A DNA stretch of 64,000 nucleotides from Fibrobacter sp. UWB11 (GTDB taxonomy: Bacteria > Fibrobacterota > Fibrobacteria > Fibrobacterales > Fibrobacteraceae), in the NCBI RefSeq assembly GCF_900143015.1, contig NZ_FSRT01000004.1, forward strand, positions 62,001-126,000, given 5' to 3'. This document shows positions 1 through 64,000 of this stretch, piece after piece. The notes under the pieces were generated by a model. That model was not told the origin of the DNA. It saw nothing but the letters and a program-made list of their open reading frames with translations, and did not search any database. The translations under genes were made by a program, and so were the position numbers. Position 1 is the first letter of the stretch. Each line of letters begins with the position of its first letter.

Positions 1-1932
1 GTCTTCCTTGAATCCCTTGATGTTTTTCACCATGGTCTTGGTCATTTCGACGATGCCGCTCATGAATGCTTCGCGAGATTCCTTGCCCTTCGAGATGAGG
101 TCCATCTTGTATTCCCATTCGCCGGTGAGTTCCGGGCTGGTGAGGGCTTCGCAGTTCATAGCAGAAAGGACCTTGATGAGGTCGAATGCCTTTGCTGTCG
201 GAATCATTTCCTTGCCGTCGCGGATAACGTACTTGTCGCTCACGAGCTTTTCGATAATGGCTGCTCGTGTAGCCGGCGTTCCAAGGCCGCGCTCCTTCAT
301 GGCGTCGCGCAGTTCATCATCTTCGACGAGCTTACCGGCACTTTCCATCATCGAAAGGAGCGTGCTTTCGGTGTAGTGTGCTGGCGGCTTGGTAAAGTCT
401 TCCTTGGCGTCAATTTCAAGCATCTTGGCGGTGTTGCCATTGAGCTGTGGAATGTTCGATTCTTCGTCGGATTCCTTGCCGTAAATTGCCTTGAAGCCCG
501 GATCCACAAGAATCTTGCCTTCGGTAATGAACGTTTCGTTTTCGACTGTCGTGATGCGTGTCGTGTTCAAGTACTGCGCTGGCGGGAAGAAAACCGCGAT
601 AAAGCGCTGGCAAATCATCGTGTAGATTTTTTCTTCGGCTTCGGAGAGACCCTTCGGCACGACACCTGTCGGGATAATGGCGAAGTGGTCCGAAATCTTC
701 GAGTTGTCGAAGACCTTCGGTGTGCGCTTCACGTAATTCTTGTCGAGCGCTTCTTGGGCGAACTTGGCGAGCGGGCCTTCGATTTTGCCGAGCGTTGCCT
801 TTACCGGGGCCACGTAGTCTTCGGGCAAGCAACGGCTATCGGTACGCGGATAGGTCGTTGCCTTGTAATGTTCGTAAAGCGACTGGGCTATGGAAAGCGT
901 CGTCTTGGCGCTGAATCCAAAGCGGTTGTTTGCTTCGCGCTGGAGCGTGGTGAGGTCATAGAGCTGACCGCACTTCTGCTGGCTCGGGGCGGTAGTCTCT
1001 TCGATGGAGCCTTTCTTCCCCTTGCACTTGGCGAGAATTTCCTGAGCGCGGGCTTCGTCAAAAATTTGCTTGACGCGGTCCTTGCCGTTTTCTTTATCGA
1101 CGGTGAACCACTTGCCTTGGTAACCGGCTCCGGAGTTGTCGAACGAGGCTTCGATTGTCCAGAATTTTTGCGGTACAAAGCGGTTGCGTTCTTCTTCGCG
1201 CTTTACGATGATGGCGAGCGTCGGGGTCTGCACGCGGCCGCACGGCGTAATCTGGAACCCGCCCATGGAACTGTTGTACGCGGTGAGGCCGCGACTTCCG
1301 TTCATGCCTACAAGCCAGTCGGCTTCGCTACGGCAGAGGGCGGCGTTTCGCAGGTTCACCATGTCTTCTTCGGTGCGGAGGTGCTCAAAGGCGTCCTTGA
1401 TGGCGGCTGGCGTCATGCTCTGCATCCAAAGTCTCTTGAATGTCTTGCCCTTGAAGTTCCCCTTGAGAATGTAATCTACGATGTAATAGAAAATCAGTTC
1501 ACCTTCGCGGCCCGCATCGCACGCATTTATAATTGTCGTGACGTCCTTGCGTTTGATGAGTTTGCCGAGTGCGCTGAGGTGGCTTCTGGTCGTGGGGAGG
1601 GCGACGAGTGGGAATTTTTCCGGGAGCATGGGGAGCGTTTTCATGTCCCATGCCTTGTAACGTTCGTCAATATCTTTTGGGTCCGCGATACCTACGAGGT
1701 GACCTATCGCATGGCTTACGATGGTCGTGTCGCTTTCGTAATAGGCGGTTTCTTTTTTGAATGTTTTGGCGCCGAGTACTTTGACCAAGTCTGCTGCTAC
1801 GCTCGGTTTTTCTGCGATAATAAGGGTCTTACCCTCTGCAACCGGTTTTGCAGCTTTTGTAGCTGTCTTGGTGGCGGTTTTCTTTGTAGTGGTTTTGGTT
1901 GTCGCCTTAGTTGTAGTTTTAGTCGTTGCCAT
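1..1932 (-). CDS. topB: DNA topoisomerase III (type IA), 3' end outside window
   Basis: Type IA topoisomerase that relaxes and decatenates DNA through a transient 5'-phosphotyrosine. 644 codons are visible, open to the window edge, so the C-terminus is missing. After a Lys/Thr/Ala-rich tail (about residues 1-32) comes the Toprim domain, with LIIAEKPSVAADLV near the N-terminus and the acidic DAGREGELI motif. The catalytic tyrosine is in TYPRTDSR, at Y361. The bacterial TopB signature is clear and distinguishes it from TopA. The ATG at 1930-1932 lies 2 nt past the stop of the upstream glycosyltransferase gene, so the two are probably co-transcribed and may be translationally coupled. The basic low-complexity N-terminal tail is unusual, because TopB normally begins directly at the Toprim strand. 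Long open frames on the plus strand here are shadows of this gene. Confidence 0.93.
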   Translation of the reverse strand, partial: MATTKTTTKATTKTTTKKTATKTATKAAKPVAEGKTLIIAEKPSVAADLVKVLGAKTFKKETAYYESDTTIVSHAIGHLVGIADPKDIDERYKAWDMKTLPMLPEKFPLVALPTTRSHLSALGKLIKRKDVTTIINACDAGREGELIFYYIVDYILKGNFKGKTFKRLWMQSMTPAAIKDAFEHLRTEEDMVNLRNAALCRSEADWLVGMNGSRGLTAYNSSMGGFQITPCGRVQTPTLAIIVKREEERNRFVPQKFWTIEASFDNSGAGYQGKWFTVDKENGKDRVKQIFDEARAQEILAKCKGKKGSIEETTAPSQQKCGQLYDLTTLQREANNRFGFSAKTTLSIAQSLYEHYKATTYPRTDSRCLPEDYVAPVKATLGKIEGPLAKFAQEALDKNYVKRTPKVFDNSKISDHFAIIPTGVVPKGLSEAEEKIYTMICQRFIAVFFPPAQYLNTTRITTVENETFITEGKILVDPGFKAIYGKESDEESNIPQLNGNTAKMLEIDAKEDFTKPPAHYTESTLLSMMESAGKLVEDDELRDAMKERGLGTPATRAAIIEKLVSDKYVIRDGKEMIPTAKAFDLIKVLSAMNCEALTSPELTGEWEYKMDLISKGKESREAFMSGIVEMTKTMVKNIKGFKED

Positions 1933-1934
1933 TT

Positions 1935-3065
1935 TTATTTCCACTTGAATCGTCCGAACAGTCCGAACAATACGGCCAGAACGGTAAAGGGGGCGTGTAT
2001 GAATTCAACCGGGATGCACCATTTGAGGAGGTGTTCCTGCTTGAATATTTTGAGCCCGCGAATAATAAGTACCATGTCGCCGACACTTTTTAACAAGAAT
2101 GCAATTAAGGTGGCGACGAATATTTTAAAGCTGAAAATCGAAAGAAAAGCGGTTACACAGAGCATTACGAGGAACATAAATACCATCGAGAGCACAAAGA
2201 CGATTTTGGGCGTGTAGTAGATGGTCTTTGATGCCCAGCGTTTGCGCTGTTCCCAAAGTGCTTTGAGCGTTTCCTTGCCGCTAGTGGTGACGAACGTCGA
2301 AGGGGTAATGCAGTAACGCATGGCCCAGGGGCGGTCGGCTGCCAGTTTTTGCATCAGCAGGTCGTCGTCGCCGCTCTGTATTTTGATAACGCCCGTAAAG
2401 CCGTTTACGCTCTTGAAAAAGCTTTTGCGGTAGGCGAGGTTGTTGCCTGTACTTGTGAGCGGAAGGTGCATGGCGAGCCCTGCGGTCCCGGCTATGCGGT
2501 AAATGAGCGTTTCGACAGCCTGCATGCAAATGATAAATGGTGATTGGCTGTCGGTCGGAATATAGGAGTGCCCGGCGACAAGTTCAATCCCCGGTTCGAA
2601 TTCCTTGATGATTCCCTTGATCCAGGAAGGCTGCACGATGCAGTCGGCATCCGTAAGGCAGAGAATTTCTCCGTTGCAGGCGTCAATGAGCTTGGAAAGC
2701 GCCTGTTTTTTGGGGCTTACACCTTCGGGAATGGAATCGATTGTAAGGATATGCAACTTGCTGAATTTGGCGGCGTATTCGGCAAGAATCTTCGGGGTGT
2801 CGTCCGTGGAGCGGTCGTCTGCCACCCAGACTTCCCAATCGCCAGCATAGTCTTGTGCTAAAACGGAGTCTAGCGTTTCGCGGATTCCTTCGGATTCATT
2901 ACGTGCCGCAATCAGGATGCTCACCTTTGGTAGCGGTTCCGGGTCGGCATAGCCTTCGCGTACTCGTCCGAGTGCACGGTAGAACCGCACTTCTAAACCG
3001 AGATAGAAGATCGCTAAGATAGCCAAAAGCCCGATGGCCACGTATGTCAAAATCGTTAGGAACAT
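1935..3065 (-). CDS. family 2 glycosyltransferase, membrane-bound
   Basis: Processive-type GT2 glycosyltransferase of 376 aa that probably builds a cell-surface polysaccharide or glycolipid from a nucleotide sugar. An N-terminal transmembrane helix (about residues 3-25) is followed by a GT-A domain. Visible motifs are VSILIAARNES, VADDRSTDD (nucleotide-binding Asp), LTDADC (the DXD-like metal site) and EQRKRWASK (the QxxRW-like acceptor motif). Two to three hydrophobic helices follow at about residues 280-370, as in membrane-embedded synthases. It is the first gene of a tight pair with topB, and no functional link to topB is apparent. The acceptor and donor sugar cannot be told from sequence. 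The start ATG at 3065 has no strong Shine-Dalgarno. Confidence 0.88.
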   Translation of the reverse strand: MFLTILTYVAIGLLAILAIFYLGLEVRFYRALGRVREGYADPEPLPKVSILIAARNESEGIRETLDSVLAQDYAGDWEVWVADDRSTDDTPKILAEYAAKFSKLHILTIDSIPEGVSPKKQALSKLIDACNGEILCLTDADCIVQPSWIKGIIKEFEPGIELVAGHSYIPTDSQSPFIICMQAVETLIYRIAGTAGLAMHLPLTSTGNNLAYRKSFFKSVNGFTGVIKIQSGDDDLLMQKLAADRPWAMRYCITPSTFVTTSGKETLKALWEQRKRWASKTIYYTPKIVFVLSMVFMFLVMLCVTAFLSIFSFKIFVATLIAFLLKSVGDMVLIIRGLKIFKQEHLLKWCIPVEFIHAPFTVLAVLFGLFGRFKWK

Positions 3066-3194
3066 TTTTTCTTGGGCAAAATGTAATAACGTTTTTTTGA
3101 GTGTTTAAAACGCACTCTCAAAATCGCGGGGCATTTTTGCGTATATAATATAATAGTAAGTAACTGAGTGCTGAACGCGTGGGCAGTAACCGAG

Positions 3195-4865
3195 TTATTT
3201 TCTCGCGGAAAGTTTTGGCCAGGAATTTTCGGGCTTTTGGTTGAGGTATGTAAGGCGTGTCCAGGAATCGTCGCGGAATGCGCTACCGAGCATGAACTCG
3301 TCCATTTTCCCGGTAAATCCGCCGATTTTAAAGTCTGCAAACTTGCGGCTGCCGTCCCAATCTGTGCGAGTTTCTTCGGCTTCGATTGGAGCACCGTTGA
3401 TAAAGAAACTTATTTGCGGTATGGAATGCTTGCTGAATGCAATGAAAATCCATTTGCCAGCTTCGATTCCTTTTGTGCCTGACGCCCACGTTTGTTTGTA
3501 ACTTGCGGTGTCTGTGGCACCTTCATCGGCGGCATTTTCTGTGGCGATGTGATAGAATTCTACGACAAAGCCTTGTTCAGGTGAGTAGCGGAGTGCGTAT
3601 TCATCTGCTTTTTCAAAGAGGGACTGTTGCTTTAGCGATTCGAGGTTGACCCACAGCGAAAAACAAAATTGCATGCCGTCAAAGGACAAATTAACCTTGC
3701 GGGAGGAATCTATCTTGGCGGAATTAGTTGCTGTGATAGATGTTGCTGCGTCAAGTGCAATAGATGTGCCGAGAACTCCGTCCGAGTCGCGATTTGCGGT
3801 TGATTCGGCGAGCGCTTTTGCGGAACTTAACGAGCCTTCAAAGTAGCTTTTTTCGGCATCGTCCTTGATGTCGGTTCCGCTATCAAAATGGTACACGAGC
3901 GAATAGCTGCGGTTGGTCGGGAACACGTCGTGAGCGTAACCCGATTCAAGTGCGTTGTTGAATGAAAGCTCTAGCGAGTCAGAGACGTTTAATGAATCCA
4001 CGCTTACCCAGAAAATAGCTTCTTTTTCGTCAAAGACTGAATTCACAATCGGGAGCTTTTTGCTACGCTTGCCATCTTTTGAAATGCGTACAACTTCCCA
4101 GCGACCTTGCAAGCGAGCGAGTGTATCGATGTCGCTGTTTTCTGCGGTCAGGCGGAGCGCAAGCGGAATGTCGCTCACAAAAGACGAGAGCGTGTCTTCG
4201 CCTTCGGGGAGTGCAAGCGGGGCGACGAACGTGTATTCGATGTGGGGATAGTTGACGAGCGTCTGGACGGTCGTATCTGATTTGACGAAGACATCCCCGT
4301 AATCCAACGTGTCGTTTTCTATATAAATTCTGAGACCGAGCGTGTCGGTGGGCAAGCTGTCGATAATGGCCTTTTGCGCGTGAACGATCACTTTGCGTAA
4401 GATGGTCGTTCCGGGGATTGTGACCATGGCGGACGTGCCGTCTTCAATGAGGCTGTTGAACGCTATTTCGACAGAGCCTGGCGCGCGGAGCGTATCGCTA
4501 ACGGCGATGGAATCGTCTTCGGTGACGCTTACGTTCTGTACGAGGAACCGTTTGCCGGATTCTTCGTGGAATGCTTCGACGGCGTAAGTGCCTGCAGGAA
4601 TGGAATCGAGGCTGTAGTAGCCTGTGGAATCCGTTTCCGTGGTGTAGGCGGCGGGGAGCTCGCCTGAGGCCGCGTCAAAGTCGCTAGGGACGCAGTGCAC
4701 ACGTGCAAATGCGGCGGGGTTGCCGTTATCCAAAAGGAAAATACCGGCGAGTTCCGGAGAACCCGTCTCGGCGCTGTTGCCTGCAATATGGCTGTCGGAG
4801 GAGCAACCTCCAAAAATTGCGGTGGACGCAATCGAAACAGCCAATATGTTTTTGCAGAACTTCAT
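3195..4865 (-). CDS. surface lipoprotein, carboxypeptidase-regulatory-like plus LamG domain
   Basis: Predicted lipoprotein of 556 aa. The signal peptide ends at a lipobox with C21 (IFGGC), followed by SSDSHIAGN and then an ELAGI segment. Residues of about 38-110 look like a carboxypeptidase-regulatory (prealbumin-like) domain, with TDSTGYYSLDSIPAGTYAVEAF. The last 200 residues look like a LamG/concanavalin-like jelly roll (FCFSLWVNLE, GKWIFIAFSKHS, FINGAPIE). The same layout occurs in the lipoproteins at 18894 and 21212, which each follow a TIGR02147 gene; here no such gene is directly upstream. I chose the ATG at 4865 over an in-frame TTG nine bases earlier. A TATATT box (4873-4878 on this strand) ends 7 nt before that ATG and no Shine-Dalgarno is visible. 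It may bind polysaccharide at the cell surface (inference). Confidence 0.72.
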   Translation of the reverse strand: MKFCKNILAVSIASTAIFGGCSSDSHIAGNSAETGSPELAGIFLLDNGNPAAFARVHCVPSDFDAASGELPAAYTTETDSTGYYSLDSIPAGTYAVEAFHEESGKRFLVQNVSVTEDDSIAVSDTLRAPGSVEIAFNSLIEDGTSAMVTIPGTTILRKVIVHAQKAIIDSLPTDTLGLRIYIENDTLDYGDVFVKSDTTVQTLVNYPHIEYTFVAPLALPEGEDTLSSFVSDIPLALRLTAENSDIDTLARLQGRWEVVRISKDGKRSKKLPIVNSVFDEKEAIFWVSVDSLNVSDSLELSFNNALESGYAHDVFPTNRSYSLVYHFDSGTDIKDDAEKSYFEGSLSSAKALAESTANRDSDGVLGTSIALDAATSITATNSAKIDSSRKVNLSFDGMQFCFSLWVNLESLKQQSLFEKADEYALRYSPEQGFVVEFYHIATENAADEGATDTASYKQTWASGTKGIEAGKWIFIAFSKHSIPQISFFINGAPIEAEETRTDWDGSRKFADFKIGGFTGKMDEFMLGSAFRDDSWTRLTYLNQKPENSWPKLSARK

Positions 4866-4872
4866 TGATACC

Positions 4873-4878
4873 AATATA
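4873..4878 (-). promoter_or_regulatory. -10 box (TATATT) close to the lipoprotein start
   Basis: TATATT reads toward the gene and ends 7 nt before its ATG, implying transcription start at or next to the start codon. No clear -35 hexamer is visible at 17 bp. Confidence 0.4.
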
Positions 4879-4926
4879 TATAAGATTTGCTAAAAGCGGG
4901 AGGGCTATTAATCGCTATAGTAATCG

Positions 4927-7302
4927 TTATTGGATATAGTGGCGTAATGTTTTGCCTGTTTTGGAGTATTCAATCACGATGACGTGCGCAGCGGGCATCT
5001 TGGCGGGCTTGCGATTGCCGGAGTACAGCGGGCGTCCTTGAATGTCAAAGATGCGGTAGAAGCCTGCTTCGGCTTCGGTCGCGCGCTGCATGGGGGAGGC
5101 GATGCCGATGGTTCCGCTGCTCGATTCTGCTGTGATTGCTGAACTGCTGGATTCCGCGACGCTCGATGAAGAAACTTCGCTAGAGCTAGATTCCGCGACC
5201 GCAGAGCTGCTTGCGGGAGCCGCACTGGAACTAGATTCTGCCGCGCCTTCGACGGTGAACGTCACGTATTCAGACATCCACGTGAGTCCGGAATTGTCCG
5301 TCACGACGGCGACTGCGGAATGTGTGCCTGCGGCGAGATTCTTGGCGGTAACCTGGTACGGCGCGGCGGTTGATGTTCCGACGAGCGTGTTGCCGACGTA
5401 GAATGCAACGCTTTTCACGGAGCCGTCGTTATCCTTGGCGTCGGCTTTTAAGGTCACGTCTGCGCTTGCTGTGATTTTTGCGCCAGCGGCAGGTGCGGTG
5501 AGCGTTACGCTTGCAGCCTTGTTGCTTTGACCGAAGCCCTGGTTGTATTCGGGCATTTTGCCGTAGCGTCCGCCGACGCCCGAGAGGTTCGGAATTTCTT
5601 TCGGGAGGTCTGCGACATTGCGCTTTTCAAAACTGTAGCTCGGGTTGAATGTTTCGGCTTGCGGAACTCCGCTTTTCACGGTGCCATTGTAGCGGTGTTG
5701 TTGCTTGGTGCCGTTCCCGAACGTAACTCCGCTAAAGTAAACGTAGCCGTTATCGCCCCATTCGGCCAAATAGCCTTGGCCGTTGTCGATATAGCTATTC
5801 TCGTAGCGCACGTAGGCCTTCGCATTTGCGCTGTGACCATTCGCCCCCGCTACAAAGAAGCGGTTGTAATCTACATACTGGTTGTACAGATGCACCTGCG
5901 AGCCGTTGTTTTCACCGGTGACTTTCGGGACGCGACCGTAAGTGTTGTGCCAGTAGTTGTTGGCGTAAGTTAAATGGGCGTCTTCAACGAGAGCCATGTA
6001 AGGGTCGGTACCCCAGCAGTTGTATTCGTTGGCTCCGTCAAAATCGAGATAACTGATGGTGGCGTTGTCGACAAATTCCATATCCATGCCATCGGAAATC
6101 CATTTGTAGCTGATATGGTCGGCCCAGAATTTGTTTACGTGTTTGCTGGCGGTGCCTACGGTTTCAAGGCCGTCGCCGCCTTCGATCAAGTGCGGGTTCA
6201 CATCGTAAATCGCGAGGTTGCGGTAGATGTGGTTCCCTGAACCTTCGTTACTGCGCACGGCGATGGATGCTCCGCGGAGATTTGCGCCACGGCCCATGCC
6301 CACGAGACTCTTGTTCGGCTTGGTGGTAATCCAGTTGCTCCACGCCTGCAGATTTTCGCTTTCTTGCACAATCTGCACGCCGGCTTCGGTGAGGTCGCTG
6401 CAGCTGTTCGCCTTGAAAGTGATGCGGTAGAACGTGTTGGTCTTGCCGGTCACGCGATTCTTTTCGGTACATGTCGTCTTGCACCAGGTGCGGCCTTTGC
6501 TTTTGGCTTCGGTCACCGCATTGCGCATTTGCCTAAAGTCGTAAGTGCCTTCGGGCACGAGGATTGTAACGGCGTCGTTGCTCTGCAAGTACTTGCGGAT
6601 GCTTGCGGAATCGCTTGCAATGACGACTTTGCCTGCATCGCCACCCGTTGTGGTGACACCGAAGCCCTCGGCTTTCACGTTGAAAGTGAAAAGTAAAACT
6701 GCGGTTGGGTCAGATTCGTCACTCGTCCAAATCCATTTAGCTTGCGTATTCGGGGCGAAATTTTCGAGCGCACCGCCACTCGGGAGCTTGTTGTTTGCGT
6801 AAGAAAGCGTTGTGGCGCCTCCCCATTGCGAGAGGTCGCGGCCCTTGTTTTTCCAGGAGTTGTTGCTGACAACGGGCTTTGACTTCCAGCCACTGCCGGA
6901 ATAGTAAGATTTGTCGAGGTCGTCGATTTGCACGAGAACGCCCGGGGCGCCTTTGCCGTTCACGCTCACGACAGAAATGGCGTTTTCGCCGGGCAGGAAT
7001 GTCATCGGGATAAAGCGCACTCGGCCTGCCTGGTTATCTTCGGCGAGGAGTGAACCGTTGTGGTAGAGCCTGTAACCGCCATCGGCGACAATCCAAATGC
7101 CGGGACCATTCCCTGCATTGTAAGTGGCGGCAATCAGCTGTGAACCGACTTTGTCGCCACCGCCGTAAGCGGCGTCGGACGGGAGCGTAACGACTTCAGA
7201 GGCTTGAATTTTTGCAGCCGCATCTGCCGCGTGTACTGCGGAAATTCCGAAAATTGAGACAACGCTTGCAAGCGCTATTTGACCAAAACCTTTCATACCC
7301 AT
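4927..7302 (-). CDS. secreted pectate lyase (PL1-like) with Ig-like domain and Ser-rich linker
   Basis: 791 aa with a signal peptide (cleavage near residue 25). An N-terminal beta domain of about 180 residues precedes a right-handed beta-helix of the pectate lyase family 1 type at about residues 210-560. Its motifs are SLVGMGRGANLRG, NHIYRNLAIYDVNPH, DGLETV, WADHISYKWISDGMDMEF and NTYGRVPKVTGENN, which contains the likely catalytic Arg. A bacterial Ig-like domain follows (about 600-690, VTLTAPAAGAKITAS to YVTFTV). Then comes a Ser-rich linker with SSSS runs and a C-terminal segment containing FYRIFDIQGRPLYSG, the core of a sorting-type domain. It should cleave polygalacturonan by beta-elimination outside the cell. 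AGTGAGG lies just before the start. Its divergent upstream region carries dyad site 1 (7518-7533) and three stem-loops. Confidence 0.85.
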   Translation of the reverse strand: MGMKGFGQIALASVVSIFGISAVHAADAAAKIQASEVVTLPSDAAYGGGDKVGSQLIAATYNAGNGPGIWIVADGGYRLYHNGSLLAEDNQAGRVRFIPMTFLPGENAISVVSVNGKGAPGVLVQIDDLDKSYYSGSGWKSKPVVSNNSWKNKGRDLSQWGGATTLSYANNKLPSGGALENFAPNTQAKWIWTSDESDPTAVLLFTFNVKAEGFGVTTTGGDAGKVVIASDSASIRKYLQSNDAVTILVPEGTYDFRQMRNAVTEAKSKGRTWCKTTCTEKNRVTGKTNTFYRITFKANSCSDLTEAGVQIVQESENLQAWSNWITTKPNKSLVGMGRGANLRGASIAVRSNEGSGNHIYRNLAIYDVNPHLIEGGDGLETVGTASKHVNKFWADHISYKWISDGMDMEFVDNATISYLDFDGANEYNCWGTDPYMALVEDAHLTYANNYWHNTYGRVPKVTGENNGSQVHLYNQYVDYNRFFVAGANGHSANAKAYVRYENSYIDNGQGYLAEWGDNGYVYFSGVTFGNGTKQQHRYNGTVKSGVPQAETFNPSYSFEKRNVADLPKEIPNLSGVGGRYGKMPEYNQGFGQSNKAASVTLTAPAAGAKITASADVTLKADAKDNDGSVKSVAFYVGNTLVGTSTAAPYQVTAKNLAAGTHSAVAVVTDNSGLTWMSEYVTFTVEGAAESSSSAAPASSSAVAESSSSEVSSSSVAESSSSAITAESSSGTIGIASPMQRATEAEAGFYRIFDIQGRPLYSGNRKPAKMPAAHVIVIEYSKTGKTLRHYIQ

Positions 7303-7374
7303 TGTTCCTCACTTTTTTGCGATTACCCAACTTTTGGCTTGTTCCATCCCTTTATAGCAATTAAGCCAGGCGTT

Positions 7375-7452
7375 GCGGGCTGGCGTCTGAAGCCCGCATT
7401 GGGGGTAATGGAAGACCGCGAAGCGGGCTGCAATTAGGGGGATTATTCCCCC
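7375..7452. other. cluster of GC-rich stem-loops in a divergent promoter region
   Basis: GCGGGCT (7375-7381) pairs with AGCCCGC (7391-7397). A further copy of GCGGGCT occurs at about 7423-7429. GGGGGA (7437-7442) pairs with TCCCCC. No T-run follows, and both neighbouring genes point away, so these are not ordinary terminators. Confidence 0.5.
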
Positions 7453-7517
7453 ATACCCATAATCTATATCTTGCGGCGCGCACTTCAAAGCGCTTTTCTC
7501 GTGAAAGCTGATTTCTC

Positions 7518-7533
7518 GTTGTTTCTGGACAAC
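7518..7533. promoter_or_regulatory. pectin-lyase dyad, site 1
   Basis: GTTGTTTCTGGACAAC, a one-mismatch copy of GTTGTC-N4-GACAAC. It lies between the divergent PL1 gene (start 7302) and the TIGR02147 gene (start 7587). The preceding GATTTCTC is shared with site 3 at the same distance. Confidence 0.6.
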
Positions 7534-7586
7534 GCTAAAGTCGCTTTTTTATACTCCGCAAAACATAATTTTCTTACATTTATGGC

Positions 7587-8435
7587 ATGGGCGAAAAGAA
7601 ACTAGGGAAAAAAATCTTCGAATACCTGGACTACCGGGAGTTTTTGAAGGATTATTATAGCGCAAAGAAGGAGGCGAACCCTGCCTTTTCGCTCCGCGTT
7701 TTCTCGGATAAAATCGGGTTCAAGGCAAAAGATTTCATCAGTCGCGTGATGAACGGAGACAAGAATCTTTCGAGCGCGAGCATCCCGAAAGTGGCTTCTG
7801 GGCTGCGCCTGGGCAAGCACGAGACCGAGTTTTTTATTGGGCTTGTGAAGTTCAATCAGGCGGAAACGATGGACGAGCGCAATGCTGCGTTTGAAGAAAT
7901 GCAGGCGGCGCTCAAGGTGGTGCGCTTTTCCGAGAAACAGCATATTCTCGGGCATGCGCAGTACATGGTGTATTCGCATTGGCGGCACTTGATTATTCGC
8001 AGTCTTATCGGCATGTTCGGTTTTGACGGCGATTATGAAGCGCTTGCGAAAATGGTCCACCCGCATGTGACGGCGGACGAGGCCAAAAAATCGGTCAAGT
8101 TGCTCGAAGACTGTGAACTTATCAAGAAAGGGGACGACGGCAAATACGTGCTCACCGAGAGCGCGATTAGCACGGGGGACCGCACGTCAAAACTTGCGCT
8201 GCGCGGTTTCCACCAGCATTGTTTAAAGCTTGCTGCGGATTCTATTGATCGCGACCCGCCGGGCTCGCGTCACGTTTCTGGGCTTACGCTTGGCATCAGC
8301 CAAGAAGGCTACGAGCGCATCGTGGAGCGCATCAACGCCTTCCGCAAGGAAATTGCGCTCATCGCCGAAGAAGATAAGAATTCAGATAAAGTTTTTCAGT
8401 TGCAATTTGCGCTGTTCCCTGTTGGCGGAAAGTAA
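7587..8435 (+). CDS. TIGR02147 family protein, putative transcriptional regulator
   Basis: 282 aa, a member of the Fibrobacter-expanded TIGR02147 family, whose C-terminal part corresponds to DUF4423. The N-terminus has FEYLDYREFLKDYY followed by a Cro-like helix-turn-helix at about residues 33-65 (FSLRVFSDKIGFKAKDFISRVMNG). The C-terminal half (HPHVTADEAKKSVKLLEDCELIKK) looks like a second winged-helix segment ending in a helical pair. The molecular role of the family is not established; DNA binding is inferred from the HTH. Unlike the two other copies here, it is not followed by a lipoprotein gene. It is divergent from a PL1 gene with dyad site 1 between them, which makes it a candidate regulator of the lyases. 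A TACATT box ends 6 nt before the ATG and no Shine-Dalgarno is present. Confidence 0.82.
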   Translation: MGEKKLGKKIFEYLDYREFLKDYYSAKKEANPAFSLRVFSDKIGFKAKDFISRVMNGDKNLSSASIPKVASGLRLGKHETEFFIGLVKFNQAETMDERNAAFEEMQAALKVVRFSEKQHILGHAQYMVYSHWRHLIIRSLIGMFGFDGDYEALAKMVHPHVTADEAKKSVKLLEDCELIKKGDDGKYVLTESAISTGDRTSKLALRGFHQHCLKLAADSIDRDPPGSRHVSGLTLGISQEGYERIVERINAFRKEIALIAEEDKNSDKVFQLQFALFPVGGK

Positions 8436-8462
8436 TTTTTCTCTCTATCAAATCCTACAACG

Positions 8463-8490
8463 AAACACCTCGGCGTTCGCCGAGGTGTTT
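8463..8490. terminator. bidirectional terminator hairpin
   Basis: AAACACCTCGGC and GCCGAGGTGTTT form a 12-bp stem around a GTTC loop, between the convergent TIGR02147 and PL1 genes. The A-run and T-run ends serve both strands. Confidence 0.8.
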
Positions 8491-8511
8491 TGGTTAGGTT
8501 GATGAGAATAT

Positions 8512-11151
8512 TTAAAACATTACTCTGTATGGAATTTGCTTTTCGAAACGGCGGCCTTTCAAGTCGTGGAAACCTTGCTTGCGGATTGGCAATCGCAAAT
8601 CATTGCGGAACTTTGCGCGATGGTTCTGAATTGAAGTAGTTGTTGAATCACCGACTTCTGTGGAGTCTCCTGCAACAATAGATGATATTGCGAGCTGTTG
8701 CGTCACGCCGATGTTGCGGCTAAAGGTGTCGCCTGCATTGTCCTTGAGCGTAAATTTGATGTAGCCCACGCCACCGAAGTTGTTGGCGAGTTTTATGGTG
8801 AGTTTGGATCCGCTCACGGTCGCAGTCACGCCTGTCGGGGCGTTCACGGTATAGGAGCCGTTGTCGTAGCCCTTGGTAAATTGAGCAAGGTCAATGACTT
8901 GGGTTTCACCTTTTGCAAAAGTATAGTGGGCGCGAGCCATCCATTCAAGATAACGTTCGAGTTCAGTCCAGCCGTCACCCAATCGGTCTTTGTTTGCGTC
9001 GCTAAAGTCACCGCTCTTGGATTTCGGATTGTAACCGTACATATTTTCCCACCAGTCCGGGAGACCATCGAAATCGGAGTCGTAATCGTTTGCCCAGCTT
9101 GTGCTCGGATATGGTTCCCAGCCCTTGATATTCGCTGTGTCAACTGCGTCCGTTTCGCGGTCGGGAATTCCTTTGGTTTTGCCGACAGAACCCACGACGC
9201 TGTAAGTTCCGTTTTTGGTTTCCCGAATCATGCGTTGGTCATGATTATCGAGAATAGGCATTGTTTGGCCTACATCGCTCAGCACGTCCTTGTATGCTGC
9301 CGATGCGCTCTGCACTGTGGCGTAAGAATCAAAGAAAGGTTTGCTATTCCATGGTTCCCAATCGAGAACTTGCCCGCCGCTCAGTGTGTATTCGCGTCCG
9401 CAGTTGTCGTTGTTCCCATTGCAAGTGAATGAACCGTTTGCGGCTTGCAAAATGTTGTTGTGGTAATAGTAAGCTTGCGAACCTTTGCCAGTTCCTTCAA
9501 ATTGGGCGCGCAACGTATAGCCGTGAAGAGTTGTGCCTGCGCCTTCCTTGTAGTAGTTTCCGACAAAGTTCACTTCGTGCGCTCCGCCATCGGTCACGCG
9601 GCTTTTCCAGTTATAGACCACGTTGTTGAAAATGTCCAAGCGACCTGCATAATAGCCGTTACCGTCTAGTCCGCCGCCAAGACTCCAGTTGCGCCCTGCG
9701 TTGTGCGCCAGCAAGTTGTGGTGAAAACTCCCGATGTCGCCGCCGATTGTTGCTGCGTATCCATGCCCTGTTCCTGCTGCATAATTTTGGTGGTCTGCGA
9801 CATCCAAGGCTTCCGAAATCAAAGTGCGCTGTAGCGTCAGGTTTTTGCCGCCGCGACTAGAAAAAGCTTCGTCAATTGTCCAGCTGATACTTGCGTGATC
9901 AAGAATGCTGTGGTCGCCACCTGTAAGGCCCATGCCATCGTAAGTTGTGCCGTAACCTAAGCGCACGCGCATAAAGCGGATAACCATATCCTTGCCCGTA
10001 AAGCCGATGGGAGCGCTTTTGATTGTAATTCCTTTACCCGGAGCTGTCTGCCCAGCAATCGTCACATAGTCCTGATTGCAGACCAAACGACTTTTGAGTT
10101 GTATTACGCCTGCGACTTTGAACATGATGGTTCGTGGACCGATATCTGCTGTACACGCTTCGCGCAAACTGCCGGCGCCATCGTCGTTCAGATTTGTTAC
10201 GTACACGACTTTTCCGCCACGGCCACCGACCGCGTTACGACCATAGCCCTCGGCTCCTTCAAACGCTAAACGCCCTGGTTTGAATGACCAGATATTTCCT
10301 GCTGTAACCGTTCCGTTCGCATCAACTTCATCCACGCGCCAATAGTAGGTCTGCAATGGATTTGTGTCTGAAACCTTGTATGTCGTCGCCGTCTGCTCGC
10401 CTTTGTAAACGTCGGCTGTCGAGGCTGTCGCCTTTAAAACCGTTGCAGAATCCGTACCAAAATAAACCTGATGTTTTTTTGCGGATTTCGCTGCAGTCCA
10501 TGAAAGTGTCAAAGCGCCATTGTCGTGTGGAACGTGGTAATCCAAATCCGTCGGAGAAGGACTTGTTGCCTGTGCTGTCACATTGGGAACATTCAATTCA
10601 AAACCATTCAGGGTAATCGTACTCGTGTTTAGCTTTATGGCAGTCGATGCGCTTGCGCCGCTCACGGAAAAAGTTACATACGCGATTGCTGATTCGGAAG
10701 TCGAAAGCGCTCGATTTGTTGGTTTGACCGAGGCTTGCTTCAAATTGTTCACATAGACATCAATGCTGTTACTTGCCGCAACGCCATCGACATTGTTCAG
10801 GTACAAAAGGAGGCTGTGCGTCCCTGCTGCAAGATTCGAGAACGTGAGAGTAATGTTTCCGCCGCCTTCGACCATCACACCATCGCACACTAGTTTTGCA
10901 TAGGAAGGTGATTGTACTCCTGCCTTGTACCAGTTTGCCTTGAGATTTCCGCTACCGGCGACCTTGATTTTTACGCCCGAAAGTGTCGTATCTTTGAATG
11001 TGACGCCCGAAACCACCCACGGCACATAATTCGGCTCCGTGACCTCGCTCGAATTGCGGCCACTCATGTCAAAATCAACTTTGACGATTGGCGAACCCGC
11101 GAAGGCATGCGCAGCGAGTCCCAAAACCAACATTGATTTAAAATATCCCAT
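8512..11151 (-). CDS. secreted multidomain pectate-lyase-like enzyme (PL1)
   Basis: 879 aa, secreted (signal peptide of about 18 residues). Residues of about 20-190 form a beta-rich domain resembling carbohydrate-binding or malectin-type folds. Residues of about 195-300 form a fibronectin-III-like domain (LTLSWTAAKSAKKHQVYFGT, YYWRVDEVDANGT). A PL1-type beta-helix follows at about 300-640, with VTNLNDDGAGSLREA, VTIAGQTAPGKGI, IRFMRVRLG, DHASISWTIDEAF, HNAGRNWSLGGG and FNNVVYNWKS. A later stretch has an EF-hand-like DSDFDGLPDWWE (dockerin/thrombospondin-3 style calcium loop). The protein ends in FHDLKGRRFEKQIPYRV plus two residues, nearly identical to the end of the PL1 at 24539. The start has a good ribosome site (AGGGAG, 7 nt spacing). 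Dyad site 2 is 69 bp upstream. Likely role is extracellular pectin cleavage. Confidence 0.83.
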   Translation of the reverse strand: MGYFKSMLVLGLAAHAFAGSPIVKVDFDMSGRNSSEVTEPNYVPWVVSGVTFKDTTLSGVKIKVAGSGNLKANWYKAGVQSPSYAKLVCDGVMVEGGGNITLTFSNLAAGTHSLLLYLNNVDGVAASNSIDVYVNNLKQASVKPTNRALSTSESAIAYVTFSVSGASASTAIKLNTSTITLNGFELNVPNVTAQATSPSPTDLDYHVPHDNGALTLSWTAAKSAKKHQVYFGTDSATVLKATASTADVYKGEQTATTYKVSDTNPLQTYYWRVDEVDANGTVTAGNIWSFKPGRLAFEGAEGYGRNAVGGRGGKVVYVTNLNDDGAGSLREACTADIGPRTIMFKVAGVIQLKSRLVCNQDYVTIAGQTAPGKGITIKSAPIGFTGKDMVIRFMRVRLGYGTTYDGMGLTGGDHSILDHASISWTIDEAFSSRGGKNLTLQRTLISEALDVADHQNYAAGTGHGYAATIGGDIGSFHHNLLAHNAGRNWSLGGGLDGNGYYAGRLDIFNNVVYNWKSRVTDGGAHEVNFVGNYYKEGAGTTLHGYTLRAQFEGTGKGSQAYYYHNNILQAANGSFTCNGNNDNCGREYTLSGGQVLDWEPWNSKPFFDSYATVQSASAAYKDVLSDVGQTMPILDNHDQRMIRETKNGTYSVVGSVGKTKGIPDRETDAVDTANIKGWEPYPSTSWANDYDSDFDGLPDWWENMYGYNPKSKSGDFSDANKDRLGDGWTELERYLEWMARAHYTFAKGETQVIDLAQFTKGYDNGSYTVNAPTGVTATVSGSKLTIKLANNFGGVGYIKFTLKDNAGDTFSRNIGVTQQLAISSIVAGDSTEVGDSTTTSIQNHRAKFRNDLRLPIRKQGFHDLKGRRFEKQIPYRVMF

Positions 11152-11220
11152 AACATACTCCCTGTTGCATATAAAAATATCTTTGATTCAACATCGAGGG
11201 TAGAGCTCTTGAAAATTAAG

Positions 11221-11236
11221 GTTGTCCGTGGACTAC
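11221..11236. promoter_or_regulatory. pectin-lyase dyad, site 2
   Basis: GTTGTCCGTGGACTAC, one mismatch from GTTGTC-N4-GACAAC. It is 69 bp upstream of the minus-strand PL1 start at 11151. Confidence 0.6.
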
Positions 11237-11350
11237 GCTACCTTACTTTTACGGAGGTTCCCGATTCTGTTAAGGGTGCGGAGCAGATTGTAACGGCTTG
11301 TAATTCCAAAAAATCCACCAAGGATGTTGCGTCGTTTATTGCGGCGAAAG

Positions 11351-11473
11351 CGAAACGGAATCTTCGCAAGCGGCAACCACACCTTAGAAACAAAGGGACT
11401 TGCTCGCGGAACTTATCTAGTTCGCATCCACGGCAAAAACGTGCAAAAGACATTCCGCATCAACAGGGAATAA
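11351..11473 (+). pseudogene. remnant of a C-terminal sorting domain
   Basis: Forty in-frame codons ending in TAA encode the tail of a T9SS-like sorting domain: GNHTLETKGLARGTYLVRIHG, then NVQKTFRINRE. It matches the pattern seen at the ends of the secreted proteins in this window (PRGTYIVKI, KSGVYLVQI). No start codon or upstream domain is attached in frame, so it looks like the 3' stump of a lost secreted enzyme. The rest of the 434-bp gap from 11152 to 11585 holds dyad site 2 and nothing else I can identify. Confidence 0.6.
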
Positions 11474-11585
11474 GCGAAGGTATATTAGAAGCAGGAAAGC
11501 CCATTTAAACACCTTTTACACGGAAAATTTCAAGATTCCTTGTTTTAATCAACAAAAAATCTATTTTCCTTTAGAGGTGTTGTTT

Positions 11586-12998
11586 ATGGGATATGTTTGT
11601 AACTTTGCGAAGGGCGTTGCCCTTCTTTTCCCGCTATTTCTTTTTGCTTGTGGAAACTCTGAATCGGTGAATTTCATTTCGCCGAACGAATCGCTCGTTT
11701 CGTTTGGCGGCGAAGCCCAGAGTTCGTCCAGTGAACTTTTGCAAAGTTCATCTTCTTTGACGATTATACAGTCCTCGTCAATAATCACGCAGTCGTCCTC
11801 CTCATCGGTAATCGCGCAATCGTCATCTTCGCGGGTTCCCGTACAATCCTCATCTTCGGTTCTCCCATCGCCTCCCAATAACGGAGTCCCTTACATTCGT
11901 ATTATAACTTATGATTCTGCAAATGTCGATAGCGCCTACGCTCTTTGTTCTGTTGAAATTGCTGGGAACGGAATTTATGAGGATTTAGCCCCTGCAAGTG
12001 GTAAAATCCGAACTCGTGGAAATTCTACGCGCCTCTGGTATCCTAAAAAGCCTTACCGCGTCAAACTTGATGCAAAGACTTCTGTTCTCGGACTCCCTGC
12101 CAATAAAGATTGGGTGTTGCTTGCGAATTATCGCGATCAAAGCAAATTCATGAATGCGGTTGCTTTTGATATGGCGCGTTACATGGGGAGCTTCGCTTTT
12201 GTGAACGCCAACCGATTTGTCGAAGTTGAAATCAATGGCGAGTATATGGGCATCTATCAACTTACCGAGCAAATTGAACATGGGGTATCGAGAGTCAATA
12301 CGGGTAATGGAGGGGTATTGCTGAGTCTTGACAAGGATGATGGACCGGAACTTTCGCCGAGTGCCACGAATAATTTCTATAGCAAAATTTACAAGTTGCC
12401 TGTTGCCGTCAAGTACCCTAAAAATGTGACCGCAACGCAAATCGATACCATATCTGCGAACCTTGCAGTTTTGGAACAGGCCATTGCAAATTCCGACTAT
12501 GACAGCGTTCAAAAACTCATGGATATCAGCAGCTTTATGGATTTTCTAATCTTGCAGGAATTGACGCACAATGTTGAATTAGAAGCCCCGCGCAGTATGT
12601 ATTTGTATAAGGATTCTTCGGGTTTGTATCACATGGGGCCTGTATGGGATTTTGATGGTGGGTTTGCTTATAGCTGGGATGAAGATACCAAGAAATACTT
12701 TGTTGATCAGGACTGGATTTTACATAGAAATCGGGCGGTTTCCGGATTCTTTATAAACTTGTTTGCAAATGAAAATTTCCTAGCTGATTACAAGGCTCGC
12801 TGGGGTCAGCTTAAAACAAGTATTCTGGCTGATGTATTTTCAAAGCTAGACGATTATATGTTGCAAGCACAAAAGGCTCTTGAAAATGATGCGATAAAAT
12901 GGACACCTGTCCGCAGTTACATTGACGAAGTTCAAAGCCTCAAAAGCTGGCTTACTGAACGCGTGAACCGTTACGAGTCGGCTTTGCAAAAATACTAG
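11586..12998 (+). CDS. CotH-kinase-family lipoprotein
   Basis: 470 aa. The lipoprotein signal ends in FLFAC, followed by about 65 residues of repeated QSSSS units and then a CotH-type domain (about residues 100-465). CotH proteins are atypical protein kinases first known from spore coats; in other bacteria the family is often fused to secreted modules. Visible hallmarks are IRTRGNSTRLWYPKKPYRVKL, WVLLANYRDQSKFMNAVAFDMAR, NGEYMGIYQLTEQIE and the metal-binding-like GPVWDFDGGFAYSW. A GTG at 11577 is in frame, but AGAGG at 11573-11577 fits the ATG at 11586 with 8 nt spacing, so I chose that. It sits on the strand opposite its lyase neighbours. The substrate is unknown. Confidence 0.8.
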   Translation: MGYVCNFAKGVALLFPLFLFACGNSESVNFISPNESLVSFGGEAQSSSSELLQSSSSLTIIQSSSIITQSSSSSVIAQSSSSRVPVQSSSSVLPSPPNNGVPYIRIITYDSANVDSAYALCSVEIAGNGIYEDLAPASGKIRTRGNSTRLWYPKKPYRVKLDAKTSVLGLPANKDWVLLANYRDQSKFMNAVAFDMARYMGSFAFVNANRFVEVEINGEYMGIYQLTEQIEHGVSRVNTGNGGVLLSLDKDDGPELSPSATNNFYSKIYKLPVAVKYPKNVTATQIDTISANLAVLEQAIANSDYDSVQKLMDISSFMDFLILQELTHNVELEAPRSMYLYKDSSGLYHMGPVWDFDGGFAYSWDEDTKKYFVDQDWILHRNRAVSGFFINLFANENFLADYKARWGQLKTSILADVFSKLDDYMLQAQKALENDAIKWTPVRSYIDEVQSLKSWLTERVNRYESALQKY

Positions 12999-13010
12999 TT
13001 AACAAAAGTT

Positions 13011-13036
13011 CTCCCCTCGACATTCGCCGGGGGGAG
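13011..13036. terminator. hairpin between convergent genes
   Basis: CTCCCC pairs with GGGGAG, with an extra TCG/CGG pairing inside. There is no U-tract on the plus side, so this is a weak terminator at best. Confidence 0.4.
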
Positions 13037-13064
13037 GATGGGTTGGGTGTTGGATTAGCTTTCG

Positions 13065-15299
13065 TTATCTTGTTAGATAAAAACCACGATGTTTACGTTG
13101 TTTCACAAGACGTCCTCGCAAATCATAAACGTGTTCAGAACCGTTCAGCAAAGCTCTTTTCGCACGAGGCTTTAGCGAAGTTGTTTTAGCATTCGGATCG
13201 TCAATGGTAAATTTCCCGCTGCGGGTTGCTTCGCCGTATTCCGCATCGCCACCCTTAGTCGTAATCGTGTAGGTGTACTCTCCGCTGACGGTTGGCGTTC
13301 CGCTGAAGTATAGCGAATTTGTCTGTGCGTTCCATTTTGCGCTTACGCCTGCAGGGAGGTTTTTGACTGTTGCACCATCGGCATTCTGAATTGCAAAAGT
13401 GAACGGGACAATCGAATCACCGAGTGCGATAGTTTGACTGCTGGATCCTGCGCCTTGCTTGATAATCGCGGCGGGTTTCGGTGTATGATCGCCGACAAGC
13501 GTAATATCGGGCGTCGGGAACTTGTCCTTGTTACCGTACAGCCAGAATCCCAAATGTGGAGGCTGGTTGTAGGCTGTGTTTTGCCAGCTCATGCCGAGAC
13601 GGTAAATCGGGTCGTGCGCAAGCGTGTACATACGGTGTTCCGTCGGAATGGTGGTCGTGTAGATGTAGAGCTTGGAAGCTCCATCATGCAAAATGACTTC
13701 TTCGCGCCAGTCGCCTAAAATATCACCGCTAAAGTTCGGCGTAGCCTTGGTGGTGTTGCAACTGTTGCCCTGCATCTGAAAAAGCGTATTGCTTTGTTGT
13801 TTGGCGTGGTCCCACTTGCTGATAGTCGTGTTGTCCAACAGTTCATCAAGTAAGTCACTGTCCCAATAAATGCGGAAGTTATAAGCGGGGCGCTTGTCTG
13901 CTTTCCAAATTTTTCCTTTTACGGTATAGGTGTTCCAGTTGGCGGCAGACCAAAGTTCGTGTCCGCGGTTTAGTGAATCTACGTCACCTGCGACGCCGCG
14001 CCCGTTGTCCCCGGAGCTCGTTTCGCTAAAAAGCAACTTGCCGGTGCGGGCATCGTGCAAATCGTAGCCGTAGGGTTTTTCTTCGTGAACTTGCCAAACT
14101 TCAAGACCGGGATTATCGGGGTCGAGATCGCTCAAGTGCATGGCATCGCCGTGGCCCTTGCCTGTGCGGTACATGAATTTCCCGTTGTGGTCAACGGCGC
14201 AACTTCCTTCAATGATTTCATCAAAGCCGTCGCCATCCACGTCGCCTGCGGAAATGTTGTGATTGCCTTGCCCGTAACATTCCTGTCCGCTTGTCGCTGC
14301 GTTGTAATACCAGCGTTGTGAAAGTGTCTTGCCATCCCAATCGTAGGCGGTAATTGCCATTCGGGTGTAGTAACCGCGCTGGAAAACCATGCTTGGCTTT
14401 TTGCCGTCAAGGTAGGCGTTTGTTGCGAGGAATCGATCCACGCGGTTGCCGTAGCTATCGCCCCAGTTTTTGACGGTGCCACGGCCGGGGTTGTAATCGA
14501 CCGTCGCCATTTCCTTGCCGGTTTCGCCGTTGAAAATCGTGAGCCATTCAGGTCCCGAAAGAATATAGCCGTTCGAGTTTCTGTAATCCTTGCTGTGGTC
14601 GGCGCCTTTTGCAGAACCGAGTGACAAATAATTGCCGCTACCGTCCTTTGTTCCGGGCGCTGTTTTTACGGCAAATTCTGCCTTGCCGTCGCCATCATAG
14701 TCGCCCACGAGCATCTGCGTGTAGTGAGCTCCTGCGCGAATGTTTACGCCGAGATCGATGCGCCAAAGTTTTTTGCCGTTTATTTTGTAACAATCAATGA
14801 TGACTTTGCCTGTTTTTCCCTTCTGCGAATTGTCCTTGGAATTACTCGGATCCCACTTGAGAATCAGCTCAAATTCTCCATCGCCGTCTACATCGCCTAC
14901 CGCGATATCGTTCGGGCTGTAGGTGTAATCGCTCCCACCATTCGGACGGTCAAGATTTACGGTCAGATACTGATTACTCCAAACAGAAACTGCAGCGTCA
15001 GCCGCTATTTCTTTGCCGCCGACAACAGCCTTCACGGAGTATTTGCTCGATGCTGTTCCTTTTGTATCTGTGTAGTTGCTTGCCTGTGAACCCGTAAAAC
15101 TAGCGATTTTCTCGCCATCGCGGTACAGGTTAAAACCGGTCGTATTGCCGTCTGTTCCGAGAACTCGCCAACTGAGGAAAACTCCGTTAGTCGTCTTTAC
15201 GGCGACCAAGCCGCGATTCAGCCATTCCATCTGGCGAGCCGCCTGCGCACTCCCTAGCCCAAGCGCTAGGGACAATCCCAAACACCAAATTTTGTTCAT
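13065..15299 (-). CDS. rhamnogalacturonan lyase, PL11 family
   Basis: 744 aa, secreted (signal peptide ending near SAQA). The family 11 lyases YesW/YesX cut the rhamnose-galacturonate backbone of rhamnogalacturonan I by beta-elimination. The N-terminal FN3-like part is MEWLNRGLVAVKTTNGVFLSW. An eight-bladed propeller follows with repeated calcium motifs DVDGDGEFE, DYDGDGKAEF and DVDGDGFDEI. Conserved stretches include RAGAHYTQMLVGDY, GQGNHNISAGD, GDAMHLSDLDPDNPGLEVW and GDILGDWREEVI. A cadherin/Ig-like domain (about 620-700) precedes the tail VYDLRGRLVKQRKHRGFYL, a shortened sorting-type end. Dyad site 3 is 100 bp upstream. With the three PL1 enzymes it covers both smooth and hairy pectin. 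Confidence 0.9.
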   Translation of the reverse strand: MNKIWCLGLSLALGLGSAQAARQMEWLNRGLVAVKTTNGVFLSWRVLGTDGNTTGFNLYRDGEKIASFTGSQASNYTDTKGTASSKYSVKAVVGGKEIAADAAVSVWSNQYLTVNLDRPNGGSDYTYSPNDIAVGDVDGDGEFELILKWDPSNSKDNSQKGKTGKVIIDCYKINGKKLWRIDLGVNIRAGAHYTQMLVGDYDGDGKAEFAVKTAPGTKDGSGNYLSLGSAKGADHSKDYRNSNGYILSGPEWLTIFNGETGKEMATVDYNPGRGTVKNWGDSYGNRVDRFLATNAYLDGKKPSMVFQRGYYTRMAITAYDWDGKTLSQRWYYNAATSGQECYGQGNHNISAGDVDGDGFDEIIEGSCAVDHNGKFMYRTGKGHGDAMHLSDLDPDNPGLEVWQVHEEKPYGYDLHDARTGKLLFSETSSGDNGRGVAGDVDSLNRGHELWSAANWNTYTVKGKIWKADKRPAYNFRIYWDSDLLDELLDNTTISKWDHAKQQSNTLFQMQGNSCNTTKATPNFSGDILGDWREEVILHDGASKLYIYTTTIPTEHRMYTLAHDPIYRLGMSWQNTAYNQPPHLGFWLYGNKDKFPTPDITLVGDHTPKPAAIIKQGAGSSSQTIALGDSIVPFTFAIQNADGATVKNLPAGVSAKWNAQTNSLYFSGTPTVSGEYTYTITTKGGDAEYGEATRSGKFTIDDPNAKTTSLKPRAKRALLNGSEHVYDLRGRLVKQRKHRGFYLTR

Positions 15300-15399
15300 A
15301 TCCTATCCCTTTTATTAGCCGAAAAACCAAACAACAATAATCCGGCAAGATTAATATAAACCTGGATATTGGTGGTGTGCCTAATGAGCTCGATTTCTC

Positions 15400-15415
15400 G
15401 TTGTCTGCGGACAAC
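15400..15415. promoter_or_regulatory. pectin-lyase dyad, site 3 (perfect)
   Basis: GTTGTCTGCGGACAAC, a perfect 6-4-6 dyad 100 bp upstream of the PL11 start at 15299. Confidence 0.65.
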
Positions 15416-15425
15416 TACGTAAAAA

Positions 15426-15453
15426 AGCACCCCGGCGAAAACGCCGAGGTGCT
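15426..15453 (-). terminator. rho-independent terminator
   Basis: AGCACCCCGGCG and CGCCGAGGTGCT form an 11-of-12 stem around AAAA. The A-run to the left is the U-tract of the minus-strand gene ending at 15469. Confidence 0.8.
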
Positions 15454-15468
15454 GTGCTTTTTGCTCGT

Positions 15469-17859
15469 TTATCTTGTGATGTTAATTGGTCTTGCTTCGC
15501 GGTAGCTACCCGTTGTGATTTTTACGATGTAGGTGCCGCGCGGCATTTGACTCATGTTGAGCGAGCGCGTGTGCGTGCCTGCGTTTTGCATTCCCGTGAT
15601 TTCTTGTGCGAGCAATGCTCCGAATCCATTGAATAGGCTTATCTTTACATTGTCGCGATGCGGAAGCGTATAGCTGATTTCGAGATACCCGTGATGGAGC
15701 GCTAGGTTCATGTGTGTCGAGACTTTGTTGAGTCCGTACATCAGTGCCGTGGTCTTTCCGCTTTCGTCGCTTCCAGTTTCGTTGGTGATGCTAATCGTGA
15801 CTTTGAAAAGAACCGTTTTCCCGTTGTAAGCAAGTCCCTGCGTAAAGCTGTGTTTTTCGCCGTTGCTGACTCGGTTGGGATAGTGGCCTATTGCGAGTGT
15901 ACCGCTTGATAAATCAGCTTCGCTGAATACATAGGCGGTTTCGCCCCATTCAACGACTTTGCCATCTTTGCTAAACCAGTGACCAGGTTCTTTTGCGGTG
16001 CTGTTGGTGACGATGTTTCCATCGCTTTCTAGTGCGAAGAATTGTGCCTGTGTGAGCGTTGTTGTGGTAAGACCGAGCTTCTTCGCGACTTCGCTAGCGT
16101 TGAATTTTGCAGAAACGGTGGCGTAGTTGTCGTCAATCGGGAGTGTCGCTGTGATGTTGTATGTGGTTGCGCCGTCCGTGATGATTTTTGCGGAACTGCT
16201 GGAATTCGCGGGCTTTTCACTGCTGCTCGAAGATTCCGACGATACGGAACTGCTCGAACTTGTCGGTGCGTCTCCGATTTCAGGCCACTTGTAATCCAGT
16301 TTAAAGTCGTTGTAATACTTGACGTTTGCCGCTCCTGCGCCGCTTACGCCTGCTTCGGGCTTCAACTTATAATCGTAATGCAGCTTGCGAATTCCCGTGT
16401 TGCCGGTGTACTGGTAATCGGTATTCACGATCACCGCAAAGACCATCGGCGTGCCGTTCGTCGAAGAAGGCGTCTTGTCCAGGCGAAGCGTCGCGGAACC
16501 TTCGCCCGTAATGGGTTCGCTGTACACAGGTGTACCGTCAGTTGCGCGGTAGCACAGCAAGAAGTTCATGTTCTTGTTATTGGAATTCGCGCCGTTCGGG
16601 TAGAAACTCACCGTCACTTCTTTAGCGCCGTTTTGCAGCTTCAGCGGAACCACGTTCGAGCCCGACCATCCCGGAGTCGTTTCCTGATTCGGAACAAGGT
16701 AACCGTTGCTTTCCGTCACCGTCTGGTAAGGCGTCATGGTCCAGGTGTAGCTTTTCCTATTGTTGTCCCACATGTCCTGTTCCCAGTAGGTGTCGCTTCC
16801 AAAATGCTGGTTCAGCAAATTCTTGATTTCGCCGGACCATTTTTTCATGTCAAGCATCGCAAGCCTTGCGCGGAATTCGGTAATGAGCCTGCGCACGCCC
16901 GCATCGCCAAGGCCCTTGTCGAGGCCGTAGGTTTCGAGCAGGTATTTGGTCTTGCCGTAAGCGTTTCCGTAAATCCAGCGCACCGCACCCGTGCCGATCC
17001 ACGTGCCGATAAACGTCGGGAAAATGTTGCTGTACTGCGAGCCGCCCAGCAGGTAACGCTGATTCTTACCGGTCACTCCACCGCCATCGGCGCCGCCACC
17101 AGGGCCACCGAAAGTACCGTCAATCAGCCAGCCCGAATAAGTTTCAATAGGCATAAACGGCGCAATGACCGTCGCCGCGTTCAAGAATCCCATACCGCTG
17201 TAAACACCGTCGCGGTGGCTGAACATATCTTGCTGAATCCAGGTGTTGCCCGCTTCTTGGAACCAGTGCGCATCCTTTGCGCCGGGGTAACCGTTCGTCA
17301 TCGAGTGTATTCCCTCGTGAATCATCGCATCCATCTGCGCCACGCGATCGCGGTAAGGGCAACTTGTGTTAAAACTGTAAAGCGGGTAAAACGAGGCCGC
17401 CACGGCCGTGTAGCCCGCGACCCACGTTTGCCAACCGCCCGTAGTATCCGTCTTTGCGCCACCGGCACATGTCCCCGAACCGTAGTAATAAATGGCGCTG
17501 TACTGGCCTTCTTGCGCCTGGGCGTCCGGCGCCCATCCCATCTCATTGTACAAATACTCAAAATCGGTATCGTACTTCTTAAGAATCGAATCAATCGTCA
17601 CATCGGTAATGCGGCTGTCGCGATCCTTGCCCCAATAAAACGCCCACCACTTACCGGCCTTCTTTCCGGTAACGCCCGAACAATTGTTGTTGAACTTGGT
17701 CGGCGGCTTGATTTCGCCTAGGTTCGATTTGGTATCGTAATCCAAATCTGAACGATAGCTGGGCCAAGTGTAGGCATCGCCAGGTGCCGCGTAAACGTTA
17801 ATGCTTAGGGCGAACGTCAATGCCGTGCCCGGAATCCATCCCAAACAACATTTTCCCAT
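15469..17859 (-). CDS. secreted HExxH metalloprotein with DUF4859 and sorting domain
   Basis: 796 aa with a signal peptide (cleavage near NVYA). The N-terminal 450 residues contain HEGIH (181-185) followed by E202 in WFQEAGNTW. This HExxH...E arrangement fits a gluzincin-type zinc peptidase or peptidase-like fold. A beta-sandwich region follows (about 400-550). After a Ser-rich linker comes a DUF4859-type domain (about 590-720, TYNITATLPIDDNYATVSAKF to LFKVTISI). The protein ends in a full-length sorting-type domain (KISLFNGFGALLAQEI, PRGTYIVKITTG). I chose the ATG at 17859, which has AGGAG at 7 nt, over one 57 bases upstream. Protease activity is inferred only from the motif; a cell-wall or glycoprotein substrate is possible. 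No lyase dyad is visible upstream. Confidence 0.7.
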   Translation of the reverse strand: MGKCCLGWIPGTALTFALSINVYAAPGDAYTWPSYRSDLDYDTKSNLGEIKPPTKFNNNCSGVTGKKAGKWWAFYWGKDRDSRITDVTIDSILKKYDTDFEYLYNEMGWAPDAQAQEGQYSAIYYYGSGTCAGGAKTDTTGGWQTWVAGYTAVAASFYPLYSFNTSCPYRDRVAQMDAMIHEGIHSMTNGYPGAKDAHWFQEAGNTWIQQDMFSHRDGVYSGMGFLNAATVIAPFMPIETYSGWLIDGTFGGPGGGADGGGVTGKNQRYLLGGSQYSNIFPTFIGTWIGTGAVRWIYGNAYGKTKYLLETYGLDKGLGDAGVRRLITEFRARLAMLDMKKWSGEIKNLLNQHFGSDTYWEQDMWDNNRKSYTWTMTPYQTVTESNGYLVPNQETTPGWSGSNVVPLKLQNGAKEVTVSFYPNGANSNNKNMNFLLCYRATDGTPVYSEPITGEGSATLRLDKTPSSTNGTPMVFAVIVNTDYQYTGNTGIRKLHYDYKLKPEAGVSGAGAANVKYYNDFKLDYKWPEIGDAPTSSSSSVSSESSSSSEKPANSSSSAKIITDGATTYNITATLPIDDNYATVSAKFNASEVAKKLGLTTTTLTQAQFFALESDGNIVTNSTAKEPGHWFSKDGKVVEWGETAYVFSEADLSSGTLAIGHYPNRVSNGEKHSFTQGLAYNGKTVLFKVTISITNETGSDESGKTTALMYGLNKVSTHMNLALHHGYLEISYTLPHRDNVKISLFNGFGALLAQEITGMQNAGTHTRSLNMSQMPRGTYIVKITTGSYREARPINITR

Positions 17860-18017
17860 AACACACTCCTGTTTTATGCTATTCAGAGAAATAATTTTTG
17901 GTGCGCTCTCATGCAAGTTTTTAAGAAAAATGGAATGTTTTTCCGTGTTAGAAGTGTGTAAATGTGTAAGAATAATTAATGAAATATATTGATTTAATTG
18001 TAATTTTGCTTATTTTC

Positions 18018-18046
18018 TTGATTTTTGTGTAAAAATATTCTAGTTT
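18018..18046 (+). promoter_or_regulatory. sigma70-type promoter of the second TIGR02147 gene
   Basis: TTGATT (18018-18023), a 17-bp spacer, then TAGTTT (18041-18046). The -10 ends 6 nt before the ATG at 18053, predicting a leaderless mRNA. Confidence 0.6.
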
Positions 18047-18052
18047 AAAACC

Positions 18053-18904
18053 ATGTGCATTGCGCTTGAACATCTGTTTGACTATGACGACTTCCGCAAG
18101 TTCCTGCAAGACTATTTTGAGGAACAGAAGAAAATGCGGTCGGTGTTTTCGCATCGATTTTTTGCAGCAAAGGCTGGCTTCAGTAGCTCTTCTTATTGTC
18201 TGAATGTTATCCGTGGCCGTTTCAATTTGACTCCGAAATCCATCGAGAAAATTTCAAAGGCGATGGAATTTGAACCGTTGCAAAAGACGTATTTTGAGGC
18301 GCTGGTGCAGTACAACCAGGCTCAACAAGTTGCCGAACGCGAACACGCTTGGAACCAGATTGTCCAAATTCGCAAGCAGATAGAATTTACGCATGTCACG
18401 ACGCGTGAACAGGGGTATTTTGAAAAGTGGTATTACCCGATTGTACGCGAATTGGCGGTATCGTCGGATTGGAAAGGTGACTTCCGTGTGCTTGCGCGTT
18501 CGGTTGTGCCGCAGATAACGACGGATGAGGCTCGCGATGCGGTGAAAAAGCTGCTGGAATGGGGACTCTTGAAAAAAGAGGGTGAACGCTATGTTGAAAC
18601 ATCGCAAATGCTCGATGCTTCGGAAATCCCGTCAATGGCGTTGCGACGCATCCGTCATGAATATATGCAGCATGCGATGGGCGCCGTGGAATCTATGCCC
18701 AAAAACGAACGCTTTGCGGCGTTCACGACTCTTGCGATGAGCGAAAAATCCTACAATTATGCGGTAGAGGTGCTGGAAGAAGCCCGCAAGAAAATTATTG
18801 CCCGTGCGGCAAATGATTCGGAAGTGGAACGCGTTTACGAAATGATGCTTGTGGCGTTCCCGATGAGCAAGAAAATAGGGAAGGAGGCGGAAAATGAAAA
18901 ATAG
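18053..18904 (+). CDS. TIGR02147 family protein, putative regulator
   Basis: 283 aa, paralogous to the proteins at 7587 and 20373. It has LFDYDDFRKFLQDYF, then the HTH-like stretch FSHRFFAAKAGFSSSSYCLNVIRG, then ARSVVPQITTDEARDAVKKLLEWGLLKKEG, corresponding to the DUF4423-like part. Its last 11 nt overlap the start of the lipoprotein gene at 18894, which implies co-expression and probable translational coupling. There is no Shine-Dalgarno; a good promoter places transcription start at the ATG. Regulatory function is inferred from the fold. Confidence 0.82.
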   Translation: MCIALEHLFDYDDFRKFLQDYFEEQKKMRSVFSHRFFAAKAGFSSSSYCLNVIRGRFNLTPKSIEKISKAMEFEPLQKTYFEALVQYNQAQQVAEREHAWNQIVQIRKQIEFTHVTTREQGYFEKWYYPIVRELAVSSDWKGDFRVLARSVVPQITTDEARDAVKKLLEWGLLKKEGERYVETSQMLDASEIPSMALRRIRHEYMQHAMGAVESMPKNERFAAFTTLAMSEKSYNYAVEVLEEARKKIIARAANDSEVERVYEMMLVAFPMSKKIGKEAENEK

Positions 18905-20285
18905 ACAAGTTTATCTAAAGTTGTCGCGTAATTGCGTTGCGTGCGTGATGTCGCTTGCGTTTTCGTTGTCGTTCCTAGCTTGCTCGGATAGCGATGATGT
19001 GGCCGGTGGAGTGACCGATATCGGAAATTCAATTGCGGATTTGTCTGATACGCTGAGGTATTCCGGTGTAGTGCAGGACTTGCAGGGACGTGCTGTTCCT
19101 GCTGCGCGTGTCGTTGCCTACTTGGATAATTCGAAAGAAATTGTGGATTCGCTTGAAACGGTCGCTGATTCTACAGGGTTCTTTAAGCTAGGTCCGATTT
19201 CAAGGATCTCGGCGAAAGGTTCTCCGCGTTTCTATGCGGAATCCAAAGGGCTGTCCGGTTTGCGTGGCGATGGACTTTCTTCTGTAAGGAAGGATACGAT
19301 TTGTATTGGTCCGCATAAGACTGTAAGCGGAAAAATTGCCGGGGCGACTTCTGGTTATATGCGCATTCAGGGAACGCATTTGCGCTCGCCTGTTAGTGAA
19401 GATGGCTCATTTGCGTTCGATTCCATTCCGGCGGGCTTTAGAATGGACCTTGTGTACATGCAGAATGATTCGGCTATCGCTCAGTTCGAATTCACGGCAC
19501 TGGAATCGAAGGATTCGCTTAAGTTGCCTGAACTTTCGGTCAATGGGGAATGGCTTACGAGCAACGATATGCCTGTTATTGCGGAATACTATAGTTTCCA
19601 TTATTACCTTCCGGATTATTATTATCTCCCGAATGGGTATGGCGACCCGGAAATTGAAGTTTATCTCGGCATGAACCGCGATATCAATGTGCTCAACCAT
19701 GATTCTTCTGTTGCGGAAAACGTAAACTATGTAGATGGTTTGAGTGGCAAGGCGGTGCTTTTGGAACCGGGACAATTTATCGACTTGGATACGCTTAATC
19801 CAACGGGCGGCGACTTTACACTTTCGCTTTGGACCAAGTGGAATGGCCCCAACGGCGAACACCAGGTGTTGTTTTGCCAGCGAGCTTATTGGAGTGATTC
19901 TACATCGCGATTCCAGTGGCATTATGAGGTGAAGAGCGGAACGTTTGCCGTAATGAAGGGTATGCCGGACTACCCTGGGGCGGTGTATTTCGGGGATTCA
20001 GCTTCCGTGCCTGTCGGGGAGTGGACTTTCCTTGTGCTCGTTTCCAAGAATCACAAGGTGAGCATGTATGTGAACGGTAAAGCGGTAGCAATTGCGGGTT
20101 CCGATGGAACTGAATTTGTAGGGGAATTTGTGCCGAACGAGCTGAATCGTAATGTCCCCTTCCGCATCGGTGGCGATGAAATCGAGACTGAAACTTGGAA
20201 TGGTGTGATTGACGAAGTTCGCGTTGAATCAATCGCCCGCAGTCCCGAGTGGATTGAGGTCATGTACAAGCAACTGAAGCCTTAA
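18894..20285 (+). CDS. lipoprotein with prealbumin-like and LamG-like domains
   Basis: 463 aa. The signal peptide ends at C30 (SFLAC), followed by SDSDDVAGG. Residues of about 55-110 (SGVVQDLQGRAVPAARVVAYL, DSTGFFKLGPI) match a carboxypeptidase-regulatory-like domain. Residues of about 250-455 (FTLSLWTKWNGPNGEHQVLF, GEWTFLVLVSKNHKVSMYVNGKAV, GVIDEVRVESIARS) match a LamG/concanavalin fold. The start overlaps the stop of the TIGR02147 gene by 11 nt; GGAGG lies just upstream inside that gene. The same architecture at 3195 argues for a functional family. A role in binding plant polysaccharide at the surface is inference. Confidence 0.78.
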   Translation: MKNRQVYLKLSRNCVACVMSLAFSLSFLACSDSDDVAGGVTDIGNSIADLSDTLRYSGVVQDLQGRAVPAARVVAYLDNSKEIVDSLETVADSTGFFKLGPISRISAKGSPRFYAESKGLSGLRGDGLSSVRKDTICIGPHKTVSGKIAGATSGYMRIQGTHLRSPVSEDGSFAFDSIPAGFRMDLVYMQNDSAIAQFEFTALESKDSLKLPELSVNGEWLTSNDMPVIAEYYSFHYYLPDYYYLPNGYGDPEIEVYLGMNRDINVLNHDSSVAENVNYVDGLSGKAVLLEPGQFIDLDTLNPTGGDFTLSLWTKWNGPNGEHQVLFCQRAYWSDSTSRFQWHYEVKSGTFAVMKGMPDYPGAVYFGDSASVPVGEWTFLVLVSKNHKVSMYVNGKAVAIAGSDGTEFVGEFVPNELNRNVPFRIGGDEIETETWNGVIDEVRVESIARSPEWIEVMYKQLKP

Positions 20286-20311
20286 AATGTGTTTCCAAAA
20301 ATTATGTATTT

Positions 20312-20336
20312 TGTAAATTATATATAAAAATTTACA
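20312..20336. promoter_or_regulatory. inverted repeat abutting the -35 of the third TIGR02147 gene
   Basis: TGTAAATT (20312-20319) and AATTTACA (20329-20336) with a 9-bp spacer. The right arm touches the TTGAAA box. Candidate operator or activator site. Confidence 0.5.
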
Positions 20337-20365
20337 TTGAAAAATTGATGATAATTGCTTATATT
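20337..20365 (+). promoter_or_regulatory. sigma70-type promoter of the third TIGR02147 gene
   Basis: TTGAAA (20337-20342), 17-bp spacer, TATATT (20360-20365), then 7 nt to the ATG at 20373. Confidence 0.6.
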
Positions 20366-20372
20366 TGGAAGT

Positions 20373-21212
20373 ATGATAGATGTTTCCAAAATTAGTGTAT
20401 TTATGTATTTTGATTACCGCGATTTTATTCGCGCTGTTTTGGAAACTATGCAGTCAAAGGGGCTTTCGCTCCGTGCTATTCAAGAAAATGCGGGTGTTTC
20501 CGGTTCTGCGTTTTTCAGCCGAATCCTAGATGGCTCGCGCCCGCTGTCCATTGCGAATGCGAAAAATATCGCCAAGTCTTGGGGACTTCCCGATGATGAA
20601 TCGGATTACTTTCTCGATTTGGTGCGCTTCGGTAACGAAAAGAATGTAGATGTACGCGAAGAATTGTTGCGAAAGCTCCTTGCGGTCCGTGCGAACAATC
20701 AGGAATTTGCTCTGCAGGATTCTTCGCTCAAGTTTTTCTCGAAATGGTACTATCCCGTGTTGCGCGACTTGCTCCCTCTGCTTCCGCCAAATATGCCGGC
20801 GGAAAAAATTGGACGCATGTTTACGCCAGTGCTTCGTGCACCTCAGGTGGAAAGTGGTATTCGCTATTTGATGGAATCGGGATTCGTTACGTTAGATGAA
20901 AATGGTGTATATCGTGTGGAACAGCCTATTGTTTCAACTCCGCCTCGCGTGCGTTCTACGATTTTACGCAAATACCATCTGAAAAATCTTGAAGTGAATA
21001 GTGAAGTTTATGATCTGTTCACAAGTGATGACCGCAGCGTTACGAGTGTTACGTGCAGCTTGTCTAAAGAAAGCTTTGAAAAAGTCCGCGAAGAAATTGC
21101 GAAACTTCGCGAAAAAATTCTTGCGTTATCTCGTGAAGAGAAAAATCCAGACCGTGTTTGCCATGTAGGGTTTCAGTTGGTGAACCGCGCCAAAGTCAAG
21201 GAGGTAAAGTAA
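20373..21212 (+). CDS. TIGR02147 family protein, putative regulator
   Basis: 279 aa, third TIGR02147 copy. It has FDYRDFIRAVLETMQ, an HTH region LSLRAIQENAGVSGSAFFSRILDG, and a C-terminal region with EKIGRMFTPVLRAPQVESGIRYLMESG. An in-frame TTG lies 18 nt upstream, but it falls ahead of and within the -10 box, so the ATG at 20373 is preferred. Its stop shares one base with the ATG of the next lipoprotein gene (TAATG), a classic coupling arrangement. With the pair at 18053-20285 it forms two consecutive regulator-lipoprotein modules upstream of a GH5 gene. Confidence 0.82.
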   Translation: MIDVSKISVFMYFDYRDFIRAVLETMQSKGLSLRAIQENAGVSGSAFFSRILDGSRPLSIANAKNIAKSWGLPDDESDYFLDLVRFGNEKNVDVREELLRKLLAVRANNQEFALQDSSLKFFSKWYYPVLRDLLPLLPPNMPAEKIGRMFTPVLRAPQVESGIRYLMESGFVTLDENGVYRVEQPIVSTPPRVRSTILRKYHLKNLEVNSEVYDLFTSDDRSVTSVTCSLSKESFEKVREEIAKLREKILALSREEKNPDRVCHVGFQLVNRAKVKEVK

Positions 21213-22438
21213 TGTACCTCCGTAATGTTTTACGAAAACTGGTTTGGGTATTCCCTTTGGGTGTTGTGACTTTTGTCGCAATCCTTTGTATTTCGCTTGT
21301 TGGCTGTAGCGGAAATTCTGACATCGCAAACGGCACGGGTAGTAATGCTGGTGAAACTGAAATTGCAGGGATTATCACGGCGACAAATCATGGGAAACCT
21401 TTGGTGAATGCACTTGCCCGTGTGTGGATTTTGGACGAAGACTCCATGCATGTGGCGTATGAAGATTCTTTGGATAACAATGGTGTTCTTGAAATTAGGT
21501 CCGCTGTTCTTGGTGAAAAAGCGCCTGTCCAGCTTTTGGAAACGCGTTCGGGCGACTCGTTATCTACAATGCGCTGGGTCAATCTCGAACGTAGTCCCGA
21601 ACAAACCCTTTCTATTGCGGCAAGTGAGACTCTTAAGGGTTCGATAACGAATAACGGTGTTGCTGTAGAAGGTGCAACTGTTTCCATTTTGGACAAGTCC
21701 GTCGTTACAGATGTAAACGGAAACTTTGAATTTAATGATTTGCCTGCGGGCGTGCATTATGCTTTTGTCGAAGGCTATTTTGGAAAGTTCTCGTACCAGA
21801 TGGAAACCGGATTGAATGAAGGTGCGACAACGAACAACATTAATCTCGCAGATAGCATTTTTACGGTTGTCGAAGATTTTGAAAACTGGAAAAAACAGAC
21901 ATTTATCGGAAAAAGTTTTGGACAGGGCTGGTGGTTTATTTGCACAGACTCGTTGCAGGGTGGCGGAAGCCGTGCAAGCGCGGGTGTCGATAGTGAAAAT
22001 CTTTTTGTTTCTGGCGATAGCGCCAAAAGTGGAAAAAGCTTGCACGTCTCATTTGATATAGATGAGAAAACTCCGGGGCATTATGGAGTTATCGGTTTTA
22101 CGATTGGTGACGATTTTGATAAGGCAGAAATGTTTGCGTTCTATGATTTGCGTAAGGCGACTGCAATTTCGTTTGATGCCAGAGGTTCTGGAAAAATCTC
22201 GTTGCAGATTGCTAAACGCAGCGATAAAGGCGAACGTGAATATCACGAATCGTACTTTGTGACGCTCACGGAAAAATGGGAACATTTCACGTTTACGGCA
22301 GATGATTTCGATACAGAACTTATTGCAGTCAATGCAATCAACATTCTCGTTATTGACGATACCGAAATTTACCTTGACAATATCCGCTTTGACGGTATTT
22401 CGCCCAGTATGTGGCCGAGTCTCGGGATGCGTTTTTAA
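21212..22438 (+). CDS. lipoprotein with Ig-like and CBM-like jelly-roll domains
   Basis: 408 aa. The signal sequence ends at C32 (SLVGC), followed by SGNSDIANG and ETEIAGII, the motif shared with the other two lipoproteins. There are two prealbumin-like segments (about 45-110; about 130-185, KGSITNNGVAVEGATVSIL, DVNGNFEFNDLPAGVHYAF). The C-terminal half (about 205-395, VVEDFENWKKQTFIG to EIYLDNIRFDG) resembles a CBM11 or CIA30-type jelly roll. GGAGG sits 7 nt before the ATG inside the end of the regulator gene. The next gene, a GH5 glucanase, starts 27 nt downstream, suggesting a three-gene operon. A role presenting or sensing glucan is inference. Confidence 0.75.
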   Translation: MYLRNVLRKLVWVFPLGVVTFVAILCISLVGCSGNSDIANGTGSNAGETEIAGIITATNHGKPLVNALARVWILDEDSMHVAYEDSLDNNGVLEIRSAVLGEKAPVQLLETRSGDSLSTMRWVNLERSPEQTLSIAASETLKGSITNNGVAVEGATVSILDKSVVTDVNGNFEFNDLPAGVHYAFVEGYFGKFSYQMETGLNEGATTNNINLADSIFTVVEDFENWKKQTFIGKSFGQGWWFICTDSLQGGGSRASAGVDSENLFVSGDSAKSGKSLHVSFDIDEKTPGHYGVIGFTIGDDFDKAEMFAFYDLRKATAISFDARGSGKISLQIAKRSDKGEREYHESYFVTLTEKWEHFTFTADDFDTELIAVNAINILVIDDTEIYLDNIRFDGISPSMWPSLGMRF

Positions 22439-22465
22439 AATTCTTTTTCACGTATAGGAGAGAGT

Positions 22466-24361
22466 ATGAAAAAGTCAAAAATGGCGATTGTCGCCTTGTG
22501 TGCGTTTGCCTTTGTGGGTAGCGCATTTGCAACAATTCAGCCCACGCGCGTAGGCCCCGTAAGTCAATACGGTGCTTTGCAAGCCGGCAAGAATTCCGCT
22601 GGCGAAGGCCGCATTTATGGAAGCGTGCAAGGCGTCAAAGATGGAGCCGAAGTTCAGGTGCGCGGAATGAGCCTTACCTGGAGTATCTTTTGGCCAAACG
22701 GAATGTCGTTCTACGGCAATTCCTTTATTGATTCGCTTGTAGGCGAGTGGAATGTTGAACTTGTTCGCTCTGCAATGGGTTCCGTTGGAAATTGGGGACA
22801 AGGGAATTACAAGACTCGTCCTGAATATTATTCCGCACAAATGGACACGGTCGTACAGGCGGCTATCAGAAACGATGTTTATGTTTTGGTGGACTGGCAC
22901 AGTGAAGGTGGCTATTATAATTGCATTCACAAGGGTGTAAAACCGAAGTACGAATTTAACGATAATAAGGCTTGCTTTACGGCAAGTGATGCCGCGAAAT
23001 TCTTTGGAACCATGGCTCAGCGTTATGGCAAATACCCGCATGTGATTTTTGAAATTTACAATGAACCTGTGAGTGAAAGTTGGAATGACCTCAAGGCTTA
23101 TGCTGATACAGTTGTTCAGGAAATTCGTAAATATTCGGATAACTTAATTGTTGTAGGGACGCCGATGTGGTCTTCTGCGGCTGGCGATGCTGTTGCAAAT
23201 CCCGTCGTTGACAAGAATGTTGCTTACACGCATCATTTTTATGCCAATATGCATAACATCAATGAAACATCGACTAGCCAGAATGCAAGCCCGAACAAGG
23301 CTATTGCTGCGGGTCTCAGTGTTTTCGTGACCGAATGGGGCTGGGTCGAAAAAGATATCAACGATGCCAAGACCAAGGCGAATGCCGATGCGTTCCTGAA
23401 ATGGGTTGACGAAAAGAAACTTTCTACCGCCAAATGGGATGTCGAAAAACCGTATCTTGAAGATAATGATGACGACAACTATATCAAGGCGAACGTTCTT
23501 CCGCAAAAGACGACTTACACAAAGAACCTTGATTGGGCTTCGCAAATTAACGATGATCTCCCGTTTGCTCTCAAGACGACATCGACAGATGCTACCGGAG
23601 AATGGAGCTTTATTACGGATGTGAGCGGTAGCGATGAACAGGGAGACCACGGTAATTCTAGTTTCGAAGATAACTCCGAAAACGGAATGGTCAAGATGGA
23701 TAAAATCAAGCTTGATACGGTCGGCACGGCTTTTGACTATGCACCTTATGTGAATGCCGATTTTACTTTCAATTTTGATATTTCCAAGTGCAAAATGTTC
23801 AGCTACCGCTATAAAGGTACGAACCATCAATTTGTAGCCTATAGCGATTGGAATACGTCTACCGAAATTCTCGGTCAGGGACTTTGGGATTATCCGTTTG
23901 TCGGGATGCCTTATTCTCCGGAATGGACAACCGCTTATGTGGATTTTGGCTGGATGGTCAATAATGGCTGGCAGGCTGATGTACCGACAATTTTCTCTAC
24001 AAAGTTGACGACGGCGCTCCGCTTTAGCGTTACCAACGTTGCGTTTGGCGATTATCTCTGGATTGATAGTCTCAAGTGCGTCGAAGATGTGTCCAATTAC
24101 ACGGTTATGGAAATCCCGGACGTTTTAAGTATCCCGACGGCGAGAATGGCTGCTCGCAATTTTGTTCGCGTGAATACTGACGGCTTGAATATCGTTGCGA
24201 CGGGCGTTAAGAATGGAAGCCATTATTCGCTCTCCAATGTTCTTGGACAAACTTTGCGTGTGGGCGTGGCGAAAGCGGGCAATTTCTCGATGACTGCGCC
24301 GCGTGCTGGTCGCTACATTCTCCGCATTGGAAATTCTGTCTATCCGGTAACGGTAAAGTAA
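22466..24361 (+). CDS. secreted GH5 endoglucanase with C-terminal CBM-like and sorting domains
   Basis: 631 aa, signal peptide cleaved after AFA. The family 5 catalytic domain (about residues 35-345) hydrolyses beta-1,4-glucan or mannan with retention. The acid/base is E200 in IYNEP and the nucleophile is E290 in VTEWGW. Other family stretches are VLVDWHSEGG and VAYTHHFYA. A beta-sandwich of about 180 residues (about 380-550) resembles CBM11-type modules. The end (YSLSNVLGQTL, APRAGRYILRI) is a sorting-type domain. The start has AGGAGAG at good spacing. It lies 27 nt behind the lipoprotein gene and is likely co-transcribed with the TIGR02147 module. Fibrobacter uses several such GH5 enzymes on cellulose; exact substrate not determined. 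Confidence 0.88.
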   Translation: MKKSKMAIVALCAFAFVGSAFATIQPTRVGPVSQYGALQAGKNSAGEGRIYGSVQGVKDGAEVQVRGMSLTWSIFWPNGMSFYGNSFIDSLVGEWNVELVRSAMGSVGNWGQGNYKTRPEYYSAQMDTVVQAAIRNDVYVLVDWHSEGGYYNCIHKGVKPKYEFNDNKACFTASDAAKFFGTMAQRYGKYPHVIFEIYNEPVSESWNDLKAYADTVVQEIRKYSDNLIVVGTPMWSSAAGDAVANPVVDKNVAYTHHFYANMHNINETSTSQNASPNKAIAAGLSVFVTEWGWVEKDINDAKTKANADAFLKWVDEKKLSTAKWDVEKPYLEDNDDDNYIKANVLPQKTTYTKNLDWASQINDDLPFALKTTSTDATGEWSFITDVSGSDEQGDHGNSSFEDNSENGMVKMDKIKLDTVGTAFDYAPYVNADFTFNFDISKCKMFSYRYKGTNHQFVAYSDWNTSTEILGQGLWDYPFVGMPYSPEWTTAYVDFGWMVNNGWQADVPTIFSTKLTTALRFSVTNVAFGDYLWIDSLKCVEDVSNYTVMEIPDVLSIPTARMAARNFVRVNTDGLNIVATGVKNGSHYSLSNVLGQTLRVGVAKAGNFSMTAPRAGRYILRIGNSVYPVTVK

Positions 24362-24381
24362 TATTCATCTTTCTATTAAAT

Positions 24382-24413
24382 CTTAGAATTGACTTTGTCA
24401 ATAAAAAGCACCC
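24382..24413. repeat. 32-bp direct repeat, copy 1
   Basis: Identical to 24463-24494. It contains the dyad ATTGAC-TTT-GTCAAT and the first arm of an AAAAAGCACC hairpin. Confidence 0.85.
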
Positions 24414-24462
24414 AAGCCGAGAGTCGCGGGCAAGCTTGCTTGCCCATGACCGAGGCGCAGTG

Positions 24463-24494
24463 CTTAGAATTGACTTTGTCAATAAAAAGCACCC
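24463..24494. repeat. 32-bp direct repeat, copy 2
   Basis: Exact second copy, period 81 bp. It leads into the hairpin AGCACCCCGG...CCTGAGGTGCT (to about 24514), a terminator between the convergent GH5 and PL1 genes. Confidence 0.85.
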
Positions 24495-24515
24495 CGGTAT
24501 TTCCTGAGGTGCTTG
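24490..24515. terminator. terminator hairpin between GH5 and PL1
   Basis: AGCACCCCGG pairs imperfectly with CCTGAGGTGCT after an A-run; it serves the minus-strand PL1 ending at 24539. Confidence 0.6.
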
Positions 24516-24538
24516 ATTATTTGAATCGATGAGAACAG

Positions 24539-26287
24539 TTAAAATAAAACCCTGTACGGAATTTGTTTTTCGAAGCGGCGGCCTTTGAGGTCGTGGAACG
24601 TGTTCTTGCGCATTTGAGGCACGTTGCGGATTGCGCGCGCATTTTTGATCGCTGTTGTTGAATCTTGCGCTGTCTTGCTAGAGTCTTGTGCCGTTTCGCT
24701 GGAGTCTCGCGGCTGTTCCGGCGGCTCGCTTGCGTTTGCGGACTTTTCGACGAGTATTTCTATGCGGCCTGTGTATTCGGTGTTGTCGTTCCCTTTGACC
24801 GTGTACTTGAACGAGGCAAGTCCCTTGTAATTCTTGTCGGGGGTGAATCTTGCGGTGTAGCCATCTTTCTGCAATTCAACCGAGCCGTTTTCTGCAGCCG
24901 ATACGGTGTAAGACGGTTTTACTTCTTGGAATCCGCGAGTGATTGTACGCAGGTCAAAATCGAGCGTCCCGTTGCCTGCGACTTGTGCATGCATGGCGCC
25001 GAGCCAGTTGATGTACTTTTCAATGCGCACATAGCCGTCGCTTTCCTTGACCATGGCGTCGTCTTTGGCGACATCGTAGCCCATCGCATTTTCGAAGTAG
25101 TCGGGCATACCGTCTTTGTCGCCATCTGTGGCTGCTTTCCCGGCGATGACTTCACCCCAGCCGTTGTTGGTCTTGAAACCCATGGCGCCTACGGATTTTA
25201 CGAGTGCGCCTTCCTTGCCGAGCGTGCCGACCTGGTGCCAAATGAGCGAATCGATGTCGTCGTAGGGGAGGACTCCGCTTTGCGAGGTCACGTAGCGCCA
25301 GGCGCTTGCCGCACTCATCATCGGGCCCTTTGTCGTGAGCTCGTTCCACGGATTTTTCAGTTCTTCGCCAGGTCCCTGGTAGTAATAAATGCTTGTCGGG
25401 CCGCCATTGAGCACTCCGTCGCGGTTCTTGTCGATTAGGTTTCCGTTTGCGTAAATGCTCTGGTTTTTATCGACCTGAAACCACTCGTTTTTGCCTTCTG
25501 GACCATAGACAAAGTAGTTGTTGATGATGTCGTGCTTGAATTTGGCGCTAGTGTGTGTCGTGAAACCGGCTTCGAAATTGTAAAGAATGTTGTTGACGAA
25601 AATGTCGTTGATTTTGTCAAGCGGATTTCTGTTGTGCGTGTTCACGAACGCGTTGTAGTACCAAGCCCATGTGCCGTCAATGGATTCGATGTGTGCGCCG
25701 AACTGCTGGCCAATCGGGTTTGCAATGAGCGAATTCTGTACCGTGATGCCAGTGACACGGTGATCGGCGTTGTCCGAAGAGCCTCCGAAGTTATTCCACG
25801 GAGCAAGTTCCACCGAGCAATGGTCCACGATGACATTTTTGGCATCGTAGAGGTTGAGCGCATCATCCTTGGTGCTGGCCGTGTTTTCGCCTGGGCGGAT
25901 ACGCAAGTAGCGGATAATGATGTTGTTCTGCTTTCCGGTCGAAAGTTTTCCACCGTGGATGGCAATGCCCTCGCCTGGGGCGGTCTGCCCGGCAATGGTG
26001 ATGTTCGATTTGATGGAAACGGCGGTCTTGATGTTGATGATGCCGCCTACATCAAAAACGACAATGCGGTTCCCTTGGCTAACCGCATCGCGGAATGAGC
26101 CTGCGCCGTCATCGTTCAAGTTTGTTACATGGTAAACTGTACCCGCGCGGCCACCCGTTACGTTTGCGCCGAAACCAAGCGCCTCAGGAAACGCAAGCGG
26201 CTCGGCACTTGCGTATATACACCAAAACAAAGACCCGCAAAGTGCCGAAACCGCAAAATTTCGCTTAAAACCAAAAGAATATCCCAT
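24539..26287 (-). CDS. secreted pectate-lyase-like enzyme (PL1)
   Basis: 582 aa with a signal peptide. The PL1 beta-helix (about residues 30-390) shows VTNLNDDGAGSFRDAV, ITIAGQTAPGEGI, IIRYLRIRPGE, VIVDHCSVELAPWN, HNRNPLDKINDIFVNNILYNF (likely catalytic Arg) and an EF-hand-like DGDKDGMPDYFE. A cadherin-like domain (about 460-525) and a TAQDSS-type linker precede FHDLKGRRFEKQIPYRV, the same tail as the PL1 at 8512. The ATG at 26287 has AAGGG 7 nt upstream; a TTG two codons earlier is less likely. Its promoter overlaps dyad site 4. Predicted extracellular pectate lyase. Confidence 0.85.
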   Translation of the reverse strand: MGYSFGFKRNFAVSALCGSLFWCIYASAEPLAFPEALGFGANVTGGRAGTVYHVTNLNDDGAGSFRDAVSQGNRIVVFDVGGIINIKTAVSIKSNITIAGQTAPGEGIAIHGGKLSTGKQNNIIIRYLRIRPGENTASTKDDALNLYDAKNVIVDHCSVELAPWNNFGGSSDNADHRVTGITVQNSLIANPIGQQFGAHIESIDGTWAWYYNAFVNTHNRNPLDKINDIFVNNILYNFEAGFTTHTSAKFKHDIINNYFVYGPEGKNEWFQVDKNQSIYANGNLIDKNRDGVLNGGPTSIYYYQGPGEELKNPWNELTTKGPMMSAASAWRYVTSQSGVLPYDDIDSLIWHQVGTLGKEGALVKSVGAMGFKTNNGWGEVIAGKAATDGDKDGMPDYFENAMGYDVAKDDAMVKESDGYVRIEKYINWLGAMHAQVAGNGTLDFDLRTITRGFQEVKPSYTVSAAENGSVELQKDGYTARFTPDKNYKGLASFKYTVKGNDNTEYTGRIEILVEKSANASEPPEQPRDSSETAQDSSKTAQDSTTAIKNARAIRNVPQMRKNTFHDLKGRRFEKQIPYRVLF

Positions 26288-26349
26288 AAACAACCCTTAT
26301 ATTGCAATATACTGAAAAAATACCATTGTTTTGAAGAAAACAATCTACC

Positions 26350-26378
26350 ATTATAATAAATAGTTGTCTATAGACAAC
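26350..26378 (-). promoter_or_regulatory. promoter overlapping pectin-lyase dyad, site 4 (perfect)
   Basis: The dyad GTTGTCTATAGACAAC occupies 26363-26378. Read toward the gene, its first half GTTGTC serves as the -35, followed by a 17-bp spacer and a perfect TATAAT (26350-26355). A protein bound to the dyad would cover the -35 and spacer. Confidence 0.65.
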
Positions 26379-26517
26379 GGCTACTTGCGCCCTTCAAAAT
26401 AGCTGATTAATCAGTGATTAAATCGATTAATCACTTTTTGCACTAAGTTTAAATTGCCGTTTTTTGGCCTTAAAACGCCAATTTTTGCATTGGCATAGAA
26501 TTTGCAATTATAGCAGT

Positions 26518-26973
26518 ATGAAAGTATATCTAGATAATTGCTGCTTTAATCGTCCTTACGACAATCAAAGTTATTTGACTATATCCATAGAGACTCTGGC
26601 TAAATTGCAAATTCAGGCGCTTATAAAAGCGGAAAAGTTGATGTTAGCATCGTCTTTTATCCTTGAATATGAAAATTTCTGCAATCCATATCCCGATAGA
26701 AAGGCTGCTATTCAACAATTTTTAGATGAAAATGTGGTGGACTATGTGGGGCGAAATCTGTCGGACCAGGTCGTTTTAAATGCAAAAAAAATTATGGCGA
26801 CGGGTGTAAAAATGAAAGATGCTTGCCATATAGCATGTGCAGAAATGATGAATTGTGATTATCTTTTAAGTACGGACAAGCGGATGTTGAAATACAAAAG
26901 TGAATCCATAGAATTGTTAAACCCTATAGAGTTCATAGATTTAGTGAGTGGAGGTTTTGAAAATGATAACTGA
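26518..26973 (+). CDS. PIN-domain protein, putative toxin
   Basis: 151 aa, PIN fold. Acidic residues are at the expected places: MKVYLDNCCFNRP at the N-terminus (D5), LEYENF in the middle, and KDACHIACAEMMNCDYLLSTDKRML at the C-terminus. PIN proteins of VapC type are Mg-dependent RNases. The downstream gene overlaps it by 11 nt, giving a toxin-first order, opposite to classic vapBC. An in-frame ATG 54 nt upstream lacks a ribosome site and the conserved PIN start lies at 26518. The region is more AT-rich than its neighbours. Toxin activity is inferred from fold and pairing. Confidence 0.75.
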   Translation: MKVYLDNCCFNRPYDNQSYLTISIETLAKLQIQALIKAEKLMLASSFILEYENFCNPYPDRKAAIQQFLDENVVDYVGRNLSDQVVLNAKKIMATGVKMKDACHIACAEMMNCDYLLSTDKRMLKYKSESIELLNPIEFIDLVSGGFENDN

Positions 26974-27184
26974 AATTACACCACCAGCTACTATTGAATT
27001 ATTAAATAGGGGAATGGAATGTTTAATACGCGAAATGGGAATTGTCGAGGCGGAGTATTTCATAGCCGCTGTGCAAAGGGAACGTTTCGACTATACCAAG
27101 TGGCAACGCGAGCATTTTGACAAAGCTGATTTGCGCGCTTTCGTAGATAAAGCCTCCTCTTTTGCTGAGGAAAACGGGAAATAA
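26963..27184 (+). CDS. small partner protein of the PIN gene, putative antitoxin
   Basis: 73 aa. It resembles a widespread family of short proteins with a GMECLxxxxGxxEAExFI segment followed by REHFD-type residues (here RFDYTKWQREHFDKADL). I know of no assigned function. GGAGG at 26950-26954 sits 8 nt before the ATG and within the PIN gene, so translation is probably coupled. A neutralising role is inference from position and size. Confidence 0.6.
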   Translation: MITEITPPATIELLNRGMECLIREMGIVEAEYFIAAVQRERFDYTKWQREHFDKADLRAFVDKASSFAEENGK

Positions 27185-27185
27185 C

Positions 27186-27214
27186 TTGACCCCTTTCTTG
27201 CGTTTTACTACATT
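27186..27214 (+). promoter_or_regulatory. probable promoter of the yceD-rpmF-plsX operon
   Basis: TTGACC (27186-27191), 17-bp spacer, TACATT (27209-27214). Transcription would begin only a few bases before the TTG start at 27224. Confidence 0.5.
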
Positions 27215-27223
27215 TGTGCCACT

Positions 27224-27751
27224 TTGAGAATAAATATCGCACAAAAACTTACTGATTCCGAAGACCAACGAGTGGTCTGGTCCCATGCCGACGCTCCTGA
27301 AATCTTCGACGAACTGCACCTCAAGGGCGATCTGGTAGCCGAGGTGCTGGTTAGCCCCGAAGGCAACGGCAAGTGCCTTGTGACCGGTACTATCTCTGGA
27401 GTGCAAACACTCACTTGTGTCCGCAGCCTGGATCTTTTTGACCGTCCGTTCGAAACCGAGATTGTTGTCGAGGTGGAGCGCGGAGCATGCGCTGCACAGG
27501 AACTTCATGACGACGACGATGATGTTTTCGCCTATACGATTCCGCAGACACAGGACTTCGTAGATGTTTCCGAGTGCGTCCGACAGCTGGTGACCCTACA
27601 GGAACCCATTGCGCCCGTGAAAAATCCTGACGAAGATTTTATCTTTGTAACAAACAATCAAGCTGGCGACGGTGCCGATGCTGAAAAGCCGCTCGACCCC
27701 CGCTGGGAAAAACTCAAAGCTCTTAAGAGCAAAATGGAAAACAGGAGTTAA
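27224..27751 (+). CDS. YceD family (DUF177) protein
   Basis: 175 aa. YceD homologues sit upstream of rpmF in most bacteria and are linked to 23S rRNA accumulation and ribosome assembly. The family core is visible as [27 protein letters not shown]...[15 protein letters not shown], with the acidic C-terminal part [19 protein letters not shown]. The exact start is uncertain: the TTG at 27224 gives the natural N-terminus, but no ribosome site precedes it. It is 2 nt ahead of rpmF and clearly co-transcribed with it. Confidence 0.8.
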
Positions 27752-27753
27752 AA

Positions 27754-27942
27754 ATGGCAGTACCTAAGAGAAAAACTTCGACCGCTCGTCGTGACAAGCG
27801 CCGCACCCACTGGAAGATGGAAGTGCCGGCTATGGCTACCTGCGATCATTGCGGTTCCGTGAAGCGTCCGCATCGCGTGTGCCCGGTTTGCGGCTTCTAC
27901 AACGGTGTGGAAGTTGTTGACATGAAGGGTGCCGAAGCTTAA
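27754..27942 (+). CDS. rpmF: 50S ribosomal protein L32
   Basis: 62 aa. [21 protein letters not shown] is the L32 N-terminus. The zinc ribbon keeps all four cysteines (CDHC...CPVC). Component of the large subunit. It lies 2 nt after yceD and 14 nt before plsX, the conserved bacterial order. Confidence 0.97.
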
Positions 27943-27956
27943 TCTAGGAGGAATCC

Positions 27957-28940
27957 GTGATCAAAGTTGCACTGGATGCCATGGGAGGCGATTACGCCCC
28001 GAGTGTTTGCATTGAAGGCGCCGTTAGCGCAGTCAAGAAAAACCCCAATATTCATGTGGTTCTCTGCGGACCGGAGGCCGAGGTCAAGGCTTCTCTCGAG
28101 AAGCTTGGTTACACCGGCAATCAGATTTCCGTAGTTGATGCTCCGGACCTCGTGGCAATGGATGAACATCCTGTCATGGTGGTCAAGAAGAAGCAACATT
28201 CTGGCTTGGTGACTTGCGTTGCCTTGCAGAAGAAAGGTCTTGTGGACGCTTCCGTCAGTGCCGGTAACTCTGGCGCTATGATGGCTAGCTGCCTCATGAT
28301 CCTCGGTAAGACTTGCGACGAGTTCTCTCGTCCGCCTATCGGGGTTGCACTTCCGACAAAGGATCGCCGCATTGTGTTGGTCGATGGCGGTGCAAACGTT
28401 GATGAACGCGCTTCCACTCTCGTTGACTTTGCCATTGCAGGTTCTGCATTCGCCGAAGCTTTCCTCGGAATCGAAAATCCGAAGGTTGGCCTCTTGAACA
28501 TGGGCGAAGAAGAACATAAGGGCCCGGCTGTTCTCCAGGAAGCTTACCAGCTCCTCAAGTCCGCTCCGGTTAACTTTATGGGTAACATCGAAGGCCGCGA
28601 CCTCATCGCAGGTAAGGCCGACGTTGTCGCGACTTCTGGCTATACGGGTAACGTTGTGCTCAAGCTCCTGGAAGGCTTCTTCGAAATGCACCAGGAAATG
28701 TTCGGCACAATCGACACTCCGGCTGGCAAGCGCTTTGCCGAAATGTGGGACTACCGCGCTACGGGTGGCGCCTTGTTGCTTGGCCTCAATGGCATTGGCA
28801 TCATCGCTCACGGCCGTTCTGACGCTCTCGCTATCGAAAAGGCTGTTGAAGTGGCTGCCAAGTATGCCGAAGCCGACGTTGCCAATAAGGTCAACGCTCG
28901 CCTTGCTGCAATCAAGTCCGAGGAAGCTCCTAAAGCATAG
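27957..28940 (+). CDS. plsX: phosphate acyltransferase PlsX
   Basis: 327 aa, full length. It makes acyl-phosphate from acyl-ACP for phospholipid synthesis by PlsY/PlsC. The N-terminus IKVALDAMGGDYAP is diagnostic; SAGNSGAMMA, LVDGGANVD and TSGYTGNVVLKLLEG also fit. The start is GTG with AGGAGG upstream. A terminator follows, so fabG may have its own promoter. Confidence 0.96.
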   Translation: MIKVALDAMGGDYAPSVCIEGAVSAVKKNPNIHVVLCGPEAEVKASLEKLGYTGNQISVVDAPDLVAMDEHPVMVVKKKQHSGLVTCVALQKKGLVDASVSAGNSGAMMASCLMILGKTCDEFSRPPIGVALPTKDRRIVLVDGGANVDERASTLVDFAIAGSAFAEAFLGIENPKVGLLNMGEEEHKGPAVLQEAYQLLKSAPVNFMGNIEGRDLIAGKADVVATSGYTGNVVLKLLEGFFEMHQEMFGTIDTPAGKRFAEMWDYRATGGALLLGLNGIGIIAHGRSDALAIEKAVEVAAKYAEADVANKVNARLAAIKSEEAPKA

Positions 28941-28975
28941 CTTTTGTCTGCATTAAGACTTTAGTTGCAATTAGA

Positions 28976-29009
28976 CGGATCTAGTGAACGCTAGGTCCGT
29001 TTTTTTTTA
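28976..29009 (+). terminator. rho-independent terminator after plsX
   Basis: ACGGATCTAG and CTAGGTCCGT form a 10-bp stem with one G-T pair around TGAACG, followed by nine or more T. Confidence 0.85.
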
Positions 29010-29099
29010 TCTTGAGTAACAAATAAATATGCTTTGGACGAACCGTCTGGCACTGGTGGTGTGACGGCTATTCTAAGCTTAAATCATTTGTATTCACCC

Positions 29100-29116
29100 A
29101 TGACACTTAATGTCAT
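29100..29116. promoter_or_regulatory. inverted repeat before fabG
   Basis: ATGACA-CTTAA-TGTCAT lies immediately before the AGGAGG ribosome site of fabG. It could be an operator or a small hairpin in the leader. Confidence 0.4.
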
Positions 29117-29134
29117 ACAGGAGGTCAATTTATA

Positions 29135-29863
29135 ATGCCTACGAAGTCTATTGTGACTGGCGCATCTCGCGGTATCGGTCTTGCCATTGCAAGGGAACTT
29201 GCTGCTCGCGGCTCTGACGTTGTTCTTATTTCTCGCGGTGGCTGCCCGGAACAGGCCGAAGCTATTGCCAAGGAATTCGGCGTCAAGACGTTCACGTTCG
29301 CATGTGACGTGAGCAACTCCGACTCTGTGAAGGACGCTTTCAAACAAGCTATCGACGCACTGGGTGGCGTGGACTGCCTCGTGAACAACGCTGGCATCAC
29401 CCGTGACGGTCTCGTACTTCGCATGAAGGACGAAGATTTCGATAACGTTATCGCAACGGACCTCCGCTCGACGTTCCTTTGCACCAGAGCCGTCCTCAGG
29501 ACGATGATGGGCGCTCGCAAAGGCAGCATCGTGAACATTGCAAGTTTGAACGGTATCAGAACTCAGGCTGGCCAGGCCAACTATGCTGCTGCTAAGGCTG
29601 GCGTCATCGGTATGACCAAGTCCAACTCCATGGAATTCGGCTCTCGCGGCATTACGGTGAACGCTGTCGCTCCGGGATTCATCGATACGGATATGACCGC
29701 CGCCATGAGTGAAGAAACTCGTGCAAAATATGCCGCCCAGATTCCGCTTGGTCGTCTCGGTCAGCCGGAAGATGTTGCCAAGGCAGTCGCATTTTTGGCC
29801 TCCGACGATGCCAAATACATTACCGGACAGGTAATTGGTGTCGATGGGGGCTTGAACGCTTAA
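29135..29863 (+). CDS. fabG: 3-oxoacyl-ACP reductase
   Basis: 242 aa short-chain dehydrogenase that reduces 3-oxoacyl-ACP with NADPH in fatty-acid elongation. TGASRGIG binds the nucleotide. The triad shows as NIASLNG (Ser), ANYAAAKAG (Tyr and Lys) and NNAGI. The C-terminal ITGQVIGVDGGLNA is typical of FabG. The ribosome site is AGGAGG. The chromosomal setting between plsX and acpP supports FabG over other SDRs. Confidence 0.94.
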   Translation: MPTKSIVTGASRGIGLAIARELAARGSDVVLISRGGCPEQAEAIAKEFGVKTFTFACDVSNSDSVKDAFKQAIDALGGVDCLVNNAGITRDGLVLRMKDEDFDNVIATDLRSTFLCTRAVLRTMMGARKGSIVNIASLNGIRTQAGQANYAAAKAGVIGMTKSNSMEFGSRGITVNAVAPGFIDTDMTAAMSEETRAKYAAQIPLGRLGQPEDVAKAVAFLASDDAKYITGQVIGVDGGLNA

Positions 29864-29910
29864 CAACATTTTATTAAATTTGGACAAAACTTTTTCCCAT
29901 GGAGAAAAAA

Positions 29911-30150
29911 ATGAACGAAGAAATTTTCAAGAAGGTCACGGACGTGATCGTTGCTAAGTTGGAAGTCAAGGCTGAAGATGTCAAGCCCGAATCTGAATTC
30001 GGTAATGACCTCGGTGCAGACTCCCTGGACCGTGTTGAACTCGTGATGGCTCTCGAAGACGAATTCGATGTCGAAATCCTCGATTCCGACGCTGAAAAGT
30101 TCCAGAAGGTTTCTGACGTTGTTGCTTTCCTCGAAGCACACAAGAAGTAA
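29911..30150 (+). CDS. acpP: acyl carrier protein
   Basis: 79 aa. The phosphopantetheine serine is in GADSLDRVEL. The protein is strongly acidic with the usual four-helix pattern. An ATG 12 nt upstream (29899) is in frame, but GGAG at 29901-29904 fits the ATG at 29911. It carries growing acyl chains for the FAS II enzymes. fabF, often next, is absent here; rnc follows after a terminator. Confidence 0.96.
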   Translation: MNEEIFKKVTDVIVAKLEVKAEDVKPESEFGNDLGADSLDRVELVMALEDEFDVEILDSDAEKFQKVSDVVAFLEAHKK

Positions 30151-30199
30151 TCTAGTTTTACTTTAGCCCGCATCCGTTGGGCAAAGAATGAGCTTTGGG

Positions 30200-30229
30200 T
30201 CCCCGGTTCTGCCGGGGATTCTTTTTTTG
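30200..30229 (+). terminator. rho-independent terminator after acpP
   Basis: TCCCCGG and CCGGGGA around TTCTG, then CTTTTTTT. Confidence 0.85.
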
Positions 30230-30230
30230 G

Positions 30231-30324
30231 TCATTAGTAGTTAGTCAGTAGTCATTAGTTGCTTGTTGTTCGTTCTTAGTTGTTGCTAATAACCATTGAC
30301 CAATGACTAATAACCAAATACTAC
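30231..30324. repeat. low-complexity TTAGT/ACTAA repeat tract
   Basis: A run of variants of TCATTAGTAGTTAGTCAG gives way to the complementary CTAATAACC...GACTAATAACC, so the tract can fold into an imperfect hairpin between acpP and rnc. A similar tract follows rnc. Confidence 0.6.
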
Positions 30325-30361
30325 ATTTCATCTTGCATTTTAAACTATTAAGGAGAATCTG

Positions 30362-31174
30362 TTGGAAGATCAAAATCTGCTCCACAAAATCCTAAAACTC
30401 TGGTTTCGCCAGAAGTCCGGTGACGGGCTTGAGGCTAAGCTTGGGTATAGGTTCCGCGATCCAGAACTGCTGGCTCATGCACTCGTCCACCGCTCGTTCC
30501 TTGTTGGCAAGGATGTTCCGTACGCAAGCAACAACGAACGTCTGGAGTTCCTCGGCGATTCCGTTCTCAACATGCTTACGACGGAATATTTGTACAGGAC
30601 GTATCCGAGCGATCCGGAAGGCGAACTCTCCAAGCGCAAGAGCGCGATTGTTTCGGGACACGCCTGCGCCCAGTCGTCCAAGGAATGGAACTTGAGCGAA
30701 TACGTGAAAATTGGAAAGTCCGAGGCCAAGATGGGCGGTCGCGGCAAGGAAAGCATCCTCGCCGATGCCTACGAAGCAGTGCTTGGCGCCGTGTATCTCG
30801 ATGGCGGCCTCGAAGAAGTCCGTGCCATTTTGAACAAGTTCCATTTCCCGCGCGTACAAGAAATCATCAGTGCAACCGACTTTGTGAACTACAAAAGCGA
30901 ACTTCTGGAATTTTGCCAGGGCAAGTTGCGCTGCTCTCCGGAGTACGTGATTGTCGGTGAAGAAGGTCCGGAACACCAGAAGGTGTTTACGGTCGAAGTC
31001 GTCGTGAATGGCAAATCGTATGCCCGCGGTCAAGGCCCGAACAAGAAGAAGGCCGAACAGGAAGCCTCCCGCTTGTCGCTTGAAACGCTCAAGGCCGAAG
31101 CTGCCGAAGCCGATGCTAAAAAAGCCGCTGCCCCCAAAGTCAAGCAACCCGCACACCACGTCGGATTGCCGTAG
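30362..31174 (+). CDS. rnc: ribonuclease III
   Basis: 270 aa. It cleaves double-stranded RNA, including rRNA precursors. The catalytic signature is NERLEFLGDSVLN, with the second acidic site in ADAYEAVLGAVYLDGG. The double-stranded RNA-binding domain occupies about residues 175-245. The C-terminal 25 residues are Ala/Lys-rich and extra to the family. The start is TTG with AGGAG about 8 nt upstream; no better ATG exists. Confidence 0.95.
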   Translation: MEDQNLLHKILKLWFRQKSGDGLEAKLGYRFRDPELLAHALVHRSFLVGKDVPYASNNERLEFLGDSVLNMLTTEYLYRTYPSDPEGELSKRKSAIVSGHACAQSSKEWNLSEYVKIGKSEAKMGGRGKESILADAYEAVLGAVYLDGGLEEVRAILNKFHFPRVQEIISATDFVNYKSELLEFCQGKLRCSPEYVIVGEEGPEHQKVFTVEVVVNGKSYARGQGPNKKKAEQEASRLSLETLKAEAAEADAKKAAAPKVKQPAHHVGLP

Positions 31175-31183
31175 AAAAAGGTG

Positions 31184-31296
31184 TTAGGTAGTAGGTAGTA
31201 GGTCGTAGGAATAATATGTGCACTTCGTGCATCAAAAAAAGATGGCGAAGCCATGATTATAATCCTAAAACCTAACCCCTAAAACCTAATCCCTAA
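31184..31296. repeat. inverted low-complexity repeat after rnc
   Basis: TTAGGTAGTAGGTAGTAGG-type sequence (31184-31209) is followed, 50 bp on, by CCTAAAACCTAACCCCTAA-type sequence (31263-31296) that can pair with it. Short hairpins GTGCACTTCGTGCA and GGCGAAGCC lie between. Confidence 0.6.
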
Positions 31297-31316
31297 TTTT
31301 ATCTATCTTATCCCAC

Positions 31317-33143
31317 ATGAAAACTTTCTCCTTCCGTACTTTGTTTGCCGTCCCGATGGCGGCAGCTCTCGCTTTTGCTCTTGCCGCCTGCAATGAATCC
31401 GGCGATTCCAAATCCGGTCAAGCCGCGAAGTCTAAAAAAGGCACCGCCGTTTCCGAAGCCGATTGCCCGATTCTCCCGCTTGATTCTACGGCGACCGGCG
31501 AATTTGACCCGATTGCTTCCAAGGACGCCCGCGCTTGCGGCTCCATCACGCTTTGGGGCTCCGCCATGCCGAAGTCTTTCAACATGTGGGAAGACTACAA
31601 TAGCTTCTCCGCTGAACTCATGAATATGATGTTCGAACCACTCGTGAGCTTGCATACCACCGAAGATCGTGAAGTCGGTATCCTCGCTGACAAATGGGAA
31701 GTTTCCGAAGACGGCAAGACGTTCACGTTCCATGTGGACCCGCGTGCCAAGTGGAGCGATGGCAAGTCCATCACCGCCGAAGACGTGCAGTTCTATTACG
31801 ATGTCATCATGGACGAAAAGAACCTCACGCCGATTTTCAAGGTTGGCCTCAAACGCTTTGACCGCCCTGAAGTTGTTGATAGCTTGACTGTCCGTATGAC
31901 TGCCAAGGAACCGCATTGGGGTAACTTCTGGGAAGCGGCCGGCATGTTGGCGTTCCCGAAGCACGTGTGGGCAGGCAAGGACTTCAACAAAATCCGTTAC
32001 GAGTTCCCGGTGGTTTCTGGCCCGTATATCATCAAGACGTTCCGTGAGGACCGCTATGTGGAACTTGGTCGCCGTGCCGATTGGTGGGGCTTCAAAAAGA
32101 ACTGGAACCATGGCAAGTACAACTTCCAGAAAATCCGCTACCGCTTCATGAACGACCAGACGAAGGCGCTCGAAGCGTTCAAGAAGCAGGACTTCAATGC
32201 CTATGCCATTTACACGAGCAGCATTTGGATGAAACAGACCGACTTTGATGCCATCAAGAAAGGTTGGGCTGTCAAGCAGCGCATCTACAACAAGGAACCG
32301 ATTGGATTCCAGGGCATGGCCATCAACCTCCGCAAGCCGCAGTTCCAAGATGTACGCGTTCGCAAGGCTCTTTCGTACCTCTTGAACCGCGAAGCGATGA
32401 ACGAGAAGTACATGTACGGCCAGTACTTCCTCCTCAACAGCTACTATCCGGATCTGTGGGCAAATAACCAGAACCCGACGGCGCCTGTCTACAGCTACAA
32501 TCCGGAAAAGGCTCGCGCCCTCTTTGCCGAAGCGGGCTACAAGGTGAATGGTGAAGGCGTTCTTGAAAAGGACGGCAAGCCGTTTGCGATTAACTTCATC
32601 ACGAGCCAGGAAGACTTGCGCCACCTCACGCTTTTCCAGGAAGACTTGAAGAAGGTGGGCGTTGTGGCGACCATCGAACAGATGAGCCAGAGCACGCTCC
32701 GCAAGCGCTTGGACGATGCTGACTTTGACCTTTACTGGGTGAACTGGGGCGCAGGCCGCCTCCGCGACCCGGAAGCTAGCTGGATTTCTACGACTGCCAT
32801 GCAGAAGGGCACGAACAACCTCGCTGGTGTTCAAGACCCCGTTGTCGATAGCCTCATCAATTTGCAGAAGACGGAATTCGACCTCGCGAAGCGCAACGAA
32901 ATCCTCAAGGCGCTGGACAACCGCCTCGCCGAAATCGTCCCGTACGTGCTCATGTGGCAATGCGACCACCATCGCATCCTCTACTGGAACCGCTACGGCA
33001 CGCCCGAAAAGGTGCTTGACCAGTTCAATCGCGAAGATGCAATCCCGGTTTACTGGTGGGTCGACCCGGTCAAGTCCGCCGCTCTCGACAAGGCGATGAA
33101 GTCCGGCGAAAGCCTCCCAATTCCGGAGTATGACATTAGATAA
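31317..33143 (+). CDS. ABC transporter substrate-binding lipoprotein, family 5 (YejA-like)
   Basis: 608 aa lipoprotein (ALAACNES). Family 5 binding proteins deliver peptides or other solutes to an inner-membrane ABC permease. Typical segments are LADKWEVSEDGKTFTFHVDPRAKWSDGKSITAEDVQFYYD, and near the end LYWVNWGAGRLRDPEASW, which is close to the YejA subgroup. No permease or ATPase gene is adjacent, so it is an orphan within this window. TATCTT ends 7 nt before the ATG and no Shine-Dalgarno is present, suggesting a leaderless message. Ligand unknown. Confidence 0.88.
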   Translation: MKTFSFRTLFAVPMAAALAFALAACNESGDSKSGQAAKSKKGTAVSEADCPILPLDSTATGEFDPIASKDARACGSITLWGSAMPKSFNMWEDYNSFSAELMNMMFEPLVSLHTTEDREVGILADKWEVSEDGKTFTFHVDPRAKWSDGKSITAEDVQFYYDVIMDEKNLTPIFKVGLKRFDRPEVVDSLTVRMTAKEPHWGNFWEAAGMLAFPKHVWAGKDFNKIRYEFPVVSGPYIIKTFREDRYVELGRRADWWGFKKNWNHGKYNFQKIRYRFMNDQTKALEAFKKQDFNAYAIYTSSIWMKQTDFDAIKKGWAVKQRIYNKEPIGFQGMAINLRKPQFQDVRVRKALSYLLNREAMNEKYMYGQYFLLNSYYPDLWANNQNPTAPVYSYNPEKARALFAEAGYKVNGEGVLEKDGKPFAINFITSQEDLRHLTLFQEDLKKVGVVATIEQMSQSTLRKRLDDADFDLYWVNWGAGRLRDPEASWISTTAMQKGTNNLAGVQDPVVDSLINLQKTEFDLAKRNEILKALDNRLAEIVPYVLMWQCDHHRILYWNRYGTPEKVLDQFNREDAIPVYWWVDPVKSAALDKAMKSGESLPIPEYDIR

Positions 33144-33148
33144 AAAAG

Positions 33149-33178
33149 AAAAGTCCCAGCCTTAGGCCGGGACTTTTT
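33149..33178. terminator. bidirectional terminator
   Basis: AAAAGTCCCAGCC and GGCCGGGACTTTTT form a strong stem around TTA, between convergent genes. Confidence 0.85.
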
Positions 33179-33196
33179 GTTGTTTTAAGTGTTCTA

Positions 33197-33964
33197 TTAG
33201 AAACTTGCGGCGAATGCAGCTTCGATTGTTATAGGCACCTTGTCGTTGCCGTAGAAGTGCAAGAGGTAATCTTCGCCAAAGCCGAACGTTGCGCTCACGT
33301 CAAACGAGAACATGTTGTTGATGGCAAATGTTGCGCCAACGTACGGGAATACACCTACGTCACCGCTTGTATCGCCAGACTTGTGACCATCATACTTCGG
33401 GTCGCCCAAAGCAATTTTGAGAATGATGCCGACATACGGAGAAACGACCTGGGAAACTTCCGGATCCAATTCTCCAATGAGTGTCAACTGCAGCGGGCCT
33501 TTGAACTTGTCATCGCCTTCGGTATTGAAACCGAGTCCGATTTCAGAACCAAAGTCAAGGGTTCCGAATTTCTGAGAGTACTGGCCACCAAGATAGAAGC
33601 CAAAACCGTCATCGCTGATTCTGTCCTTGCCGGTCGGGAAGGTAAGGTCAAGGAAGGCGGCGAAGTTCGGGGCAATCTGGTAACGGCCACCGAAAGTCAA
33701 GTTGTGCATGCCATCGCCTTCGGTATCATGGCCATCCCAGCTGGTCTTCAGCGTGAAGGGGAGGGCTAACCAAAGTTCCAAGTTCTGAACCGGAACAAAG
33801 CGGCCCTTGAGCCCGAGGTCCCATGCCTTGCCCTTGTCCTGCATCGTGAAGTCGGTGTAGACCTTGACTTCACCGCTATTTGCTTGCGGAACCGGGAACT
33901 GGCTGTAGGTTGCAAAACTGGATGTGGCGAGAATGGCTGCGCCCAGCAAGACTTGTTTTAACAT
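33197..33964 (-). CDS. putative outer-membrane beta-barrel protein
   Basis: 255 aa with a signal peptide (ATSSFA). Alternating hydrophobic strands and a terminal Phe (EAAFAASF) are typical of outer-membrane barrels. Family-like stretches are MHNLTFGGRYQIAPNFAAFLDLTFPTGKD and FYLGGQYSQKFGTLDFGSE. It is a diverged paralogue of the next gene (both open with ATSSFATxxxFP). No catalytic motif is visible; a porin-like or structural role is inferred. Confidence 0.65.
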   Translation of the reverse strand: MLKQVLLGAAILATSSFATYSQFPVPQANSGEVKVYTDFTMQDKGKAWDLGLKGRFVPVQNLELWLALPFTLKTSWDGHDTEGDGMHNLTFGGRYQIAPNFAAFLDLTFPTGKDRISDDGFGFYLGGQYSQKFGTLDFGSEIGLGFNTEGDDKFKGPLQLTLIGELDPEVSQVVSPYVGIILKIALGDPKYDGHKSGDTSGDVGVFPYVGATFAINNMFSFDVSATFGFGEDYLLHFYGNDKVPITIEAAFAASF

Positions 33965-34056
33965 ATTAAATCTCCTTGTAAAGTTTTATTTTAATATAAC
34001 AAAAATGTTACAAAAAGGTTATTTGAAAGAGCGAAAAAAATTCACTCAATAAAAAA

Positions 34057-34080
34057 AGCCAACCACGATGTGGGCTGGCT
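34057..34080 (-). terminator. terminator of the 34122 gene
   Basis: AGCCAACCAC and GTGGGCTGGCT form a stem with one bulge. The A-run to the left is the minus-strand U-tract. Confidence 0.7.
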
Positions 34081-34121
34081 CACGTAATTTTCATGTTCTG
34101 CCAATGAGGGCAAAGAAACTA

Positions 34122-34952
34122 TTAGAACTTGAATTCAACATCAAAGGTGAAACCGATAGCATCACCTTCCATTCCTATAGTGAACGGATCCTTTGACTTT
34201 TTCTTGATGTCTTCGCTACGTGCAATGATTTGGCCGTTGAGGGTTATGTTGCTGTTCACTGCAAAGTTAACGCCGATCCAGAACTTGAACTGGTTGGACC
34301 AGTCGTCATGCAAGTCCACATCCTTGTTACCGTTGTCGTATTCAGACTTGAAAAGGCGCATCCAGAACTGACCGCCAAGAGCAAGTGTTAAAGGCATGGA
34401 AGGGAGGGTGTAGTCGAATTCGCCGCCCAAGCGCAGTTCGAGGCCTCTTTCGACGTTATGGTGTTCAAATCCCCAGAACAAACCTGCTTCCGTACCAAAA
34501 GCCGCTCCCTTGATAGCTTCGATCTTTTGGCTGTGCTGAGCGCCAAAATAGAAGGACATTTCGTGGCGGCTCGGAGCCGTTGTGCCGAGCCCCTTAGCCT
34601 TGTCCTTGCCGATGGGGAGGTTAAAGTCCAAGAAGAAGTAAAGTTCCGGGTCCAGGGCGTAGCGCACGCCGATTGCCAGGTCACGCAGACCGCTACCGCC
34701 TTCAGCGCAGGCATCGCAATCTGTTTCACCCCAGAACTGGTAGCCGAAACCCTGTAAAGAGAGTTCCAATTGCGGCATAAGGTTCATTCGAGCGCCGACC
34801 TTGAGGCCCATTTGGGACCAGTCATCGTCTGTGTCGTAGTAAAGTCCGGCTTTGATGGAGCCTTGGTTGTTTTGCAAAAGAGGAAAGTAATCCCATGTTG
34901 CAAAGCTGGATGTGGCAATCGCTGCAGCGAGAAGAATAACCTTTTTAATCAT
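34122..34952 (-). CDS. putative outer-membrane beta-barrel protein
   Basis: 276 aa, signal peptide ending ATSSFA, terminal Phe (DVEFKF). It shares layout with the 33197 protein (LRDLAIGVRYALDPELYFFLDFNLPIGKDKA, FYFGAQHSQKIE). It contains a CDAC pair that its paralogue lacks. It is separated from the paralogue by its own terminator, so the two are expressed independently. Function unknown. Confidence 0.65.
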   Translation of the reverse strand: MIKKVILLAAAIATSSFATWDYFPLLQNNQGSIKAGLYYDTDDDWSQMGLKVGARMNLMPQLELSLQGFGYQFWGETDCDACAEGGSGLRDLAIGVRYALDPELYFFLDFNLPIGKDKAKGLGTTAPSRHEMSFYFGAQHSQKIEAIKGAAFGTEAGLFWGFEHHNVERGLELRLGGEFDYTLPSMPLTLALGGQFWMRLFKSEYDNGNKDVDLHDDWSNQFKFWIGVNFAVNSNITLNGQIIARSEDIKKKSKDPFTIGMEGDAIGFTFDVEFKF

Positions 34953-35144
34953 CGTAACTCCTATGAAACGCCCTAACGGCTACAATCAATTTAGTAAACC
35001 TATAGCTCCGGGGCAATTAAATATTTGTAAGCAAATCGGCTATATCGTGTTTGTGGTCACAAATGATATTTTTTTCTTGCAGTCACGGTTGCGAATTTCT
35101 TCATAAAAATTATTTTTTACCATAGAAATTCCCAGAAGGTCGAT

Positions 35145-38100
35145 ATGAAGTATCTAAACCGTTTGCTCGTTCTCACCGCTATGTTCCTCCCGATGTCCGT
35201 TTGGGCTCAGGGTGCTGTCACAAAACAATATCTGAATCTCTACTATAAGTCGAAAGAACTTTATATAGGTCTGTACAAAAAAAATTGTGTTGCCGGAAAT
35301 TCTTTTGAAGAAGGTACTTGTGTCAAGTCTTATGAAATAAAGCCCGCGCAAACTGTTCGCTCCGCTTTCGTTAATGCGATTAGTCAGCAATGGATATCAG
35401 GTACACCAGATGCGACCAAGATGCAATCGATTAAGCTGAATCTTGCTACAGACATTGACTTTGGTTATACTTTTGAAAATGGAAGTTGCTCGGAAAATTT
35501 TGACTTTTTGCCTTTCTCTGGTCTTTCCTTTAATGGACATAACCACATGATGTCGAACTTTTGTTGTATTGACAATGGACAGACCAAGCGGTATTTAGGC
35601 TTGTTTGGGGAAGTGGTCGGTAATCAAACGAATGGTAATAAAACGATAAGAGACCTGATAATTTCGAATGTCTATTTTGCCGTTACAAGCGGGGAACCTG
35701 CATTAACAAGTGGCGGTGATTATCAGCCGGCAGGCGCTCTTGCTGCTAGAATTTCTAATAGCACTGTGACAAATGTAAAATTAAAGGATGTTGTTATTCA
35801 AGCTCCGCTTGCAGGTGGTTTAGCCGGATTTATCGAGGGATCGACAATTACAAAAGTTTCGACTATTGATAACTCGTTTATTAAAGTAACGAATGGAATA
35901 TCAATTACAGAAGACTATATCGGAAAAGCGATTTATAAGTATGGTGAAAATGTCGCTGTTTTTGATCCGTATAAGGTTCTTTTGGGTGGTTTAGCTGGTG
36001 CGGCATACTTTACAAATTTTGAGGATATTGATCTTGCTGTCCAAGTGGAAAATAAAGCTGCTGTAGATATGTCGGCTTTGGGCGGCCTTGTTGGACATTA
36101 CGTTTATGCTCCGAAAAGTAACCAGTTCTCGCAGGTTACCAATCGAGATTCTAAAATTACCGAAGTGAATATTCACGGCTCTTCCAGTGATGTGGGTGTT
36201 AATGCTTTTATTTCCGGTGGTACTGCTATGGGTGGTATATTGGGGGCTTCAAGAAGGCTTGATAACAATAATTCACCGATTACAGAGTTTTCTATTAGTC
36301 AATCGACAGTGACGAATTTGGATATAAAGCAAAGCAGGTTTAAAATCAGTGATGTTGATGCAACGCAAAAGCTTTATTTGGGCGGTGTTGTCGGAAATGC
36401 CGATCTTTGCAATGGTGGTATTCTAAAAATTATTGAATCAAATGTCGTGAATGCAAACATTGAAGAATCGATACAGGAAAGTGGAAATTTCCAATATTAT
36501 ATGGGTGGAATTGCCGGTTTTGCATCATGCGATCATGTAAATAATTCAGGCAATCGTAATGATTTGTATTTAACGCTTCAAAAATCTAATGCTTCGGGTA
36601 ATATCAAGTTGGATGGTGGCTACAGTAAAACCGGGAAGACGTCGTTGTCGGTTCGTACTTCTGCTGCTATGGGTGGCCTTGTCGGTGATGCTATTGTTTC
36701 TCTTGATGAAGGCGGAATTTCTGAGAATGAATCGAAAGTTTCTATTTCATATAAAGCCAAAAGATCTGCAAGTGATGATTTGGATTCCGTGCTTGTCGGT
36801 GGTGTTTTTGGCACTGTCAGCCTTTTTAATTCGGCAATTGATTATGTTCGCTTGGCTAAGCTATCTTATAAGGGCTTACTAGATATTAATGATGATGGTA
36901 TTAATGCCCGTGTTGGCGGTATTGTTGGAAAATTCCCTATGATTCAGTCTGGAAATTCCAAGATTGAATTCAGTAATGTTCAAGTAAAGGGTGATAGTGA
37001 AAAAGACAATAATATTGTGTCGTATAGTGGTGAAACCAAAAGCTCTAGTACATCGTCGTCGATTGGTGGCATTTGCGGTATGTGCTTGTCGCCTAGAGAA
37101 ATAAGCAAGAGTTCAGTCGACGGTAATTTCAAGGGTTCCTCAGGAACTGATGCTCCTAAAAAGGATTTCCATGTCGGAGGCTTGATTGGTACGGTAGATG
37201 CTAAGGCTGATATTGATATTATAAAGAATAACTACTTTATCGGTTCTATTGAAAATAAATTAAATAAGAGCGGAAGTAAGGGTAAGGCTGGTTATCTCTT
37301 TGGCCATCTTACCGGTGATGGCTTGGGAAATAAACCAAAAATTATCTCGAATTTCCATTATGGTAGCGATAATGTTAAGGCTATAGGCTATTTCTACAAT
37401 TATGGTGAATATAACAATGTAATGTATTTTAACGAGATTCAGAATGGCGTCACCTTCGACAAGTTTGTAGCAAAGAACAATGTCCGTAATGGTTCTGCTA
37501 TGGATCTGCAGAATGGAGAAAATGGTTCTTCTATGAACGGTACCGTTACGGAATCTTATATGAAGTCTGAGACCTTTGCGGGTTTTTTGAATTCTCCGTG
37601 GGATGAAGACGAACAGGTGTGGTCTTTTGACGATACTCATGATTATCCGTTTTTGGGAACGACCTATGTTTCTCCGAAGGTCCAGGTGGTGTTCAAGGAT
37701 GCGGCAGGCAACAAAACCCAGAATGTCAAAATTGGTGATGCTGCCGTTGTTCCGGAGAATGTCGAATTGAAGTCGGAAGGTAAGTGCTTGACGGGCTGGA
37801 ATCCGGCGGACTTTACGAATGTGGTTGCCCCGATGACAATTACTGCCATATATGGGGATTGCCCGATAGAAAAATTTACAGTCAAGTTCTATGACATTGG
37901 TGGAAATCTCATTGAAGGCTCGGAACAAGAAGTCCTTGATGGGAAAGCTGCTGTTCCTCCGGCAGACCCATCGCCGAAGGATGGCTTGTGCTTTGATGGC
38001 TGGAACACTGATTTTAGCGTGGTTAAAGGCAATTTGCAAGTCAAACCGAATACGAAAAAGTGTGCATATACGGTAAAGTTCTATGACATTAGAGGATTTG

Positions 38101-40469
38101 TCATTGAAGGCTCGGAGCAGGAAGTCCTTTACGGGGAAGCAGCTGTTGCTCCGGCAGACCCGTTGCAGACGGATGACTTGTGCTTTATTGGCTGGGACAC
38201 TGATTTTAGCAAGGTCAAAGGCAATTTGGAAGTCAAACCGAATACGAAAAAATGCGTATTTAAGGTCAATTTCTATGGTCTGGATGGCACGACTGTAATA
38301 AAAACGCAAAACGTTCAGGAAGGATTGCCGGCAAGGGCACCGACCACGCCTGAACAGTTGGGTGACCTGTGCTTTGATGGCTGGGACACTGATTTTAGCG
38401 AGGTCAAAGGTGATTTGGAAGTCAAGGCAAATACGAGAAAGTGCGTATTTAAGGTCAATTTCTATGGTCTGGATGGCACGACTATAATAAATACGCAAAA
38501 CGTTCAGGAAGGATTGCCGGCAAGTGCACCGGATTCGCCAGAACCGTTGGGTGACCTGTGCTTTGATGGCTGGAACACTGATTTTAGCGAGGTCAAAGGT
38601 GATTTGGAAGTCAAGGCTAATACCAAGGCTTGCCCGAATTCGAGTAGCTCTAATCAGCAGTCTAGCTCCAGTTCTTCTATTTCTAGCTCTAGTTCTAGCA
38701 GCGAAAACGCCTCGGAATCCTCGAGTTCTTCGAGTGTAGAAAATGGCGACAAGTCTAGTTCTTCTAGCGCTGGTAACGGTTCTAGCAGCAGTGCTGTCAA
38801 TGACAAGTCTAGCTCTAGCGCAAGCGATATCTTTACGGTTGTTGCAAAACCGACCGCAAAACAAGACGGCAGTGCACTCCGCATGACAATCAACGATACG
38901 CTTCCGGATTCGCATGCCAAGGTGGATTACCACATTATTGTGAAGTCTGATGTAGGTACTTACCTCGATACGGTGGTCGATGGAAAAACGGTGGGTGACG
39001 TTAAGAACGGCACTTGGAGCTTGGATCCGGCCCCTGCAGGTGAATACAAGGTGCTCATTACGCTTACGAATGGCAAAGATTCCATTGTTGCCTACGATAG
39101 TATTTTCGTTGGCAGTACAGAAAAGCGAGTGGATCTGGTTTCGAATACCTGGCAGACGTATTCTCTGTACGCCTTCTGCAATGATAAGGGTGAAAATTGC
39201 AAGAACGACTTGAAGGATCGCTTTGCTCGTAAGGCCGAAATTAGGGCCATCGAAGAATGTCGCCAAATGAAGGAAGATCTTGCACGTTCGCCGGATGATG
39301 CTGACTTGCGTGAAAGCGTGGATGAAGTCTGCCGTGAAGCAATCGAATCGCAAAACGAAGTTGCAACATCTGTGTTCTGGTGGGATGAATCGAGTCCTAT
39401 TGGCGATTACTGGCAGTATCGCAGATATGATGCCGATGATAAGTTCGATTCCACTCGCGGTTACTGGTACGGTTCTGTTGACGATGAACCGCTCATGCTC
39501 AGCTTGCAGACTCCGAACATGAAGGATGAAATCGTTTGGAAATTGGAAAACAAGTATACCGGTTGGAATTTGGTGGCTAACCCCTATGGTTGGTATGTCA
39601 AACTCCCGCAAAACGATGATGTCGTGTTCAAGAAGTGGAAAGCGGATATAAGTGACTACGACACGGTAAGTATACTTGGTCCTTATGAAGCTGTCTGGGC
39701 ATACACCAGCAAGACTAGAGAATATCGTATTCCTTTGAAGGCTGCAATTGTTCTTGAAGGCGAAAAGAAGACCAAGTCGCTCTCCAAGAGCGCTATGTCC
39801 GAAAGTTGGAACCTCCGCGTTGTGCTTACGGATAAAAATGGCAAGCGCGATTATTGGAACGAACTGGCTGCGGGTAGTGTAGCCTCCTCGTTGAGTGAAC
39901 CGCCTGCAGGCATGGGCGACCGTGTGAACCTCTCCATTGTCGAGGGCAAGCAGCGCTTGGCTAAGAGCGTCAAGAAAAACAGCGATGAACTCGAATGGAA
40001 TCTCGAAGCAAGCGCTACGACAACTCGTGATGGCAAGTTGAACTTTGAAGGGCTCGAAAGTGTCCGCGCTAAGGGAATGCATGTCTTTGCAACGATTGGC
40101 GAAGAAACGTTTGAAGTTGTGAATGACCGCCCGTTGAACGTAAAGCTTTCTTCGAAGGCTAAGAATGTGTCTGTTCGAGTGACCAAGAGTGCAGTACCTG
40201 CTCAGGTGGCTAAGAATCTCATTTCGGGATTCCGCGTGAACCAGATGCAGAATGCTTTGAATGTCGGCTTTGAAGGTGTCTCGAATCTTGCCGGTGCTAA
40301 GGTCAAGGTGAGTGTCGTGGGTATCGATGGCCGTATGGTTGCTACGAGCGGAACAGTTGCTCATGAGGGCACGAACTCTATTTCGATGAAAAAACCGAAA
40401 CAGGGTGTCTATTTCGTTCGCCTCAAGGTTGGTAGCCAGAGTGCTGTTACCCGCATTATGGTCCGATAA
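35145..40469 (+). CDS. giant secreted repeat protein with GLUG-like, InlB-type repeats and sorting domain
   Basis: 1774 aa, signal peptide ending VWA. Residues of about 150-760 carry about ten Gly-rich GG(L/I/V)xG motifs (GGLAG, GGLVGH, GGILG, GGVVGN, GGIAGF) spaced 40-90 residues apart, as in GLUG-type beta-helical adhesins. Residues of about 845-1163 carry one diverged and four tandem InlB/Listeria-Bacteroides-type repeats of 63-67 residues (TVKFYD..., DLCFDGWNTDFS). A Ser-rich linker, an unassigned domain of about 330 residues and a full C-terminal sorting domain (VSVVGIDGRMVA, KQGVYFVRLKVG) follow. The ribosome site is AGAAGG. Probably a surface adhesin or matrix protein (inference). Opposite-strand frames up to 1034 codons are shadows. 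Confidence 0.8.
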   Translation: MKYLNRLLVLTAMFLPMSVWAQGAVTKQYLNLYYKSKELYIGLYKKNCVAGNSFEEGTCVKSYEIKPAQTVRSAFVNAISQQWISGTPDATKMQSIKLNLATDIDFGYTFENGSCSENFDFLPFSGLSFNGHNHMMSNFCCIDNGQTKRYLGLFGEVVGNQTNGNKTIRDLIISNVYFAVTSGEPALTSGGDYQPAGALAARISNSTVTNVKLKDVVIQAPLAGGLAGFIEGSTITKVSTIDNSFIKVTNGISITEDYIGKAIYKYGENVAVFDPYKVLLGGLAGAAYFTNFEDIDLAVQVENKAAVDMSALGGLVGHYVYAPKSNQFSQVTNRDSKITEVNIHGSSSDVGVNAFISGGTAMGGILGASRRLDNNNSPITEFSISQSTVTNLDIKQSRFKISDVDATQKLYLGGVVGNADLCNGGILKIIESNVVNANIEESIQESGNFQYYMGGIAGFASCDHVNNSGNRNDLYLTLQKSNASGNIKLDGGYSKTGKTSLSVRTSAAMGGLVGDAIVSLDEGGISENESKVSISYKAKRSASDDLDSVLVGGVFGTVSLFNSAIDYVRLAKLSYKGLLDINDDGINARVGGIVGKFPMIQSGNSKIEFSNVQVKGDSEKDNNIVSYSGETKSSSTSSSIGGICGMCLSPREISKSSVDGNFKGSSGTDAPKKDFHVGGLIGTVDAKADIDIIKNNYFIGSIENKLNKSGSKGKAGYLFGHLTGDGLGNKPKIISNFHYGSDNVKAIGYFYNYGEYNNVMYFNEIQNGVTFDKFVAKNNVRNGSAMDLQNGENGSSMNGTVTESYMKSETFAGFLNSPWDEDEQVWSFDDTHDYPFLGTTYVSPKVQVVFKDAAGNKTQNVKIGDAAVVPENVELKSEGKCLTGWNPADFTNVVAPMTITAIYGDCPIEKFTVKFYDIGGNLIEGSEQEVLDGKAAVPPADPSPKDGLCFDGWNTDFSVVKGNLQVKPNTKKCAYTVKFYDIRGFVIEGSEQEVLYGEAAVAPADPLQTDDLCFIGWDTDFSKVKGNLEVKPNTKKCVFKVNFYGLDGTTVIKTQNVQEGLPARAPTTPEQLGDLCFDGWDTDFSEVKGDLEVKANTRKCVFKVNFYGLDGTTIINTQNVQEGLPASAPDSPEPLGDLCFDGWNTDFSEVKGDLEVKANTKACPNSSSSNQQSSSSSSISSSSSSSENASESSSSSSVENGDKSSSSSAGNGSSSSAVNDKSSSSASDIFTVVAKPTAKQDGSALRMTINDTLPDSHAKVDYHIIVKSDVGTYLDTVVDGKTVGDVKNGTWSLDPAPAGEYKVLITLTNGKDSIVAYDSIFVGSTEKRVDLVSNTWQTYSLYAFCNDKGENCKNDLKDRFARKAEIRAIEECRQMKEDLARSPDDADLRESVDEVCREAIESQNEVATSVFWWDESSPIGDYWQYRRYDADDKFDSTRGYWYGSVDDEPLMLSLQTPNMKDEIVWKLENKYTGWNLVANPYGWYVKLPQNDDVVFKKWKADISDYDTVSILGPYEAVWAYTSKTREYRIPLKAAIVLEGEKKTKSLSKSAMSESWNLRVVLTDKNGKRDYWNELAAGSVASSLSEPPAGMGDRVNLSIVEGKQRLAKSVKKNSDELEWNLEASATTTRDGKLNFEGLESVRAKGMHVFATIGEETFEVVNDRPLNVKLSSKAKNVSVRVTKSAVPAQVAKNLISGFRVNQMQNALNVGFEGVSNLAGAKVKVSVVGIDGRMVATSGTVAHEGTNSISMKKPKQGVYFVRLKVGSQSAVTRIMVR
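37863..38633 (+). repeat. tandem coding repeats (189-201 bp units)
   Basis: Units begin at 37863, 38064, 38256 and 38445. The last two (189 bp each) are almost identical in DNA, so they are a likely site of slippage or recombination. Confidence 0.85.
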
Positions 40470-40515
40470 ATCAGTCTAGCCGAACGCAAGTTTAATTACT
40501 AAATTTGCGCTCGTT

Positions 40516-42144
40516 ATGACAAAAGCAAAACTCATCAAACTCATTATTGCATCGGTGCTTGCCATCGCTGCCCTCTTCGTCCCGTACGAAGCCCTCGGCT
40601 TCGTTGGTGACCACGCGTTGAACACTCTCGAAATTCGCGTTATCGCAATCTTTGTGATGGCAGCCCTTTTCTGGATTCTTCAACCGTTCCCAATCTGGTC
40701 CACCTCCATGTTCGTCATCGTGTTGATGATTCTCACGCTTTCGAACTCGGCACTTATCCCGTTCCGCGTGGAAGGTGTTGAACCGCTCAAGTTCAAGGAT
40801 ATCATGGCAACGTTTGCCAATCCGATCATCATGCTCTTCTTGGGTGGCTTCTTCCTTGCTTCTGCCGCTTGCAAGTACAACATGGACAAGAACCTTGCCC
40901 GTGTGCTCTTGAAGCCGTTCGGCAAGGACCCGAAGTGGGTGCTCCTTGGCCTCATGATCATTACTGCTGTGTTCTCCATGTTCATGAGCAACACCGCTAC
41001 TGCTGCAATGATGCTCGCTATCCTCGGCCCGGTGCTCAAGCTCTTTGATGCCAACGACCGCGGTAAAGCTGCTTTTGCTCTTGCCATCCCGCTCGGTGCA
41101 AACATCGGTGGTATGGGTACTCCGATCGGTACGCCTCCTAACGCCATCGCTCTTGGCGCTCTCCAGTCCAGCGGCTTCAACATCTCGTTTGGCCAGTGGA
41201 TGGAATTCGGTGTTCCGTATGTGATTGTTATGATGGTTATTGCTTGGTTCTTGCTCCTCAAGCTCTATCCGATCAAGATGAAGGAAATGAACCTCGATAT
41301 CGAAGGTGCTGAAGGTTTTGACAAGAGCCCGCGCGCTATCATCGTTTACATTACCTTTGCTGTGTGCGTGATTTTGTGGGTGACGGGTAGCAAGGTTCAC
41401 GGTCTTAACGACAACGTGATTGCTATGATCCCGATGGCTGTGTTTGCTTTGACGGGTGTGATTACTAAGAAAGACCTCAACGAAATGAGCTGGGACGTTC
41501 TCTGGCTTGTGGCTGGTGGTTTTGCTCTCGGTCTCGGTTTGCAGCAGACAGGTCTTGCAAAGGACCTCATCAACGCTATTCCGTTCAACACCTGGTCTCC
41601 GGTCGTCCTCATGGTCGGTTGCGGCTTCATCTGCCTTTTCATGGCAAACTTCATGAGCCACACCTCTACCGCAAGCTTGCTCGTCCCGATCTTCATCGTT
41701 GTGGCTGTGAGCTGCAAGGACAACCTCGCTCCGCTCGGTGGCGTGACCTCCTTGATGGTCGCTGTCGCATTCGCAAGCTCTCTCGGTATGTGCCTCCCGA
41801 TTTCTACGCCTCCTAACGCTCTTGCCCACGCAACGGGTTACACGGATACGCGAGGCATGGCTATCACGGGTATCGTGATGGGTATCGGCGGTCTCGTTCT
41901 TTCCTGGATCATGATGTTCGGTCTTTCCAAGGTGAACTTCTTCGAAGATCCGGCTGACGTCGCTGTTGCTCCTGCCGCCGCCGCTGCCCCGGCTCCTGCC
42001 GCACCTGTTTATGCAAAGCCTGCCGAAGTTGCTGCTCCGGCCGAAACAATCGCTGAACCGGCCGCACCAGTTGCTGATAGCGCTGCAGTCGCTATTCCGG
42101 CTGACTCTGCTGCTAAGGTTGTGGTTGATTCCACTGCTAAGTAA
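40516..42144 (+). CDS. DASS/SLC13 family dicarboxylate transporter
   Basis: 542 aa with about 11-12 membrane helices. This family co-transports di- and tricarboxylates with sodium, or exchanges them. Both inverted-repeat signatures are present: SNTATAAMM with GTPPNAIALG, and SHTSTASLLVP with STPPNALAHATG. Succinate is a major Fibrobacter product, so succinate traffic is plausible but unproven. The last 60 residues form an Ala/Pro/Val-rich cytoplasmic or periplasmic tail (APAAAAAPAPAAPVYAKPAE...), absent from typical members. Confidence 0.88.
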   Translation: MTKAKLIKLIIASVLAIAALFVPYEALGFVGDHALNTLEIRVIAIFVMAALFWILQPFPIWSTSMFVIVLMILTLSNSALIPFRVEGVEPLKFKDIMATFANPIIMLFLGGFFLASAACKYNMDKNLARVLLKPFGKDPKWVLLGLMIITAVFSMFMSNTATAAMMLAILGPVLKLFDANDRGKAAFALAIPLGANIGGMGTPIGTPPNAIALGALQSSGFNISFGQWMEFGVPYVIVMMVIAWFLLLKLYPIKMKEMNLDIEGAEGFDKSPRAIIVYITFAVCVILWVTGSKVHGLNDNVIAMIPMAVFALTGVITKKDLNEMSWDVLWLVAGGFALGLGLQQTGLAKDLINAIPFNTWSPVVLMVGCGFICLFMANFMSHTSTASLLVPIFIVVAVSCKDNLAPLGGVTSLMVAVAFASSLGMCLPISTPPNALAHATGYTDTRGMAITGIVMGIGGLVLSWIMMFGLSKVNFFEDPADVAVAPAAAAAPAPAAPVYAKPAEVAAPAETIAEPAAPVADSAAVAIPADSAAKVVVDSTAK

Positions 42145-42194
42145 TTGAAATGTCACCCCGGTCACCGTGCCGGGGGCGCCATCTACGAAAATTC

Positions 42195-42221
42195 GCTCGG
42201 GTAATCCCCGGGCTTTTTTTT
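42195..42221 (+). terminator. terminator after the DASS gene
   Basis: GCTCGGG and CCCGGGC stem, then eight T. A second hairpin (CCCCGG/CCGGGG, 42154-42175) lies just before it. Confidence 0.7.
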
Positions 42222-42410
42222 GTATTCACTTCATCTATTTGTAAAAAGTCTTTCACAAATACCGGTGGTTTGAATAAGATATTATCTTCCAATGTTGTCT
42301 GTATAATCCCAAGAAGGGGTGATTTTTTATTCAAAATAACCCAAATGGGTTATTGTAATGTAATGTTGTTGTAAGTATTTTCTAAACAACTTAAACAAAG
42401 GAAAGATAAA

Positions 42411-43451
42411 ATGGCTAAAAAACTGAAAAAAGCTGGAAAATTCTCTGTAAACGACTTGCTCCCGGGCGATATTTTAGTGTTTAAGGGAGACATTGACGAT
42501 GATATTAGTAAACTTATCATGAAGTTCACTGGTTCCGATGTGTCGCATGGAGCAATCTTTGTTCAAAATGAAGAAAGCGTCCTTGCTGAAGCGGGTCTTG
42601 AAGGAATTCATGCAACTCGAACGAGAGACGATTCTAGCGCTCGCGAAGCTTATGTGATGCGTCATAATAAGGCAAGTAAAAAGGGCGTTGAACCTGTTGT
42701 GCCGATTGCTAAAAATTATGTGCTCCAGGACTTGCCTTATCCGTTTTCTGATTTGATTCTTTTGGGTTTGATTCTTATCTTCAAGCAGAAGGTTACAAAA
42801 CCGCTTGTATCTCGAGTTGTTGTTGAATTCTTGTGCTTGGTTGCTGCAGAACTCAAAAAAATCATCGAAGAAAAGAATACCCCGGGCAAGCATACGATGG
42901 TGTGCTCTTCGTTTGTTTACCAGTGCTACTTGGATGCATCCAAGAAAAATCCGGCTCTTAAGCTGAAGATTAAGGATGGAGGTGATGTCGGCTTTAAGGA
43001 TCATCCCCTTATTGGTCGCAAGTCGAAGTCCTTCTCGCTCTTCGATATGTATGCCGATTACGTAGCATCGCATGAAGACGAATGTAAAAAGGACTTCAAG
43101 GCTAAAAAGCTTGAACCTGCAAAGAAGCTCCGTTCCAAAAAAGAAATTTTGGCCGATTTGGAAAAGCTTGTCTTAAATAAGGGTGCCGATAAGCTTCCGG
43201 AATTGACTCCTGAAACAATTTCTGTTCTCATAGATATCATTAATGCCATCAAGGATGTAATCCAAGCCTTGGTGACGTTCTTGAAGGGCGACCGAGTTTC
43301 GTTCTCCGAAATGATGAAGGTTGCAAGAGAACAACAGGCCATGTTTGTAACGCCTAATGATTTGGTCAAGAACGTGACTAACGCTACAAATGTTGGCATG
43401 GTCAAGCTTGGCCGTTATGGCGGTGAATACGACGACAACTGGAAAAAATAA
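42411..43451 (+). CDS. YiiX-like permuted papain-fold protein
   Basis: 346 aa, no signal peptide. The first part (DLLPGDILVFKGD, SDVSHGAIFV with H46, VLAEAG with E60) and MVCSSFVYQCY (C165) match the permuted NlpC/P60 superfamily typified by YiiX, in which the His precedes the Cys. Members hydrolyse amides, thioesters or lipids; substrate unknown. The C-terminal 150 residues are Lys-rich and helical and not part of the usual domain. AAGGAAAG provides the ribosome site, and a terminator follows directly. Confidence 0.7.
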   Translation: MAKKLKKAGKFSVNDLLPGDILVFKGDIDDDISKLIMKFTGSDVSHGAIFVQNEESVLAEAGLEGIHATRTRDDSSAREAYVMRHNKASKKGVEPVVPIAKNYVLQDLPYPFSDLILLGLILIFKQKVTKPLVSRVVVEFLCLVAAELKKIIEEKNTPGKHTMVCSSFVYQCYLDASKKNPALKLKIKDGGDVGFKDHPLIGRKSKSFSLFDMYADYVASHEDECKKDFKAKKLEPAKKLRSKKEILADLEKLVLNKGADKLPELTPETISVLIDIINAIKDVIQALVTFLKGDRVSFSEMMKVAREQQAMFVTPNDLVKNVTNATNVGMVKLGRYGGEYDDNWKK

Positions 43452-43456
43452 GATTT

Positions 43457-43479
43457 AGCCCGCTTGGCGGGCTTTTTCT
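43457..43479 (+). terminator. terminator after the YiiX-like gene
   Basis: AGCCCGC-TTG-GCGGGCT followed by TTTTC. Confidence 0.85.
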
Positions 43480-43505
43480 TTGCGATAAAATTCTATGCAA
43501 GAAAA

Positions 43506-43533
43506 AAATCCTCGCTTTTCAGCGAGGATTTTT
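43506..43533 (-). terminator. terminator of tRNA-Val
   Basis: AAATCCTCGC and GCGAGGATTT stem around TTTTCA; the A-run on the left is the minus-strand U-tract. Confidence 0.75.
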
Positions 43534-43536
43534 CAG

Positions 43537-43610
<74 letters not shown>

Positions 43611-43698
43611 ATTAAGGTAGCCCAATATTAGAAAAAGATTGGGCGTTTGTCAAGGGCGCGGGCCATAAAAATCAAAAAAAATCCCAGACGGGTCAGTA

Positions 43699-44199
43699 TT
43701 ACCGGTCATCTTCTGCAATCCAGTATTGCAACCGCCCTTTGAACGTGATTGGAGGGAGACTGTCGTTGCAAACTCCCTGTCTGCAGTCTTTAAACTGCAA
43801 ATTTAATGTAGCGGTCCACTTTATATCGTCTTTTTGGTCAATCGTTGCGTAATTGTCGTTGCCGACGAGTGGTGCCCTGGTCGTTGCTTGGATTTGTATC
43901 CAAGTGTAGCTTGCTATGATTCCGTTTTTCCCGAGCTTGGGCTCGTTGACCATGATGTTCATTTGGTCTTTGCGTTCGCTACGTTCCATGGGAACTTTAA
44001 TCAGCAGGTAATGGTGGCTGTTCCTGATGAATGGAATTTCGACATCGTTTCGTTCCAGTTCCTGCGTGATTTCGTCGCCACCGTTAATACTGTACTTGAG
44101 ATAACCGCCGCCTTTGACTTCCCAACTGTCGTTGATGCCGCTACAAGCGGTAAGGCCTGCAACGATGAACGGGACGAAAATTTTAAAAGTAGAGTGCAT
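43699..44199 (-). CDS. small lipoprotein of unknown function
   Basis: 166 aa. The signal peptide ends at a lipobox (AGLTAC), followed by a beta-rich domain with no family I recognise. The protein contains CRQGVCN near the C-terminus, possibly a disulfide. I chose the ATG at 44199, whose product begins with a normal signal peptide, over one 36 nt upstream that would add a poor leader. It is preceded by the terminator of the gene at 44352, so it is transcribed separately. Confidence 0.65.
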   Translation of the reverse strand: MHSTFKIFVPFIVAGLTACSGINDSWEVKGGGYLKYSINGGDEITQELERNDVEIPFIRNSHHYLLIKVPMERSERKDQMNIMVNEPKLGKNGIIASYTWIQIQATTRAPLVGNDNYATIDQKDDIKWTATLNLQFKDCRQGVCNDSLPPITFKGRLQYWIAEDDR

Positions 44200-44275
44200 T
44201 TTATTAAGATAAAAATGATTGTTTAAAAACGTCATTCCGAGCGAAGTTATCCATTAAGGTATAAAATAGAAAAAA

Positions 44276-44297
44276 CGCCGGGCATTGATGCTCGGCG
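44276..44297 (-). terminator. terminator of the 44352 gene
   Basis: CGCCGGGCA-TTGA-TGCTCGGCG with an A-run (minus-strand U-tract) on the left. Confidence 0.75.
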
Positions 44298-44351
44298 CAT
44301 TTTAGAAGTAATACGAACCTTCCTACAGTTTATTGCCTGTTGGTTAAGCCG

Positions 44352-44810
44352 TTATGCTCTTCCGTCAACGGAAGAATCATTGGCCTGAGGCGGCTGGTTC
44401 TGCTGTGCAAGGCGCGGGTCTTCGAGAATGTACAGCGGGAGTGCTGCAAGTTCTTCGTTGTCTGCGACGAGGCGCACAATGTACTTGTCCGGACGCGTGA
44501 ACTGCAAACGCTGCATGTTCAAAATCATGTTGACAGCGGCTGTGTCAAAGCCCGGAGCAACCGGCTGGAGTTCAATTTCGGACTGCATCGGCGGCACAAT
44601 CGGGTGGCCAACGACATCTTCGATAGACAAGCTCAACTGATGCGTCCCTGCTTCGGCACGCTGGTAGCGCAAGCGGAATGCAGCAGAGCACTGCGGAATC
44701 ACAAGCGGAAACTTTGAGAAAATGCGGTCAAATGCACCAAGAATGTTCATGCGTCCACCAATATCATTTGCAGTGGCGGCATCACAAATAGCGGCAATTT
44801 CAATATTCAT
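44352..44810 (-). CDS. DUF6941-like protein
   Basis: 152 aa, cytoplasmic. The opening MNIEIAAICDAATANDIGGRMNILGAFDRIF is like a family of small bacterial proteins I remember as DUF6941, whose members start with a similar AxCDxA...xNILGxFDxI pattern. The fold is probably a beta-sandwich. No function is known. It stands alone on its strand, divergent from the prepilin peptidase gene. Confidence 0.6.
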   Translation of the reverse strand: MNIEIAAICDAATANDIGGRMNILGAFDRIFSKFPLVIPQCSAAFRLRYQRAEAGTHQLSLSIEDVVGHPIVPPMQSEIELQPVAPGFDTAAVNMILNMQRLQFTRPDKYIVRLVADNEELAALPLYILEDPRLAQQNQPPQANDSSVDGRA

Positions 44811-44881
44811 TAAGGGATCTCCCAGTATTAGATAAATGTTTAACTAAATTATAATTATATTCGAAAAAAGACGAGGATTTT

Positions 44882-45754
44882 ATGCAAGAAATTCCACTTT
44901 GGTATTGGTTAATCGTATTTTTTGGCCTTGGCGCCTGTGTCGGAAGCTTCTATAACGTCATTGTGTACCGTATGCCGCGTGGAATTTCGCTTTTGAACCC
45001 TCCTTCGCATTGCCCTCTTTGCAAAAAGAGAATTCCAATCCGCTACAATTTGCCGATTGTCGGTTGGCTTTGGTTACGCGGCAAAAGCGCCTGTTGCAAA
45101 CAGCCTATCAGCATCATTTACCCGATTGGCGAGAGTCTTTGCGGACTTCTGGGGGCATTTGCTCTTTATTCGGCTGCGGGGTTCGGGACAGACCTAACAC
45201 GACCGGTGTTGGCGCCTGAAATTTGGGCGAACGCCGCAGCGATGTTCTGGCTTTTGCTTGGGGCTTATCCGGTATGCGCGGTGGATTGCAAGTATAAGCT
45301 CATTCCTGATTCCATCTCGGTGGGCGGGATTGTCGCAGGACTTTTGATTTCGCTTGTGCCGGGTGGTATTACGCCACTCCAAAGTTTGCTCGGGGCGGTT
45401 CTTGCGGGCGGTGGACTGTATTTGCTTGGCTGGATTGCGACCAAAGTTCTCAAGAAAGATGCAATGGGTTTTGGTGATGTCAAGCTTTTGGCGGGTTATG
45501 GTGCCTTGATGGGTATTACTGGTGCGGTGGAGACTCTTTTAGTAGCGGCTTTCCTTGGAATTTTTGTGATGGTTCCGTATGGAATGATTAAGAACAAAGC
45601 CGCAGAAAAGGGTGCAAAAAATAAAAATGCGCCCGAAAACGAAGAAAACGGGCAAATTCCATTTGGCCCGTTCCTTGCAATAGCTGCCCCGATTATTTAT
45701 CTCTGGGGCTCAATGATTTTGGATGCTTATTTAAAGTATGTGCTTGGGGAATGA
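44882..45754 (+). CDS. prepilin peptidase (A24 aspartic protease, PilD type)
   Basis: 290 aa, polytopic. It cleaves and methylates type IV prepilin or type II secretion pseudopilin leaders. The two catalytic aspartates are in DCKYKLIPD and GFGDVKLL. The N-terminal methylase/zinc loop keeps the first CPLC pair, but the second pair reads KSACCKQPIS instead of CxxC. GAGG lies just before the ATG. No pilin genes are adjacent. An acidic/Lys-rich cytoplasmic loop precedes the last helix. Confidence 0.9.
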   Translation: MQEIPLWYWLIVFFGLGACVGSFYNVIVYRMPRGISLLNPPSHCPLCKKRIPIRYNLPIVGWLWLRGKSACCKQPISIIYPIGESLCGLLGAFALYSAAGFGTDLTRPVLAPEIWANAAAMFWLLLGAYPVCAVDCKYKLIPDSISVGGIVAGLLISLVPGGITPLQSLLGAVLAGGGLYLLGWIATKVLKKDAMGFGDVKLLAGYGALMGITGAVETLLVAAFLGIFVMVPYGMIKNKAAEKGAKNKNAPENEENGQIPFGPFLAIAAPIIYLWGSMILDAYLKYVLGE

Positions 45755-45768
45755 CGTTGCTCTACCGA

Positions 45769-47076
45769 CTACTTTTTCTTCTTTCCTGGTCTCTGTGGCA
45801 TGAACGGGCTTTTGGCGTTTGGTTCGCTTGAACCCTTTGCCGAAACCGTTTCTTGACTTGTGACCACGGAATCTCCGACGCTCAAACCGCGCAAAATCTG
45901 TACGTTCACGCCGTCGCTAAGGCCTATCTTCACGCGGCGCGGCGCGGCCTTGCCGTTGATGTTTATCCAAACATGGTCGCCTTCAAGTCTAGGCTTCTTA
46001 TGCTTTTTCTTGGCGCCTGTACTCGGTGCTCCACCCGGTCCCATGCCTGGAGGCGGGGGCGGGAAGTTGTCGCTTGCAACCGTGGAATCCGCAGTCTTGG
46101 GACGTTCCGGACGCGGCATATCTTTCGGGTCCATCATCGGGGTGCCTGCAGCCGGGGTGAACTTGAGAGCCTTGATCGGAATGGTTACTGCATCTGTAAT
46201 CTCTTGCGTGACGATGGTGCAAGTGGCTGTCATGCCCGGTAAAAGTTTTTGTTCCGGGTTTTCGGCGGTAATTACGACCGTGTATGTCACCACATTGCTC
46301 GTTGTTGTCGGATTCAAGCGGACTTCTTGCACGGTGCCATGGAATGTGTCATTCTGGAAGGCATCGACTGTAAATGTAACGCGTTGACCGGTCTTGACTT
46401 GGCCGATGTCCGCTTCGTCCACTGCAGCCATGACTTTCATTTGGCTCAAGTCTTTTGCGATGACGAACAACGTCGGAGTGCTCATGGAGGCGGCAACGGT
46501 CTGACCTACATCGACGGCGCGTTTTAACACAACTCCGTCAATCGGGCTCTTGATGGTCGCGTAGCTTAAGTTCAGTTTGGCTTGTGCGACTTCGTTCTTG
46601 CGCTGCTCGACGGAGAGCTTGGCGGCGTTCAAGTTGTATTCGGCCTGTTCCAGTTCAACGGCGCTTGCGCTTTTGCTTTCGGCGAGCTTCTTGACGCGGT
46701 TGTACGTGCTTTGTTTGTAATTCAAGTCGTTTTCGGCACTCTTGTACGAAATAGTCGTCTGCTTTAACGTCGACTGCAACTTGGACTTATCGAGTTCTGC
46801 AATGACCTGGCCTTTTTTGACCTTGGAGTTGAAATCGACGTTAATTTTGGCAATATCGCCAGAAACCTGCGTACCGACTTCCACTTGGTCAACCGGTTCA
46901 AGCGTACCCGTTGCCGAAATTGTCGTCTTGATGGTGTCTGTAACCACCTTGGTACTTATGAGGGCGCCAGCCTGGCTGGTAGCGTCCGTGTTGAAGAAGT
47001 ACGATTTAACGCCGAGGGCAACGCCTGCCAAAACGGCGATAACGATGATGATTTTCAAAAGTTTTTTCATAAGCAT
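45769..47076 (-). CDS. MacA-like periplasmic adaptor (HlyD family)
   Basis: 435 aa with an N-terminal membrane anchor. Membrane-fusion proteins bridge an inner-membrane transporter and an outer-membrane channel. The order is barrel-sandwich half (TGTLEPVDQVEVGTQVSGDI), helical hairpin (about 95-165), the second lipoyl half (YATIKSPIDGVVLKRAVDVGQTV), then the beta-barrel domain (VDEADIGQVKTGQ). Near residues 325-365 there is a Pro/Gly/Lys-rich insert (FPPPPPGMGPGGAPSTG) before the membrane-proximal domain. No MacB-type ATPase or outer-membrane factor is next to it. The start is the ATG at 47076 or 47070. Confidence 0.85.
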   Translation of the reverse strand: MLMKKLLKIIIVIAVLAGVALGVKSYFFNTDATSQAGALISTKVVTDTIKTTISATGTLEPVDQVEVGTQVSGDIAKINVDFNSKVKKGQVIAELDKSKLQSTLKQTTISYKSAENDLNYKQSTYNRVKKLAESKSASAVELEQAEYNLNAAKLSVEQRKNEVAQAKLNLSYATIKSPIDGVVLKRAVDVGQTVAASMSTPTLFVIAKDLSQMKVMAAVDEADIGQVKTGQRVTFTVDAFQNDTFHGTVQEVRLNPTTTSNVVTYTVVITAENPEQKLLPGMTATCTIVTQEITDAVTIPIKALKFTPAAGTPMMDPKDMPRPERPKTADSTVASDNFPPPPPGMGPGGAPSTGAKKKHKKPRLEGDHVWININGKAAPRRVKIGLSDGVNVQILRGLSVGDSVVTSQETVSAKGSSEPNAKSPFMPQRPGKKKK

Positions 47077-47163
47077 TAGAAAAATAGAAACATTGATTTT
47101 TTATTACAGCAATTTTGATGAATTGTGGACGCATAAGGTTGCAAATTTTCTAGCTTAAAGGGC

Positions 47164-48093
47164 ATGACTCGCGTACGCAAAAAAGACGATAGTGCAGAAG
47201 TCCGTAAAGTGACTTGGGTGGGGCTCGGCTGGAACGCCACTTTGTCCGTTGCCAAGTTTGTCGTTGGCGTATTCGGGAATTCCCAGGCGCTTGTGGCAGA
47301 CGCTATTCATAGCGCGTCTGATTTTATAACCGATGTCGCGGTTATTGTGGGGAGCCATTTCTGGAACTCACCTCCCGATGCTGAACACCCTTATGGTCAT
47401 AGGCGCTTTGAAACGGTAATTACTATAGGCATTGGTCTTGCTGTTGCCGCTGTGGGTGTGGGTATTGGCTATAACGCCATTTTAGCCTTGTTGTCGGGGG
47501 AGGCTTCGCACCCGGAAATGTCGGTGGCGATTATGGCTCTTGCCTCGATTCTTGTAAAAGAGATTCTCTTCCGCTATACACGAAATGCGGGTCGACGGAT
47601 CCGCAGTCAGGCGCTTGAGGCGAACGCTTGGCACCACCGTAGCGATTCCTTCAGTTCGATTCCTGTGCTTGTAGCGGTCATTTTTGCCATTTTGCTTCCG
47701 CAATTGTGGTTCGCCGACTCTGTCGGTGCGCTCGTTGTGGCCTTTTTCATTTTACATTCTGCGATAGAAATTGCGGCTCCGGGCCTTCGACAGCTAGTTG
47801 ACCGCGGTGCCAATCCCGAAGTTCTTTTGAAATTGAAAGATTTGGCACTTTCGCACCCGAAAGTCATCAGTTTACATGGGCTCCGTTCTCGTTATGTCGG
47901 GAGTGACTTGCATGTGGACGTGCACATTGTCGTCGATGACCAGATGACCTTGAAAGATGCACATGATGTTGCCGAAGAGGTTGAGCAGTTGCTCATCGAT
48001 TCTAACGAAAACGTTGTCGATGCCCTCGTGCACATTGACCCCTACAACGCCAACCGTGCTGCCCAAGGCGACATCAAGACAATCGAGAAGTAG
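47164..48093 (+). CDS. cation diffusion facilitator (CDF) metal efflux protein
   Basis: 309 aa, six helices plus a C-terminal ferredoxin-like domain (about 215-300, HVDVHIVVDDQMTLKDAHDVAEEVEQLL). It exports divalent metals by proton exchange. Metal-site motifs are DAIHSASDFITD in helix 2 and HHRSDSFSS in helix 5; HPYGHRRFE is the usual CDF signature. The HxxxD/HxxxD pattern and the presence of histidine cannot by themselves separate zinc, iron and manganese. Confidence 0.9.
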   Translation: MTRVRKKDDSAEVRKVTWVGLGWNATLSVAKFVVGVFGNSQALVADAIHSASDFITDVAVIVGSHFWNSPPDAEHPYGHRRFETVITIGIGLAVAAVGVGIGYNAILALLSGEASHPEMSVAIMALASILVKEILFRYTRNAGRRIRSQALEANAWHHRSDSFSSIPVLVAVIFAILLPQLWFADSVGALVVAFFILHSAIEIAAPGLRQLVDRGANPEVLLKLKDLALSHPKVISLHGLRSRYVGSDLHVDVHIVVDDQMTLKDAHDVAEEVEQLLIDSNENVVDALVHIDPYNANRAAQGDIKTIEK

Positions 48094-48203
48094 CCCTTTC
48101 ACACCAGTAAATATTCCAATGTGGTATTAGGACTTTGGCGATTATGCCTCGCTAAAAACGAGTTTCTATTTATATTAGTTTAGAACAAGTTGCGAGGTAG
48201 GAT

Positions 48204-49037
48204 ATGGTACTCGAAGAATTTTACAAGCTGAATAATGGTCAGCGAATCCCCAAAATTGCTCTAGGAACGTGGCAAACCCCAAATGACGTGGCTGCGACTG
48301 CCGTTGCAACGGCTATTGATGCGGGTTATCGCCATATCGATACTGCAATTGCGTACGATAATGAGACTGGTGTAGGGGCCGGGCTCAAGGCCGCACTCAA
48401 GTCGACCGGGATTCACCGCGAAAGCGTCTTTATCACCACGAAAATCCCTGCCGAAGTCAAGAATTATGATGATGCGGTTCGCTGTATCCAGGAATCGATG
48501 GATCGACTGGATGCGTTCCACATCGACATGATGCTTATCCATGCTCCTCGACCATGGGCCGAAATGGGTTCGACTTCTGGGAATCGCTATTTCAAGGAAA
48601 ATCTTGAAGTCTGGAAAGCCCTTGAAGAGGCTTACGAGGCGGGTAAAATCCGAGCCATTGGCGTTTCGAATTTTGAAATTGATGACTTGAACAGTTTGCT
48701 GGCAGGTGCTCGCGTGATTCCCGCTGTGAACCAAATTCGCGTTCATATTGGGCATGTGCCGACTGAATTGATTGATTTCTGCGAACAGATCGGAATTCTG
48801 GTAGAAGCGTATTCGCCGAATGCTACAGGGCGCCTTTTGAAAGTGCCCGAAGTTTGTGCGATGGCTGAAAAATACCATGTTTCGGTGCCGCAACTTGCAA
48901 GCCGCTTTGTGCTGCAACTCGGGCTGTTGCCGCTCCCGAAATCAGTTCATGAAGAACGCATCCGTCAAAACGCCAAGCTTGATTTCGAAATTAATTCGAA
49001 CGATATGGCCTCTCTCCTTGAAATTGATGGATTGTAA
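48204..49037 (+). CDS. aldo/keto reductase
   Basis: 277 aa TIM-barrel NADPH-dependent reductase. The tetrad is visible: Asp in GYRHIDTA, Tyr in AIAYDNE, Lys in ITTKIP and His in MLIHAPRPW. The C-terminal PLPKSVHEERIRQN binds the 2'-phosphate of NADPH. It is close to the 2,5-diketo-gluconate/methylglyoxal reductase group. It has an upstream GAGGTAGGAT ribosome region and a terminator behind it. Confidence 0.92.
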   Translation: MVLEEFYKLNNGQRIPKIALGTWQTPNDVAATAVATAIDAGYRHIDTAIAYDNETGVGAGLKAALKSTGIHRESVFITTKIPAEVKNYDDAVRCIQESMDRLDAFHIDMMLIHAPRPWAEMGSTSGNRYFKENLEVWKALEEAYEAGKIRAIGVSNFEIDDLNSLLAGARVIPAVNQIRVHIGHVPTELIDFCEQIGILVEAYSPNATGRLLKVPEVCAMAEKYHVSVPQLASRFVLQLGLLPLPKSVHEERIRQNAKLDFEINSNDMASLLEIDGL

Positions 49038-49060
49038 ATAAAAATTATACTCAAAATTCA

Positions 49061-49090
49061 AAACGCATCAGAATGATGCGTTTTTTTTTG
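49061..49090 (+). terminator. terminator after aldo/keto reductase
   Basis: AAACGCATCA-GAA-TGATGCGTTT followed by a long T-run. Confidence 0.88.
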
Positions 49091-49235
49091 AAATTAAAGA
49101 AATTTTGTACTTTATTTGCTTAAATAAATTAATTGATATTAAACTTTGTTTATAATAATTTATACAATCTTGTATTGAAAATATAATTTGTTTGCGTTAT
49201 ATTATATGTACTGTTTAAAAACAAAGGAAAAAGTA

Positions 49236-50831
49236 ATGAAAAAAATATACTTGCCAATGATGCTTGCTGCGTCATTTGGACTTGCAAACGCAATTGAAAT
49301 GCCTACATATACGGGCAACTGTAAAATAAAAGGGTACGATTATTCCACTATTTGTGGTATCCCTCAATGGACTCATGTCTATGGAAGTCCCCTTGGCGTT
49401 TCTACGGATTATGCCTGCACCGATAATCAATTTTTTCAGGGCTATGATGGCTACACTCCGGGCAAAGGCAAGCCTTATACGATTCATAACAATAAATCTC
49501 AATCGATTAACGGATTTAAGCTTTACTATTATTTTACGGCACCTCCTTCACGACAATTTAATGTAAAAGTATATCGTTATCTTTATGCAAATCGAAGCGA
49601 TCGTGCTCATGTGATGATTGATAATTCTATTCAACCTAGTGGTATACAAATTGAAAAATTGTCTGAAACTCAGTATAGGGCCATCCTTAATTACAGTAAT
49701 GTAACTATAGCAAAGTCAACGCGCTTCCCGACAGAAGGTGGAATTTATATTAGGGTCGCTTCGACGGATTCTTATGGCATTGATGGGTATGAACTGAATG
49801 GCTTTGCGATTGGATCAAAGTCAGGTACTGTTTTGTATGGCCCGGATTTGAATGATGAAGGTACGACAACTCTTCCTTTAACAGCAAGGCGAATTGGTGT
49901 TTTGACGGACGAATCGACGTGTCCTGATTATAGTATGATTTCGCTTGATGTGGAAGATTCGAATGATCAGACTTCTATCACTCATGTTGGAGGTGCCTCA
50001 GGAAGCCCTATAGGAGTTCAGAAGGCTGGGTCATATCTTCGTTTCAAGTATTGCGGACTTTCTTATAGCCAACTTCCTCAAGCCAGATTTGGCTATGCCG
50101 TATTGAAGCTTGATTCTGAATGCCCTGCTGGATCAGTTCCTATTATTCGTACCCATGATACGGAAGATTCTAATAATAATGACTCGTATACGGGTTATAT
50201 ATGGCCGAATTCTGTAGTTAAGGGACCTGCTCATACAGTACTGCAATATTGCTTTGTCTCGAGTAAGGCTGGCTCGTCAATCAAATATCCCTTTGCCAAA
50301 AAGTATGGTGTTTTTGCAAGTAATCGTGCTTATTATGGTGACGAAAATAATATTTCTGTTAGCAAGGTCTTTGTTGATGACGAAAACAATGGCAACCAAA
50401 ATTCTTGGGATAGAAGTGGAGTTCCCCTCCATTTGCGCAGTTTGACTCAAGACGTTATGACTGGTTATGAAGATACTGAGTATTATGTTGCAAGATGGGT
50501 TGGACCTGAAAACGCTATGCTTTCTAAGTCTGCCGAAGTTGCTGATGTGCACCATTCTGTAAACAACTCGTATGTTGCAGCTGCTCCGCTTGCTCCGGCA
50601 ATCAAGGGCTTGAACCGTTCTGCCGTAGCTGTTGAGCTCCAGTCTGTTGGTGACGCAAAGATTTCTATTGTCGGAATCAATGGTGCTGTTGTCGCTAATA
50701 TTACAGAAAAGAATCTCCAGCCGGGCGTCCATCAAATCAAGTGGAATGCCGGGATGGTGCCGAGTGGTCGCTATGTCGTGAAAATTGAACAGAACGGTAT
50801 GGTGAACGCCAAGAACGTTATTCTAAAATAA
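49236..50831 (+). CDS. secreted protein of unknown function with sorting domain
   Basis: 531 aa; the signal peptide ends at ANA. The body is Tyr/Ser-rich and beta-like, with scattered Cys pairs, and matches no family I know. The last 75 residues (VAVELQSVGDAKISIVGINGAVVANI, GVHQIKWNAGMVPSGRYVVKI) form a full T9SS-like sorting domain, so it is probably surface-anchored or released. An ATG 48 nt upstream is in frame, but AAAGGA precedes the ATG at 49236 and a proper signal peptide begins there. The 200-bp upstream region is very AT-rich. Confidence 0.7.
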   Translation: MKKIYLPMMLAASFGLANAIEMPTYTGNCKIKGYDYSTICGIPQWTHVYGSPLGVSTDYACTDNQFFQGYDGYTPGKGKPYTIHNNKSQSINGFKLYYYFTAPPSRQFNVKVYRYLYANRSDRAHVMIDNSIQPSGIQIEKLSETQYRAILNYSNVTIAKSTRFPTEGGIYIRVASTDSYGIDGYELNGFAIGSKSGTVLYGPDLNDEGTTTLPLTARRIGVLTDESTCPDYSMISLDVEDSNDQTSITHVGGASGSPIGVQKAGSYLRFKYCGLSYSQLPQARFGYAVLKLDSECPAGSVPIIRTHDTEDSNNNDSYTGYIWPNSVVKGPAHTVLQYCFVSSKAGSSIKYPFAKKYGVFASNRAYYGDENNISVSKVFVDDENNGNQNSWDRSGVPLHLRSLTQDVMTGYEDTEYYVARWVGPENAMLSKSAEVADVHHSVNNSYVAAAPLAPAIKGLNRSAVAVELQSVGDAKISIVGINGAVVANITEKNLQPGVHQIKWNAGMVPSGRYVVKIEQNGMVNAKNVILK

Positions 50832-50852
50832 ATAAAGTTCATTTGATTTGTG

Positions 50853-50884
50853 AAAAAGTGCCGCTCTATTGAGCGGCACTTTTT
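50853..50884. terminator. bidirectional terminator
   Basis: AAAAAGTGCCGCTC-TATT-GAGCGGCACTTTTT, a perfect 14-bp stem between convergent genes. Confidence 0.9.
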
Positions 50885-50925
50885 GCATCAAGGAACCCTA
50901 TGAAGGGCTTTTTTTGGAGTTTCTT

Positions 50926-53118
50926 TTACTTTATGTTTACGCGCTTGTAGTTGTTGCCCACTTTGACAATGTAAGAACCTGCGGTAGCAACCTTTACACG
51001 AGTATCACTGCTGTTCAACTTACCGGTCGAAATTACATGTCCGTTAATATCCATAATTGCGTATTGTTTTGCAATATTCATTTTTTCAGTGGTAATCGTA
51101 ATTTCGAGAGCGCCAGATTTTGCAATGCTAAAGTTGTTTGTGATGCTGGCAGGAACTCTGCGTTCTGCGACAGATGTGGTACCTTTCACTTGGAGCTGCA
51201 AGACGTATTGATCGGAATCTATCTTGATGATTAAATAATATGTTCCTGGATTAAACGTTTCATTCAGCTTGTTCTCATTAATTACGGGGCGCATTGGATT
51301 AGAAACGTCGAATATGCCGTTGAGCTGAATTGGGTTTGCTGTGAATTCTGCTTCGCTAATCAGAGTCTTTGTTGCGTCGGTTCCAGTTTTGTCTGTAGTT
51401 AATTGGTAACGGATTTTCATTGTTTTCGGCGCGTCAGCGGTGTCGCAAATGATGGTCGTTGGTGTGCAAGAAGTTCCATCGCTAATGGCGCGGCAGACTT
51501 TATATGTGTTAAAATTGCTTACTTTTTGTGGGTCTGTGTTATATCGGCTGTTTTCAACTCTAATACCAGAAGCAAATTTGGGGAATAGCATGCTTGTGCT
51601 GATTTTTAGGTCTCCAGATGTAGTACGGCGGTTGCAATAGAATATATCGATGTCGTAAAGTTCGCCGATTGTTGCGTTGGGCATAAACTTGTCTACATCT
51701 ACGTAACCGGGGGCTGCAAGGTGAGTGCCTCCAATGTCGATGGCGAGTTTGTTGTCTATGTAAACCCATATATCGTCACTGCCGCTAATGCTGAATTTTA
51801 AACCGTTCTTGAATCTAAATGTAGAGTGCATTTCGGCGCAGAAATGTTGGTTGCGGCCTCCATTGCCTTCTGCGACGCTAACATTTGATGACCAACGGGG
51901 AACGCCTGCGGTTGCTTTGGTTTCAGTGCCTTCGGTGAACAGCGGCCAATTTGTAGGTGCCTGATCTGTGCAGCTCCAACCGAAAACGCAATCGATTGTG
52001 GAATTGATGCTCTTGAAGAAAGTTTCGGTTTCGGCTGCGTCGGCGAATAATCCGTTGCAGTTGTGTCCTTTGTTCCAACCGGGGCCATTGCAAGTCAGGT
52101 CGAATACAGGGACGAATTCAGTGGAATCTATTTTGCGGAGCTTTTCGCCATGGAAAATGGGGCCTTCTGCATAATGCTTTGTACGAGCTGCAGGAGCGGG
52201 TACTTGATTTGCAAAGTATGATTTGACCAACTCGTTGGTTTTTCCTTCTACAGGGAAGAATCCTCCGGGTACGGGAATCCTAAGATTTGGACTTGTGAAG
52301 TTGTCTGAATTGAATTCCCATTTGCCGTGGTTTGTGCGGGTGAATGGAATGTCGAAACAGGATGCTTCGTTTACGCCTTCGGTGTAATTAAACAATTGGT
52401 TGAAATACTTGTCGTCAATGAAGCATTTTTTGCCTGCTGCAGAAAGTTTAGGCTTTTTGATTGTTTTGTCCAAAGTGGAGTCGACAAGACCTGTTGTAAC
52501 GCCTAAGCATGCGTTGATGGCTTCGAGGACTTTGGCTCTTTCGACGTCTTGCGCGGCTATTCCTGATTGAGCTTGACAACCTTCGCCGCCTGCAGCGTAG
52601 CAGGAGAATGACGGGTGCAAGCTTGCGTCTGTGTCGTAAATAGTGGCTGCAAGGTTGAACGAACAGGTGCCTGTAATCATAGGCCTTTCTGTGAACCAAC
52701 CTTTTGTAGCTGAGGGAAGTTCGCTTGCTCGATTTCCGTCTGCGACAAAATAAAGAGCGTTAATGAATGTGGCTTCAGAAGCGAAAACTTGAAAGACGTC
52801 GGCTAGAGGGATGGCTTGTAGAGAGTCGCTGTTTTCGCCACCCATGCCGATACTGTTTCTGAGTTCTTCGTCATCATCGGTATGGAATACAACTTTGTTT
52901 GGAATTTCTTCGTCGACGTATTTGCGGATGAACCATCCACAGTGATCGGGGTCCGGCGTTAAAGCGTGGCTTTGCCCGTCTTCGTAAATCATTGGCGTGG
53001 AACTGTTCCAAGTTGCGTTATCGGGCAAGAATACGTGAAGTTCACGGACTGTTTCTGCCCAAACGGTGGATAATCCTAACGCAATGATTGATGAGCCTAC
53101 AATTCTAGTTAGTCTCAT
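50926..53118 (-). CDS. fibro-slime domain surface protein
   Basis: 730 aa, signal peptide ending VWA. The central region (about 330-530) is the fibro-slime domain (TIGR02148), shared between Fibrobacter and slime-mould extracellular proteins and related to PA14. Diagnostic stretches are FCAEMHSTFRFKNGLKFSISGSDDIWVYIDNKLAIDIGG and ELYDIDIFYCNRRTTSGDLKI. Fibro-slime proteins of F. succinogenes have been implicated in adhesion to cellulose. The N-terminus is a starch-binding-like beta domain (VFLPDNATWNSSTPMIY, WFIRKYV). The C-terminus is a sorting-type domain (YAIMDINGHVISTGKL, GSYIVKVGNN). The start has AGGAGG upstream. Confidence 0.88.
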   Translation of the reverse strand: MRLTRIVGSSIIALGLSTVWAETVRELHVFLPDNATWNSSTPMIYEDGQSHALTPDPDHCGWFIRKYVDEEIPNKVVFHTDDDEELRNSIGMGGENSDSLQAIPLADVFQVFASEATFINALYFVADGNRASELPSATKGWFTERPMITGTCSFNLAATIYDTDASLHPSFSCYAAGGEGCQAQSGIAAQDVERAKVLEAINACLGVTTGLVDSTLDKTIKKPKLSAAGKKCFIDDKYFNQLFNYTEGVNEASCFDIPFTRTNHGKWEFNSDNFTSPNLRIPVPGGFFPVEGKTNELVKSYFANQVPAPAARTKHYAEGPIFHGEKLRKIDSTEFVPVFDLTCNGPGWNKGHNCNGLFADAAETETFFKSINSTIDCVFGWSCTDQAPTNWPLFTEGTETKATAGVPRWSSNVSVAEGNGGRNQHFCAEMHSTFRFKNGLKFSISGSDDIWVYIDNKLAIDIGGTHLAAPGYVDVDKFMPNATIGELYDIDIFYCNRRTTSGDLKISTSMLFPKFASGIRVENSRYNTDPQKVSNFNTYKVCRAISDGTSCTPTTIICDTADAPKTMKIRYQLTTDKTGTDATKTLISEAEFTANPIQLNGIFDVSNPMRPVINENKLNETFNPGTYYLIIKIDSDQYVLQLQVKGTTSVAERRVPASITNNFSIAKSGALEITITTEKMNIAKQYAIMDINGHVISTGKLNSSDTRVKVATAGSYIVKVGNNYKRVNIK

Positions 53119-53225
53119 ATGTTTCCTCCTTTGTATATAAATAATTTACTATGAAAATAAATTCTTTCAAAAAAGTTAGTTTGTTGTAAAAATCTGTTTT
53201 TATTCTGTTAATTGAAAATTAACGT

Positions 53226-53290
53226 ACCGCCAAAGGCGGTCCGCGTATCATTGCTGTATCATATAAAGTATATGCAACATAGCGTTGCAT
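53226..53290. repeat. two short hairpins in the intergenic region
   Basis: ACCGCC-AAA-GGCGGT (53226-53240) and ATGCAAC-ATAGC-GTTGCAT (53272-53290). Neither has a U-tract. They look like REP-type filler. Confidence 0.5.
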
Positions 53291-53302
53291 TAAGACGAAA
53301 AA

Positions 53303-53333
53303 AAATCCGCGCTTTTCTCAAAGGCACGGATTT
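53303..53333 (-). terminator. terminator of the aldolase-like gene
   Basis: AAATCCG and CGGATTT with an inner GCTTT/AAAGG pairing; the A-run to the left is the minus-strand U-tract. Confidence 0.65.
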
Positions 53334-53357
53334 ATGAATGATTGATTTAGATGAAAA

Positions 53358-54299
53358 TTAGTCGTTGATCATGTGCTCGTAGAACTTACGGTACATGTCC
53401 TTTTCTTCGGTCTTGCGTACGGCAATTGCGTCTTGCGGATGGCGGTTGAGCATACCCGTAATCATCTGCGGGATGATGTAGCCCCATTCGTACTTGCTCT
53501 GCAACGGCAAGAAGAGTTCCTGAATGGCGTCGAGAACCGGGCGGAGGTCGTACTTCGGATTCTTGAGGAAACCGAGGAGGAGTTCCGTGGTGCAGTTGCC
53601 TGCGCCGCGGCCCATGCCGGACACGGAACCGTCGAGATAATCAACGTGGTTGATGATGGCCTGGATCGTGTTGGAGAAGGCGAGCTGCTGGTTGTTGTGG
53701 CCATGGAAGCCGAACTTCTTGTTCTTCACGATTCCCTTGTAGCGGGCGAGTTCCTTGTCGATGTCTTCTTGGTAGAAAGCGCCGAAGCTATCGACGAGGT
53801 AAAGCACGTCGGCGTGGCATTCTTCGTTGACCTGGTGGAGCGCTTCGTCGAGTTCCGGACCGCGGTCGCGGCTCACGGCCATGATGTTGAGCGTCGTTTC
53901 ATAGCCCATGTCGTGGAAGGCGTTCACCATGCTGATGCCCTTGTCGATGTTCTTGACGTAGCTTGCCACGCGGAACATCTGGTACGGGCTTTCGGAAGCG
54001 GGCTTCACAGCGTCCATGTTGACGCGACCCACGTCGGCCATCACAGCCATCTTCATCTTGGAATCGATGCCGTCTTTGACCTTCCAGAGCAAATCATCGT
54101 CGCAGAACTTCCATGGACCATATTCCTTCGGGTCGAAAAGTTCAGGGGAGTTCTTGTAACCCATTTCCATGTAGTCTACGCCGGCTGCTGTGAGAAGGGT
54201 GTACAATCTACGCACGAATTCAAGAGAAAAATCGTGCTTGTTGACGAGGCCGCCATCGCGGATCGTGCAGTCGAGAACTTTAATTGTTTCGTAGTACAT
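53358..54299 (-). CDS. HMGL-like (DRE-TIM) aldolase family protein
   Basis: 313 aa TIM-barrel metallo-lyase of the family that includes HMG-CoA lyase, isopropylmalate synthase and 4-hydroxy-2-oxovalerate aldolase. LDCTIRDGG supplies the catalytic Arg and metal Asp. HGHNNQQLAFSNT supplies the two metal His residues. GMGRGAGNCTTELL is the usual C-terminal loop. It resembles stand-alone aldolase-domain proteins more than full-length synthases, because no regulatory domain follows. The ATG at 54299 starts right at the barrel; an in-frame start 123 nt upstream would add unrelated residues. Substrate not known. Confidence 0.82.
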   Translation of the reverse strand: MYYETIKVLDCTIRDGGLVNKHDFSLEFVRRLYTLLTAAGVDYMEMGYKNSPELFDPKEYGPWKFCDDDLLWKVKDGIDSKMKMAVMADVGRVNMDAVKPASESPYQMFRVASYVKNIDKGISMVNAFHDMGYETTLNIMAVSRDRGPELDEALHQVNEECHADVLYLVDSFGAFYQEDIDKELARYKGIVKNKKFGFHGHNNQQLAFSNTIQAIINHVDYLDGSVSGMGRGAGNCTTELLLGFLKNPKYDLRPVLDAIQELFLPLQSKYEWGYIIPQMITGMLNRHPQDAIAVRKTEEKDMYRKFYEHMIND

Positions 54300-54674
54300 G
54301 TTTGTATCTTCTGTTTTTTGGTTATTGTAGTCTAAGACGTCGTTCTGAGCGATGGAATCGCGAAGAATCCAGTCATTTTTTCCTTGCCTCGCAAACATAG
54401 GTTTTGAAATTTGAATGGTCAATAAATTTTTTTAGGTTTCTGAAAAATAATTGTTATTTAACGTAAATTTTGCGTTAAAATGATGAGAAAAGGTCTTTTC
54501 ACATTGATTTATGTGGATGCTTTGGGGGCGAAACCGCTCCGTTAAGAAGTTAATTGCTATAAAATCCCTTTAATAAATTGCAATTTCAGTTCGCTAGGAG
54601 AAGCCTTTCTGTAGGGCTAGAAGCGATTTATTTTATAATCTACGCTATAATTGCGTTGAATGTAACCCTTTGTC

Positions 54675-54694
54675 ATTCCCGCGAAAGCGGGAAT
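54675..54694. repeat. REP-like hairpin
   Basis: ATTCCCGC-GAAA-GCGGGAAT, the common CATTCCCGCGAAAGCGGGAA type of intergenic palindrome. Confidence 0.75.
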
Positions 54695-54715
54695 CTCCCT
54701 CTCGTATTAAAAGGA

Positions 54716-54772
54716 GATGCCCTCCCCATACGCGGATCATGACTACTAAGCAGCATAGCTGCAAGTAGTCAA
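54716..54772 (+). repeat. 57-bp inverted repeat, left copy
   Basis: It contains CGCGGATCATGACTACTAAG and an internal stem GACTACT...AGTAGTC with GCAGC/GCTGC nested inside. Its reverse complement occurs at 57174-57229 with three differences. Confidence 0.85.
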
Positions 54773-54870
54773 AGACATTAAGTGGGGCATGACAGTTTTG
54801 CTTTGTCGTTCCATCTCGTATGAGGTTTATTTTACTTTTTTCCGTAGCACCGCGAATCTATATTTAGCAC

Positions 54871-57006
54871 ATGCGTATATATAAGCTTTCTCCGATTTTC
54901 TTGGCCGCGGTTCTTTTGAGCGCGGGCGTAGCCTCTGCTGACACGAAATTTTTCTACAACCAGGTAGGTTACGATGTCGGTCAGTCGATAACCGTTATTG
55001 TCAAGAGCGATAACCTTGCGGACGGCGCTGAATTTAGCGTGATGTCGAATGGCGCAGCCGTCAAGACGGGCAAACTTTCGGCAGGTTCAAATCCGGACAA
55101 CTGGCTGAACAATGGCAAGTTTTACGTGGCGGACTTGACTGCCCTTGGCCTCACGGCGGGCAAGTACACCTTGCAGGTTTCCGAGAATGGCCAACCGCAA
55201 AATTCCGGCGAGTTTACGATTGAGGAAAATGCACTTGCAAAAAATACGCTTGCGACGGTTCTTGACTACTTCTACAATGACCGCGCGAACAATCCGACTG
55301 TCGAAGGTTGGGATAAGAGTTTGCCTGTGTACAAGTCCGATAAAAAGCTCGATGTGCATGGCGGCTGGTACGATGCTAGTGGCGATGTCAGCAAATACTT
55401 GAGCCATCTTTCTTATGCAAATTATTTGAATCCGCAACAGATTCCTTTGACCGTTTGGTCGCTTGCTTTTGCTTCGGAGCGCATTCCGAAATTGCTTTCT
55501 TCGACTTCAACCAAGGCGAAAACGGCGGACGAAGCCGCTTACGGTGCGGACTTCTTGGTGCGCATGCTCGACGAACAGGGCTTTTTCTACATGACCGTAT
55601 TCGATAACTGGGGCAGTCCGTATTCGAGTCGCGAACTTTGTGCGTTCTCGGGTTCCGATGGAAAAAAATCGACGGATTACCAGACGGCCTTCCGCGAAGG
55701 TGGTGGCATGGCAATCGCAGCTTTGGCTACTGCCGCAAGACTCGGCCTTAAGGGTGACTTTACGAGCGAACAGTACCTCGCTGCGGCTGAAAAAGCTTTT
55801 GCACATTTGTCTGAAAAACAGAGCATTGGCGGCAATTGCGCTTATTGCGATGATGGCAAGGAAAATATTATTGACGACTACACGGCGCTTTTGGCGGCCA
55901 CAGAACTTTTTGCAGCAAATCCAAAGCGCGAGTATATTGAAGCTGCTCGTAAACGTGCAAATCACCTGGCGGCTCGCGTTAGTGACGATGGCTATTTCTG
56001 GAGCGACGATGCTAAAACGCGTCCGTTCTGGCATGCGAGCGATGCTGGGCTTCCGCTAATTGCGCTTCTTCGTTTTTCCGAAGTTGAAAGCTCTATCAAG
56101 GGTGGTGAATTTGATGCGTGGATGTGTCTCGATTGCATTGGTTGCGGTTGCGTAAATTCGAATTTAGATGGAGCTTTCGATGCCATAAAATCTCACTACG
56201 AATGGCTTGTTAAAATTACGAATAAGGTTGATAATCCGTTCGGTTATGCCCGCCAAACTTACAAGACTCAGGATAAAATAAAAGATGGTTTCTTTATTCC
56301 GCACGATAACGAAAGTGGTTATTGGTGGCAGGGCGAAGACGCTCGCATTGCAAGCCTTTCGACTGCAATTTTGTATGCAAAGCAGGTTTTAGACGATAAA
56401 AACTTATATAAGGATGCGTCGAAATATGCTACGGATCAGATGGACTGGATCTTGGGCAAGAATCCGTATGGCACTTGCATGATGTATGGCAAGGGAATCA
56501 AGAATCCTGAAAAATACGATGGCCAGTCTGAATATGATGCAACGCTTGAAGGCGGTATTGCAAACGGCATTACCGGCAAGAATCAGGATGGTTCAGGCAT
56601 TGCTTGGACGGATGATGGTGTTGCTGCAGTGGGCTTTGATTCCATGAAGGAATCTTGGCAGGTGTGGCGCTGGGATGAACAGTGGCTTCCGCATAGCACA
56701 TGGTTCTTGATGGCGCTTGTGGAACGCTATGACGAGGTGACGAAATCCGTGAAATTTACTGTCGGGCTCCCGAAGAGTATCGCCGCTGCTAAGATTGGCG
56801 TGTCGCTTGTGGACAAAACGCTTTCGATGAACTTGTCGAAAGCGGCTGTCGGTAGTTCTGTCAAGATTTTGGATGTTCGCGGCAATGTGCAGATGCAAAA
56901 AGTTGTGCAATCCCGAAACGAGACGATGAATGTAAGCACGCTCAAAAGCGGTGTTTACCTTGTACAAATCGGCAGCATGCCCGCCAAGAAATTTATCGTG
57001 AAATAA
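54871..57006 (+). CDS. secreted GH9 glycanase
   Basis: 711 aa, signal peptide ending ASA. An N-terminal Ig-like domain of the CelD_N type (about 24-118, KFFYNQVGYDVGQS) precedes the family 9 (alpha/alpha)6 barrel (about 130-620). GGWYDASGDVSKYLSH gives the Asp pair of the inverting enzymes. QMDWILGKNPYGTCMMYGKG and DEQWLPHSTWFL are C-terminal conserved regions. A sorting-type domain closes the protein (VKILDVRGNVQMQKV, KSGVYLVQIGS). Likely action is on cellulose or a beta-glucan oligomer; the IGCGCV and CAYCDDG cysteines are unusual. TATATT ends 6 nt before the ATG and no Shine-Dalgarno is present. Confidence 0.87.
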   Translation: MRIYKLSPIFLAAVLLSAGVASADTKFFYNQVGYDVGQSITVIVKSDNLADGAEFSVMSNGAAVKTGKLSAGSNPDNWLNNGKFYVADLTALGLTAGKYTLQVSENGQPQNSGEFTIEENALAKNTLATVLDYFYNDRANNPTVEGWDKSLPVYKSDKKLDVHGGWYDASGDVSKYLSHLSYANYLNPQQIPLTVWSLAFASERIPKLLSSTSTKAKTADEAAYGADFLVRMLDEQGFFYMTVFDNWGSPYSSRELCAFSGSDGKKSTDYQTAFREGGGMAIAALATAARLGLKGDFTSEQYLAAAEKAFAHLSEKQSIGGNCAYCDDGKENIIDDYTALLAATELFAANPKREYIEAARKRANHLAARVSDDGYFWSDDAKTRPFWHASDAGLPLIALLRFSEVESSIKGGEFDAWMCLDCIGCGCVNSNLDGAFDAIKSHYEWLVKITNKVDNPFGYARQTYKTQDKIKDGFFIPHDNESGYWWQGEDARIASLSTAILYAKQVLDDKNLYKDASKYATDQMDWILGKNPYGTCMMYGKGIKNPEKYDGQSEYDATLEGGIANGITGKNQDGSGIAWTDDGVAAVGFDSMKESWQVWRWDEQWLPHSTWFLMALVERYDEVTKSVKFTVGLPKSIAAAKIGVSLVDKTLSMNLSKAAVGSSVKILDVRGNVQMQKVVQSRNETMNVSTLKSGVYLVQIGSMPAKKFIVK

Positions 57007-57066
57007 GCTTTGTTGTTATGCAGGAAGATGTGGCCCCGGAATAAAAGCCATCAAGGCGAATGCTGC

Positions 57067-57084
57067 GAAAATGCTAGCATTTTC
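57067..57084. repeat. perfect 18-bp palindrome
   Basis: GAAAATGCTAGCATTTTC in the 241-bp gap behind the GH9 gene. Confidence 0.7.
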
Positions 57085-57173
57085 ATAGCTGAGCCGAAGG
57101 ACTTTGTACTTGTACAAATCCGGGGTGACAGGCTTCGCTTGCGTTTTGCTCTGTCATGCCGGACGTGTGCTCC

Positions 57174-57229
57174 TTGACTACTTGCAGCTTGCTGCTTAGT
57201 AGTCATGATCCGCGAATGGGGACGGCATC
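57174..57229 (-). repeat. 57-bp inverted repeat, right copy
   Basis: Reverse complement of 54716-54772 with two substitutions and one base missing; the same internal hairpin is kept. Confidence 0.85.
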
Positions 57230-57247
57230 GCCATCTTGTTGCAGCTT

Positions 57248-58735
57248 TTAATTCGTGACTTTGAATTTCTTGGGGCCGGCGTAGGCTTGCTTTACAAGAA
57301 TGTCTCGGCCTTCTTCCATGAGCTTCTTCGCTTGTTCGGCAAGTTTGTCATCATCTTTTTCCTTGATGACTTTTTCCAAGTGTTCCATTGCCGCATTTAC
57401 ATCAGCTTTTGTCTGGATGCGGAGCTCTGCAATGTCGAAGTGCGCACGGCGTAAAAGATTTTCGTCTTTTTCCTTGGTAATTCCTTTCTCGAGCAATGCA
57501 ATTGCTGCTTCGGGGATGTTCTTTTGCTTTGCTGTTGCACCCCATTCAATCCATTGCGTACTCGGGAATTCTGCATAGCAGCCTGCGATTTTGTTTGCTG
57601 CGTCTTTTACATCTTGGAACTTGATGGGCTCTTCTTTTAACAGTGCTGTGAATCCGTATTGCAACAAGCGAACAGCGTTTTCGTTTTCGCCATTGTTTGC
57701 GGCTTCCAATCCTTTGCTGATCATGTTTCGGGTGCGTTCACCGGGGGCTACAGAATCTTCTGCTTTTTGTGCAACTGCTGTTGATTGTTGTGTGCTTTCT
57801 TCTACGCGATGAGGCATAAAGTAACCTGCAACTCCGCCCAAGGCAAAGAAAAACGGCGATTCTACGGCCACGGCGTTGAATATGCCGGGGTTCAAGAACC
57901 AGTCGATTGCCATACTTGCTACAAGTGCGAATTCCGAAATTTTGCAGATGTAAGAGGGAATGCTTCCTTTTTCTTTGTCAAACGTGTTGGCGCCGAGCAA
58001 AAAGCAGAGCATCAGGCTCACGCCCATATAACGTTCTGTAGCAAATTGTGCAAAGAACGACGTGTTTACGAGTAAATCGACAAAGAACCCGCTTATAATT
58101 GCAATCACGATTGCGTATGCATAAACGAATAACGCGTTCCAGCGCTTTTCGAGCTGCATCAACGTGAACATGAAAATGACAACGAAGAAAATAAAGGACC
58201 ATATACTCGGGATTAGTAAACTGCAAGTGAGTAAACTTTCTGTGTTGCCACGACTCGGAATGTAAGCCCAACGATAACGGATAAATTTATCGGTGTACTT
58301 GTTAATCCACTTTTTGAGTTCCGCCTCGTATTGCTTGTCGGTGGGGAATGAGCCGTGCTCCGCGGCGTATTGCTCCTTTCCGCCTTGGTTTTCCCACCAT
58401 TCGAGGAATTCGCCCTTCATTTCTTCGATGCGGTCCTCGATAATCGGGGTCGGGTTTTCGACTTTATAGCGTTCCTTGTAAAGCTCGAACTCTTGAGCCT
58501 TGATTTTTTCGTCGGGCGTGAGGCCTACGTTCTTAAATTCCTGGGCACGTTCCTCTAGCCACCACTTGTCGAAAGATTCTTGGATGTCTTTTTCTTGACG
58601 CAACTGCTGGATCTTGGGGTCGAGCGTTGTCTCGAAGTTGAAAACACCAATGGCAATAATCGCCACGAATGTCAGATAGTGGTGGATCTTGAAAAAACGG
58701 AACGGTTTTAGAATTAGGCTCAATATTTTCTTCAT
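57248..58735 (-). CDS. rhomboid-like membrane protein without catalytic residues, helical-repeat tail
   Basis: 495 aa. Helix 1 (about 20-37) is followed by a 150-residue charged helical loop, then five or six membrane helices. The middle resembles the rhomboid core: WAYIPSRGNTESLLTCSLLI, MQLEKRWNALFVYAYAIVIAIISG, and RYMGVSLMLCFLLG at the GxSG position. The HxxxN of helix 2 is replaced (SIWSFIFFVV), and the helix-6 His is missing (FALGGVAGYF). Proteolysis is therefore unlikely. The soluble C-terminal 170 residues are TPR-like (ISKGLEAANNGENENAVRLLQYG, AAIALLEKGITKEKDENLL). It lies 68 nt downstream of the kinase gene on the same strand. The fold assignment is my reading, not a search result. 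Confidence 0.6.
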   Translation of the reverse strand: MKKILSLILKPFRFFKIHHYLTFVAIIAIGVFNFETTLDPKIQQLRQEKDIQESFDKWWLEERAQEFKNVGLTPDEKIKAQEFELYKERYKVENPTPIIEDRIEEMKGEFLEWWENQGGKEQYAAEHGSFPTDKQYEAELKKWINKYTDKFIRYRWAYIPSRGNTESLLTCSLLIPSIWSFIFFVVIFMFTLMQLEKRWNALFVYAYAIVIAIISGFFVDLLVNTSFFAQFATERYMGVSLMLCFLLGANTFDKEKGSIPSYICKISEFALVASMAIDWFLNPGIFNAVAVESPFFFALGGVAGYFMPHRVEESTQQSTAVAQKAEDSVAPGERTRNMISKGLEAANNGENENAVRLLQYGFTALLKEEPIKFQDVKDAANKIAGCYAEFPSTQWIEWGATAKQKNIPEAAIALLEKGITKEKDENLLRRAHFDIAELRIQTKADVNAAMEHLEKVIKEKDDDKLAEQAKKLMEEGRDILVKQAYAGPKKFKVTN

Positions 58736-58803
58736 ACTAACGAATATAAACAAATCGTTAGTCGATAGTTAAGCAAGGGGCCTAAATGGGGGCAAAAGAT
58801 GTG

Positions 58804-59910
58804 TTAAAATGTACGTTTGCCGTATTCGTTCAGCTGATTCCACAAGAAATCGGTGTTCACGTCGCGGTAGCCGAGGGTGTTCACCTCTTCGCGGAGCTTA
58901 TGGGCGAGGGCGAACAAGTTGGGGCTCTTTTTCATGCGTTCGCTGGCATCGAAAGTGGTGAGCGCGTCAATCCAATCATGGATTTCCGGGAAACGGGGGT
59001 CGTTGAATACGTTTTCGCGGCCGTTCTCGATATATTCCATGTAGCGCTTGGTGATCAGGCGGCCTTCTTCGGTGTAAATGTCCTTGGCCTTGGGATAGAG
59101 TTTTACCCCGGTTAGGTATTCGTGCATGACGGCACCAAAGCTAAAGTAGTCGACCGCGTAGGAAATGTTTTCGCTGGATTGTGCAAGTTCCGGGGCGCTG
59201 TAGCTTGGCGAGAACAGTCCACCGCCTTCGGTGACTGTTTCACGCATTTTAGCTTGGGCGTAGCCGAAGTCGCAAAGTAAAATCTTGTGGTTGTTCTTGT
59301 GCGCGGGGTTTTGGCAAAGGAGCAAGTTCTTGGGCTTGATGTCCTTATGCACAATTTGATAGTAATGGAGCTGGCTGATAGTATTGGCGAGGTAGGCTAT
59401 TTGAGCTACTCGCTTTACGACTTCTTCTTCGGTGAGCTTGGGCTTGATGACCCTGTCGAGGGAGCATCCCTTGATAAATTCCAGCTTGAGGTATGGGTGG
59501 CGGCCTGCGATGCCTCCGCCAAAAGTTTGTACTACGCCTTCGATATTTGTAGCGCGGATAAGGTTGTTGATGCGGATTTCGTCCTGAAATGCGCTCAAGA
59601 GCATGTTCAGGCGGTGCAGGCGGTTCTTACCGGGAGATGCCCAGTATTTGCAAATCTTTACGACGATTTCTTTTTCGTCATAGCGTTTTTCGTCGCGCGG
59701 GTGCTGGATCCAAAGTTTGGCGCGGTATAGCTGGTTCGTGCCTTCGAGTGAAAGCGGTTCGATGAGCTCGATTCGCTCGGCGTTGCCGTTGTGCTTAAAG
59801 TCCGGGTTATGGTCAAACCACCGCTGGTATTCTGCCATGGTGTAGTTTGGGCGTAACGCTAAATTGCGTGCCACCCTGTCCATCATTTCTGCCAAATTGT
59901 TCCAGAACAT
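58804..59910 (-). CDS. Ser/Thr protein kinase
   Basis: 368 aa, soluble. The kinase core spans about residues 45-340: IVVKICKYW (ATP-anchoring Lys), VHKDIKPKNLLL (catalytic loop, HKD rather than HRD), LCDFGYAQ (DFG), YSAPELAQ (APE), VDYFSFGAVMHEYLTG. The Gly-rich loop is poorly conserved. There is no transmembrane helix or extracellular sensor, unlike PknB-type kinases. It is followed on the same strand by the rhomboid-like gene, so the two may act together. Confidence 0.88.
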   Translation of the reverse strand: MFWNNLAEMMDRVARNLALRPNYTMAEYQRWFDHNPDFKHNGNAERIELIEPLSLEGTNQLYRAKLWIQHPRDEKRYDEKEIVVKICKYWASPGKNRLHRLNMLLSAFQDEIRINNLIRATNIEGVVQTFGGGIAGRHPYLKLEFIKGCSLDRVIKPKLTEEEVVKRVAQIAYLANTISQLHYYQIVHKDIKPKNLLLCQNPAHKNNHKILLCDFGYAQAKMRETVTEGGGLFSPSYSAPELAQSSENISYAVDYFSFGAVMHEYLTGVKLYPKAKDIYTEEGRLITKRYMEYIENGRENVFNDPRFPEIHDWIDALTTFDASERMKKSPNLFALAHKLREEVNTLGYRDVNTDFLWNQLNEYGKRTF

Positions 59911-59934
59911 ACAGAAAATTTAATAAAAAAGAAG

Positions 59935-59956
59935 ATGCCCGCTCAGTGGCGGGCAT
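59935..59956 (-). terminator. terminator after the LOG-family gene
   Basis: ATGCCCGC-TCAGTG-GCGGGCAT with an A-run on the left. A second arm pair CCTGAAC...GTTCAGG (59976-60014) follows, part of the GTCATCCTGA-type intergenic repeats. Confidence 0.65.
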
Positions 59957-60025
59957 GACATTATAGTGTCGTCATCCTGAACGAAGTGAAAGATTCAGTT
60001 AAGTCTTGTTCAGGATTGCGGTATT

Positions 60026-60871
60026 TTACTTCTTGTTTTTCGAGTCTTCTTCGGCGTGAGTGCGGGCGAATGTGACCTGCCCTTCGCTCTGTTCTTCGAG
60101 TCTGGACGTGATGAAGTCGTAGGCTTCGTCGACCGTGTCGCAGAACTTGAAGAGCTTGAGGTCTTCGGGGTTGATCATGCCCGTTTCTGCAAAGAATTCC
60201 CAGTTGAGGGCTTTCTTCCAGAAATTGGAATCGAAGATGACGACTGGCATTTGCTGTGCGTACTTATCGGTCTGGATAAGCGTGAGCATTTCGAAGGCTT
60301 CGTCGAGTGTGCCGAATCCGCCTGGGAAAATCACCAACGCACGGGCCATGCGCAAGAACCAGTATTTACGAATAAAGAAATAGCGGAACTGGAGGTTCAG
60401 TTCATCGTCGATGTAAGGGTTGCAATGTTGTTCGAACGGTAACTTGATGTTCAAGCCAACCGAAGGCGTTCCCACGTCCGAGGCGCCGCGGTTGCCTGCT
60501 TCCATGATGCCCGGACCGCCGCCAGTCATGATGGCGTAGCCGTGGTGACGCTTGTTGATCCACTTGCCGAGCTTGGCGGCAAGTTCACGAGCCGCGTTGT
60601 AGGAATCTGCCACTTTGGAGAGTCGGTCTAAGCGGGCAAGTTCCTTTTTGTCTTTGCAACCTTTACGGCGTTTTTTGATCTCGTCGGGCGGGAGAGTACG
60701 TGCCGAACCAAAGAATACGATAGAATTCTTTATGTCTTCTTGATCAAAAATCTGTGCAGGTTGGAAAAATTCAGAAAGGAATCGAATGGGGCGTGCTGCA
60801 TCGCTTTCCAAAAATTCGGCATTGTGGTATGCCATTTGACCCGGAATCGGGTGGACTTTTTTCGGTGCCAT
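60026..60871 (-). CDS. LOG family protein (TIGR00730-like)
   Basis: 281 aa Rossmann-fold protein of the lysine-decarboxylase-like/LOG family, whose members release the base from nucleoside 5'-monophosphates. Motifs are MTGGGPGIMEAGNRGA and PGGFGTLDEAFE, which contain the catalytic Arg/Glu set. It is longer than plant LOG enzymes, with N- and C-terminal extensions typical of the bacterial long form. Physiological substrate not known. Confidence 0.9.
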   Translation of the reverse strand: MAPKKVHPIPGQMAYHNAEFLESDAARPIRFLSEFFQPAQIFDQEDIKNSIVFFGSARTLPPDEIKKRRKGCKDKKELARLDRLSKVADSYNAARELAAKLGKWINKRHHGYAIMTGGGPGIMEAGNRGASDVGTPSVGLNIKLPFEQHCNPYIDDELNLQFRYFFIRKYWFLRMARALVIFPGGFGTLDEAFEMLTLIQTDKYAQQMPVVIFDSNFWKKALNWEFFAETGMINPEDLKLFKFCDTVDEAYDFITSRLEEQSEGQVTFARTHAEEDSKNKK

Positions 60872-60982
60872 AATAAACCTCTTTTTCGTTATATAGAGAA
60901 TAATATACGATAAAATGGCTTTAGAGGCGAAAAAATAAAGTTTTTATCATCTTACTTGGAGTAACATTTATATATTAGGAGT

Positions 60983-61195
60983 ATGCTAGTAAAAATGTGG
61001 ACAGATAATTTTGTCATTACGGGCGAGATTGACACGCTGCGTGACGAACGTCTCACGGACTACATCCGTGAAAATAAGGATTTTATCGCAGTGACTCAAG
61101 TACGCGTTTGCGACAGGAATGAGAAGGACCTGTTCCGTACGCACTTCTTGAATGTCAGTACGAACCACATTGAAATAATTTTGCCGGCGGAATAA
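60983..61195 (+). CDS. small conserved protein, function unknown
   Basis: 70 aa, cytoplasmic. The pattern TDNFVITGEI, RLTDYIRENKDFIAVTQVRV, FLNVSTNHIEIILP matches a set of short beta-rich proteins found in many phyla, recalled as possibly DUF6812. It is divergent from the LOG gene and ends 7 nt from the convergent radical-SAM gene. No role is established. Confidence 0.65.
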   Translation: MLVKMWTDNFVITGEIDTLRDERLTDYIRENKDFIAVTQVRVCDRNEKDLFRTHFLNVSTNHIEIILPAE

Positions 61196-61202
61196 ATGCC
61201 GG

Positions 61203-63776
61203 TTACCATTCAATGGCAATTTTCGCGACGAGGAATCGTCGTGCGATGTCGTCTGTTTTCGTCGGGTCAATATCGATACCGAGTAGTCCGGCGAGAATGA
61301 CGAACGGGCTTGCGGTGGCGCCTTGGTTATTGCACATGACGCGCATGTAGATGGTGCCATCCTTAATTTCTAGCCCGCTAACCAATTCATTCAAATTCAT
61401 CTGCTGACCGCGGTGGTTCGTCATAATTGGCAACTGCTTCTGTTCGAACTTTTGCATGAGGTCGGCAGGGATGTTTTCGGGCGTGTGGCGGTAAACGATT
61501 GCTTTCGGGAAATGCTTCGAGAGCTTTTCCTTGAGCGGTTCGATGTCCACGATTTCCATGCCGTGTGGGAACGGTGCGCTCAGCATTTCGATGGTCTTTT
61601 GTTTGCCTTCGGCGGAGATGTCGAGCGGCTGCAGCAATTCGACACTGATGATTTCGCAATAAGTTTCGAGCCCGAGCGGGAGTGCGCCCATGTTCACGAT
61701 ACGTGGCTTGGGGCTAAAGCCTTCGCTGAACTTGACGGGGATGCCTGCACAGATAAACGTGCGCTCGAAGAACGAGATCATGTTGTGGTGCGGCAGGAAT
61801 CGGCTGATGCCAGTCTTCTTGAATGTGATCTTGTAACCGTAGCTGACCTTTTGGCTCGGGCGACGGTCGGCAACGAGCTTCTTGATTTCTTCGGGAGTGC
61901 GGCTGGGCGCCTTGTGGCGCACGGGATCGTCCGCGAGGACGATTTCCTGGCCAAAGCCAGGAATGCCGCACTTCTGGCAGTCGCCCCATTTGCAGTTCGG
62001 CACTGGAGCGGATGTCGGATCGAAAGCTTTTTCCCATTCGCGGCGCAGGTACTGCTTGGACGTGCCTGCGTGGATAAAGTCCCATGGGAACACTTCATCC
62101 TTTTCGCGTTCGCGGTAGACCCAAGAGGTATCGTAGCCGCATTCTTCCCAAACCTGTAGCCACTTGTCAAAGTCAAAACGGTAACTATCGCTTTCGAAAA
62201 TGATGCCCTTCTTGTAGGCGGCATAGATGACCGGTCCGAGGGAGCGGTCACCGCGGCTGTAAACAGCCTCGAGGAAACTTGTTTCCCAAGCGGCCCAGTT
62301 GATTTTCACATTCGGGTGCTTGTAGAATTTTTCGCGCACATAACGGATGTGACCGAGCGCCGTTTCTTTGTCCATAAACGGAGCCCATTGCAGGCCCGTG
62401 AACGATTTCGGGATGAGAATGCCGATTGAAACTGCGATTTGGATGCCGCGGTTGTACTTGCGACCAATCTTTACGAGATTGAAAATGAGCTCGCAGAATG
62501 CCTGCATGTCATCCAGGTTTTCGGTCGGGAACCCAATCATCGTGTAAAGCTTGATTTTGTTGAATCCGCTGGAGAACGCATGTTCGGCGGCATCATACAT
62601 GTCCTGGTCGCTGATGGTCTTGTTGATCATCTTGCGGATGCGTTCGGAACCAGTTTCGGGGGCGAACGTGGCGCTGCGACCGCCCTTGAGCGCTGCAACC
62701 TTTTCAGCAAGACTTTGTCCAAAACTGTTGACGCGAATGCTCGGGAGGCTTACATCTACGTTGTCGTAGAATGGGTCGTCGATGATGGAATCGGTGAGTG
62801 CTTCAACCGGCTTGTAGTCGGCGGTAGAAAGCGACAAAAGCCCAAGCTCGCGTTCGCCTGTCGCCTTGATGCCCGCTTTGGCAATGTCCAAAACATCGTC
62901 CGGATTGAGTTCGCGGCATGGTCTGTACCAAATGCCGGCTTGGCAGAAACGGCAACCCTGCGCACAACCGCGCATCACTTCCACGCTAAAGCGGTTGTGG
63001 ACAAGTTGCATATTTGCAATCAAGTTCTTGATGGGGTAGTCTTTCGGGTCGAGATACGGGATAAATTGACGGCGGACACCGTTCGTGTGCTCGTAAGAGC
63101 CTTTAGCGGGCTCTTTCGGAACGATAACTCCATATTCGTTTTTTACAACTTCACGGAGGCTCGGTACATACACCCCATCTATTTTAGATAAATTCTCTAG
63201 AATCTCGGAACGCTTGAGACCAGCCTTGCGCCCTTCGCCCACACAACGTACAAATTCAACAATCAGCTTTTCGCCATCGCCAATCATGAACGCGTCAAAG
63301 AAGTCGGCTACCGGTTCCGGGTTCCCCATGGCGGGGCCGCCCGAAACAACGATCGGGTCGCTCTCGGCACGGTCTTTTTGCCATGCCGGAATCCCCGCCA
63401 GTTCAAGTACGTACGGGACGTTCGTAAAATTCAGTTCGGTCTGGAGTGTAAGCCCTACGACCTCGTAATCCTTGACAGCCGTATAGCTTGCATGCGTGTA
63501 AAGCGGGATGTCGTACTTTTTCATCTCGGCGGCCATGTCGTCCCACGGAGCAAAGGCAACTTCGCAAAGCAGGTCCGGTTCGCGGTTGAGAACGTGGTAC
63601 AATATGCGCAGCCCGTTGTTGCTCATGCCGATTTCGTAAGTGTCCGGGAACACGAACGCCATGCGTGCAAGCATTTTGCTATGGTCTTTGATGACGCTAT
63701 TTGCTTCGCCGCCCATGTAACGGGCGGGGCTTTCTACGGCGGGGAGTGCAAGAGCAAGTTTTTCAAGGATTGTCAT
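61203..63776 (-). CDS. B12-binding radical SAM protein fused to DUF2344
   Basis: 857 aa. The N-terminal 200 residues are a B12-binding-like domain (FPDTYEIGMSNNGLRILYHVLN). The radical SAM barrel (about 240-560) carries the iron-sulfur motif CAQGCRFC (C-x3-C-x2-C). The C-terminal part (about 640-857, YGYKITFKKTGISRFLPHHNM, GFSPKPRIVNMGALPLGLETY) is DUF2344. These two halves correspond to TIGR03960 and TIGR03936, often encoded by separate genes next to RNase G. No rng gene is visible here. Proposed roles involve RNA or tRNA modification; not proven. Confidence 0.9.
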   Translation of the reverse strand: MTILEKLALALPAVESPARYMGGEANSVIKDHSKMLARMAFVFPDTYEIGMSNNGLRILYHVLNREPDLLCEVAFAPWDDMAAEMKKYDIPLYTHASYTAVKDYEVVGLTLQTELNFTNVPYVLELAGIPAWQKDRAESDPIVVSGGPAMGNPEPVADFFDAFMIGDGEKLIVEFVRCVGEGRKAGLKRSEILENLSKIDGVYVPSLREVVKNEYGVIVPKEPAKGSYEHTNGVRRQFIPYLDPKDYPIKNLIANMQLVHNRFSVEVMRGCAQGCRFCQAGIWYRPCRELNPDDVLDIAKAGIKATGERELGLLSLSTADYKPVEALTDSIIDDPFYDNVDVSLPSIRVNSFGQSLAEKVAALKGGRSATFAPETGSERIRKMINKTISDQDMYDAAEHAFSSGFNKIKLYTMIGFPTENLDDMQAFCELIFNLVKIGRKYNRGIQIAVSIGILIPKSFTGLQWAPFMDKETALGHIRYVREKFYKHPNVKINWAAWETSFLEAVYSRGDRSLGPVIYAAYKKGIIFESDSYRFDFDKWLQVWEECGYDTSWVYREREKDEVFPWDFIHAGTSKQYLRREWEKAFDPTSAPVPNCKWGDCQKCGIPGFGQEIVLADDPVRHKAPSRTPEEIKKLVADRRPSQKVSYGYKITFKKTGISRFLPHHNMISFFERTFICAGIPVKFSEGFSPKPRIVNMGALPLGLETYCEIISVELLQPLDISAEGKQKTIEMLSAPFPHGMEIVDIEPLKEKLSKHFPKAIVYRHTPENIPADLMQKFEQKQLPIMTNHRGQQMNLNELVSGLEIKDGTIYMRVMCNNQGATASPFVILAGLLGIDIDPTKTDDIARRFLVAKIAIEW

Positions 63777-63904
63777 GTAATTAAATATAGAATTAAGGAA
63801 CCAAGACTTGTAATAATCTCTGGAATCGTGTTACTATATAAAATAGGGTGTTTTGCAGATTCCCTTATAGCCATACTACATAACATTTTAATATTATTTG
63901 TGTC

Positions 63905-64000
63905 ATGAATATCGTTAAATATATCTTTTGGTTGGTCGCCTTTTTGATGGGCGTTATTGCTGCATATGTAGTCCCCGAAGAGACTATGTCTTCTGGGGCG
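63905..64000 (+). CDS. 5' end of an unidentified gene
   Basis: ATG at 63905 followed by 31 open codons to the window edge. A hydrophobic segment (YIFWLVAFLMGVIAAYVV) suggests a membrane anchor or signal peptide. No family can be assigned. Confidence 0.5.
   Translation, partial: MNIVKYIFWLVAFLMGVIAAYVVPEETMSSGA

Follow-up and report, generated by a model that had tools for sequence, protein, structure and literature searches.

The locus considered here raises the question of what a protein built like a rhomboid protease does when most of the residues needed for cutting appear to be gone, and of whether the protein kinase encoded beside it is its partner. It lies in a window of 64 000 nucleotides of Fibrobacter sp. 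UWB11 (by which is meant the whole stretch of DNA that was analysed), where the genes follow one another on the minus strand in the order TIGR03960 radical SAM gene, LOG-family gene, kinase and 495-aa membrane protein (table 1). The original prediction had placed a 501-codon frame at 68 nt from the kinase. The length of 501 codons is obtained by counting from an upstream TTG (ORF 57248-58753), with a gap of 50 nt to the kinase stop at 58804, whereas the distance of 68 nt fits the ATG start alone. Elsewhere in the window (37877-38623) a tandem array was observed, with a unit of approximately 189-192 bases, 2 to 2.4 copies and two overlapping rows.

Table 1. Genes, domains and sites of the locus (positions are those of the window).
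Feature	Position	Strand	Basis
Predicted pseudorhomboid gene (ATG start at 58735, 495 aa)	57248..58735	minus	
TM1, approx. residues 17-38	58622..58687	minus	AlphaFold model; membrane end judged by eye
Helical TM1-TM2 domain, residues 39-164	58244..58621	minus	AlphaFold model
Rhomboid core TM2-TM6, residues 165-311	57803..58243	minus	model and profile comparison
HxxxN positions replaced: S180, F184	58184..58198	minus	alignment
S240, Ser of GxS retained; next Gly is Leu	58016..58018	minus	alignment
P294 in place of the catalytic TM6 His	57854..57856	minus	alignment
TPR-type helical tail, residues 331-485	57281..57745	minus	model, structure alignment, profile comparison
Soluble Ser/Thr-type protein kinase, 368 aa	58804..59910	minus	
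LOG-family gene (TIGR00730, lysine-decarboxylase-like), the kinase's constant upstream neighbour	60026..60871	minus	
TIGR03960 radical SAM gene	61203-63776	minus	

Fold, topology and catalytic residues of the membrane protein

The search of Pfam, NCBIfam and PADLOC returned nothing above the curated cut-offs for the window membrane protein, and the Pfam Rhomboid model (PF01694) gave no match to it. The AlphaFold model (40 sequences; mean pLDDT, 83.5; pTM, 0.55) consists of TM1, the helix of which extends to residue 69, a helical domain (approx. residues 39-164), five further membrane helices (approx. residues 165-311), a low-confidence linker and a helical-repeat tail, with S240 at the start of a short fourth transmembrane helix. 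When this model was compared with 983 chains with a second-look structure aligner, GlpG chains occupied ranks 1-21 (Z, 14.4 to 12.5), the best of them with 169/179 residues aligned at 3.4 Å, and the GlpG-like six-helix fold was found to span residues 17-309. After GlpG came unrelated helical-repeat proteins matching on the tail (Z, 11.3 and less); residues 316-485, approximately, match TPR chains at Z values of approximately 10-11, where helical repeats of many kinds score alike. Plain Foldseek against the PDB gave no rhomboid among the best 50 matches, which were mostly TPR and helical-repeat proteins, and a viral library yielded only weak matches of this type, namely a ‘GlpG-like’ protein at rank 2 (E 0.03) and rhomboids at ranks 25 and 44. 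The original prediction of a rhomboid-like core, for which a fold unlike rhomboid had been named as refutation, is thus upheld by the GlpG chains at the top of the structure alignment, and that of a TPR-like tail by the modelled repeats and their TPR matches.

The domain between TM1 and TM2 is less easily placed. Folded alone it yielded a low-confidence model (pLDDT, 73; pTM, 0.44), with which no known fold reached a Z of 4 among 31 chains. It contains no Cys in the window protein. Its identity to the window sequence ranges from 43 to 92% in 39 genus-level rows (37-83% for the whole protein), and in a wider set its conservation (0.60) is barely ahead of that of core and tail (0.57 for both). 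Rhomboids have a cytoplasmic N-terminus and six helices; by this topology the TM1-TM2 domain would be periplasmic and, provided that the transmembrane helices are indeed six, the tail would be cytoplasmic.

The fate of the catalytic residues was followed in an alignment of 71 rows from Fibrobacteraceae (70 of them distinct, the window copy being present twice), from which rows shorter than 380 aa or at 50 bits or less were left out. At their own columns the His and the Asn of HxxxN and the His of TM6 are found in 0/71 rows, with an Asn at the His column of HxxxN in four; the position of the Asn is occupied by Phe in 64/71 rows and that of the TM6 His by Pro or Leu in 59/71. Thus, of the features required of the S54/PF01694 proteases, the Ser-His dyad lacks its His and the HxxxN motif is missing in 71/71 rows. 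The Ser of GxS, which in the window protein belongs to G238-V-S240, is present in 65/71 rows and is Thr in one, the others having Ala (L035), Met (L033), Phe (L034) or Gly (L036 and L037); at the level of the genus (40 rows) neither G238 nor S240 varies, and the Gly that should follow the Ser has mostly given way to Leu, Ile or Val. The loss of HxxxN and of the TM6 His initially read from the window sequence is therefore that of the whole family, most members of which also keep the Ser of GxS, and the window gene, as far as proteolytic activity can be judged from sequence, encodes a rhomboid pseudoprotease.

Descent from active tail-bearing rhomboids

A profile built from 19 relatives was searched in 167 genomes of the phylum. 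Matches at E 0.001 or better were found in 110, and a relative of the window protein is present in 79/80 genomes of the genus. With a pattern scan outside the phylum set, which detects close relatives, those found were labelled Fibrobacter, Fibrobacteraceae or Fibrobacterales. The profile also caught rhomboids of distant families, namely L038 and L095, mostly via the tail, and L096, in which core and tail both match (ORF search, E 1.3e-16); two further profile-matched ORFs, L102 and L103, were chosen from a list of long rhomboids. The five belong clearly to PF01694, with E values of 5e-25 to 3e-27, and HxxxN, GASG and AH(V/I)GGF are intact in 5/5.

Profile-profile comparison of the pseudorhomboids with these five gave a probability of 95.0% for the core (E 3.8e-8; reversed control, 0.1%), of 98.3% for the tail (E 2.1e-14; reversed, 0.4%) and of 99.4% for the whole length. 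The two sets are thus alike in having homologous cores and tails, and differ in the full catalytic set of the active proteins and in the loop domains, for which there is no profile match (0.0%). By taking these homologies into account, the window protein is a rhomboid protease minus its site. The pseudorhomboid core has no direct match to the canonical rhomboid of its own genome (0.1%), whereas the cores of the active tail-rhomboids do match this canonical rhomboid (97%), so that the kinship runs via the tailed active rhomboids; homology of the family to rhomboids at large is accordingly carried by this bridging group, together with the modelled fold. Among the near relatives, L036 borders the Pfam Rhomboid model (E 0.07). 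Orthologues with an intact Ser-His pair, which had been named beforehand as a refutation, were found only outside the family, where they show its descent instead: it is from a TPR-tailed, catalytically complete rhomboid protease that is still present in other Fibrobacterota. The initial identification of a pseudoprotease with a TPR-like tail is therefore backed by the fold, the family-wide catalytic loss and the active tail-bearing relatives.

In a tree of 75 rows, which carries no independent root and in which the deep members L036 and L037 are long-branched and unsurely placed, the 70 pseudorhomboids are set apart from the other rows by a branch supported at 100/100, and for this reason the active site need have been lost only once, on the Fibrobacteraceae stem. 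The two deep members (L036:3842-5125 and L037:3974-5230) are strongly diverged pseudorhomboids of two other genera, without the GxS Ser and with a shortened loop domain; in their genomes kinase and LOG are located elsewhere. The ω values are 0.03-0.08 in the 14 closest pairs, with a median of 0.08 over 84 pairs, and 0.10-0.12 in a second set. The pseudorhomboid is a maintained protein under strong purifying selection and not a decaying gene.

Tail-only descendants were also considered among short proteins with two transmembrane segments from genomes of the genera g4 and g2, the C-terminus of which matches the tail profile at approximately 19-25 bits, and were rejected because such matches are too weak. 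A kinase adjoins these proteins at 2/5 loci examined (L099:1698-3924 and L100:1249-3553, in both cases kinase followed by two-TM protein with a weakly tail-like C-terminus); the L099 kinase carries an F5/8-type C domain, and three similar loci have no adjoining kinase. The active tail-rhomboid of L095 is divergent to a gene for a 654-aa protein kinase, the two genes of this pair being located at 480-2441 on the minus and at 2694-4160 on the plus strand, perhaps by chance in view of the many kinases of that genome.

The kinase and its neighbours

The kinase matches Pfam Pkinase (PF00069; E 1e-24) and retains Lys85, Glu111, Asp190, Asn195, Asp214 and Glu241 in 70/70 orthologues; it lacks the classical GxGxxG loop, the place of which is taken by GTNxLxRA, and, as judged by eye, has no transmembrane segment of its own. 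A defence function was considered and set aside, the PADLOC matches resembling those of any kinase. Counting from sequence matches to both genes in the 167 genomes, the pseudorhomboid is found in 97, the kinase orthologue in 90 and both in 90, so that the kinase is never alone and the pseudorhomboid is alone in seven. In 84/90 kinase genomes (G137 by fragments only) the kinase is directly upstream of the pseudorhomboid on the same strand. The genes are distant on one contig in G044, G112 and G146 and lie on two contigs in G061, G098 and G149; the separation in G149 resembles a contig break, as both matches reach contig ends, which leaves five genomes in which they are truly apart. The adjacency noted in the window is thus real and old, and the kinase is always accompanied, as a pair would predict; an obligate pair, however, is contradicted by the seven kinase-less genomes and by the five with the genes apart.

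The seven (L109, L110, L115, L116, L117, L118 and L132) form one Fibrobacter clade (support 87/98) and represent a natural knockout. In them the pseudorhomboid comes directly after LOG at a distance of some tens of nt, its first in-frame ATG lying within 70 nt, indicating a clean loss, and no kinase orthologue was found elsewhere in these genomes, where only distant kinases are present (best E 2.6e-10).

The LOG-family gene is directly upstream of the kinase at 37/37 loci with at least 1 kb of upstream sequence or with LOG visible, 27 others being too short. This adjacency holds at four loci with the pseudorhomboid elsewhere and, by coordinates, in G061; the kinase is tied to LOG at least as tightly as to the pseudorhomboid. 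With LOG upstream everywhere it can be checked, LOG is therefore the constant member of the group, either of the other two genes being absent from it in some genomes. These data are in line with a kinase that works with the LOG-family enzyme, the pseudorhomboid being a mere neighbour in a housekeeping gene row. This proposal is, however, a doubtful one by considering that the kinase is nested strictly inside the pseudorhomboid distribution (90/90), that neither gene was found in the g4 and g2 genomes, that LOG adjoins the pseudorhomboid after loss of the kinase (7/7) and that in the window LOG and kinase are separated by a terminator-like hairpin with a T run (59935-59956, minus strand). Because of the latter, LOG and kinase may be separate transcripts in the window, though they adjoin at every checkable locus. 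Near genes, terminator-like sites number 12 as compared with 6.3 in shuffled sequences, and promoter-like sites show no excess (4 versus 4.1).

The order and strand shared in most genomes, the invariant catalytic residues of the kinase, its lack of a membrane segment and its absence from all genomes devoid of the pseudorhomboid would also suit a dedicated kinase-scaffold pair. In it the tail would dock the kinase and the loop domain would sense a periplasmic signal, the two proteins forming a split transmembrane receptor kinase with the pseudorhomboid only as anchor or switch. We regard this arrangement as unlikely, however, since the five genomes with separated genes have the kinase still beside LOG and the seven kinase-less ones retain a constrained pseudorhomboid, tail included: the median ω of the tail is 0.112 in the kinase-less clade (19 pairs) and 0.118 in the others (73 pairs), and the tail/core dN ratio is 0.87 and 0.92, respectively, with neither core nor tail relaxed. 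As the tail did not decay after kinase loss, it is probably not solely a kinase dock. The kinase-less clade, the separated genes and the kinase-LOG tie therefore speak against a dedicated two-part system.

A probable non-catalytic adaptor and its precedents

By analogy with known systems, the pseudorhomboid would rather probably be a non-catalytic adaptor or receptor of the inner membrane, which the kinase would regulate in those genomes that have it. Client proteins would be bound by the rhomboid core through their transmembrane segments and left uncut; the helical domain, predicted to be periplasmic, would contact the client or sense a signal, and soluble partners would be recruited by the TPR tail on the cytoplasmic side. 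The co-inherited kinase would probably be a regulator acting on or through the pseudorhomboid, dispensable for its core job. Against such regulation, none of the cytoplasmic Ser or Thr residues of the pseudorhomboid is invariant among kinase-bearing genomes and missing from the kinase-less ones, the best phosphosite candidates being T335 (45/57 with the kinase, 5/7 without) and S392. That S240 is instead active with another base, so that the protein is no pseudoenzyme at all, is highly improbable in spite of the conservation of the GxS Gly and Ser, given the replacement of the Ser in several rows (five with Ala, Met, Phe or Gly and one with Thr), the lack of the oxyanion-hole His and Asn and of the general base in all rows, and the Leu, Ile or Val that mostly follows the Ser; its conservation could signal remnant chemistry.

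The adaptor reading draws on precedents of different closeness. With GlpG-type rhomboids (PF01694) the window protein shares the six-helix fold and the GxS at the start of a short TM4, and it differs from them in the absence of HxxxN, of the TM6 His, of the Gly of GxSG and of a Pfam Rhomboid match, and in its extra loop domain and tail. To our knowledge, Derlins have neither a TPR tail nor a TM1-TM2 domain. They are alike by description, in the excerpted text of a recent review, as an inactive rhomboid fold that handles membrane clients (PMC12615303). The closest bacterial case is Bacillus subtilis YqgP (GluP), which also combines a rhomboid core with a C-terminal TPR array and, according to the excerpted account, presents MgtE to FtsH in a role for which its own protease activity is not needed, but an unoccupied active site is (PMC7231995). 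YqgP, however, is proteolytically active, its N-domain binds metal in the cytosol and its TPR domain is extracellular, whereas the window protein has no such N-domain, is not expected to be active and has a tail that is predicted to be cytoplasmic. Client binding by the core is proposed because rhomboid folds bind transmembrane segments and because of the precedents of YqgP and of iRhoms; it may not take place via the old cavity, since this holds Phe and Pro or Leu and the adaptor role of YqgP requires the site to be free.

The iRhoms (RHBDF1/2) work without catalysis, their most conserved domain being in the TM1-TM2 loop, and the window protein resembles them, as far as the excerpted description goes, in being a pseudoprotease with a conserved domain at the position of the iRhom homology domain (PMC6451368). 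The metazoan proteins, however, have GPx for GxS, seven transmembrane helices, a loop domain rich in Cys and an extended N-terminus in the cytoplasm, as opposed to GVS at 238-240, a Cys-free loop domain and approximately 16 residues before TM1 in the window protein, so that the resemblance is a likeness of plan rather than kinship shown. That the family constitutes a bacterial iRhom-like module of its own, with one active-site loss, a periplasmic loop domain gained, the TPR tail kept and client handling tuned by the kinase, can be put forward only tentatively.

Within the open-access library searched, no dedicated bacterial pseudorhomboid was found. In its excerpted text, the 2025 review treats rhomboid pseudoproteases as iRhoms and Derlins (PMC12615303). 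Thus, pseudorhomboids as such are known, and what appears to be new, as not found in our searches, is a dedicated bacterial family whose phylum still contains active relatives built on the same plan. Eukaryotic study centres on iRhoms and Derlins, and in the best bacterial precedent found the pseudoprotease-like role is a second one, taken on by an enzyme that is active. The present family suggests that conversion of a dead protease to a scaffold took place in bacteria as in animals, and it offers a comparison between tail-bearing relatives that are still active, their inactive descendants, some of which lack even the Ser, and a clade from which the kinase has gone. With it, the question of what the rhomboid fold is used for once it no longer cuts becomes testable in a bacterium.
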